From Saccharofermentans sp. (GTDB taxonomy: Bacteria > Bacillota > Clostridia > Saccharofermentanales > Saccharofermentanaceae), in the NCBI GenBank assembly GCA_024695505.1, contig JAILIB010000182.1, positions 1 through 46,954 on the forward strand: 46,954 bases of DNA. The letters run 5' to 3'. The position numbers and the translations under genes are program-made. Numbering within the stretch: position 1 is the first letter of the stretch; every line of letters starts with the position of its first letter. Shown here in pieces: positions 1 through 46,954 of this stretch. The notes beneath the pieces were generated by a model. It saw only the letters and a list, made by a program, of their open reading frames with translations. It had not been told where the DNA came from and made no database searches.

Positions 1-1
1 T

Positions 2-610
2 TGCGGCAAGACAACGCTCATCAACCTTCTCATGCGTTACTATGAGCCCGATTCAGGCGACATCCTGATCAACGGAAAGAGCATAAAGGACATACCGAGG
101 TCTGAACTGAGACATTACATTGGTTTTGTTTCCCAGGACACTTGGCTGTCTGATGATACGGTAATGGAAAACATCAGGTTTTCAGGTCCTCAGATCACCG
201 AAGAACAGGCAATCGACGCCTGTAAAAAGACAGGCTGCGATTCATTTATAAGAAAACTGCCAAAGCGGTATAATGAGACGATAGACAACGAAAGGGATGA
301 CATTTCCGAAGGACAGAAGCAGCTCCTTACGATAGCCAGGGCAATGGCCTCGGATCCTTCGATAATGATCCTGGATGAGGCTACTTCATCCGTTGACGTT
401 GTTACCGAAGTCCGCATTCAGAAAGCCGTCAGGGAGCTTCTGAACGGCAGGACGAGCATAATTATCGCGCACAGGCTCTCGACCATCACGAGCTGTGACA
501 AGATCGTCGTCATAGACGGCGGAACCGTGTCTGAGATCGGAACGCATGAAGAGCTTATAGCGAACGGCGGATTCTACAGCAGGCTCTATGCCTCGTATAT
601 ATCCGGGTAA
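2..610 (+). CDS. ABC transporter, permease/ATP-binding type, C-terminal ATPase part (5' truncated by window edge)
   Basis: Frame open from base 2 (CGKTTLINLLMRYY = Walker A tail); Q-loop 'FVSQD', signature-like 'ISEGQKQLLTIARA', Walker B 'IMILDEATSSVD', H-loop 'IIAHRLSTI'. Confidence 0.93.
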   Translation, partial: CGKTTLINLLMRYYEPDSGDILINGKSIKDIPRSELRHYIGFVSQDTWLSDDTVMENIRFSGPQITEEQAIDACKKTGCDSFIRKLPKRYNETIDNERDDISEGQKQLLTIARAMASDPSIMILDEATSSVDVVTEVRIQKAVRELLNGRTSIIIAHRLSTITSCDKIVVIDGGTVSEIGTHEELIANGGFYSRLYASYISG

Positions 611-620
611 AGGAGTATAA

Positions 621-2114
621 ATGGCAAACTACAAGTTTGAAGAGTTCAAGAAATACATAAACGGCAGGAAGGCCGCTGTCATCGGCGTCGGAATATCCAA
701 TACGCCTTTGATCAAGTGGCTTGTTTCATTAGGCTGTGTTGTTACTGCATGTGACAAACTTACCGAAGAAGATCCGGTCCTCAAGAAGAACATAGATGCT
801 ATCACGGAGATCGCTCCTGACATCAACTGGTCTTTGGGCGAGTCTTATCTTACTCATCTGAGGGACGATCACTATGACATAGTTTTCAAGACACCGAAGA
901 TGCGCTTTGAAACGCCGGAACTTCAGGCTCTGAAGGAAGCAGGTTCCATCCTGACTACCGAGATGGAGCTCTTCATGAACCTCTGTCCTGCAGAGATATT
1001 CGCCATCACCGGTTCTGACGGCAAGACCACGACGACTACGCTTACAGCCGAGATATTAAAGCAGGCGGGTTATAAGGTCTGGCTTGGCGGAAATATCGGA
1101 ACGCCTCTGCTTGACCGTATCGCAGAGATCGAACCTGATGATAAGGTAGTCCTTGAGCTTTCTTCGTTCCAGCTCCTCGGTATGAGTACTCCTGCGGATG
1201 TTGCCGTCGTAACGAATATCACGCCGAATCACCTTGATTTCCACAAGGATTACGATGAATACATCCAGGCGAAGGTTAACGCTTTCAGAAACCAGGGCCC
1301 CGTCGGCAAGGTCATCCTCAATGCAGGGTGCGATCTTACCTATGAGATGAAAGACATTGCAAGAGGCAGGGTAAAACTCTTCTCCGCAAATAAGGGCAAG
1401 GTCATGAGGACGGATTCGCCTTTGTATCCGAGAGCATATACGGAAGACGGAAGGCTCGTATATGAGGAAAACGGTGAGATTATAGATATCTGCGGAATGG
1501 ACGAGATCTTCATTCCCGGACTTCATAACGTGGAGAACTTCCTGGCTGCCACATGCGCGGTCATTGATTACGTAAAGCCTGAAGACATTGCTTATGTTGC
1601 AAAGAACTTCAAGGGCGTTCCTCACAGGATCGAGTTTATCAGGGAACTTGACGGCGTAAGGTGGTATAACTCGTCTATCGACACGTCTCCGAACCGTTCA
1701 CTCAACACCATGAAAGCATTGGCTATGCGTAAGGAAAAGGGCGTTCTCATCTGCGGCGGAGCCGACAAGAAGTGTCTTTACGCTAAATTGGGCGATGCTA
1801 TCCTGAACGTATGCGACAGGATCATCATATACGGATCAAATGCGGATCTGGTAACGGATATCATTGCAAAGGAAGCTAACGGCCGTAAATACGAAATCTA
1901 CAGGATACCGGACAGGAAAGGCGACGTTTATGAGTTCCCCAAGACAAGGGACAACGTTGTAAATGCTTACAAGGAAGCGATCGCAAAGGCCAGGGAATGG
2001 GCCAGACCTGGTGAGATAGTGATAATGAGCTCGATCGGAACGTCTTACGATCACTTCAGGCATTTCGAACACAGGGGAGACATGTTCAGAGATCTGGTCA
2101 ACGGACTTGAGTAA
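621..2114 (+). CDS. murD: UDP-N-acetylmuramoyl-L-alanine--D-glutamate ligase
   Basis: Mur ligase ATP-binding 'ITGSDGKTTTTTLTAEIL', 'GGNIGTPLLD', 'VLELSSFQL', 'NITPNHLDFH', 'ICGGADKK'. Confidence 0.93.
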   Translation: MANYKFEEFKKYINGRKAAVIGVGISNTPLIKWLVSLGCVVTACDKLTEEDPVLKKNIDAITEIAPDINWSLGESYLTHLRDDHYDIVFKTPKMRFETPELQALKEAGSILTTEMELFMNLCPAEIFAITGSDGKTTTTTLTAEILKQAGYKVWLGGNIGTPLLDRIAEIEPDDKVVLELSSFQLLGMSTPADVAVVTNITPNHLDFHKDYDEYIQAKVNAFRNQGPVGKVILNAGCDLTYEMKDIARGRVKLFSANKGKVMRTDSPLYPRAYTEDGRLVYEENGEIIDICGMDEIFIPGLHNVENFLAATCAVIDYVKPEDIAYVAKNFKGVPHRIEFIRELDGVRWYNSSIDTSPNRSLNTMKALAMRKEKGVLICGGADKKCLYAKLGDAILNVCDRIIIYGSNADLVTDIIAKEANGRKYEIYRIPDRKGDVYEFPKTRDNVVNAYKEAIAKAREWARPGEIVIMSSIGTSYDHFRHFEHRGDMFRDLVNGLE

Positions 2115-2189
2115 CCACGAAAAGCCTTAAAAGGTTGACCTTTTCGAACGATTTATGATAAAGTATCGAAAATTGAATAGATAAATGCT

Positions 2190-2456
2190 GTGAAGGGGAA
2201 TATTACTTCATCAGAGCGTCTTTACAGAGAGTCTGCGGGCGGTGCGAGCAGATAAGAAGCGGAGAAAGGAACTCACCCCGGAGCATTCGGTTGAAAGCCA
2301 TGCGGCAATTAGACTTGAACGGATTGGTCCCACGTTACAGGGACACTGATATCGGATCTTATTCCCGTATCTTGTGAGTGCACAGCATCGCTGTGAAATA
2401 GAGTGGTACCGCGAACGCCCCTTCGTCTCTATACAAGGAGACGAGGGGCTTTTTTG
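2190..2456 (+). promoter_or_regulatory. T-box leader upstream of leuA; probable specifier CTC (Leu) at 2272-2274 in GGAACTCACC
   Basis: Canonical T-box core 'GAGTGGTACCGCG' at ~2401-2413, followed by the terminator hairpin GCCCCTTCGTCTC...GAGACGAGGGGC-TTTTTT; downstream gene is leucine biosynthesis. The 5' boundary is approximate. Confidence 0.9.
2417..2455 (+). terminator. T-box regulated intrinsic terminator
   Basis: Stem 2417-2429 / 2438-2449 followed by T6. Confidence 0.85.
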
Positions 2457-2475
2457 TACAAGGAGGTACAGCGGT

Positions 2476-4152
2476 ATGAACAGTTCGAAATACGAGGCTA
2501 ACCCTACGGTTACCATGCCGAACCGCAAGTGGCCGTCAAATGTTATATCCAAAGCACCGATCTGGTGTTCCGTTGATTTAAGGGACGGAAACCAGGCTCT
2601 CGAAGTTCCCATGACTCTCGACCAGAAGGTTGAGTTCTTCGCATTCCTGTGCGAGATCGGCTTCAAAGAGATCGAGATAGGCTTTCCCGCTGCTTCCGAG
2701 ACAGATTACAATTTCTGCCGTCATCTGATAGATAACAACCTGATCCCGGACGGTGTTGCAATACAGGTCTTAACTCAGTCGAGACCGCACATCATAGAGA
2801 AGACGATGGAAGCCGTAAAAGGCTGCAAAAAAGCGATAATCCATCTGTATAACTCTACAAGTACGCTGCAAAGAGACGTCGTGTTCGGGTTTGCCCCCGA
2901 GGACTGCATCGATCTGGCTGAAGTCGGCGCAAGGCTCATCATGGAATACATCTCCAAGGATGAGAGCGGTACTGAATTCATTCTCGAGTATTCGCCTGAG
3001 AGTTTTTCTTCCACAGAGCCTGAATTCGCAGTGCGCATCTGCGATGCCGTATTGGACATCTGGAAACCTACCAAAGAACGTAAGGCTATCATCAATCTGC
3101 CAGAGACCGTTGAGTACCAGACTGCTAACGTCTTTGCGGACCAGGTCGAGTATTTCTGCACTCATACCAAGTGGAGAGATGAGATAATCGTGTCTTTACA
3201 TACGCATAATGACAGAGGAACTGCCGTGGCAACGTCCGAATTCGGCCTGATGGCCGGTGCCGACAGGGTGGAAGGTACTCTCTTCGGCAACGGTGAGAGG
3301 ACCGGAAACGTTGATATCATTACTCTCGCGATCAACATGCTGATGTTAGGCGTTGACCCCGAACTCGATTTTTCGGACATGAATAACGTAATAGACGTTT
3401 ATGAAGACTGCACCGGAATGAAGGTCGAGCCGAGACATCCGTGGGCCGGAAAGCTCGTATTTACCGCGTTCTCAGGCTCGCATCAGGATGCCATCAACAA
3501 GGGCAGAAAGAAGATGGAAGAGCGCCATTCCACAGTTTGGGCTGTTCCTTATCTGCCCATCGATCCTGCAGACGTCGGACGACAGTACGAGCCTGTCATC
3601 AGGATCAATTCGCAGTCGGGAAGAGGCGGTATCTCTTATGTCATGGAAAAGCATTTCGGTATCCATCTGCCGAGAACCTTCCTGCGCAGCTTCCTGCCTG
3701 TGGTTAAAGCGGCAACTGAGGAAAACGGCATAGAGAACGAACTGACGCCTCAGCAGATCTTCGATCTTTTCGATGACAAGTACATCAACGTTCTGGAGCC
3801 TTACGGATTAAAAACGTTCTCAGAGACGCAGGATTCCGAGCAGATCTCTACGGTTGAGGCTGTTATCACGGACAATGGCGAGCCTGTTAAGATCAAGGGA
3901 ACCGGAAACGGTCTTCTTGATGCGTTCGTGACTGCGTTTAAGACCTATACGGGCCTGGATTTCGAGATCAAGGACTATTCCGAGCACGCTATGAAGAGCG
4001 GTTCAGATTCCGCGGCTATAACATACATTGAGATATTGAGCAAAAACGACGGAAAGACCTATATCGGAGCGGGTGTTTCAAGCTCTGTCACAAAGTCTTC
4101 CGTCCGTGCCGTAGTTTGCGCATACAACCGAATGATAAAAGTGATAAGATAA
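2476..4152 (+). CDS. leuA: 2-isopropylmalate synthase
   Basis: 'WCSVDLRDGNQALEVPM', 'SLHTHNDRGTAVATSEFGLMAGADRVEGTLFGNGERTGNVDI'. ORF track starts at 2374, but ATG 2476 is preceded by AGGAGG and the upstream part is the T-box leader. Confidence 0.94.
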   Translation: MNSSKYEANPTVTMPNRKWPSNVISKAPIWCSVDLRDGNQALEVPMTLDQKVEFFAFLCEIGFKEIEIGFPAASETDYNFCRHLIDNNLIPDGVAIQVLTQSRPHIIEKTMEAVKGCKKAIIHLYNSTSTLQRDVVFGFAPEDCIDLAEVGARLIMEYISKDESGTEFILEYSPESFSSTEPEFAVRICDAVLDIWKPTKERKAIINLPETVEYQTANVFADQVEYFCTHTKWRDEIIVSLHTHNDRGTAVATSEFGLMAGADRVEGTLFGNGERTGNVDIITLAINMLMLGVDPELDFSDMNNVIDVYEDCTGMKVEPRHPWAGKLVFTAFSGSHQDAINKGRKKMEERHSTVWAVPYLPIDPADVGRQYEPVIRINSQSGRGGISYVMEKHFGIHLPRTFLRSFLPVVKAATEENGIENELTPQQIFDLFDDKYINVLEPYGLKTFSETQDSEQISTVEAVITDNGEPVKIKGTGNGLLDAFVTAFKTYTGLDFEIKDYSEHAMKSGSDSAAITYIEILSKNDGKTYIGAGVSSSVTKSSVRAVVCAYNRMIKVIR

Positions 4153-4187
4153 GACGGTCAAATTTTGGTTTGGAGTCTTAAACTTTT

Positions 4188-5048
4188 ATGTGGGATTATT
4201 TTGTAGCCTTTGTTTTCGGCGTTGTAGAGGGAATCACGGAGTGGCTTCCAGTAAGTTCTACGGGCCATATGATCATATTGAACGAGTTCTTAAAGCTCAA
4301 CGTTTCGCCTGAGTTTTATGACCTTTACCTTGTCGTTATCCAGTTAGGCGCGATATTGGCCGTTATGGTCGTTTTCTGGTGGGATATCTGGCCTTTCGGC
4401 ATCAAGCGCAACAAGTATCCTTTGTCTGATTCCGGTATCGGCCGCTGGATCATGAAGGATAAGTTCATCATGTGGTTCAAGATAGCCGTGGCTTGCATTC
4501 CTGCTGCCATTGTAGGCGTTCTTTTCGATGACTGGCTCGATGAGCATCTTTATAACTATGTCGTAGTAGCTATCGCTCTTATTGTTTTTGGTATTGCTTT
4601 CATCGTTGTCGAGCACATCATGAAGAACAAGGAATTCAAGATAAAGACAGTAGGCCAGATCAACTGGGGCCACGCCTTTATGATCGGTATTTTCCAGCTC
4701 CTTGCGGCAATATTTCCTGGCGCTTCGAGGTCAGGTTCCACTATCGTCGGTTCTCTCGGAATGGGCATAAAGAGGGAAGCGGCAGCGAAGTTCACGTTCT
4801 TCCTCGCGATCCCTGTCATGTTCGGCGCCAGCCTTCTTAAGATCGTTAAGTACAAAGGCGACGTACAGAGCAATGAGATCGTGCTCTTGGCTATCGGAAT
4901 GATAACTGCGTTCGTAGTAAGCCTTTTTGTCATCAAGGCTTTGATGAGCTTCATCAAAAAGCACGGATTTACCTGCTTCGGATGGTACAGAATTGTATTG
5001 GGGATCGTTGTTTTGATCCTCGGACTTACCGGAGTTATCGGTTTTTAA
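4188..5048 (+). CDS. uppP: undecaprenyl-diphosphatase (UppP/BacA family)
   Basis: 'GVVEGITEWLPVSSTGHMII', 'FPGASRSGSTIVGSLGMGI'. Confidence 0.94.
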   Translation: MWDYFVAFVFGVVEGITEWLPVSSTGHMIILNEFLKLNVSPEFYDLYLVVIQLGAILAVMVVFWWDIWPFGIKRNKYPLSDSGIGRWIMKDKFIMWFKIAVACIPAAIVGVLFDDWLDEHLYNYVVVAIALIVFGIAFIVVEHIMKNKEFKIKTVGQINWGHAFMIGIFQLLAAIFPGASRSGSTIVGSLGMGIKREAAAKFTFFLAIPVMFGASLLKIVKYKGDVQSNEIVLLAIGMITAFVVSLFVIKALMSFIKKHGFTCFGWYRIVLGIVVLILGLTGVIGF

Positions 5049-5105
5049 AAAGGAAAACGAACTTACAGTTTTTTTGTCCCCAAAAATCAAGCATTTATTA
5101 CAAGT

Positions 5106-5129
5106 ATAACGCGCGCGTTATGCTATAAT
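5106..5129 (+). promoter_or_regulatory. Putative promoter with palindromic operator: ATAACGCGCGCGTTAT next to TGCTATAAT (extended -10)
   Basis: 16-bp perfect palindrome at 5106-5121, immediately followed by TGC-TATAAT (-10 at 5124-5129), ~39 bp upstream of the next ORF. Confidence 0.55.
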
Positions 5130-5167
5130 TTTAAACTGAAAAATAATGCGTAGAGGTATCAGTTCTT

Positions 5168-5953
5168 TTGCATAAGTACATTTTCAACAGCCGTGACGTG
5201 GCTGCTTATTTCAAATATTTCTCTGTTCCGAGCTACCTTGAGGTATCTTACATGCAGTATATCTTCAACCTCGGGAACAAGATCCTGGCAGAACCCCTGA
5301 CCAGGGATTTCGAGCATTTCAAGAAAGAAGTGTTCAGGGAGCTTTATTTCCTGTGGGCAAACGGATTTGAAGGTGAGAGATCAGACATTTCAGCCATGAC
5401 CGCTGACGGCCAGCTGGCTCTGATCTGTGATCAGGAATGCATAAATCTCGAGTCTTATATGAAGCTTATCTGCCTTCATCTCATATTTTCGGGCAATCTT
5501 CCGTACATCAACCTCAATTTCACCGGAATGATGTATCAGCTCGGACTCAAATGTGATGTCAGTCTTTATGAGGAGAATGTCAGAAGGATAATGGAATCTT
5601 TAAGGCTCGTGGCATACGATTCTTTCGGTCATGCCTTTGATCTTGGCCTCGGGGTGCCTGACGAACTCTTAAGGATATCCCTTAACGAGGAATTCAAGGC
5701 AAGCCTTGTTAACAGAAACTTCAGGGACAGCCTCAAGAGCGAGCAGCAGAGCTGGCTTGCCGAACTTAAGGAGAAGTCCCTCAAGGTATTCGGAAGCATA
5801 CCTGCAAGACGCAGGACGGGAACCGGCACAAGGTCTGTTGACACGAGATCTTCGTCGGGTCCGGTAAGTGGAGCGAAATATTCAGATACGGCATCCCAGA
5901 TGCCGGCAAATAAAGTCCAGCCGAAGGGCGCACCTTCGTCCGGAAACAGATAA
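5168..5953 (+). CDS. hypothetical protein with low-complexity C-terminal tail
   Basis: Open frame (TTG start) with typical local codon usage; no family recognised. Ser/Gly/Arg-rich tail 'RRRTGTGTRSVDTRSSSGPVSGAK'. Confidence 0.7.
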   Translation: MHKYIFNSRDVAAYFKYFSVPSYLEVSYMQYIFNLGNKILAEPLTRDFEHFKKEVFRELYFLWANGFEGERSDISAMTADGQLALICDQECINLESYMKLICLHLIFSGNLPYINLNFTGMMYQLGLKCDVSLYEENVRRIMESLRLVAYDSFGHAFDLGLGVPDELLRISLNEEFKASLVNRNFRDSLKSEQQSWLAELKEKSLKVFGSIPARRRTGTGTRSVDTRSSSGPVSGAKYSDTASQMPANKVQPKGAPSSGNR

Positions 5954-5977
5954 TAGCGGTAATTTGGAGGAATTCAG

Positions 5978-8900
5978 ATGGACAAGTTCTACCGTTTAGG
6001 GCTTGATATTGGTTCAACAACGATCAAAGTCGTTCTTCTTGACGATGAGAAGATAATCCACAGTGAATATAGGAGACACCATTCGGACGTTTCCGGCCTT
6101 CTTAATGAGCTTTTTGAAGAGCTTAACGAGAAGTTCCCCGGAATATCCGTTGACACCGTAATAACCGGTTCGGGAGGTCTTTCAGTCGCCAACTGGCTTG
6201 GCCTTAAGTTTACGCAGGAAGTTATGGCTGAGACTGTTGCTATCAGGAAGTATCATCCTGAGACAGACGTCATCATCGAACTTGGCGGTGAGGACGCCAA
6301 GATCACATATATGCACCCCGTGCTCGAGCAGCGTATGAACGGTACCTGCGCAGGCGGTACAGGCGCTTTCATCGACCAGATGGCATCGCTCCTTCAGACT
6401 GACGCTGACGGTCTGAACAACTTCGCAAAGGATTACAGATCACTTTATACCATCGCTTCAAGATGCGGCGTTTTCGCAAAGAGCGATCTTCAGCCGCTGA
6501 TCAACGAAGGCGCAGCAAAGGAAGACCTTGCAGCATCCATCTATCAGTCTGTCGTTAACCAGACCATTTCCGGTCTTGCGTGCGGCAGGCCGATCAAGGG
6601 CAACGTTGCTTTCTTAGGCGGACCTTTGTATTTCAATTCAGAGCTCCGTAATGCTTTTGAAAGGACGTTGGCTGAGAAGGTCGATTCCTTCTGGATGCCT
6701 GATGACGCCCAGATCTACGTCGGTCTCGGTGCCGCGCTTTCGGCAGAGGGAAAGAATCCCGTCAAGCTTTCCGACCTTCTCGAGAAGCTTAAGAACCGTG
6801 ACGGTTTTGTTCCTGACATCATAAGGATCGATCCGATCTTCAAGAACGAGGAAGACAAGAAGGCATTTGACGAGCGCCACAAGAAGGACATGATCCCCGT
6901 CCTTGAGTTCAAGGATCAGAAGGGACCTTTGTTCCTTGGTCTTGACGCAGGTTCGACCACTACTAAAGCCGTCGTTATCAACACGAGGGGCGAGCTTGTT
7001 TACACGTACTACGCAAGCAACAAGGGCAACCCCGTCATGAGCGCCGTCACCATCATGAAGGACATATATTCGAAGATGCCTTCAGACTGCTATATAGCAT
7101 ATTCATGCGTAACCGGTTACGGTGAGAACATTATCAGGGCTGCACTCAATATCGATCTCGGCGAGATCGAGACGATGGCTCACTTCCAGTCCGCCAAATT
7201 CTTCTGCCCGGACGTTGATTTCATTATCGACATCGGCGGTCAGGACATGAAGTGCATGAAGATCAGGAACGGCGTAATTGATTCCATAATGCTCAATGAG
7301 GCCTGCTCTTCAGGATGCGGCTCTTTCATACAGACATTCGCAGAAACACTGGGCCTCACGACTCCCCAGTTTGCTGCAGCTGCGCTCGAATCCAGAAAGC
7401 CTGTAGATCTCGGTACGAGATGTACGGTCTTCATGAATTCGAAAGTAAAGCAGGCACAGAAGGAAGGCGCTTCGGTCGGCGATATTTCCGCAGGCCTGTC
7501 ATATTCAGTCGTCAGAAACGCGCTTTATAAAGTCATTAAGATCCGTGACACCGAGCAGCTCGGTAAGAACATCGTCGTTCAGGGCGGTACGTTCCTCAAC
7601 GATGCCATCCTCCGCTGTTTCGAGCTCGTATCCAACAGAGAGGTCATCAGACCTAATGTTGCGGGACTCATGGGCGCATTCGGCGCTGCTCTCATCGCGC
7701 AGAAGCGTTCCAAGGACGGCTCTGTTTCAAAGGTCCTCGGAAGAGATGATCTTGATTCGTTCTCGATGGAGACTGAGAATACACAGTGCCCCGGCTGCAC
7801 AAACCACTGCAGGCTTACGATCGCCACATTCTCCAACGGCAGGAAGTTCGTATCGGGCAACCGCTGCGAAAGAGGCGAAGACATAGCTCTTGATAAGGAT
7901 CCTGGCCTCCAGAAAGAGAAGATCCCGAATCTTTTCAACTATAAGTACAACAGGACTTTCAGGTATCAGCCGCTCAAGCTCGAGGACGCTCCGAGAGGCG
8001 AGATCGGTATCCCGAGAGTTCTTAACCAGTATGAGAACTATCCGTTCTGGTTTACCGTTTTGACCAAGCTCGGATTCAGGGTATTGGTCTCTGCAAGGTC
8101 TTCTCACAAGCTCTATGAGGAAGGTATGGAGACGATCCCTTCGGAGTCCGTATGCTATCCTGCAAAACTTGCGCACGGCCATATTGAGAACCTTATCTCC
8201 AGAGGCATTAAGACGATCTTCTATCCTGACGTTCCTTATGAAAATCTTGAGAACCGGGGTTCAAACAACCACTACAACTGTCCTATCGTTTGCTCTTATC
8301 CTGAGGTAATCCGCAACAACGTTGAGAACCTCAAGGAGAAGGAGATCCGTTATCTCAATCCTTTCATGCCGCTCGATAATCTTGACTGCGTAGCCGAACA
8401 GCTCGTAAAGATCTTCGATTACACCGCGGTATCACTTAAAGAAGCTAAAGCTGCCGTTGAAGCGGGTGCTGAAGAGTATTTCAACTTCAAGGAAGATATC
8501 CGCAACAAGGGCGTTGAGATCCTGAAGGAGATGGAAGAGAAGGGGATGAAGGGCGTTGTCCTCGCAGGCAGGCCTTATCACATCGATCCTGAGATCAATC
8601 ACGGCATCCCCGAGATGATCAACTCCCTTGGCCTTGCAGTGCTTACGGAAGACGCTGTTGCAAGACCCGGCAGACTTAAGAGACCTATACGAGTAATCGA
8701 CCAGTGGATGTATCACACGAGGCTTTACGAGGCAGCGGCATATGTAATCACAAGGCCTGACCTTGAACTCGTACAGCTTACAAGCTTCGGATGCGGTCTT
8801 GACGCGGTTACTTCTGACCAGGTACAGGAGATCCTCGAATCTTCAGGCAAGCTCTATACGCTTCTCAAGATCGATGAGGTCAGCAACCTCGGAGCAGCAA

Positions 8901-10447
8901 GGATAAGGATGAGGTCTCTTGTCGTCGCAATGAACGAGCGTGCTGAGCTCGAGAACGGCGGCGGTACCGTTGAAAAGCTCTATCCTTCGCCTGACGCGCA
9001 GCCTGATGACGCTCCCTACACGATGAGAAGGGTTGAGTTTACAAAGGAGAACAAGAAGAACCACACCATCCTTGCTCCGCAGATGGCACCGATCCAGTTT
9101 GAGTTCGTGGAAGCAGTTTTCCATAAGCACGGATATAAGCTCAAGCTCTTAAAGCAGGCTACAAGGGAAGATATCGAGTGTGGTCTTAAGTACGTCAATA
9201 ACGACGCATGCTTCCCGACGATAATCGTTATCGGCCAGATGATCAACGCGATCCTCAAGGGCGACATCGATCCTAACAACACGACTCTCGCGATCACGCA
9301 GACGGGCGGCGGCTGCCGTGCTACAAACTATGTCGCGTTCCTCAGAAAAGCTCTGAGGGAAGCAGGATATCCGCAGATCCCCGTTATTACGATATCTGCA
9401 CAAAGATTTGAAAAGAATGAAGGCTTTGAATACACTGCCGGTTTCCTCCTTGATGCGGTCAAGGCTTTGAGTTTGGGCGATATGCTCACGACACTTCTTC
9501 TCCGTGTCAGGCCTTACGAGAAGGTCGAGGGTTCAGCCAACGCGCTCTATTCCTTCATCAACAAGATCGGACGCCGCATGCTCAATCCCAAGGGCGTTTC
9601 TGACGACCTTACCGTACGCTATGACAAGATGATGCCTAACAGCTACTATTCGAAATCTCCTGAGCAGAAGAAAAAGATCAGGGACTGCCTTGCCGATATC
9701 GGCGTTGACATGGAGAACGTTCCCGTCATCACGAAGTACAAGGCATTCATCAAGTATGCCGTTCAGAAGTTTAACGCTCTGCCTCTCAGGGACATTCCGA
9801 GAAAGCCGAGGGTCGGACTTGTAGGCGAGATCCTCGTTAAGTTCCAGCCTGATGCCAATAACAACGCAATAGACGTTATCGAGGCAGAGGGATGCGAAGC
9901 GGTTCTTCCGGGCGTACTGGATTTCTTCCTGTACTGTGCATATAACCCGATCTGGCAGGCTGAAAACCTCGGCAAGAGCAAGAAGACCGGATACATCATG
10001 AAGCAGGGCATCAAGTTCCTCGAGTCTTTGAGAAAGCCGATCAACAGGGAATTCAAGGCTACCGGCGGCAAGTTCATGCTTACCGAGAGGATACAGGAAC
10101 TCGCCGAGAAGTCTTCGTCAGTCTTAAGCTGCGGCAACTCCTGCGGTGAAGGCTGGTTCCTGACTGCCGAGATGATCGAGCTCATCCAGGACGGCGTACC
10201 GAACATCATCTGCGCCCAGCCTTTTGCGTGCCTGCCTAACCATGTTACCGGCAAGGGCATGATCAAGGAGCTCCGCCGTCAGTATCCGAATTCGAACATT
10301 ATTCCGATCGACTACGATCCGGGCGCTTCTGAAGCTAACCAGCTCAACAGGATCAAGCTCATGATCAGCACCGCTCATACGGTGAGAAATAAGGAGATCG
10401 AAGACGCGAAAAGATCCGGAAACGCAACAGTTGTCACGGAGGACTGA
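5978..10447 (+). CDS. fused acyl-CoA dehydratase activase / 2-hydroxyglutaryl-CoA dehydratase-like protein (two BadF/HgdC ATPase domains plus DUF2229-like part), 1489 aa
   Basis: Two activase repeats ('YRLGLDIGSTTIKVVLLD', 'PLFLGLDAGSTTTKAVVINT'; 'NGTCAGGTGAFIDQMA', 'NEACSSGCGSFIQTFA') and C-terminal 'QTGGGCRATNYVAFLRKALREAGYPQIPV'. Confidence 0.9.
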   Translation: MDKFYRLGLDIGSTTIKVVLLDDEKIIHSEYRRHHSDVSGLLNELFEELNEKFPGISVDTVITGSGGLSVANWLGLKFTQEVMAETVAIRKYHPETDVIIELGGEDAKITYMHPVLEQRMNGTCAGGTGAFIDQMASLLQTDADGLNNFAKDYRSLYTIASRCGVFAKSDLQPLINEGAAKEDLAASIYQSVVNQTISGLACGRPIKGNVAFLGGPLYFNSELRNAFERTLAEKVDSFWMPDDAQIYVGLGAALSAEGKNPVKLSDLLEKLKNRDGFVPDIIRIDPIFKNEEDKKAFDERHKKDMIPVLEFKDQKGPLFLGLDAGSTTTKAVVINTRGELVYTYYASNKGNPVMSAVTIMKDIYSKMPSDCYIAYSCVTGYGENIIRAALNIDLGEIETMAHFQSAKFFCPDVDFIIDIGGQDMKCMKIRNGVIDSIMLNEACSSGCGSFIQTFAETLGLTTPQFAAAALESRKPVDLGTRCTVFMNSKVKQAQKEGASVGDISAGLSYSVVRNALYKVIKIRDTEQLGKNIVVQGGTFLNDAILRCFELVSNREVIRPNVAGLMGAFGAALIAQKRSKDGSVSKVLGRDDLDSFSMETENTQCPGCTNHCRLTIATFSNGRKFVSGNRCERGEDIALDKDPGLQKEKIPNLFNYKYNRTFRYQPLKLEDAPRGEIGIPRVLNQYENYPFWFTVLTKLGFRVLVSARSSHKLYEEGMETIPSESVCYPAKLAHGHIENLISRGIKTIFYPDVPYENLENRGSNNHYNCPIVCSYPEVIRNNVENLKEKEIRYLNPFMPLDNLDCVAEQLVKIFDYTAVSLKEAKAAVEAGAEEYFNFKEDIRNKGVEILKEMEEKGMKGVVLAGRPYHIDPEINHGIPEMINSLGLAVLTEDAVARPGRLKRPIRVIDQWMYHTRLYEAAAYVITRPDLELVQLTSFGCGLDAVTSDQVQEILESSGKLYTLLKIDEVSNLGAARIRMRSLVVAMNERAELENGGGTVEKLYPSPDAQPDDAPYTMRRVEFTKENKKNHTILAPQMAPIQFEFVEAVFHKHGYKLKLLKQATREDIECGLKYVNNDACFPTIIVIGQMINAILKGDIDPNNTTLAITQTGGGCRATNYVAFLRKALREAGYPQIPVITISAQRFEKNEGFEYTAGFLLDAVKALSLGDMLTTLLLRVRPYEKVEGSANALYSFINKIGRRMLNPKGVSDDLTVRYDKMMPNSYYSKSPEQKKKIRDCLADIGVDMENVPVITKYKAFIKYAVQKFNALPLRDIPRKPRVGLVGEILVKFQPDANNNAIDVIEAEGCEAVLPGVLDFFLYCAYNPIWQAENLGKSKKTGYIMKQGIKFLESLRKPINREFKATGGKFMLTERIQELAEKSSSVLSCGNSCGEGWFLTAEMIELIQDGVPNIICAQPFACLPNHVTGKGMIKELRRQYPNSNIIPIDYDPGASEANQLNRIKLMISTAHTVRNKEIEDAKRSGNATVVTED

Positions 10448-10449
10448 TA

Positions 10450-13149
10450 ATGGCCAGACTGCTCCTTGTTGACGGTAACTCGATAATCAACCGTGCGTAC
10501 TATGCCGTTATCGGCCGTGCGCCCATGACCGCGCCTGACGGAACTCCGACAGGTGCAGTAAACGGGTTCTTCAATTCCATCCTCGGAGTGATCGGTGAGT
10601 ACAAGCCTGACAACATCTGCGTGCTCTTCGACAGAAGAGAGCCCACTTTCAGACACAAGATGAGCGCTGAGTACAAGGCAAACCGCAAGGGAATGCCTGA
10701 CGACTTGGCGGCCCAGATGCCTGTCGTAAAAGAGATCCTCGATCTCTGGGGCGTATCAAGGATGGAACTCGCGGGATATGAAGCAGACGACCTGATCGGA
10801 ACGCTCTCAAAGATGGGCGAGAACGAAGGCATGGATGTCTTCATCTTCAGCGGCGATCACGACGATTTCCAGTTGATATCCGACAAGGTTTCCGTAGTAA
10901 TGCCGCAGTCGGGCAAGGACAAAGACCCGAGAGTGCTTTTCGACAGGGAAAGATTTGAGACCACTTACGGCGTAAAGCCTGAAGTCTTCGTTCAGGTAAA
11001 GGCTCTGATGGGCGATAACTCGGACAACATCAAGGGAGTTGAGAAAGTAGGCGAGAAGACCGCTTTCAAGCTTATAGCAGATTACGGTTCGTGTGATGGT
11101 GTAATGGCAAATGCAGACAAGCTTTCACCTGCTCTGAGCGCGAGGATCTCCGCAGCTGGTGACCTTCTTGCGATGAACATTAAGCTCTGTACTATAGACA
11201 GGGATGCTCCCGTACCGTTTGGCCTTGATAAGACAGCGTTTGCAGGCACTCCCGAAGATTCACAGGCGCTGTATAACAGGCTTTCTGCGCTGTCCCTTAA
11301 GATGCTCATTAAAAAGCTCGGCTTAGGCGGCATGCAAAGAAGCGAGGCAGCTGCTCCCGCACAGGAAATGGATGAGGCTTCCAAGGTTGTAATGGATAAG
11401 CTGGGAAGCCTTCTGAATGACGGATTTGAAGTCGTTATGGGAAATTGCGAACTTCCCAAGGGAGAACTTGCAGCCGGTGTTGATTTCGTCACGACGTCAA
11501 ACGGCAAATATGTGCTCCTGCTTGATTTTGATAATGCAAAACTCTTCTGCATGACAGAAGACGAGGCACAGAAGGTTTTCTCAAAGGGAAACATAATCCC
11601 CGCGGCATATGGTTACAAGGACAGATCAAAGCAGATCGACAAACCTCTTGCTGCTGTCAGATCCGTTTTCGATATCGAGATATGCGGATATGTAATGAAT
11701 CTCATTGAAGGCAAATCTGACCTTGAGAGGCTCTACGAATATACGACCGGATCGCTCTATCCCGTAGTTGAGGAAAAAGCAAAGGCAGTTCAGCTTTCTC
11801 TGTTTGATGAGCTTTCCTCAACGGTTAATGATGAGGAAGAACTCAAAAAGGAAGGCAGACGACTCTGCTGCATTACGGCAGTGGCAAAGATACTTTCGCA
11901 TAAGCTCGAAAGCGAGGAGAAGATAAGCAGGCTCCTCTACGATATCGAGTTCCCGCTTGTGATCACTCTTGACAGGATCGAGCGCGCGGGTATGCACGTA
12001 TCACGTGAAAGACTTGACGCTCTCCATGCTGAATATACTAACAGGCTTGAAGACATTGAGGCTCGTATATTTGACCTGACCGGCGTACATTTCAACATCA
12101 ATTCGCCGAAGCAGTTGGGCGATGTCCTCTACGGCGAGAAAGGCCTTAACCTGCCTCACGGCAAGAAAGGCAAGAACGGTGCTTATTCAACCGGCATAGA
12201 CGAACTCAACCGTCTCAGGGAATACCATCCGGTGATCGAAGAGATAATCAAGTACAGAGAACTCTCTAAACTTGATTCCACATATGCAGCGGGTCTTGTC
12301 CGTTCCATCAGGAACGACGGGCGCATCCATACGACCTTTACGCAGGCTATGACAAATACCGGAAGGCTTTCTTCCACCGAACCGAACCTTCAGAACATTC
12401 CGATTCGTTCCGATGAGGGATCGAGGCTCAGGGAAGCATTTACGGCCTCTGAAGGCTGTGTGCTGGTCGATGCGGACTATTCGCAGATCGAACTCAGGCT
12501 TTTGGCGTCGCTCTCAAAAGACGAGATAATGTGCTCTGCCTTTAACGAGGGCGAAGACATACACAGAAGGACCGCAGCAAAGGTATTCGGTGTTAACGAG
12601 GATGCCGTTACTCACAAGATGCGTTCCATCGCAAAGACGGTCAACTTCAGTATCATATACGGTATTTCCGATTACGGCCTTGCTACAGACCTTGGCATCG
12701 GATACAAAGAAGCGGCTACTCTTATCAAGGAATACGAGAACCAGTTCCCGGGCATCATGAAATACCTTAACGGTCTTAAGGAGAATGGTGAAAAGAACGG
12801 TTATGTTGAGACTGAGTTCGGAAGAAAGAGGATCCTCACTGAGCTAAAGAGTCAGAACAGGAATGTCAGGAACTTCGGCTTCAGGGCTGCGATGAACACT
12901 CCTATCCAGGGTACTGCCGCTGACATAATCAAGATCGCGATGAATAAGGTTAATGAGGCTCTTGAAAAAGAACTTCCCGATGCAAAGCTCGTAATGCAGG
13001 TGCACGACGAACTCATCGTCGAGTGTTCCGAAAAGGATGCCGAAAAGGCAGCAGAGATTCTTAAAAGAGAGATGGAGGCAGCGGCAACTCTTTCAGTACC
13101 GCTCGTTGCCGAAGTCGGAACGGGAAAGGACTGGCTTAGCGCTAAATAA
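10450..13149 (+). CDS. polA: DNA polymerase I
   Basis: N-terminal 5' nuclease 'LLVDGNSIINRAYYA'; polymerase motifs 'DADYSQIELRLLASLS', 'RSIAKTVNFSIIYGISDYGLA', 'MQVHDELIVE'. Confidence 0.95.
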   Translation: MARLLLVDGNSIINRAYYAVIGRAPMTAPDGTPTGAVNGFFNSILGVIGEYKPDNICVLFDRREPTFRHKMSAEYKANRKGMPDDLAAQMPVVKEILDLWGVSRMELAGYEADDLIGTLSKMGENEGMDVFIFSGDHDDFQLISDKVSVVMPQSGKDKDPRVLFDRERFETTYGVKPEVFVQVKALMGDNSDNIKGVEKVGEKTAFKLIADYGSCDGVMANADKLSPALSARISAAGDLLAMNIKLCTIDRDAPVPFGLDKTAFAGTPEDSQALYNRLSALSLKMLIKKLGLGGMQRSEAAAPAQEMDEASKVVMDKLGSLLNDGFEVVMGNCELPKGELAAGVDFVTTSNGKYVLLLDFDNAKLFCMTEDEAQKVFSKGNIIPAAYGYKDRSKQIDKPLAAVRSVFDIEICGYVMNLIEGKSDLERLYEYTTGSLYPVVEEKAKAVQLSLFDELSSTVNDEEELKKEGRRLCCITAVAKILSHKLESEEKISRLLYDIEFPLVITLDRIERAGMHVSRERLDALHAEYTNRLEDIEARIFDLTGVHFNINSPKQLGDVLYGEKGLNLPHGKKGKNGAYSTGIDELNRLREYHPVIEEIIKYRELSKLDSTYAAGLVRSIRNDGRIHTTFTQAMTNTGRLSSTEPNLQNIPIRSDEGSRLREAFTASEGCVLVDADYSQIELRLLASLSKDEIMCSAFNEGEDIHRRTAAKVFGVNEDAVTHKMRSIAKTVNFSIIYGISDYGLATDLGIGYKEAATLIKEYENQFPGIMKYLNGLKENGEKNGYVETEFGRKRILTELKSQNRNVRNFGFRAAMNTPIQGTAADIIKIAMNKVNEALEKELPDAKLVMQVHDELIVECSEKDAEKAAEILKREMEAAATLSVPLVAEVGTGKDWLSAK

Positions 13150-13754
13150 TGTTTGTATTAGGAATAACAGGCGGAATAGGAAGCGGAAAGAGCACCGTCA
13201 GCGGGATACTCAGAGAAAAGGGCCTTTTGGTCCTTGACGCTGACGAGATATCCAGGAACGTCACGGAACCCGGCGGAAAGGCCATTCCCGCGATAGCGGA
13301 AAAGTTCGGCGCAAGGGCCGTAAACGCCTCAGGCGTAATGAACCGCAAGGCCGTATCTTCGATCGTTTTTTCTGATAAGAAGAAGCTCGACGAATTGAGC
13401 TCTATCGTGCATCAGTATGTTTTTGAGGAAATGGAAGACCGTCTGGAGAAGGAGAGGGAGAAGGGTACAAAGTGCGTTGTCCTGGACGTTCCTATCCCGG
13501 TCAGAAAATTTACCGACATGTGCGATCAGATCTGGGTAGTTACCTGTGATGACGAAGTCAGGCTTGCAAGGCTCGCAAAGCGCGGCCTTGACAAGGACGA
13601 AGCAAAACGCAGGATCGACATGCAGATGACTGATGACGAATACTGTTCTTTAGGCGATTTCTCGATAGATAATTCGTGGGATATGGACAGCCTTAACGAC
13701 AAGGTCAACACTCTCATCAGGGACCAGCTTCATTCCAGGGGGATCAGGATATGA
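13149..13754 (+). CDS. coaE: dephospho-CoA kinase
   Basis: 'VLGITGGIGSGKSTVSGILREKG', 'DADEISRNVTEPGG'. ATG overlaps the polA stop (TAATG). Confidence 0.93.
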   Translation: MFVLGITGGIGSGKSTVSGILREKGLLVLDADEISRNVTEPGGKAIPAIAEKFGARAVNASGVMNRKAVSSIVFSDKKKLDELSSIVHQYVFEEMEDRLEKEREKGTKCVVLDVPIPVRKFTDMCDQIWVVTCDDEVRLARLAKRGLDKDEAKRRIDMQMTDDEYCSLGDFSIDNSWDMDSLNDKVNTLIRDQLHSRGIRI

Positions 13755-14089
13755 ACACGGGAGCCGTGATCACAGCATCTTGCTTTACCTTATTCTCAGT
13801 AGTGATACTGATATGCCTGATCTTTTCCAAAAAGCCTTTGTTTTCGGGAAACCTCAAGAACTATTTCAGGGCGGTTTCCGCGGTCTATATTTCCGGCACG
13901 GTGCTTATCCTGTTTTTGGCTTTCGCGCTCAAAGGTGTTCCGATGGTATTTATCCTGATATCGGAATTTCTTATACTTACCGTGTTTATAGTCACTTTTG
14001 TGTTAGCAATAAGACTATCCAAGATACTTTCCGAGAATGCTTCAAAGAAGGCTGAAGAACCCGTAAGGGAAGAGGTTTCCGATGAATAA
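13751..14089 (+). CDS. small membrane protein, unknown function
   Basis: ORF with hydrophobic segments, translationally coupled to coaE and the next ORF by short overlaps. Confidence 0.65.
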   Translation: MNTGAVITASCFTLFSVVILICLIFSKKPLFSGNLKNYFRAVSAVYISGTVLILFLAFALKGVPMVFILISEFLILTVFIVTFVLAIRLSKILSENASKKAEEPVREEVSDE

Positions 14090-14630
14090 GCACATAGCAA
14101 GGGTACCCCGGTACATCAGCGGCTTCCTGACAGCTCTGGCGGGAGTGTTTTTCATATTGTTCCCGGAAACTGTCTCCGGTGTGCTTGGCGTGCTCTGGGG
14201 CATTGTTCTCGTCGTGGCCGGTATCGCCGGTGCGGTGGATTATGTGATATCCATCAAGCAGTTCAAGGAAGAGAACTACGGCACTGCCGCAGGTGCTGAG
14301 ATCGTTCTGGTCTATTCGATTATCATCGCCATTCTGGGAATAATATTCGTATTAAGGCCGAACCTCGTCATGCAGTTGCTCTCTTTCATTGTAGGTGTGT
14401 TCTTCATTATCGACGGCATAGTAAAATTCAGGCACGGTACGCTCGTGCCTGATACAAAAGATCCTATGTGGTATGTGATGCTGCTTCTCTCGGTGGCTCT
14501 CGTCGTTGCCGGAATAGCTCTGCTTATCAACCCGTTCAACGGTACCATGACGGTCATCCGTTTTTCCGGTGTTGCATTCATTATCAGCGGTATCGAGAGT
14601 ATCGCCGAAGAATCCTGGAAAAAGAGATAA
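14082..14630 (+). CDS. HdeD/DUF308-like membrane protein
   Basis: Repeated hydrophobic 'GxLxILxPxxxxxxL/IxxIxGI' pattern over most of the protein. Confidence 0.7.
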   Translation: MNKHIARVPRYISGFLTALAGVFFILFPETVSGVLGVLWGIVLVVAGIAGAVDYVISIKQFKEENYGTAAGAEIVLVYSIIIAILGIIFVLRPNLVMQLLSFIVGVFFIIDGIVKFRHGTLVPDTKDPMWYVMLLLSVALVVAGIALLINPFNGTMTVIRFSGVAFIISGIESIAEESWKKR

Positions 14631-14635
14631 GCTTT

Positions 14636-15727
14636 TTATACGTTGAATCTGAAGACTACTACGTCTCCGTCGTTCATGACGTATTCCTTGCCTTCTGATC
14701 TTACAAGACCCTTTTCCTTAGCAGCGTTATAAGAACCGCATGCCATGAGGTCGTCATAAGCGACGACTTCCGCGCGGATGAAACCTCTTTCAAAGTCTGA
14801 GTGGATCTTTCCTGCAGCCTGCGGAGCCTTGGTGCCTCTCTTGATCGTCCATGCGCGGACTTCCTTGGGACCTGCCGTAAGGAAGGAGATGAGGCCTAAG
14901 AGCGTATATGAAGCCTGGATCATCTTATCAAGGCCTGCGCTTTCGATTCCGAGGTCATCAAGGAATACCTGGCGGTCTTCAGGATCGAGCTGGCCCAGTT
15001 CTTCCTCAATCTTTGCGGATATGACTACAACGCCCGAGCCTTCCTTCTTGGCGATCTCTTCGACCGTATGAACGTATGAGATGTCAGGGTTCTTGATGTC
15101 ATCTTCAGCGATGTTTGCGCAGTAGAGGACAGGCTTCATGGAGATGAGCTGGAGGTCACCCGTGAATTCAAGTTCGTCATCAGTGAACTCGATCGATCTT
15201 GCGCTCTTGCCCTCTGCAAGTGCGGCAACGATCTTTTCATAGCAGGCGAGCTCGATCTGCATCTTCTTGTCGCCGCCACGGAGCATCTTCTTTGTCCTTT
15301 CGACTCTCTTTTCCATGATCTCCAGGTCGGAGAGGATAAGCTCGATGTCGATCGTTTCAATGTCTCTTGCGGGATCCGCATTTCCGTTGACGTGAACGAC
15401 GTTGGGATCGTCAAAGCATCTTACGACGTGAACGATAGCGTCACACTCTCTGATGTTAGAAAGGAACTTGTTGCCAAGGCCTTCACCTTTGGAAGCGCCT
15501 GCAACGAGACCCGCGATGTCAACGAATTCAACAACTGCGGGAGTGTATTTTTCAGGGTTATATATCTCGGCGAGCTTGTCGAGTCTTTCATCAGGGACTG
15601 CGACTACGCCCACGTTCGGTTCAATGGTGCAGAAGGGATAATTTGCGGCTTCAGCGCCTGCTCTTGTGATTGCGTTGAATAAAGTGCTCTTTCCTACGTT
15701 CGGAAGGCCGACGATTCCCAATTTCAT
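14636..15727 (-). CDS. ychF: redox-regulated ATPase YchF (Obg family)
   Basis: '[42 protein letters not shown]', TGS-like C-terminus '[13 protein letters not shown]'. Confidence 0.96.
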
Positions 15728-15779
15728 ATATAGGTACCTCTTTTTAATTTATACCCGAGCATTATATCACACTTGCTTT

Positions 15780-15805
15780 GTCGGTTTTTGTCGGTTTTTG
15801 TCGGG
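15780..15805. repeat. short tandem repeat (GTCGGTTTTT)2-GTCGG
   Basis: Read directly: tttg tcggtttttg tcggtttttg tcggg in the ychF/comM divergent intergenic region. Confidence 0.8.
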
Positions 15806-15860
15806 TAATTCGGGCCTTTTGGCGTCGTATTCTAAACGAGTATCACAAAGGAGGTCCGTT

Positions 15861-17384
15861 ATGTCTTCTAAACCGTCTGTTGCAAGGATCTATTCCGGCT
15901 TTGCCAGGGGAACTGACTGCGTTATTTCTGAGCTTGAAGTTTCTGTAACACCGGGGATCCCCACATTCTCTGTCATTGGCCTTTGCGATTCATCGATAAG
16001 GGAATCGCACGGAAGGATAATGTCTGCTTTAAGATCGTCCGGATTTTCCATGCCCAAAGGCCATGTGACGATCAGCATCAGTCCCGCTTACATGAAGAAA
16101 TCCGGTTCGGGTTTTGATCTCGCGATGGCTGTCGGTATACTCTTTGCTTCAGGGCAGATCCCGTATAAGTCTGACCGTAAGACTTATGCGGAAGGCGAGC
16201 TCAGCCTTGACGGAAGCGTGAAAGGAACCCCCGGTGCGGCATTAAGGCTTAATAAGGCGGGAAGCGAAGGTTTCCAATATGTCCTTATACCGGAAGATGA
16301 AAGAAACAGCGCCCGGTGCACTGGATTTGAAGGACGTTGTGTAAAAGACCTGGCTGAAGCCTGCTCTGTTTTTGGTTTAGCCGGATATGTACCTGAACGG
16401 TTTTCGCTGGATAAAGGATCTGAGAGCGGGGAATTAAAGACAGACATTTCAATGCTCAAAGGCCAGGAGAAGACCAAAAGAGCGATCATTCTGTCTGCCG
16501 CGGGATTCCATAACATGCTTCTCATGGGGAGCCCCGGATCGGGTAAGACCATGGCCGCAAAGATCCTGTCCGGAATCCTTCCGCCGCTGGATAAAGGCGA
16601 GACAGGCGAAGTATATGCACTATATGAAGCGCTTGAAGGACCCGCTGCAAAGCTTAGTTCTGACAGACCCGTAAGGTGTATCAGTCCGGATATAACGCCC
16701 GGAAAACTCTTGGGAAATGCAATGAGCATGACTCCGGGAGAGATGGCACTGGCAAATCACGGAATTCTTTTTGCAGACGAGATAATGGAATTCCCGTCAC
16801 AGGTCCTGGACCTGATGAGAAAGCCTCTTGAAGAGCGTGAAGTCAGGCTCTTCAGGAACGGGATAACTTACACCTATTCTGCGGACCTGATATTTGTCGG
16901 TGCAGGGAACCCCTGTAAATGCGGGATGTTCTATGAGCCGGGATCAAGGTGCAGGTGTTCGGCCGGCACAAGGAAGCGGTATCTTACGAGACTTTCCGGG
17001 CCTTTTCTTGAGCGGATAGACATCTTCAGCGAAATGCGGTCGATCGGAAAAGATGATTTGGCGCTGATGTATGCTGACAAAGGTTCGGCAGAGAGTCCTG
17101 CGGTAAAAGAAAAGGTCGAAAGATGCTGGAAGATCCAGAACAGCCGTTACGGCGGAAAGATCTTTAATTCGAGCGTCAACCCTGCAGATCTTGCAGATGC
17201 AATGGAACTTTCGAAGGACATTCTCTCTTACTGTTCCGAACTGGCTTCAAAGGGACTGTTTTCAGCGAGGGGATATCAGAAGACGCTGCGCCTTGCCAGG
17301 ACCATTGCCGATTATGAAGGGCGAGCAGACGTAACCAGAGCGGACGTCTCTGAAGCGGCAGTCTTCAGGGCACACGAATTGTAA
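15861..17384 (+). CDS. comM: YifB/ComM family Mg-chelatase-like AAA ATPase
   Basis: 'MLLMGSPGSGKTMAAKILSGILPPL', 'GILFADEIMEFPSQVLDLMRKPLEE', 'VGAGNPCKCGMF', 'RLSGPFLERIDI'. ATG 15861 has the RBS AAAGGAGG; the longer ORF start at 15666 overlaps ychF. Confidence 0.9.
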   Translation: MSSKPSVARIYSGFARGTDCVISELEVSVTPGIPTFSVIGLCDSSIRESHGRIMSALRSSGFSMPKGHVTISISPAYMKKSGSGFDLAMAVGILFASGQIPYKSDRKTYAEGELSLDGSVKGTPGAALRLNKAGSEGFQYVLIPEDERNSARCTGFEGRCVKDLAEACSVFGLAGYVPERFSLDKGSESGELKTDISMLKGQEKTKRAIILSAAGFHNMLLMGSPGSGKTMAAKILSGILPPLDKGETGEVYALYEALEGPAAKLSSDRPVRCISPDITPGKLLGNAMSMTPGEMALANHGILFADEIMEFPSQVLDLMRKPLEEREVRLFRNGITYTYSADLIFVGAGNPCKCGMFYEPGSRCRCSAGTRKRYLTRLSGPFLERIDIFSEMRSIGKDDLALMYADKGSAESPAVKEKVERCWKIQNSRYGGKIFNSSVNPADLADAMELSKDILSYCSELASKGLFSARGYQKTLRLARTIADYEGRADVTRADVSEAAVFRAHEL

Positions 17385-17395
17385 GGAGAAACGGT

Positions 17396-18640
17396 ATGGA
17401 TTACAAAGACGGCGAGATGAGGGATTTTTACTATACGGCAGTGCTGATGAACACGCAGGTTGATTACCGCGTGATACGCGAACTTTTTGAAAGAGGTGAC
17501 ATAGAAACGCACAGGGACCTGTATGGACTTGCCAAGATGCCGTCCTCAAAGATCAAGGAACTGCTCCTTAGTCCGCAAAGCGAGAGAAAGGTCAGAGACT
17601 GGATGGAATCCAAAGGCAAAGTCGAAGCGGCATGCGGAGAATACATGCAGCTTGGCAGACAATACGGAATAAAAGTCGTTTCTTCGCTGAACAGGATCTA
17701 TCCTGTTAATTTCAGGCTTCAGACAGGAATGCCGAAGGTCCTTTACTGCAGGGGAAGAACGGAACTTTTGAACCAGTGCTCAAACCAAGGTTCGGTTGCG
17801 GTAGTGGGATCAAGAAACGCCAGCGGTTATGCTCTGTATGCAACCGAACGGTTCAGCAGCGAGTTTTCTTCAAAAGGTATAACTATCGTTTCGGGAATGG
17901 CCCTGGGAGTTGACAGGAAGGCTCACGAAGCGGCGCTTCAGGGGAGCGGCAACACGATCGCGATCCTAGCCGGAGGACCTGACAACGTATATCCACCTGA
18001 AAACGCCGAACTTTATAAGCAGATAGTGAGTAAAGGCCTGGTGATCTCAGAAATGCCGCCCGGCCAGCAGCCTTTGAGACAGTACTTTCCTTCAAGGAAC
18101 AGGCTGATAGCAGGTTTATCTGACTGCACCCTGGTAATGGAGGCGGGAGCATATTCGGGAACTCTTCATACGGCTTCTTTTGCCGCCGTACAGGGAAAGG
18201 AAGTATTCGTCCTTCCGAATAATATCTATTTTGCGAATGCCGAAGGAGGTCTGAAACTTCTGGAAGACGGCTGCTGCGTGCTCTATTCTTCCGACAACGT
18301 GATCGATTCAGTGTCACAGGCCATTGTGAGAAGAAGGCTTGAATACCCTGACCTGATGGAGTCCGAAGAATCGGGCGGTAAAAGGACTGTCCCTGAAGCA
18401 TCAAACCGTGAGAAGCTGGACATTATCAGGCTGAAAGCCGACAAAAACCCTGATGACGTATCAGATGAGGAATGGGAGGCGCTTATCGAGGACGAACTGA
18501 CCGTAAAGTCATTGGACATAGACAGTCTCTGCAATTCTCTTTGTCTCCCTTTTTACAGGATAACAGACCTTTTGATACGCCTTCAGATGTCCGGAAGGGT
18601 TGTCCTCGAAAACGGAAAATATGCGTTGACATTTCGATAG
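17396..18640 (+). CDS. dprA: DNA-processing protein DprA (Smf)
   Basis: 'VAVVGSRNASGYALYATERFSSEFSSKGITIVSGMALGVDRKAHEAAL', 'VISEMPPGQQPLRQYFPSRNRLIAGLS'. Confidence 0.93.
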   Translation: MDYKDGEMRDFYYTAVLMNTQVDYRVIRELFERGDIETHRDLYGLAKMPSSKIKELLLSPQSERKVRDWMESKGKVEAACGEYMQLGRQYGIKVVSSLNRIYPVNFRLQTGMPKVLYCRGRTELLNQCSNQGSVAVVGSRNASGYALYATERFSSEFSSKGITIVSGMALGVDRKAHEAALQGSGNTIAILAGGPDNVYPPENAELYKQIVSKGLVISEMPPGQQPLRQYFPSRNRLIAGLSDCTLVMEAGAYSGTLHTASFAAVQGKEVFVLPNNIYFANAEGGLKLLEDGCCVLYSSDNVIDSVSQAIVRRRLEYPDLMESEESGGKRTVPEASNREKLDIIRLKADKNPDDVSDEEWEALIEDELTVKSLDIDSLCNSLCLPFYRITDLLIRLQMSGRVVLENGKYALTFR

Positions 18641-18687
18641 CTTTGTATAATGATGAATATATTTATTTATTATATAGGAAGTGCGAA

Positions 18688-20847
18688 ATGGGTAAAAAAT
18701 TAGTGATCGTCGAGTCTCCGGCTAAGTCGAAGACAATCAGCAGATACTTGGGAAGTGATTATCAGATCACGGCGTCTCTGGGACATATCAGGGATCTGCC
18801 TTCAAACAATCTCGGTGTTGATGTTAAGAACGGCTTCAAGCCTCTTTACATCACGATGAAGGGAAAGGAGAAGGTCGTAAGGGATCTCAAAGAGCTCTCT
18901 GCCGGATGCGACGAGATATTCCTCGCAACGGACCCTGACCGCGAGGGTGAAGCTATTGCATGGCATCTTGCGAAGGTCCTGAAGATCGATCCCGATTCAA
19001 AGTGCAGGATTACTTTTAACGAGATCACAAAGTCCGCAGTACAGGAAGCTATCAAGAACCCCAGGACAATAGACATGAATCTTGCCAATGCTCAGCAGGC
19101 AAGGCGTGTTTTAGACAGACTCGTCGGTTATGAACTCAGCCCGCTCCTCTGGCAGAAGGTCAGAAAGGGTCTTTCGGCAGGACGCGTTCAGTCTGTCGCA
19201 ACCAAGATCGTAATGGACCGTGACGCTGAGATCGACAGTTTTATTCCTGAGGAATACTGGCTCATCAAGGCTCTTGCAACACCCGGAAAGCAGTCTGACA
19301 AGTTCCTTCTCGGTTACTACGGATACATGGAGAACGGCAAGGCCGTTAAGGATGACCTCAAGAACGAGGCTGACGCAAAGAGCGTTCTGAAGGATGTCGG
19401 ATCAGGTCCTTTGGTCGTTGATTCCGTCAAGAAGGGCAAGAAGGAGAGAAATCCCTATCCGCCGTTCACGACTTCCACGCTCCAGCAGGAAGCTTCAAAG
19501 AGGCTCGGTTTCTCATCCAAGAAGACGATGTCCATAGCCCAGCAGCTCTATGAAGGCGTTGAGATCTCAGGCGCAGGCCAGACTGCTCTCGTTTCCTACA
19601 TCAGAACTGACTCCGTAAGGATCTCTGACGAGGCCGTCGCAGCATGCAAGGACCTGATCAAGAAGAGATTCGGTGACGAATACTGCTCAGGCTACAAGCG
19701 TGAATACAAGAACAAGAATTCCGCACAGGATGCGCATGAAGCCATCAGGCCCACGCATTTCGACATGGATCCTGAGAGCATCAGGTCATCTCTTACGAAC
19801 GATCAGTACAAGCTCTATTCGCTTATCTGGGACAGGTTCCTTGCAACTCAGATGGCTTCCGCAAAACTCGATACCGTTACGGTACAGGCTTCCTGCAACG
19901 GAAGGATCTTCAGGGCAGCAGGCGAGACCGTTATCTTCAAGGGATTCCTCATCCTTTATGCAGACGTTGCTGAGGACGTTAAGAAGACTGATGAATCAGA
20001 CTCCAAGGCTAAGATCCCTCAGCTTGAGGACGGCATGAAGCTTGAAGTCCTTGATTTCAACGCTTCTCAGAAGTTCACGACTCCGCCGCCGCACTATACT
20101 GAAGCTACGCTCATCAAGGCGATGGAAGATAATGGTATCGGAAGGCCTTCAACATACGCTCCTACGATCACGACGATCCTTGAGAGGAATTACATCGAGA
20201 AGAACGGCAGGATGCTCCTTATCACTGATCTGGGAAAGATCGTAACGAACCTTCTTAACGATAATTTCTCCGAGATAGTAGACGTTTCGTTTACCGCCGG
20301 AATGGAAGACAGACTCGATAAGGTTGAAGAAGGCGCTGAGGAGTGGGACAAGGTCTTAGAGGATTTCTATCCTGAATTCGATTCCCAGGTCAAGGCTGCC
20401 AAGGATTCGATCGAGAAGGTTGCTTTTGAGCCTGAAAAAACAGGCGAGACCTGTCCTCTTTGCGGAGGTGAGCTCCTTTTTAAGGAAGGAAGATATGGTA
20501 AGTTCATCGCATGCGAGAACTTCCCTGAGTGCAAATACACTAAGAACATCGAAGTCGCAGCTAAAGGCAAGTGCCCTCTCTGCGGATCAGGACTTTTGTC
20601 TCACAGATCCAAGAAGTATAAGGGCAAGGTTTTCTATACCTGCGACAAGAAGGGTTCTGATCCTGAATGCAGTTTCATTTCCTGGAATCTCCCGATAGAA
20701 GGAAAGGTCTGCCCGGAATGCGGATCTTACATGGTCCTCAAGTACTTCGGAAAGAAGGTCTATCCGAAGTGCGCGAACAAGGATTGTCCTACAAATGCAA
20801 GAAAGGGAAAAGGCGGAGGAAAGGGCGATGACGCAAAAGCCGAGTGA
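18688..20847 (+). CDS. topA: DNA topoisomerase I
   Basis: '[20 protein letters not shown]', '[13 protein letters not shown]', '[18 protein letters not shown]', '[10 protein letters not shown]', C-terminal zinc ribbons. ATG 18688 preferred over the ORF start at 18472, which lies in dprA. Confidence 0.95.
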
Positions 20848-22192
20848 TGCTCCTGCCGTAACCGTTGTAGGAGCAGGACTGGCAGGCTGCGAAGCCGCTA
20901 ATCTCCTTGCTTCCATGGGCGTAAAAGTAAGGCTTTGCGAGATGAAGCCCATGAAGATGACGCCTGCTCACCATAGTGAGGATTTTGCCGAGCTGGTCTG
21001 CAGCAATTCCCTGCGTGCCGCTTCGCCTGAGAATGCGATCGGACTCCTGAAAGAGGAATTGAGGCGCCTCGGATCGCTGATAATGGAGGCTGCGGACAAG
21101 GCGCAGGTTCCCGCTGGCGGAGCGCTGGCTGTTGACCGTCACGAATTCTCGTCTTACATAACCTCAAAGATCAGGAACAATCCTAATATCGAGATCGTTG
21201 ACGGCGAGATACTGAAGGTTCCCGATGAAGGGATAGTCGTCATCGCGACAGGACCTCTCACGTCCGGCCCTCTTTATGAGGACATCTCAAGGCTGACCGG
21301 TGATACCGGAATGCATTTCTTTGACGCGGCTGCTCCTATCGTGTCTTCTGATTCGATCGACATGAAAAAGGCCTTCAGGGCTTCAAGATACGGCAAGGGC
21401 GGAGATGACTATATCAACTGCCCGATGACGAAGGAAGAATACATCAATTTCAGGAATGAACTCGTTACTGCCGAAAGAGCCGAAGTCAAAGACTTCGACA
21501 AGGAGATCGTGTTTGAGGGCTGCATGCCGATTGAGACGATGGCTTCCAGAGGCGAGGACACCATGAGGTACGGTCCTTTGAAGCCTGTCGGACTTGTTGA
21601 TCCCAAGACAGGCAGGGAACCTTACGCATGCCTTCAGTTAAGACAGGACGACAGGGAGAGTACGATGTATAACCTTGTCGGATTCCAGACAAGACTCAAA
21701 TGGCCTGAGCAGAAGCGCGTTTTCGGCATGATACCCGGACTTGAGAATGCAGAATACGTCAGATACGGCGTAATGCACCGCAATTCGTATCTCAATTCGC
21801 CCAAATGCCTTTCTTCCCATTATTCACTGAGAGAAAGACCCAACGTGTTTTTCGCAGGACAGATAACGGGCGTTGAGGGATACATCGAATCGACCGCTTC
21901 AGGATATCTCGCGGGATATTATGCAGGACTCATGGCGCTTGGAACCGAAGTGCCTTTTGAACCGTCTGCCGATACCGCGATCGGATCCATGGCTCTTTAT
22001 GTATCAGATCCTTCGATCAAGCATTTCCAGCCGATGAACGCGAATCACGGCATTATGTCGCCGATCGCCGGAAGGTTCAAGGGAAAGACAGGTAAGAAGG
22101 ACAGGAACCGCGCAATAGCGGACAGGGCGCTTGAAGAGATAGAACTCATGAGAAAGTTTGTCGATTCTCTGTGCCCGGGAAATAAGCCCTAA
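20828..22192 (+). CDS. trmFO: methylenetetrahydrofolate--tRNA-(uracil-5-)-methyltransferase TrmFO
   Basis: '[31 protein letters not shown]', '[30 protein letters not shown]', '[12 protein letters not shown]'. Overlaps the topA 3' end by 20 bp. Confidence 0.94.
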
Positions 22193-22212
22193 CAGGCTGA
22201 AAGGAGACGGAA

Positions 22213-23111
22213 ATGCCTGATTTTACGCTTTTGCCGGATCAGATAATACTGCTTATCCAGATAGCGGCAGGCCTTTTCGTTGCGGCTTTCCTTTCGTTTA
22301 TCTATGTAGCTCTTACATCGCTTATGAGCCTTCTCCATTTAAAGAAGATCGCCGGATCTGACACGGATAATCTTCTGGTCTGCGACGTTGCTTATTTCCA
22401 TTGCCGCGGCAAGAGGGATAACCAGGAGGATTCGTTCTATATCTCGCCTCTGGAAGACTCGTTTTCAAACGGTGTCATTGCGGCCTGTTCGGACGGAATG
22501 GGAGGACTTTTGTATGGCGAGGTCGTTTCCCGTTATGTTGTTGAGCGTTTGGAAGAATCTTATCCTTTGAAATTTGATGATCCTGAAGCAGTATCTGAAG
22601 AGATAAGGAAGATCTCGTCTGAGGTCTACGAACAGTATCACCTTGGCGCAGGCGCGACTCTTGTAATGACACACATCATGAAGAACATGATGAATTTCTA
22701 CAGCGTCGGTGACAGTAACATAATCCTTTTGAGGAAAGGCAGGGTAACGCTCCTCAATCACAAGCAGAATTACATTTCGCTCCTTATCAGAAAGCTTGCC
22801 GAGGGCGGTATGGATACAACTGAAGCGTACAGGAATTCAAGGGCAAAGGCTCTGATCGATTTCGTCGGAAACACCGAGACCAATGTCATGCATACTTCAA
22901 AGCCGATACAGCTCTATGAGGACGACATTATAATCGTAAGTACAGACGGCGTTACCGATGCCGTGTCTTTAAATAAGATGAAGTCTTTGCTCCTGCCGGA
23001 TTACAGCGCACAGCACCTGGCGAGGCTTTTGAAGAGTGCCGTAAAGAACAAGAAGCTGCCCAAGCAGGACAATTTCTCGGCCGTTGTGATAAAGATGGAT
23101 AGGAGCATTAT

Positions 23112-23115
<4 letters not shown>
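22213..23115 (+). CDS. PP2C-family Ser/Thr protein phosphatase with N-terminal TM segment
   Basis: 'HCRGKRDNQEDSFYISP', 'AACSDGMGGLLYGE', 'GAGATLVMTHI', 'YSVGDSNIILLRKG', 'IIVSTDGVTDAVS', 'DNFSAVVIKM'. Confidence 0.88.
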
Positions 23116-25798
<2,683 letters not shown>

Positions 25799-25863
25799 GT
25801 GAATAGCCTTTGGTTTAGATAATTACCGCAAGATTTTATCACAAGGGGAGAGGTTATGCGAAA

Positions 25864-27438
25864 TTAATTACCGAGATTTCTCAGGTTATTGAGTTTTGTA
25901 AGCTGATCCCTTCTCTTGACCAGAGGAATTGTTATCTCAAAGCAGGCGCCGCCATCTACCTTGTTAAATGCGTTGATGTCGCCTCCGTGCTCGTTCGCGA
26001 TTGCTTTTGCGAGGGCGAGACCGATTCCGTGCTTACCGTCGGAACCTTTGGTGAAACGTTCGAAAAGGTGATCCAATACTTCCTTTGAAATACCGGGACC
26101 GTCATCTGAGATCGTAAAGGTAACTCTTTTGCGGTAGCGGTCAGCCCTGCAGTCGAAAGTTACGGCGCTCCTGCAGTAACGCAGGCAGTTGGAGAAGATG
26201 TTTTCAAGACATCTGATCATGTCGTTTTCGTTAGCATAGATATAGAGGCTCTCAGCGGTGATCCTGTTGATTATCGCCTTGTCAGCGTGGATGAAGTTTC
26301 CTCTGACTCTGTCGATTATCGTTTCGCAGAGAACCTTGACGTTGATGTTCTGCTTCTTGACCTCGTAGTTACCGCTCTTGCTCATGTCCATTTTGGAGAT
26401 TGAGAGGAGGTTTTCAACGAGTCCTGAAAGTCTTTCCGTTTCAGCGATGATGACATCGATAGCGTTGTCTTTTGATTCCTTGTCTTCGAATACGCCGAAC
26501 TTAAGGCCTTCGGCATAACCCTGGATTGACATCAGAGGAGTACGCAGCTCGTGTGAAGCGTTTTGGAAGAAGGTCTTTTGTTCAACGTCCGCTTCTTCGA
26601 GCTTATAGGCCATTCGGTTCATCGTATCGCCGAGTTCTGAAAGCTCCTTACTCCTGATCTTACCCTTGATCGGATCGAAGTCTCCTTTTGCAACGCGGCT
26701 TGCGAAGCGTGAAAGCCTTCTTGTCGAAGAGATGAGAGGATATGAAAGGATGAAGCTTAAGACGCCTGCAATGATTATTGCCAAAAGAGCGGCCTGAACG
26801 AGGGCCAGAGTGATCTGGGCCATGAAGGAATAGTAAGAGCCTGAATTGACGTATACGAGGAGATAGTAGCCGTCCAGATCCATGACTTTGTTTTCGGGAG
26901 AGTTGTACTGGAAACCGACGGATCTGTAGTAGATGAGGTTGCCGTTTATCGTAGTAGTCTGAGTGTCCCTGAGGTTGCTGTATCCGTGTTCTTCAACTAC
27001 CTGGGAGACGACGGCTGAAGCGCTGTTTGCGTAATTGACGTTGTATTCGGATGTCGGCCACATAAGAAGACAGTGGTTTGTCTTGGCGTCGTAAGTATAG
27101 AGCGCGATGCTCGCCTGGTTTGAAAGGTCGGCAGTGCGGATGGATTTCAGAAGGAATTCCTTGATGACTTCTTCATTTTTCTCGGGGTATTTGTCGATCT
27201 CGGTCCTGAACGCTATCGTGAAGTTCTGGGTAGAACTGACGGCCGTTTCGATCCTGGCCTTACATTCCTGCGCGATGTAGTTCTTGACGATCGACTGGAC
27301 GTAGAAGTTGATGATGAAGATGACGAGGAGGATCGCAACGATCTCAAGAGCATAGAAATGCAGAGCAATAGGGACCCGGATAGCGGATTTGCTGCGGATC
27401 TGGTTAGTCTTTTTCTCGTTGCTGCTGACTTCGGTCAT
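25864..27438 (-). CDS. sensor histidine kinase (extracytoplasmic sensor, HAMP, HisKA, HATPase_c)
   Basis: H-box 'FFQNASHELRTPLMSIQGYAEGL', N-box 'CLENIFSNCLRYC', G-box 'FTISDDGPGISKEVL', 'KHGIGLALAKAI'. Confidence 0.92.
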   Translation of the reverse strand: MTEVSSNEKKTNQIRSKSAIRVPIALHFYALEIVAILLVIFIINFYVQSIVKNYIAQECKARIETAVSSTQNFTIAFRTEIDKYPEKNEEVIKEFLLKSIRTADLSNQASIALYTYDAKTNHCLLMWPTSEYNVNYANSASAVVSQVVEEHGYSNLRDTQTTTINGNLIYYRSVGFQYNSPENKVMDLDGYYLLVYVNSGSYYSFMAQITLALVQAALLAIIIAGVLSFILSYPLISSTRRLSRFASRVAKGDFDPIKGKIRSKELSELGDTMNRMAYKLEEADVEQKTFFQNASHELRTPLMSIQGYAEGLKFGVFEDKESKDNAIDVIIAETERLSGLVENLLSISKMDMSKSGNYEVKKQNINVKVLCETIIDRVRGNFIHADKAIINRITAESLYIYANENDMIRCLENIFSNCLRYCRSAVTFDCRADRYRKRVTFTISDDGPGISKEVLDHLFERFTKGSDGKHGIGLALAKAIANEHGGDINAFNKVDGGACFEITIPLVKRRDQLTKLNNLRNLGN

Positions 27439-28173
27439 TTAGTCTTCCGAATCTTCTCCTTCAGCGGAATCTTCGGCGGTCCTCAATACGAGGCGGAAGC
27501 CGTATCCCCATATTGTAGATATCTTTGCGCCTGAATGGGAGATCTTTTTTCTCAGTCTCTTGACCGTATCGTCTGCGACTCTTGTCTCGACCTGTGTTTC
27601 ATAGCCCCAGATCTTATCTAAGAGCTCGGTCCTTGATATGGCCCTGTCCCTGTTTGAAATGAGATAGGTGAGAAGAGCATATTCGTTAGGTGTAAGAGGG
27701 AAGGGCTCGCCTGCGAGCGTAGCTTCCTTCGTCTTTCTGTTGATGACTATGTCTGCGAATGAGATCATGCCGTCGTCGGTTTCCTTGACGGAATTCTTGC
27801 CTGTGATCTCTTCCTGTCTCTTAAGAACGGATTTGACTTTGGATACAAGCTTGACCGGGGAGAAGGGCTTTGTGAAGTAATCGTCGCTTCCGAGATCCAA
27901 GCCCTGGATATAGTCTGCATCGCTGTCTTTTGCCGTGAGCATGATTATAGGCACGTTAGAGGTCTTTCTGATCTCTTTAAGGATGTAGAAACCGTCGTGT
28001 CCGGGCATCATGACGTCCAGGATCACCAGGTCGCACGGTGAATCGGAAAACGCTTCAAAAAGCGCATCACCGTTCGGGTAGCCAATGCATCTGAAGTTTT
28101 CTCTTTCGAGAAATGACTTCAAAAGATTTCTTATATTGTCATCGTCGTCAGCAATGTAGATCAGTTTGTCCAT
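27439..28173 (-). CDS. OmpR/PhoB-family response regulator
   Basis: Receiver 'IYIADDDDNIRNLL', 'DLVILDVMMPGHDG', 'IIMLTAKD', plus winged-helix 'LTPNEYALLTYLISNRDRAISRTELLDKIWG'. Confidence 0.93.
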   Translation of the reverse strand: MDKLIYIADDDDNIRNLLKSFLERENFRCIGYPNGDALFEAFSDSPCDLVILDVMMPGHDGFYILKEIRKTSNVPIIMLTAKDSDADYIQGLDLGSDDYFTKPFSPVKLVSKVKSVLKRQEEITGKNSVKETDDGMISFADIVINRKTKEATLAGEPFPLTPNEYALLTYLISNRDRAISRTELLDKIWGYETQVETRVADDTVKRLRKKISHSGAKISTIWGYGFRLVLRTAEDSAEGEDSED

Positions 28174-28334
28174 GGAATAATTATTTCTCCAAAATGTTAT
28201 TGAAGTTATTTTAACCTAAGTGAGTTCTTTTAATATGTTAATTTGGTGAAAAAATGAGGTATTAAAAGCAGTATGGAGATTTTCTCAGACAAAAGTGATT
28301 AAATATTCTTATCAATTTCTAAAGGAGAATATCC

Positions 28335-29357
28335 ATGCCAACAATCCTTGTTACCGGCGGAAATGGTTATATTGGTTCACATACCGTCATTTCGCTCTTT
28401 GAAAACGGTTACGACGTCGTTATCGCAGACAATCTTTCAAACAGTAAGATGGAGGTCCAGAACCGTCTTGAGCAGATCACCGGTAAGCGTTTCAAGTTCT
28501 ATAACGTTGATTGCTGTGATGAAGCTGCTCTTAACAAGGTCTTTGATGAAAACGATATTGACAGCGTTATTCATTTTGCAGGACTTAAAGCCGTCGGCGA
28601 ATCCGTAAAGATCCCGCTTGAGTATTATTCCAATAACATAGGCAGCATGATCGCCGTCCTCAGGGCAATGGAAAAGCATGGCGTTACGAAACTCGTTTTC
28701 AGCTCTTCCGCAACGGTATACGGCATGAGCGAGGATGTTCCGTTCACCGAGCAGAGCCCTCTTGGCATGTGCACGAATCCTTACGGCTGGACAAAGTGGA
28801 TGATCGAGCAGATCCTCCGCGACTATGCTGTCGCTCATCCCGATATGAAGATCTGCCTTCTCAGATACTTCAATCCCGTCGGAGCTCATGAGAGCGGACT
28901 GATCGGTGAAGATCCGAGAGGTATACCCAATAATCTGTTCCCTTATATATCAAAGGTTGCGGGCGGAACGCTCGAGTGCCTCACCGTTTTCGGCGATGAT
29001 TACGACACACCGGACGGAACGTGCCTGCGTGACTACATCCATGTCTGCGATCTTGCTGAAGGCCATGTTAAAGCGATCGCGTTCCTCGGAAAGACAGATG
29101 ATCCCGTCAGCGTATTCAACCTCGGAACCGGAAAGGGCACATCCGTTAAGGAAGCCGTTGCCGCTTTTGAGAAGGCATGCGGTCATCCGATCAACCATGT
29201 TTTCGGTGCGAGAAGAGCCGGCGACATCGCAGTCTGCTATGCTTCGACCGAGAAGGCCGAGAAGGAACTCGGATTCAAGGCAAAGTACGGAATTGACGAT
29301 ATGTGCGCATCCTGCTGGAAGTGGCAGACGATGAATCCTGAGGGCCTGAAAGACTGA
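28335..29357 (+). CDS. galE: UDP-glucose 4-epimerase
   Basis: 'ILVTGGNGYIGSHTVISL', 'SSSATVYG', 'NPYGWTKWMIEQIL', 'LRYFNPVGAHESGLIGEDP'. Confidence 0.93.
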   Translation: MPTILVTGGNGYIGSHTVISLFENGYDVVIADNLSNSKMEVQNRLEQITGKRFKFYNVDCCDEAALNKVFDENDIDSVIHFAGLKAVGESVKIPLEYYSNNIGSMIAVLRAMEKHGVTKLVFSSSATVYGMSEDVPFTEQSPLGMCTNPYGWTKWMIEQILRDYAVAHPDMKICLLRYFNPVGAHESGLIGEDPRGIPNNLFPYISKVAGGTLECLTVFGDDYDTPDGTCLRDYIHVCDLAEGHVKAIAFLGKTDDPVSVFNLGTGKGTSVKEAVAAFEKACGHPINHVFGARRAGDIAVCYASTEKAEKELGFKAKYGIDDMCASCWKWQTMNPEGLKD

Positions 29358-29390
29358 CAGGACCGTTTTTGACTTTTTTTGATATTCGTA

Positions 29391-29419
29391 TTGACATCTT
29401 AGATTTTGAGAATTATATT
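29391..29419 (+). promoter_or_regulatory. sigma-A type promoter of groESL (TTGACA-N17-TATATT)
   Basis: TTGACA 29391-29396 and TATATT 29414-29419, 17-bp spacing, just upstream of CIRCE. Confidence 0.75.
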
Positions 29420-29425
29420 TAGTTG

Positions 29426-29460
29426 TGGTTTAGCACTCGTGCTTTATGAGTGCTAAACCA
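29426..29460 (+). promoter_or_regulatory. CIRCE element (HrcA operator)
   Basis: TTAGCACTC-N9-GAGTGCTAA (29430-29456), extended to a perfect 13-bp inverted repeat TGGTTTAGCACTC/GAGTGCTAAACCA. Confidence 0.96.
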
Positions 29461-29463
29461 TAA

Positions 29464-29775
<312 letters not shown>

Positions 29776-29778
29776 TAG

Positions 29779-31413
<1,635 letters not shown>

Positions 31414-31436
31414 TAACGGGTTTAACCGGGGATTTA

Positions 31437-31465
31437 AAGGCTGTCTCGTTTGAGGCAGCCTTTTT
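31437..31465 (+). terminator. intrinsic terminator of groESL
   Basis: AAGGCTGTCTC-GTTT-GAGGCAGCCTT followed by a T-run. Confidence 0.85.
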
Positions 31466-31525
31466 GTTCAATTACAGATTCCTTGTGTTATGATAGTAAA
31501 GTATTTTCTCAGAAGGTGACCGATT

Positions 31526-32104
31526 ATGATCGAAGACAGCTTTATTGAATCACACGTAGTGCGTGAGAGCGGAAAGAACGTTGCCGCGCGCTTTTTCGCC
31601 ATATTTGCGCTTCTTGCGGTAATCGTCGCTGTCAACATCTTCGGTGTTGCAATGTTCGGTTTTGCCGTGCTTTCGATCACTCTGACGCTTTCTGTTACGC
31701 TGGCATTTATCTTTGTCACTTTTTTCAAACGTTCTTATGCCGAATATGACGTCGAGATCTCCAACGACAACGTTAACGTTGCAAAGATCCTCGGGCAGTC
31801 AAGCCGCGTGGATCTCATGGATTTTTCGATAAAGGACTGTATCTACATCGGACCTGTTACTGATGACCGCTACAAGTCAGACCTTGAGAAGGCTGACATC
31901 AAGCTTGCGGTTACCGCAAAGAAGGATTATCCGATAACCGAAGACTACTGGTATCTGACATACAAGGAAGAGAACTATATCTGCATGCTTATCCTTGAGT
32001 TCAAGCCTGAGATGTACAAGGTCTTCAGAAGGTATAACCCAAGGAATACCGCATTCTATAAGGCTCCCGTCAATAAAGAGCCCGAAAAAGAGGCTGAGGA
32101 CTGA
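31526..32104 (+). CDS. hypothetical membrane protein (two N-terminal TM segments)
   Basis: ORF with hydrophobic 'FFAIFALLAVIVAVNIFGVAMFGFAVLSITLTLSVTLAFIFVTFF'. Confidence 0.7.
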   Translation: MIEDSFIESHVVRESGKNVAARFFAIFALLAVIVAVNIFGVAMFGFAVLSITLTLSVTLAFIFVTFFKRSYAEYDVEISNDNVNVAKILGQSSRVDLMDFSIKDCIYIGPVTDDRYKSDLEKADIKLAVTAKKDYPITEDYWYLTYKEENYICMLILEFKPEMYKVFRRYNPRNTAFYKAPVNKEPEKEAED

Positions 32105-32106
32105 TA

Positions 32107-32871
32107 ATGCAGGATTATTCTCCGTATAACGAGATAGAGGTCTATTGCAAGGCGACCGAATGCGGAATAGGGGACAGTCTCTATACATCCGTTCTTATAG
32201 GCGACATGCAGGAAGCTGCTGAGCAGAGCTCATATTCGCTTGGCTACGGCACCGATTTCCTCAAGGAAAACAATATGTGCTGGATAATCCTCAGGATGCA
32301 CATCGAGATAGAAAGGCTCCCCAAGTGGCACGAGACCTTTAAGATCAGGACCTGGGCGACAGGCCTTGAGAAGCTGTATTACGGCAGGGAATTCGAGGTA
32401 TATGATTCCCAAGGCACCCGTATAGGCAAGGCCACTTCAACCTGGATACTGGCTGACTGGAACACCCACAGGCCTGTAATCGCCGCAAAAAGGCCCGAAC
32501 TGCCGCCTGCTTTCATTCAGTCTGAAGAGAAGGTGTTCGGGATGAACTGTCCCAAGATCGATTTCCCTGACAAGAGCGAAATCGCAGGACCTTCTGATGA
32601 GCCTGTGATAATCAAGTACGCGGATTATACCGAGCTTGACAGGAACAGACACGTAAACAATTCAAGATATACCGCATGGGCTTATGATGCACTTTTTAAG
32701 TCAGGCTACGACGTTACTTCGGTAAAGGAGATCTCTATCAACTACAATAACGAGGTCAAGCAGGGAGAAAAAGTCGAGCTGTACATTTCCGAAAACGACG
32801 GAAAGATTGCCGTTTACGGCTATAAAGGCGCTGATACAAAGGTCTTTGCGGCCGTGGTGAAGCTCGGCTGA
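32107..32871 (+). CDS. acyl-ACP thioesterase family protein
   Basis: Hotdog-type sequence 'FLKENNMCWIILRMHIEIERLPKWHETFKIRTWATGLEKLYYGREFEVYD' and 'YTELDRNRHVNNSRYTAWAYDAL'. Confidence 0.85.
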   Translation: MQDYSPYNEIEVYCKATECGIGDSLYTSVLIGDMQEAAEQSSYSLGYGTDFLKENNMCWIILRMHIEIERLPKWHETFKIRTWATGLEKLYYGREFEVYDSQGTRIGKATSTWILADWNTHRPVIAAKRPELPPAFIQSEEKVFGMNCPKIDFPDKSEIAGPSDEPVIIKYADYTELDRNRHVNNSRYTAWAYDALFKSGYDVTSVKEISINYNNEVKQGEKVELYISENDGKIAVYGYKGADTKVFAAVVKLG

Positions 32872-32963
32872 GCAATGTTGTCCCTGATTTTTGATATTTT
32901 GCCTTTTTGTTTTGTCTGCTTTGTTATAAAATAATAAATTAGCAAATAAAACGGAGGTCTGCC

Positions 32964-33905
32964 ATGATTGAGATCAAGAATCTTGTTAAGCATTATGGAG
33001 ACAAGAAGGCTTTAAAGGGTATTTCTTTTACCGTAAAAGACAATGAGGTCCTCGGATTCTTAGGCCCGAACGGTGCCGGCAAGTCCACGACAATGAACAT
33101 TATTACGGGTTACCTTTCTTCTACGTCAGGTACGGTCAAGATCAACGGCCATGACATTTTGGAGCAGCCCGATCTTGCAAAGAAGGACATAGGATATCTT
33201 CCTGAACAGCCGCCGCTCTATCTTGACATGACCGTCAACGAGTATCTGACGTTTATGTGCGAGCTTAAGGGCGTGCCCAAGAAAGAGAGAAAAGAGCACA
33301 TCGCCACGATAACTTCACTCGTAGGCATCGATGCAGTCACCGGAAGGCTTATCGGCAACCTTTCCAAGGGCTATAAGCAGAGAGTCGGTATTGCACAGGC
33401 TCTTGTCGGCGATCCTCCGATACTTATCCTTGACGAGCCTACGGTCGGTCTGGACCCTAATCAGATAATCGGCATCAGGAAGCTTATCAAGGACCTTTCC
33501 AAGAATCATTCGATCATTGTCAGCTCCCATATCCTTTCTGAGATCCAGGAGATCGCAGACAGGGTCGTCATCATCCACCACGGCAAGATCGCCGCAGTAG
33601 ATACCGTTAAGGATCTTTCACAGAGGCTTTCAAACGTTACCAATCTGCTGATGTCGTTCAAAGGACCTGCAAAGGATGTTGCAGCCAGACTGAAGATGAT
33701 CCCCGGGATCACAGACGTCAATATCAGAAACTCCGGATCTTTCGGCGAAGTTGAGATCACGACTTCGAAGCAGGCTGGTGATGAGATCAGGACAGCCATT
33801 TTCTTCATGATGGCTAAGGCGGGATGGCCGATCCTTGAATTCCGTTCACTCGATCCTACGCTTGAGGAAATCTTCCTGAGCATTACAACAGGAAAAGGAG
33901 AATAA
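32964..33905 (+). CDS. ABC transporter ATP-binding protein (GldA-like)
   Basis: 'VLGFLGPNGAGKSTTMNIITGYL', 'NLSKGYKQRVGIAQALVGDPPILILDEPTVGLDPNQI'. Confidence 0.92.
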   Translation: MIEIKNLVKHYGDKKALKGISFTVKDNEVLGFLGPNGAGKSTTMNIITGYLSSTSGTVKINGHDILEQPDLAKKDIGYLPEQPPLYLDMTVNEYLTFMCELKGVPKKERKEHIATITSLVGIDAVTGRLIGNLSKGYKQRVGIAQALVGDPPILILDEPTVGLDPNQIIGIRKLIKDLSKNHSIIVSSHILSEIQEIADRVVIIHHGKIAAVDTVKDLSQRLSNVTNLLMSFKGPAKDVAARLKMIPGITDVNIRNSGSFGEVEITTSKQAGDEIRTAIFFMMAKAGWPILEFRSLDPTLEEIFLSITTGKGE

Positions 33906-33906
33906 T

Positions 33907-34674
33907 ATGTTTGCTATCTTTAAAAGAGAATTCCTGTCGTATTTCAGGACACCGGTAGGTTATGTTGCATTAGCCATCTTCACCTTTATTTCCGGATTTA
34001 ACTTTTACACTTTGTTTTCAGAAGGTACTGTAAGCATAAGCGATGAGATCAACTCTCTCCGTTCGTTATTCATAATCATCGTCCCAATCATAACGATGGG
34101 TTCTTTCGCCGAAGACAGAAAGAGGGGAACGGAAGTGCTTTATTACACTTCTCCCATCGACCTTTTCTCTGTCGTTGTCGGTAAGTTCTTTTCCGCCATG
34201 GCTCTTTGCTTTGTAATGTTCATCAATGTCTTTATACATATGATCGTTGTATCCGCCTGCGGCGGCAGGGTAGGCATCGGAGCCTGGGGATCAGTTCTGG
34301 TCTTTTTCTTTATGGCGGCATTGTTTATTTCGATCGGTATTTTTGCGTCAGTAATAAGCGATAATCAGATTATTTCTGCCATCGTGGCTTTCCTGATCAT
34401 CCTTCTGAACAATCTGTTTTCGGTTATCGGCGAGTATATTGGATTCTCTGTAAGCACGATCATGTCTTACATGGGGATCAATGCTACGGCGCGTAGCAAT
34501 GCAAAAACCGCTGTAGCGAATGCCATCAGCTGGTTCGATCCGTTCGAAAAGACTTATGAATTCCGCAACGGTATCTTCTCCGCATCAGCTTTGATCTATT
34601 GTGTTTCCTTCGCGATCTTTTTCCTGTATCTGTCTTTCAGGATCCTCGAGAAGAAGCGCTGGAGTCAGAAGTAA
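33907..34674 (+). CDS. ABC transporter permease (GldF-like, ABC-2 type)
   Basis: 'FAIFKREFLSYFRTPVGYVALAIFTFISGFNFY', 'GSFAEDRKRGTEVLYYTSPI'; multi-TM and in operon with the ATPase. Confidence 0.88.
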   Translation: MFAIFKREFLSYFRTPVGYVALAIFTFISGFNFYTLFSEGTVSISDEINSLRSLFIIIVPIITMGSFAEDRKRGTEVLYYTSPIDLFSVVVGKFFSAMALCFVMFINVFIHMIVVSACGGRVGIGAWGSVLVFFFMAALFISIGIFASVISDNQIISAIVAFLIILLNNLFSVIGEYIGFSVSTIMSYMGINATARSNAKTAVANAISWFDPFEKTYEFRNGIFSASALIYCVSFAIFFLYLSFRILEKKRWSQK

Positions 34675-34691
34675 GGGGGGGGGATAACGCA

Positions 34692-36209
34692 ATGAGTAAT
34701 AAAATGAACAGCTTGTCTAATAAGCATTCCGGTAAAAAGACCGTAAATGAAAGAGCAAAACAGTATAAACTTTATGCCGTTGGTTCTGTGGTGATCCTTG
34801 GCGTTATTGTCCTTCTGGTCAACATCCTTTTTGACAACCTCCTTGGAAAGGCTCTCACATTCGATTTCACATTGGATAAGAGCAGCTCGATCTCAGCTGA
34901 GTCACAGAAGTTTATCGACAGTCTTCCTGAAGGCACGAGATTCCGTATTGTCGGCTTGTTTGAAAGACCGGAATCAGTTGTTAATACGAAATACCAGTAT
35001 ATTGCTCCGCTTCTTGATGACTACGCTAAAAAGTCAAAGGGAAAGATCACCGTCGAATATCAGGATCTTCAGGCTCATCCCGGTATCATTTCGGAACTTG
35101 ATCCCGCGGGTGCTTACGGACTTTCTAATCTGAAAGGCCAGTATGCCGTCTACTATAACGGAAAGCTGGATATAATCGATCCTATTAACTGCTATACGAT
35201 CGATACCGATTATCTTGAACAGTACAATGCGTATCTGGCGACCGGAAACAACACCGAATATACATTTACCAATTCCATGATTACTCTCATGAAAGGCTAC
35301 ACGTCAAAAGCTTACGTTCTGACGGGACTTAAAGAGGACGGATGCGAACAGCTTAAGAGGATGCTCGCTTCTTTGGGTGTTGAGACTGCGGAACTGGCTG
35401 TCGTTTCAGACTTCAAGATCCCCGATGACTGCAGCCTTATCATACTGAACGGTCCCGATACGGATATTACTGAAACTGCATATCTCGAATTGAAGAACTA
35501 CATCGCAAGAGGCGGAAACGTGATCGTGTCTGTCGAATATTCGAGCGAGAACGTCAATGAGCCATTTACGAATCTTAACCGGCTTTTAAACGATATGAAC
35601 ATCAACATCGAGCATTGCATGATCTCAGAGAACGATCCTAATTATCAGCTTAACGGACACATCAATAATTCTCTTGCTGATATCGGTCCTGTATTTGCCG
35701 GTCTGATCTCCGAAAAGAGATTAAACATCACTCTGTCGAGGCCTATAACATATTCTGTAAATCAGAGAGCAGACGTTATTACCTCACCCGTGCTACTTTC
35801 AAGTGCTTCGGCAACAAAGAGCGTTGCAGGCGAGAATAATGAAGCCAAGCAGATCGATTCAAATCCTGCTGTTCTGAATGCAGCAATGCACTCCTGTTAT
35901 GCGAACGGTGATAAAGGACAGCTCTTTGTTTTCGGAACTGTTAACTTTACTTCCGATGCATATTTCTCGGAATATACGATCACTGATAAGAATGCTGATT
36001 TTATAAGGGCCTGCGTAAGAAACATGCTTCCTGCTTCCGATGCTTATAATGTCAACATTCCTGTTAAGAAGATTGAAAACTACAGGCTGAACGACAATGA
36101 AGCCACCGCATCCGCGGCTACTGCGATCATGGTCGTCTTTATGATAGTTCTTCCTATCGCGCTCAGCTCCATGGCAGTTATCGTCTATAACAAGAGGAAA
36201 AACCTGTAA
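34692..36209 (+). CDS. GldG-like ABC-associated auxiliary protein (N-terminal TM, extracytoplasmic domain, C-terminal TM)
   Basis: Position after GldF-like permease; 'LDKSSSISAESQKFIDSL', 'IILNGPDTDITETAYLELKNYIARGGNVIVSVEYS', C-terminal TM then 'YNKRKNL'. Confidence 0.82.
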   Translation: MSNKMNSLSNKHSGKKTVNERAKQYKLYAVGSVVILGVIVLLVNILFDNLLGKALTFDFTLDKSSSISAESQKFIDSLPEGTRFRIVGLFERPESVVNTKYQYIAPLLDDYAKKSKGKITVEYQDLQAHPGIISELDPAGAYGLSNLKGQYAVYYNGKLDIIDPINCYTIDTDYLEQYNAYLATGNNTEYTFTNSMITLMKGYTSKAYVLTGLKEDGCEQLKRMLASLGVETAELAVVSDFKIPDDCSLIILNGPDTDITETAYLELKNYIARGGNVIVSVEYSSENVNEPFTNLNRLLNDMNINIEHCMISENDPNYQLNGHINNSLADIGPVFAGLISEKRLNITLSRPITYSVNQRADVITSPVLLSSASATKSVAGENNEAKQIDSNPAVLNAAMHSCYANGDKGQLFVFGTVNFTSDAYFSEYTITDKNADFIRACVRNMLPASDAYNVNIPVKKIENYRLNDNEATASAATAIMVVFMIVLPIALSSMAVIVYNKRKNL

Positions 36210-36210
36210 T

Positions 36211-37701
36211 ATGAAGACTGCAAAGAACCTTTTGATTCCTCTGGTCGTCATGATTCTCCTTGCAATAGGAGTCGTGGTGTTCTTTGCAATTGACAGGACC
36301 AGTTCTACACATGAAACTTCTACAAACAGTTCAGTAGATCTGCTCTATGTAAATCCTGTGGATGTGGCTTCTGTTGAAGTCCTTCATAAAGAGGGCGGAG
36401 TTAATGTAAAGGTAGACAAGAATTCTACAAACAGCGGCTCTTATGTATATGCTTACTCGGGAAGCGACAAGGGACCGGATGATTATTCCCAGTCTGCAAT
36501 GGAAGGGTTTTTGAATTCTTTGACGTCTTTTGTCGGATGCACTCATATCGCTGATAAAGCGAATCTTGCTGAATACGGACTTGACGATCCTTCTTTTAAG
36601 GTAACGATAAACAAAAAAGACGGTACTTCCAGCTCGATCCTGATCGGAAACCTGTCTCCTGACAAAAGCTGCTGTTATATATGTATCAGCGGTTCTTCGT
36701 CGGTTTATTACATTACTTCGACCAAGTACGATTATGCTTCCAAGGTCTCAAATGATTTTATTGATTCAAGCGTTATGAATCTGGATGTCTCAGAGCTTGA
36801 TACCGTCAGGTTTGTAAGGAAGGCCGATGCTGTCGATCTTACCGCTTCATGCATCTATGATGAACAGACCGGAGAAGCGGCGTTCAAGTTCACTAAGCCT
36901 TTTACTATTGAGTCTAGCCCTTATTTCGACCGCCTGATCGAGAAGCTCTGCAGACTTGAAGCGGAAGAATATGAAGACGCTGATCAGGCTAACATTACTA
37001 AATACGGGCTTTCTGATCCTGTTTACAGTATCGTTTTGACCATGAAGAGCGGAAAGACTTATACGATAAATTTGTCTTCGGCCGTTAAAGGATATCATTA
37101 CGGCAGGATCAACGGTGAAGGAAAGATCTTCAAAGTGTCTTCCGATAAACTTGAAACGATCGATTCACCTGTTCTTGTGCTTATCAGCAGTTATGTGTTC
37201 TATGATACATGTGATAACGTTCTTTCGATCGAGTGCTCAGGAAAGGGCAGGAAGTTCGTTATGAAGCTGGATGTGGCTAAAAATGATTCGATCTCGGACA
37301 ACGATTCCACTGTTGAGCTTGACGGGCGTAATGCGAAGGTGTTTAACAGCCAGGGCCGTTCTTATGCGGCAATGCTGTTCGAATCGATATTCTGTATCAA
37401 CATAGCAGGAGTCGAGGAGCTCTCGCCGTTTTCTTCTAATGCCGTTCCTGATACCACGATTACGGTCTTTAACAGGAATCATTCGTCTGTAGTCTATGAT
37501 TTTTACAAGCGTAATGACGTTACTTACTATGTCTATTGTAACGGCGTTTATACAAAGTTCTATGTCTTTGGCAGGGAACTGTACAATGACGGCGGAGAAA
37601 ATACCTATGAATACGGTATCTGGTCCGCTTATGATCTGCTTACGAAAGCGATCACCAACAGCATTAACGGAACATATGATATTCCTAAAAAGAGTGAATA
37701 A
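36211..37701 (+). CDS. DUF4340-type protein
   Basis: N-terminal TM; repeated 'YGLDDPSFKVTINKKDGTSSSILIGN' and 'YGLSDPVYSIVLTMKSGKTYTINL' motifs; operon context with GldG. Confidence 0.75.
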   Translation: MKTAKNLLIPLVVMILLAIGVVVFFAIDRTSSTHETSTNSSVDLLYVNPVDVASVEVLHKEGGVNVKVDKNSTNSGSYVYAYSGSDKGPDDYSQSAMEGFLNSLTSFVGCTHIADKANLAEYGLDDPSFKVTINKKDGTSSSILIGNLSPDKSCCYICISGSSSVYYITSTKYDYASKVSNDFIDSSVMNLDVSELDTVRFVRKADAVDLTASCIYDEQTGEAAFKFTKPFTIESSPYFDRLIEKLCRLEAEEYEDADQANITKYGLSDPVYSIVLTMKSGKTYTINLSSAVKGYHYGRINGEGKIFKVSSDKLETIDSPVLVLISSYVFYDTCDNVLSIECSGKGRKFVMKLDVAKNDSISDNDSTVELDGRNAKVFNSQGRSYAAMLFESIFCINIAGVEELSPFSSNAVPDTTITVFNRNHSSVVYDFYKRNDVTYYVYCNGVYTKFYVFGRELYNDGGENTYEYGIWSAYDLLTKAITNSINGTYDIPKKSE

Positions 37702-37713
37702 GGCAAAAGCATA

Positions 37714-38877
37714 ATGACGACGAACAAAGCAACGAATAAAAAGAAAGCGAAGAGCAGCAATCCGTTCAGAGGGTTAACGATAGCGGTTACGGTATTCACG
37801 GTACTGCTCATATTAAGTATCGTTCTTATCTTTATCGTATCCAGGAAGATAAATTCGATGGAGGGTGCTGATACGCAGATCAAGCTGGCCGCTCAGGGAG
37901 GTTTTAGCTGCGAGTATTCCGAAGCGCAGAAGCTCTATCCTTACGGCGAGGGTGTCGTGAAGGTAACAAATGAGCGTATTGCATATCTCACGCTTTCCGG
38001 AACCGAGATCTACAACGTCGCGGTCTCATACACAAATCCTCAGTGTTATATCTACGGTGACTACGTTGCTGTATTCGATCTCAATGGCTATTCGTTTACG
38101 CTGATGACGCGTGACAAGCCGCTTTACACGACTCCTACAAAGAATCAGATAAAGTCACTTGCGATATCCAAAAAGGGTTATGTTGCACTTATCACAGGAA
38201 GTGACGAATCCAACGGCGACGTGATCCTTTACGATGAACAGGGTAAGGGACAGTACCAGTGGTCTTCCTACAATTCAGGATTCCCTGTCTGCTGCTGCTT
38301 TGACGGAGATTCCGAGAAACTCGCAGTCTCGACGGTAAACACCAGCGGTGCTGTCATAGTTCCTTATGTCAGAGTCTTCTCCATAAGCAAGAGCACCAGC
38401 GGAAGCCTTGAAATGGCTGACAGCGCAATGTACAACGTCGACGGCAACGTTATGTTCATGTCGATGTTCTACAGCGGAGAGCACCTTTACTGCTTTACCG
38501 GAAACTCGATGTATGAAGTAAAGGAAGGAAAGCTTGTTCAGGACAATTATGATTTCTCGGCAATCGGATATATTAAGCTCGTTGACGGAAAGCTTTTCAT
38601 CACTTATTCCGAAGGCGTAAGTCAGCTTAACAAGCTTGCGATCCTGAACGGCTCGGAGAATGTCATATACAATTCTGACGTCGGTTCAAAGATCAACGCC
38701 GTTGCTTATTCGGGAAAGCTTTATGCGATTAGTGTTGACAGGCGCATCTTCGTTTACGATTCCTCCGGCACGTTGCTTAACGACTTCGCTGTCGATGAAG
38801 ACGTCATCAGGCTGAATTTCCTTGCAGGCAACAAGCTCTGCGTTGTATCGGCAAGCGGCGTTCACACGATCAGTTAA
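37714..38877 (+). CDS. membrane-anchored beta-propeller-like protein (DUF5711-like)
   Basis: N-terminal TM followed by repeated strand-rich segments ('KSLAISKKGYVALITGSDE', 'KLAVSTVNTSGA'). Confidence 0.6.
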   Translation: MTTNKATNKKKAKSSNPFRGLTIAVTVFTVLLILSIVLIFIVSRKINSMEGADTQIKLAAQGGFSCEYSEAQKLYPYGEGVVKVTNERIAYLTLSGTEIYNVAVSYTNPQCYIYGDYVAVFDLNGYSFTLMTRDKPLYTTPTKNQIKSLAISKKGYVALITGSDESNGDVILYDEQGKGQYQWSSYNSGFPVCCCFDGDSEKLAVSTVNTSGAVIVPYVRVFSISKSTSGSLEMADSAMYNVDGNVMFMSMFYSGEHLYCFTGNSMYEVKEGKLVQDNYDFSAIGYIKLVDGKLFITYSEGVSQLNKLAILNGSENVIYNSDVGSKINAVAYSGKLYAISVDRRIFVYDSSGTLLNDFAVDEDVIRLNFLAGNKLCVVSASGVHTIS

Positions 38878-38887
38878 GGAGCCTTTT

Positions 38888-39547
38888 ATGGAGACCGAGG
38901 TCAAACTGGCATTTAAGGACGAGAAGTGTCTGTTTTCGGCAGTTTCAACCGATTGGTTCAAAAGCCGTTGCCAAAACCCGGATAACCGTCCCGTTACGCT
39001 CGAAAACTTTTATCTGGATACTTCTGACGGTATTCTTGCTTCGAGAGGCGTCAGCTTTAGAAAGAGGCATTATAAAGCAGCCGATACCGACTTCTTTGAA
39101 TTTACAACCAAATACAGGGGTGAGGTCAAAGAAGGCGTACACAATCACTTTGAATGGAATCTTAAGAGTACAGACGGCGTGCTTGATATTGAGGCATTCA
39201 AGCAGAATGCCGAAGGAGACAGCCTAAGCCTTCTTGATGATATCCTTAAAGGCATAAAGTCTGATGATCTGGTTGTCTTGTGTTCCAATACATTTGACCG
39301 GACTTATTACGATTTCAGGTATGAAGGAAGCATAATGGAAGCCTGCGTTGACTATGGCGCGATAAAGGATCCTGAAGGGAAGACCTGCGACATCATCTGC
39401 GAGCTCGAGCTTGAGCTTAAAGACGGCACGGCCCAAGACCTTGAAAGCGCGAAAGAAGCGATAGTTGCTGAATTCGGCGGAATTCCATTTAATGAAACGA
39501 AGCTTGCCAGGACCCTTAAGGCTTGCCGTAGCGGAGGTGCTTCATGA
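38888..39547 (+). CDS. CYTH-domain protein (triphosphate tunnel metalloenzyme / VTC-like)
   Basis: Starts 'METEVKLAFKD' (ExExK-type); 'TLENFYLDTSDGILASRGVSFRKRHYK', 'ICELELELKDG'. ATG 38888 preferred over 38822. Confidence 0.8.
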   Translation: METEVKLAFKDEKCLFSAVSTDWFKSRCQNPDNRPVTLENFYLDTSDGILASRGVSFRKRHYKAADTDFFEFTTKYRGEVKEGVHNHFEWNLKSTDGVLDIEAFKQNAEGDSLSLLDDILKGIKSDDLVVLCSNTFDRTYYDFRYEGSIMEACVDYGAIKDPEGKTCDIICELELELKDGTAQDLESAKEAIVAEFGGIPFNETKLARTLKACRSGGAS

Positions 39548-40806
39548 GCAGCGTTGTTTACGACTGTATCATTTTGGGCGGCGGTGCTTCAGGACTTTTT
39601 GCCGCCTCAATGCTTACAAATATAACTTCCGGCAAAGCCAATATCCTCATCATCGACGGTAACGACAGATGCGGTAAAAAGCTCGCAATGACCGGCAGCG
39701 GAAGGTGCAACCTCACCAACCGTAATGTTTCAGCTGACAAGTACAACACGGATTGTACTGAAAGACTGGAAAGATGCCTTTCGGCATTCGGATATTCCGA
39801 TGCAGTTAATTTTTTTGAGAACGTTCTCGGAATAGAGACCGTTTGTGATGACGGACTTTTTTATCCGGCTACTTACAGAGCCGCCACGGTCATTGATTCT
39901 TTCAGGTTTTACTTAGAGGATAATAACTGCGTCATGAAGTTCGGAGTAAAGTGCGAGACGGTTTCATTTAAAAACGGCTTTTATGAGGCTTATCTCAAGG
40001 ACGGCTCGGTTTATAAGTCTAAATACTTTATCTGCGCTACGGGCGGTCATACATATCCTTCGACAGGTTCAACCGGTTCTGTAAACTCGGTATTGAAGGA
40101 GTTCATAAGAAGGGATGACTTAGTACCTTTTAAGCCCGCGCTGACATCTCTTACGAGCAAAATGCCCGGGATAAAGGCTCTTGCAGGGATCAGATGCAGG
40201 GGAAAGGTGTCCGTTTCCCCTGACGGAACGAATGCCGCCGGTTCATCCGAAGGGGAGATAATATTCAGTAAAGACGGCGGGATTTCCGGTATCTGCGTAA
40301 TGGACGTTTCTGGCAAAGCCGTGGAAATGCTGGATAAAGGACAAAAGCCCGTTGCTGTTTTGAATCTCCTTGGCAAGGGTTTTGATGAGACATATATGCT
40401 CTTGGAAGACAGAAAAACTAAATTCGGCCAAAGAAGCATATCTTCTGCTCTGACAGGGATCTTCCCGAGGGTCTTGTGCGAATTCATATGCAGGACTTCT
40501 AATATCGATCCTGCCGGTACGATAAAAGATCTTAGCGATGATGAAATTAAAGATCTGTGCGGAGCGATCTGCAATCTGAAGATCCCCGTTGACGGATTCG
40601 GCGGAACAGACAAGGCTCAGGTGTCTTCGGGCGGCATCAAGCTTATATCAGTCAACGAACACATGCAGTACGGTTCTTTTGACGGCCTTTTCATTATCGG
40701 TGAGGCTTTGAACGTTGACGGAAGATGCGGCGGCTTTAATCTCCAGTGGGCCTGGTCTTCAGCCGCGGCCGCAGCAAAAGAGGTTGGTTCAAGATGTTTG
40801 AGTTAG
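39544..40806 (+). CDS. HI0933/YhiN-family flavoprotein (NAD(P)/FAD-dependent oxidoreductase)
   Basis: 'YDCIILGGGASGLFAASMLT', 'RCGKKLAMTGSGRCNLTNRN', 'YFICATGGHTYPSTGSTG', 'GEALNVDGRCGGFNLQWAWSS'. Confidence 0.9.
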   Translation: MSSVVYDCIILGGGASGLFAASMLTNITSGKANILIIDGNDRCGKKLAMTGSGRCNLTNRNVSADKYNTDCTERLERCLSAFGYSDAVNFFENVLGIETVCDDGLFYPATYRAATVIDSFRFYLEDNNCVMKFGVKCETVSFKNGFYEAYLKDGSVYKSKYFICATGGHTYPSTGSTGSVNSVLKEFIRRDDLVPFKPALTSLTSKMPGIKALAGIRCRGKVSVSPDGTNAAGSSEGEIIFSKDGGISGICVMDVSGKAVEMLDKGQKPVAVLNLLGKGFDETYMLLEDRKTKFGQRSISSALTGIFPRVLCEFICRTSNIDPAGTIKDLSDDEIKDLCGAICNLKIPVDGFGGTDKAQVSSGGIKLISVNEHMQYGSFDGLFIIGEALNVDGRCGGFNLQWAWSSAAAAAKEVGSRCLS

Positions 40807-42425
40807 GCTTTGAACCGTCAAGGGGCGGGAAGTCCGTTCCTGATTCAGTAAGGATAATCCAGGCGGGCCTTAAGTCTTCGGATAAAAAGCTCGTCAAAGC
40901 CTGCAAGGCATGTGCCAACGGCGATATAAGGCTTGTAATAGACAAGCGTTTCATCGACGCGCGAAGAAACAAGGTAAAGATAATCTACAGGTTTGATTTC
41001 GCTGATGAAGAGACGGTCTCCAAAAAGCAGGAAGAACTGATGGAGCTTGCTTTCCCGCATAAAGAACATTTCAGTGTTCACGTAGGAGAATATATGAGGC
41101 CCGTTGTTGTCGGATCAGGCCCGGCCGGACTATTTGCCGCGCTGATACTAGCCAGATACGGCTTAAGGCCGATTGTTATCGAGCGCGGTCCCGAGATGAA
41201 GCAGAGGATCGAAGACTGCGAGAACTACATGAACGGAACAGCGCGCCTTAAGCCTGATTCAAACATCCAGTTCGGCGAAGGCGGCGCAGGTACTTTTTCG
41301 GACGGAAAGCTCTATTCCGGCGTCAGTTCCGGTCTGAAGGCTTTTGTCTATAAGATGCTCGTTTCTCACGGGGCTCCAAGTGACATTCTCTACGATGCTC
41401 ATCCTCACGTCGGTACCGACAGGATCAGGGACATTGTAGTTAACGTTAGAAAAGACATAATCTCATTGGGCGGAGAATTCCTTTTCAATACTCTTTTCCA
41501 GGGATACCGCACTGATAAGAACGGGCTTTCATCCATAACTGTTCAGGATAAGAACGGTTCCCGTGAGATAAAGTGCAAAGGACTCATCCTTGCTATAGGA
41601 CACGCGGGAAGGGATACTTTCAGGGCTCTTGAAAGACTTGGCATCGCTATGGAATCCAAGCCTTTCTCTGTCGGAGTCAGGATCGAGCATTTGAGGAAAG
41701 ACATAGATGTTGCCCAATATGGTATGGATACGGATGAATCCCCCGATCTGATGGCGGCAAACTACAAGCTCGCATGCGAAACAAAGACGGGCAGGCGCCT
41801 GTACACATTCTGCATGTGCCCGGGCGGAACCGTTGTGCCTTCGCAGACAAATGACGGAACCGTATGCACCAACGGGATGAGTGTCAGATCCAGAGACGGT
41901 GACAACTCTAATAGCGCGATCCTCGTACCTGTTGACAGTTCTGATTACGGAACCGGAACGCTGGACGGCATGATCTATCAGGAAAAGCTTGAGAAACTTG
42001 CATTTAAGGCAGGCGGTTGTGACGGACATGCACCTGCTGCAAGATACGGTGACCTCGTTAATGGTGAGGTAACGGGCAAATTCGGTAAGGTTAAACCTTC
42101 TTACAGGCCCGGTGTAAGGCCGGCTGATTTCAGGGAGATCTTCCCGGATTACGTATTGGATACTCTTATAGACGGCGTTTCTGAGATGGGAAGGAAGATA
42201 AAAGGCTTTGATTCGGAAGACGCAGTGCTCACCGCTGTTGAGACAAGAAGTTCTTCTCCGGTAAGGATCTTAAGAGACCGTGAGTCTTATCAGAGCATCA
42301 ATGTTCCCGGAATCTTCCCCTGCGGTGAGGGCGCAGGATATGCGGGCGGCATAATGTCGTCAGCAATCGATGGAATAAATTGCGCAAATGCGCTGTCCTC
42401 GGCTTTAATAAACGGCGGCAAGTGA
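40794..42425 (+). CDS. FAD-dependent oxidoreductase (uncharacterised FAD-dehydrogenase family)
   Basis: 'RPVVVGSGPAGLFAALILARYGLRPIVIERG', 'FGEGGAGTFSDGKLYSGV', 'GEGAGYAGGIMSSAIDGI'. Confidence 0.9.
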   Translation: MFELGFEPSRGGKSVPDSVRIIQAGLKSSDKKLVKACKACANGDIRLVIDKRFIDARRNKVKIIYRFDFADEETVSKKQEELMELAFPHKEHFSVHVGEYMRPVVVGSGPAGLFAALILARYGLRPIVIERGPEMKQRIEDCENYMNGTARLKPDSNIQFGEGGAGTFSDGKLYSGVSSGLKAFVYKMLVSHGAPSDILYDAHPHVGTDRIRDIVVNVRKDIISLGGEFLFNTLFQGYRTDKNGLSSITVQDKNGSREIKCKGLILAIGHAGRDTFRALERLGIAMESKPFSVGVRIEHLRKDIDVAQYGMDTDESPDLMAANYKLACETKTGRRLYTFCMCPGGTVVPSQTNDGTVCTNGMSVRSRDGDNSNSAILVPVDSSDYGTGTLDGMIYQEKLEKLAFKAGGCDGHAPAARYGDLVNGEVTGKFGKVKPSYRPGVRPADFREIFPDYVLDTLIDGVSEMGRKIKGFDSEDAVLTAVETRSSSPVRILRDRESYQSINVPGIFPCGEGAGYAGGIMSSAIDGINCANALSSALINGGK

Positions 42426-42470
42426 TTATAATTTCCATAGTGAAACAATAGTTCCCGGAGGACATTCAAT

Positions 42471-42755
42471 ATGGAAAACGAAAAGAATACTGCAGTCGTA
42501 ACCGTTCTCGGTAAGGACAGGGTAGGCATAATCGCAGGCATTTCAACTCTGCTTGCCGAATACGGGATCAACATCAAGGACATTTCACAGACGATCCTGG
42601 ATGACATCTTTACGATGGTCATGATGGTCGACTTAAAAGACCTCCAGATCGAAAACTCCGATATTTCCGACAAGTTAAAGGCTCTTGGCGACGATCTGGG
42701 CGTTCAGATAACGATCCAGCACACAGGCCTTTTTAACGCTATGCATAAAATCTGA
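42471..42755 (+). CDS. ACT domain protein (UPF0237 type)
   Basis: 'AVVTVLGKDRVGIIAGISTLLAEYGINIKDISQTILDDIFTMVMMVDL'. Confidence 0.92.
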   Translation: MENEKNTAVVTVLGKDRVGIIAGISTLLAEYGINIKDISQTILDDIFTMVMMVDLKDLQIENSDISDKLKALGDDLGVQITIQHTGLFNAMHKI

Positions 42756-42772
42756 TTTAGAGAGTATTTCTT

Positions 42773-44131
42773 ATGATCAACGAATACGAGATTATTGAAA
42801 CGATGCAGATGTTCAACAAAGAGCATCTGGACATAAGGACCATAACGATGGGAATATCCCTCATGGACTGTGCCGCTTCCACTGTTGAGGAGTCATGCAA
42901 CAAGATCTACGATAAGATCTGCCGCTATGCGGGAAACCTTGTTGCAACGGGCGAACAGATAAGCAAGAAGTACGGTATCCCGATAATCCATAAAAGGATC
43001 TCCGTAACTCCGATAGCGATCGTTGCAGCAGCATGCGGAGCAAAGGACTACACGCCTTTTGCAAAGACGCTGGACAGGGCTGCAAAGACATGCGGAGTCA
43101 ACTTTGTCGGCGGCTTTTCGGCTCTCGTTCAAAAGGGGTATACGGAATCAGACAAGATCCTTATAAATTCCATACCTGAAGCGCTTTCAACTACTGAATT
43201 CGTTTGCTCGAGCATCAACCTTGCTTCGACAAGGACTGGTATCAACATGGATGCCGTGCGTGACATGGGCGTGATAATCAAGAGAACGGCTGAAGCAAGC
43301 GCTGACAGGAGCGCTATAGGCTGTGCCAAGCTGGTTGTTTTTGCAAATGCTCCTGAGGACAACCCGTTCATGGCAGGTGCTTTCTTAGGTCCCGGAGAGC
43401 CTGAGTGCGTTATAAACGTCGGTATTTCCGGTCCCGGTGTCGTAAAGCATGCTCTTGAAGGCGTGAAGGGAAGAGACCTGGGCGTTGTCGCAGAAACTAT
43501 TAAGAAAGCCGCTTTCAAGATCACCAGGGTAGGTGAGCTCGTCGCAAGGGAAGCTTCCGAGCGTTTGGGCGTGCCTTTCGGCATTATCGACCTTTCACTT
43601 GCTCCTACGCCTGCAGTCGGCGACTCTGTTGCAAGGCTTCTCGAGGAATTTGGTCTTGAGACCTGCGGTACATGGGGAACGACTGCAGCTCTGGCTATGC
43701 TCAATGATGCGGTAAAGAAGGGCGGTATCATGGCATCTTCTTATGTCGGCGGTCTTTCCGGCGCCTTTATCCCCGTTTCAGAGGACGAGGGCATGATCGC
43801 TGCCGCAAGAAGCGGTGAATTAAAGCTTGAAAAGCTAGAAGCAATGACATGCGTATGCTCCGTCGGCCTTGACATGATCGCTGTTCCCGGAGATACAACG
43901 GCAGAGACCATTTCCGGCATTATCGCTGATGAGATGGCTCTTGGTACGTTTAATAACAAGACGACGGCAGTAAGGCTCATTCCCGTTCCCGGAAAGGGTG
44001 TAGGCGACAGCGTTGAATTCGGCGGACTTCTGGGTACTGCGCCCATCATGCCTGTTACCAAGACTTCCTGTGCTGATTTCATCCACAGGGGCGGCAGGAT
44101 ACCTGCGCCGATCCACTCAATGCGTAACTGA
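42773..44131 (+). CDS. UPF0210/DUF711 (PFL-like) family protein
   Basis: '[13 protein letters not shown]', '[16 protein letters not shown]', '[24 protein letters not shown]'; adjacent to the ACT protein as in many genomes. Confidence 0.9.
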
Positions 44132-44241
44132 TCCTGTGCGTTAAAAGATTAGAAACATTTTGATTAAAGTATCTTAATACTGCTTGATTAGAATAGTCAT
44201 TAGGAAAGTAACTCCAAGTGATAACCACTTTTTCTCTTTCC

Positions 44242-44279
44242 GAGCCTCCCGGCATAATTCAGCCGGGAGGTTCATTATT
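44242..44279 (+). terminator. putative intrinsic terminator
   Basis: GAGCCTCCCGGC-ATAATTCA-GCCGGGAGGTTC hairpin; weak T-tract. Confidence 0.6.
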
Positions 44280-44314
44280 TGACCGGACAGGAGGGTAGTG
44301 TTAACATACTCGCC

Positions 44315-45625
44315 ATGTGGTACGAAGAATCAGTTTTTTATCAGATCTATCCCTTAGGCTTCTGCGGAGCGCCTTTTGAAAACGACGGCATTCCCGCATC
44401 CAGGATCCTTAAAGTCCTTGACTGGATCCCTCATATGAAAAAGCTCGGGATCAATGCGATCTATTTCTCACCCGTCTTTGAATCTGACACTCACGGCTAT
44501 AACACCCGTGACTACGGAATTATCGATACAAGGCTCGGTACGAACGATGATTTCAAGAAAGTTGTCGATGCTCTTCATAAAGAAGGCATAAAGGTCGTCT
44601 TGGACGGCGTTTTCAACCATGTAGGCAGAGGTTTCTGGGCATTCAAGGACGTTCAGGAGCATAAATGGGATTCCGCCTATAAAGACTGGTTCCATCTCTC
44701 GTTTGACGGAAACTCCAATTACAACGACGGATTCTGGTATGAGGGCTGGGAAGGCAACTATGATCTCGTTAAGCTCAACCTTAGAAATCCCGCCGTTATC
44801 GACCATCTGCTTGATAAAGTCGGCTACTGGATCGATTTCTTTGACATAGACGGATTGCGCCTTGACGTTGCATATTGCCTTGATAGGGACTTTTTGGGCA
44901 GGCTCAGACAGTTCACAGATTCAAAGAAGCAGGATTTCTTCCTTTTGGGCGAGGTCCTTCACGGTGAATACGGCAGGATGTTAAATGAGATGCACATCCA
45001 TTCGCTTACGAATTACCAGTGCTATAAGGGAATACATTCGGCTTTCAATTCCTGCAACATGTTCGAGATAGTTCATTCTCTTTTGAGACTGTTCGGACCT
45101 GAGGACTGGACCGTCGCAAGGGGATCCCATCTGCTGTCTTTTGCCGACAATCACGATGTCACCAGGATCGCTTCGATAATCAATAACCCGAATAAGCTCC
45201 CGCTTGTATATACGATGGTCTTCACCATGCCGGGCATTCCCTGTGTCTATTACGGCTCCGAATGGGGAGCAAAGGCCCGTAAGGAGGAGGGGGACCCCGC
45301 TCTGCGTGCCTGCTTTGATGAACCGTCATGGAATGAGCTCACAGACCATATTGCAAGGCTCGCTGAAGCCAAGAAGAACTGCCGTGCGCTTAATTACGGA
45401 GGCATGAGATCCGTTGTTCTCACCAATATGCAGTGCATTTTTGAGAGAAACTGCGGTGACCAGCGTGTTATGGTAGCCATTAATATGGATTCTAACCCTT
45501 ATACAGCGCACTTTGACGCGGGATGCGGCCAGGCAAAAGAACTCCTGACCGGAAAGACCCATGATTTCGGCGGAGGCTCTGTTTTGGCGCCATATTCATC
45601 TGAAATATGGTTAATGGAACGTTAG
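44315..45625 (+). CDS. alpha-amylase family (GH13) glycosidase
   Basis: 'FYQIYPLGFCG', 'VVLDGVFNHVGR', 'DIDGLRLDVAY', 'LLGEVLHG', 'SFADNHDVTRI'. Confidence 0.92.
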   Translation: MWYEESVFYQIYPLGFCGAPFENDGIPASRILKVLDWIPHMKKLGINAIYFSPVFESDTHGYNTRDYGIIDTRLGTNDDFKKVVDALHKEGIKVVLDGVFNHVGRGFWAFKDVQEHKWDSAYKDWFHLSFDGNSNYNDGFWYEGWEGNYDLVKLNLRNPAVIDHLLDKVGYWIDFFDIDGLRLDVAYCLDRDFLGRLRQFTDSKKQDFFLLGEVLHGEYGRMLNEMHIHSLTNYQCYKGIHSAFNSCNMFEIVHSLLRLFGPEDWTVARGSHLLSFADNHDVTRIASIINNPNKLPLVYTMVFTMPGIPCVYYGSEWGAKARKEEGDPALRACFDEPSWNELTDHIARLAEAKKNCRALNYGGMRSVVLTNMQCIFERNCGDQRVMVAINMDSNPYTAHFDAGCGQAKELLTGKTHDFGGGSVLAPYSSEIWLMER

Positions 45626-45664
45626 ATTTGGTGAATATGCCAAAAAATGTCAAACGTGAATATG

Positions 45665-45693
45665 TTGATATTAAACAATTCGAATTGTATAAT
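45665..45693 (+). promoter_or_regulatory. sigma-A promoter TTGATA-N17-TATAAT with palindromic operator ACAATTCGAATTGT in the spacer
   Basis: TTGATA 45665-45670, TATAAT 45688-45693; 14-bp perfect palindrome at 45675-45688. Confidence 0.7.
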
Positions 45694-45747
45694 CTTTTTT
45701 ACAAACAATATAATTATTTGTAATTAATTGAAAAATGGAGGTAAATA

Positions 45748-46491
45748 ATGAAACTTAAGCGTGTATTAGTTTCTTTGGTAGCTGTTGCCATGACAGTTAG
45801 CCTTGTACCTGCAATGGCTTTTGCTACCGAGGTCGAAAATGACGACGAGACAGCTATCATCGAAGTAGCTGACGCTAAGGCAGAGAATCCTGCTAAGCTA
45901 GGCAACGCTTCTGCTCAGACGGATTGCGGTAAGAACCTTAACTTCACTATCGACAGCAACGGTATTCTTATCATTTCCGGCTCAGGAGCAATGTATAACT
46001 ACAGCTACAAAGAAGGTAAGCGTGCTCCTTGGTATAACAGGCGTGCTGATATCAAGGGCATTAAGTTCTCTGGTAGCATTACATCTATCGGATCTTATGC
46101 ATTCTACTGCCTTACAGGTATTGGTGCAGTCAGCATTCCCAGCAGCGTTACTTCTATCGGAACCGGTGCTTTCAGCTATTCTTCTGTATCCAAGATCTCC
46201 GGCGGTTCTAAGGTTAAGACCATCGGTGCTCGTGCATTCAAGAAGACAACAAAGCTCACTTCTTTCTCTATTTCTTCTAAGTCTTTGTATAAGATCGGTT
46301 CTTATGCATTCCAGTCTTCTGCTGTTAAGACTATCAGCATTTCCAAGACAACTAAGCTTAAGAAGAAGAAGGTTAGAAAGTCTCTTAAGAAATCTAAAGT
46401 TAAGAAGGTTAACGTTAAGAATTCTAAGAAGGTTATTTACAGATACTACTTCTCAAAGACCAACGCCGGCCGCAAGGTTAAGGTTTATTAA
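45748..46491 (+). CDS. secreted BspA-like leucine-rich repeat protein with Lys-rich C-terminus
   Basis: Signal peptide 'MKLKRVLVSLVAVAMTVSLVPAMAFA'; LRR_5-type repeats 'SITSIGSYAFYCLTGIGAVSIPSSVTSIGTGAF'; C-terminal 'KLKKKKVRKSLKKSKVKKVNVKNSKK'. Confidence 0.85.
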   Translation: MKLKRVLVSLVAVAMTVSLVPAMAFATEVENDDETAIIEVADAKAENPAKLGNASAQTDCGKNLNFTIDSNGILIISGSGAMYNYSYKEGKRAPWYNRRADIKGIKFSGSITSIGSYAFYCLTGIGAVSIPSSVTSIGTGAFSYSSVSKISGGSKVKTIGARAFKKTTKLTSFSISSKSLYKIGSYAFQSSAVKTISISKTTKLKKKKVRKSLKKSKVKKVNVKNSKKVIYRYYFSKTNAGRKVKVY

Positions 46492-46513
46492 TCCTTGATT
46501 TAAGTAAAAATTT

Positions 46514-46542
46514 AAGGAGCTGCCTCGTGCAGCTCCTTTTTT
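46514..46542 (+). terminator. intrinsic terminator after the LRR gene
   Basis: AAGGAGCTGC-CTCGT-GCAGCTCCTT followed by a T-run. Confidence 0.92.
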
Positions 46543-46611
46543 CTAAATATAACTAACCGCTATAAAAAAGACGAATTCTAATCCGGCAAAATTCTTTGTA
46601 GCAATTCGGAA

Positions 46612-46867
46612 TACCGTATGATTCCTGAATTAGAGGATTTATACGGTATTTTTCTGTGAATCATCATGATGGATCACTGTTTTTTACCGTATAAGAATGA
46701 GAGACGATAATCCATACGGTAATTTCGGTGAAAAATAAGAATCGATTATCAGAAAATTACCGTATAAAAAGTTGCTGTGATGATTCATACGGTAAAACGA
46801 AAACCAATTAATGAATCAAGGCTCTAAAAATACCGTATGGAAAACATAAATAGGAATTCATACGGTA
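46612..46867. repeat. Four-unit, exact 73-bp-period array of alternating inverted 8-mers: TACCGTAT-N21-ATACGGTA-N36
   Basis: TACCGTAT at 46612, 46685, 46758, 46831; ATACGGTA at 46641, 46714, 46787, 46860. All steps are 73 bp; spacers are always 21 and 36 bp and mutually dissimilar. Confidence 0.95.
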
Positions 46868-46954
46868 CAGCTGCCAGAGTATTTTCAGCGATAAGCTGTT
46901 TATACAGTAGTTTTGAATTCTGTTTGAATATGAGTATCAGATGCTGTCCAGATA

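Follow-up and report, generated by a model that had tools for sequence, protein, structure and literature searches.

Helically phased inverted-repeat arrays paired with a nuclease-like protein family: a putative REP/RAYT-like system in Saccharofermentans and other bacteria

The stretch of DNA analysed here (46,954 bases from a rumen bacterium, Saccharofermentans sp., hereafter the window) contains an array of four spaced inverted repeats that is probably a gene-less, dispersed copy of a REP/RAYT-like yet unrelated system, in which a resident protein of a nuclease family reads its own repeat word. Comparison of sequences reveals that such arrays are associated with genes of this family, that the words of arrays and resident genes match, that the units are helically phased and that arrays are present or absent at the same sites across related species.

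The window array (46612–46867) consists of four copies of TACCGTAT-N21-ATACGGTA joined by N36 linkers, with a period of 73 bp. The four units, each a 37-bp inverted-repeat core, lie at 46612..46648, 46685..46721, 46758..46794 and 46831..46867, and the three 36-bp linkers at 46649..46684, 46722..46757 and 46795..46830; neither units nor linkers are assigned to a strand. An earlier sequence-only reading of this DNA gave eight 8-mers with their coordinates, seven spacers and a 73-bp period, and every one of these was reproduced exactly. The pattern has four matches in the window and none in 100 dinucleotide-preserving shuffles, and its chance expectation is zero. Among 68 distinct TACTT(A/G)CT cores, the outer 12–13 bp are strongly conserved on both sides, reading T-A-C-T-T-R-C-T-G-A-A-A-W on one and its reverse complement on the other. 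What had been described as a 21-nt 'spacer' inside the unit is in sister species itself a core, partly conserved and partly palindromic, with an asymmetric GTTTT at its centre. The word of the window array is a variant of the TACTT(A/G)CT type with an unchanged layout.

The array lies 3' of a gene for a secreted protein (45748..46491, + strand), which we take to resemble BspA-type leucine-rich-repeat proteins and do not think to be part of the array system. It is also downstream of that gene's intrinsic-terminator-like hairpin aaggagctgcctcgtgcagctccttttttc (46513..46545, + strand; read by eye and unscored). The window is the entire contig C129, and its sequence stops 87 bp past the last unit because the contig ends there; a gene may lie directly beyond the contig end, to the right of the array.

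The exact unit TACCGTAT-N21-ATACGGTA occurs nine times in the Saccharofermentans sp. genome (G000), compared with no occurrence of the reversed control pattern. When mismatches are allowed, four arrays of four units each are found, on contigs C129 (i.e. the window), C162, C163 and C66. The C129 and C162 arrays are 82% identical over 318 bp in opposite orientation, and the identity extends into the flanks, by ∼47 bp on the left and ∼12 bp on the right; in the window the duplicated block, which comprises the four-unit array and these flanks, spans 46562..46879 on the + strand. The array has thus been copied as a unit to a second locus. The sequence-only reading had described the spacers as non-homologous, which holds between units of the window array but not between arrays, since the ∼82% identity of the C162 array to the window array includes the spacers. 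The C163 array sits in an lpdA-mraY-like gap that measures 10 to 44 nt in three sister species. The C66 array lies directly 5' of a nuclease-like gene (P0001) and ends ∼30 bp before its ORF (L007:3771-4574); contigs C66 and C155 overlap at their ends, and C155 completes the gene with one more codon and the stop. A block of ∼60 nt (CTATACAAGCAATTCGGTATAATTACAATTTTGGTGAATATAGAAGAGGTAAAAAAGGG) adjoining the C162 array (L008 about 5070-5140, L019) is nearly unchanged between two species, with diverged surroundings. The same genome also carries, on contig C80 (L256), a second nuclease-like gene with another upstream word, GCAC(A/T)TACGAAAT.

The P0001 product is a protein of 269 amino acids whose C-terminal domain is PD-(D/E)XK-like. 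Searching Pfam, NCBIfam and PDB sequences with the protein family gave no convincing match. Alignment of 22, and then 68, relatives contains invariant R-S-K-S-E, D-F and E-H-x-G motifs in a PD-(D/E)XK-like pattern; E166, D197 and E212 are invariant, and the third motif is E-H-x-G in place of E-x-K, without a clear counterpart of the lysine usual there in PD-(D/E)XK. In PADLOC, the C-terminal ∼110 residues of P0001 match PDC-S68 (E 5e-25). The AlphaFold2 model (mean pLDDT 94) predicts a helix, a beta-hairpin, a long helix and a helical linker followed by an alpha-beta domain, with the N-terminal domain standing separate. Foldseek yields weak matches only, including restriction-type nucleases (DrdV and MunI) and XisH, and its matches for the N-terminal part are prefoldin-like coiled coils, also weak.

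Of 59 genomes searched within the genus (Saccharofermentans and its kin), 57 contain the family, with 1–11 copies each and mostly more than one. Relatives are encoded on at least 581 stretches of the genome collection; among the 80 stretches listed are Butyrivibrio and other Lachnospiraceae, Treponema (including the isolates T. bryantii NK4A124 and B25), Fibrobacter MAGs and Faecalicatena. A class-wide sample contains the family in 16 of 292 genomes, from nine genera (E <= 1e-30). With regard to mobile elements, PHROGs gave single-member matches only, at chance level, viral contigs contain one partial relative and the phage search returned one unannotated 4.2-kb metagenomic record. The plasmid search found the C-terminal domain alone, within AAA or RecD-like helicases, and no full-length homologue.

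Most genes of the family have an upstream array of inverted-repeat units with a gene-specific word. Among close homologues almost all have such an array on the 5' side; their words are TACTTACT, TACTTGCT, TACG(G/T)ACT, TGACGGATAA, AGCCGTAA, GACCTACA, CATATAAGG, CTACAGACA and GCATACCAA, among others. A word-agnostic detector, which calls a region that exceeds shuffled controls by a set margin and imposes no condition on spacing, found arrays in 44 of 68 upstream regions, whereas in control regions it called 8 of 60 (further upstream) and 5 of 69 (downstream); about one-third of the loci gave no clear array by this detector. Within the Saccharofermentans clade, the last unit generally lies at most ∼100 bp from the start codon. 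As for a conserved end of the element, no common sequence was found 3' of the stop codon. The architecture with a TAC4T-type word is present in 9 of 87 congeners, and at least two additional phyla have homologous genes with arrays of other words next to them. The pattern is thus not confined to one genome, which the sequence-only reading would have taken as a sign of coincidence or decay, and it is no coincidence. A palindrome, TTGAGACTAGTCTCAA, and further GTCTCAA copies, possibly a promoter or operator region, are seen in many Saccharofermentans loci upstream of the array, ∼300–480 bp before the nuclease-like gene (L028, L033-L039); this (GTCTCAA)-type palindrome is found upstream in the Saccharofermentans clade only.

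Our main result is the helical phasing, according to which the units are read on one helix face, as double-stranded DNA. Same-orientation spacings cluster at 52–53, 63–64, 73–74, 84–85, ∼95 and 106 bp, which corresponds to between five and ten helical turns, and they differ by lineage and are often mixed inside one array. Of 110 distinct spacings (from 46 loci), 81 (74%) are at most 1.5 bp away from a multiple of 10.5 bp, against an expected 29%, and their vector strength was reached by none of 5000 uniform simulations. The best-fitting period in a scan is 10.9, with a broad maximum that takes in 10.5. The structured chain search presupposed helical spacing and was kept out of this test. Spacing by integral helical turns, as in a phased protein-binding array, was replicated in an independent set of 40 further upstream regions, for which 10.5 bp was fixed beforehand: 25 regions had arrays and 45 of 56 spacings fit, with an extra peak at 52–53 bp (five turns) and a Rayleigh p of about 1e-11, which is somewhat optimistic because some loci are related. 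Since the spacings change by whole helical turns, the geometry is set at the DNA level, with sites phased on one helix face. Selected geometry with phased protein-binding sites, one of three options offered by the sequence-only reading, thus gains strong support from the shift of other lineages' periods by whole helical turns.

We also compared the words of arrays and resident genes. Among genomes of the TAC4T type with a visible gene array (G074 and G104 left out), the word of the solo arrays, counted for chosen words only, equals the word of the resident gene in seven out of seven (i.e. G000, G005, G020, G024, G028, G070 and G079). The word of T. bryantii B25 occurs 11 times in its own genome and not once in seven other genomes. 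The proteins of G026 and G005 are 97% identical in the C-terminal part, 52% identical in the N-terminal part and have different words (CTACAGACA versus TACGGACT). Their closest N-terminal relatives share the respective partner's word: G034 (66%) that of G026, and G020 (71%) that of G005. Where protein domains recombined, the word went with the N-terminal domain. Across all loci, the word correlates weakly with N-terminal identity (partial r 0.12, p 0.002 by permutation), and C-terminal identity gives no such relation (p 0.2); relatedness can account for part of this small effect.

The dispersed arrays are intergenic: 11 of the 17 with both neighbours known (one of the 17 being gene-linked) are located between convergent genes, and none of 20 lies within an ORF. 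The site between an rnj-like gene and its convergent neighbour, which we take from its sequence to be relA/ACT, is empty in four species. Its arrays have the word TACGGACT in three species, a CCTACCGACAA-type word in three and other words in two more, and in G060 it contains both an array and a nuclease-like gene. In G083 and G008, too, the arrays at this site have the word of a gene of their own genome. Empty, array-only and gene-bearing states of the same site, together with the short lpdA-mraY-like gap in sister species, show that arrays come and go. No clean insertion junction, exact ends or target-site duplication could be defined at the three loci aligned, which are too diverged by substitutions or are occupied by mixed or other array types.

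Other elements were also seen in the genus. In four species (L155-L157, L159; G028, G079, G106, G070), the rnj/relA site contains a two-gene unit (144 + 184 aa) that, from its sequence, we presume to resemble a PIN-toxin and HTH-antitoxin pair, and in G033, G067 and G024 (L148, L149, L164) it contains an unlike dispersed repeat, CGCACAAGCGAAGCGCGGAGGACTTTGATGCGAGAAATGATCTTTT. A short hairpin repeat, ACAATTATATAAAAACGC...TATAATTGT (L079 about 9090-9166), has many copies in G005, G083, G104, G074 and G085 and is another dispersed element of the genus.

The arrays might alternatively be operators only, through which the gene product represses its own gene, the solo arrays being relics of lost genes that never actively spread. 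The short distance from last unit to start codon, a strong phasing typical of cooperative repressors and the congeneric site with gene and array in G060 and an array alone elsewhere would all fit an operator. However, the window and C162 arrays are mutual copies, flanks included, at different loci and without any gene remnant, congeners hold several solo arrays of one word per cognate gene, and solo arrays prefer gaps between convergent genes; we therefore regard this explanation as unlikely. Sites that organize the nucleoid or chromosome (matS- or parS-like), bound by a host protein and merely shared by the nuclease-like genes, would likewise be dispersed, intergenic and phased, with a spacer sequence that drifts freely. 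Against such sites, the word varies by gene and species and matches the array next to the nuclease-like gene that the genome carries, and there is no host word in common; we hold this reading to be very improbable.

Two further readings treat the array as RNA or as stored inserts. Units that are transcribed and function as chained small hairpin RNAs or guides could account for a stretch that folds far better than shuffles (z = -6.1), but so would any inverted-repeat array, and the predicted fold does not consist of four local hairpins. Moreover, the window array and array locus D come after terminator-like hairpins, an Rfam search gave no match and helical-turn quantisation across lineages has no reason in RNA. 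We regard this explanation as very improbable; the hairpin RNAs suggested by the sequence-only reading do not predict the 10.5-bp quantisation and are unneeded. Fixed spacer lengths with different sequences recall an adaptive or CRISPR-like array with modular inserts. Paralogous arrays, however, share spacers at about 80% and these match and diverge by substitution, which refutes such a reading in the main and tells against the modular inserts proposed earlier. In addition, spacing moves in 10.5-bp steps and not by insert type, and the phage search of the array region, a check that the sequence-only reading had called for, gave no match. We consider a CRISPR-like array extremely improbable.

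Among known systems, REP/REPIN/BIME repeats and RAYT (TnpA-REP) pair a Y1/HUH tyrosine transposase with species-specific inverted repeats (PMC2817692, PMC3116915). The system described here is similar in that a cognate nuclease-type gene goes with an inverted repeat that is found both beside the gene and scattered intergenically, the word changes rapidly and repeat abundance follows the resident gene (in a small sample here). It differs from REP/RAYT in several respects: the protein is PD-(D/E)XK-like, with no HUH motif and no Pfam or NCBIfam match; the array is 5' only, with downstream calls at about background, instead of two flanking inverted REPs; there are tens of units rather than hundreds, with helically quantised spacing; and each unit consists of two ∼12-bp half-sites, inverted and spaced apart, in contrast to the tight palindrome of REP. 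Since neither a Y1/HUH protein nor two-sided repeats are found, the system appears to work like a REP/RAYT pair without being one.

TIGR-Tas arrays have 8–12-nt repeats and 9–12-nt spacers and are read as 36-nt RNAs by a Nop-domain protein (PMC12045711). An alternating two-element short-repeat array beside a nuclease-type gene is common to both, but here the spacers are 21 and 36 bp, the repeats are mutually reverse-complementary and helically quantised, and the associated protein has no Nop family match (1 of 22 members matches IS110, at chance level). Unlike in CRISPR, only 8-bp arms in inverted alternation are repeated and spacers are common to arrays. PDC-S68/RecD-like helicases (PADLOC) share the homologous C-terminal ∼110 residues; the family studied here differs from them in its lack of a helicase part, its N-terminal domain and its array association. 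Iteron arrays of plasmid Rep proteins and operators of cooperative repressors have same-face sites beside the gene of the binding protein. Repeated sites on one helix face adjoining the gene of a putative binding protein are found here as well, but with gene-by-gene words, gene-less chromosomal copies and a nuclease-like domain and, unlike plasmid iterons, with no full-length homologue of the protein in the plasmid search.

Under the REP/RAYT-like explanation that we prefer, the window array would represent four candidate DNA-binding sites, i.e. 37-bp inverted repeats whole helical turns apart and facing one side. The most likely reader is the PD-(D/E)XK-like product of the C66 gene, which has an array with the same word directly upstream. 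The N-terminal domain (helix, beta-hairpin, helix) would read the word, and the C-terminal nuclease-like domain would be exchangeable between paralogues. A complete element would comprise the gene and its cis-array, to which the window array would relate as REP/BIME does to RAYT genes. The protein would bind these sites directly, assemble cooperatively along one DNA face and presumably have nuclease activity, and it may drive the spread of gene-less array copies.

We found no description of this gene-array pairing (in Clostridia, Treponema and Fibrobacter genomes) in the open literature. The chances seem about even that it represents an undescribed class of selfish DNA, unrelated to RAYTs, in which a family of nuclease-like proteins in several phyla, each with a swappable N-terminal reader for its own word, assembles on phased arrays and places gene-less copies of them into gaps between convergent genes. 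For a multicopy bacterial protein family that has no name, sequence alone here points to a probable DNA target. Hundreds of natural protein/DNA-word pairs make two questions testable: how DNA specificity is encoded by a small N-terminal domain, and whether dispersed repeats of the REP kind originated on more than one occasion, with nucleases unrelated to each other. Across phyla, the helical quantisation would be a clean natural record of cooperative assembly on one face of DNA.
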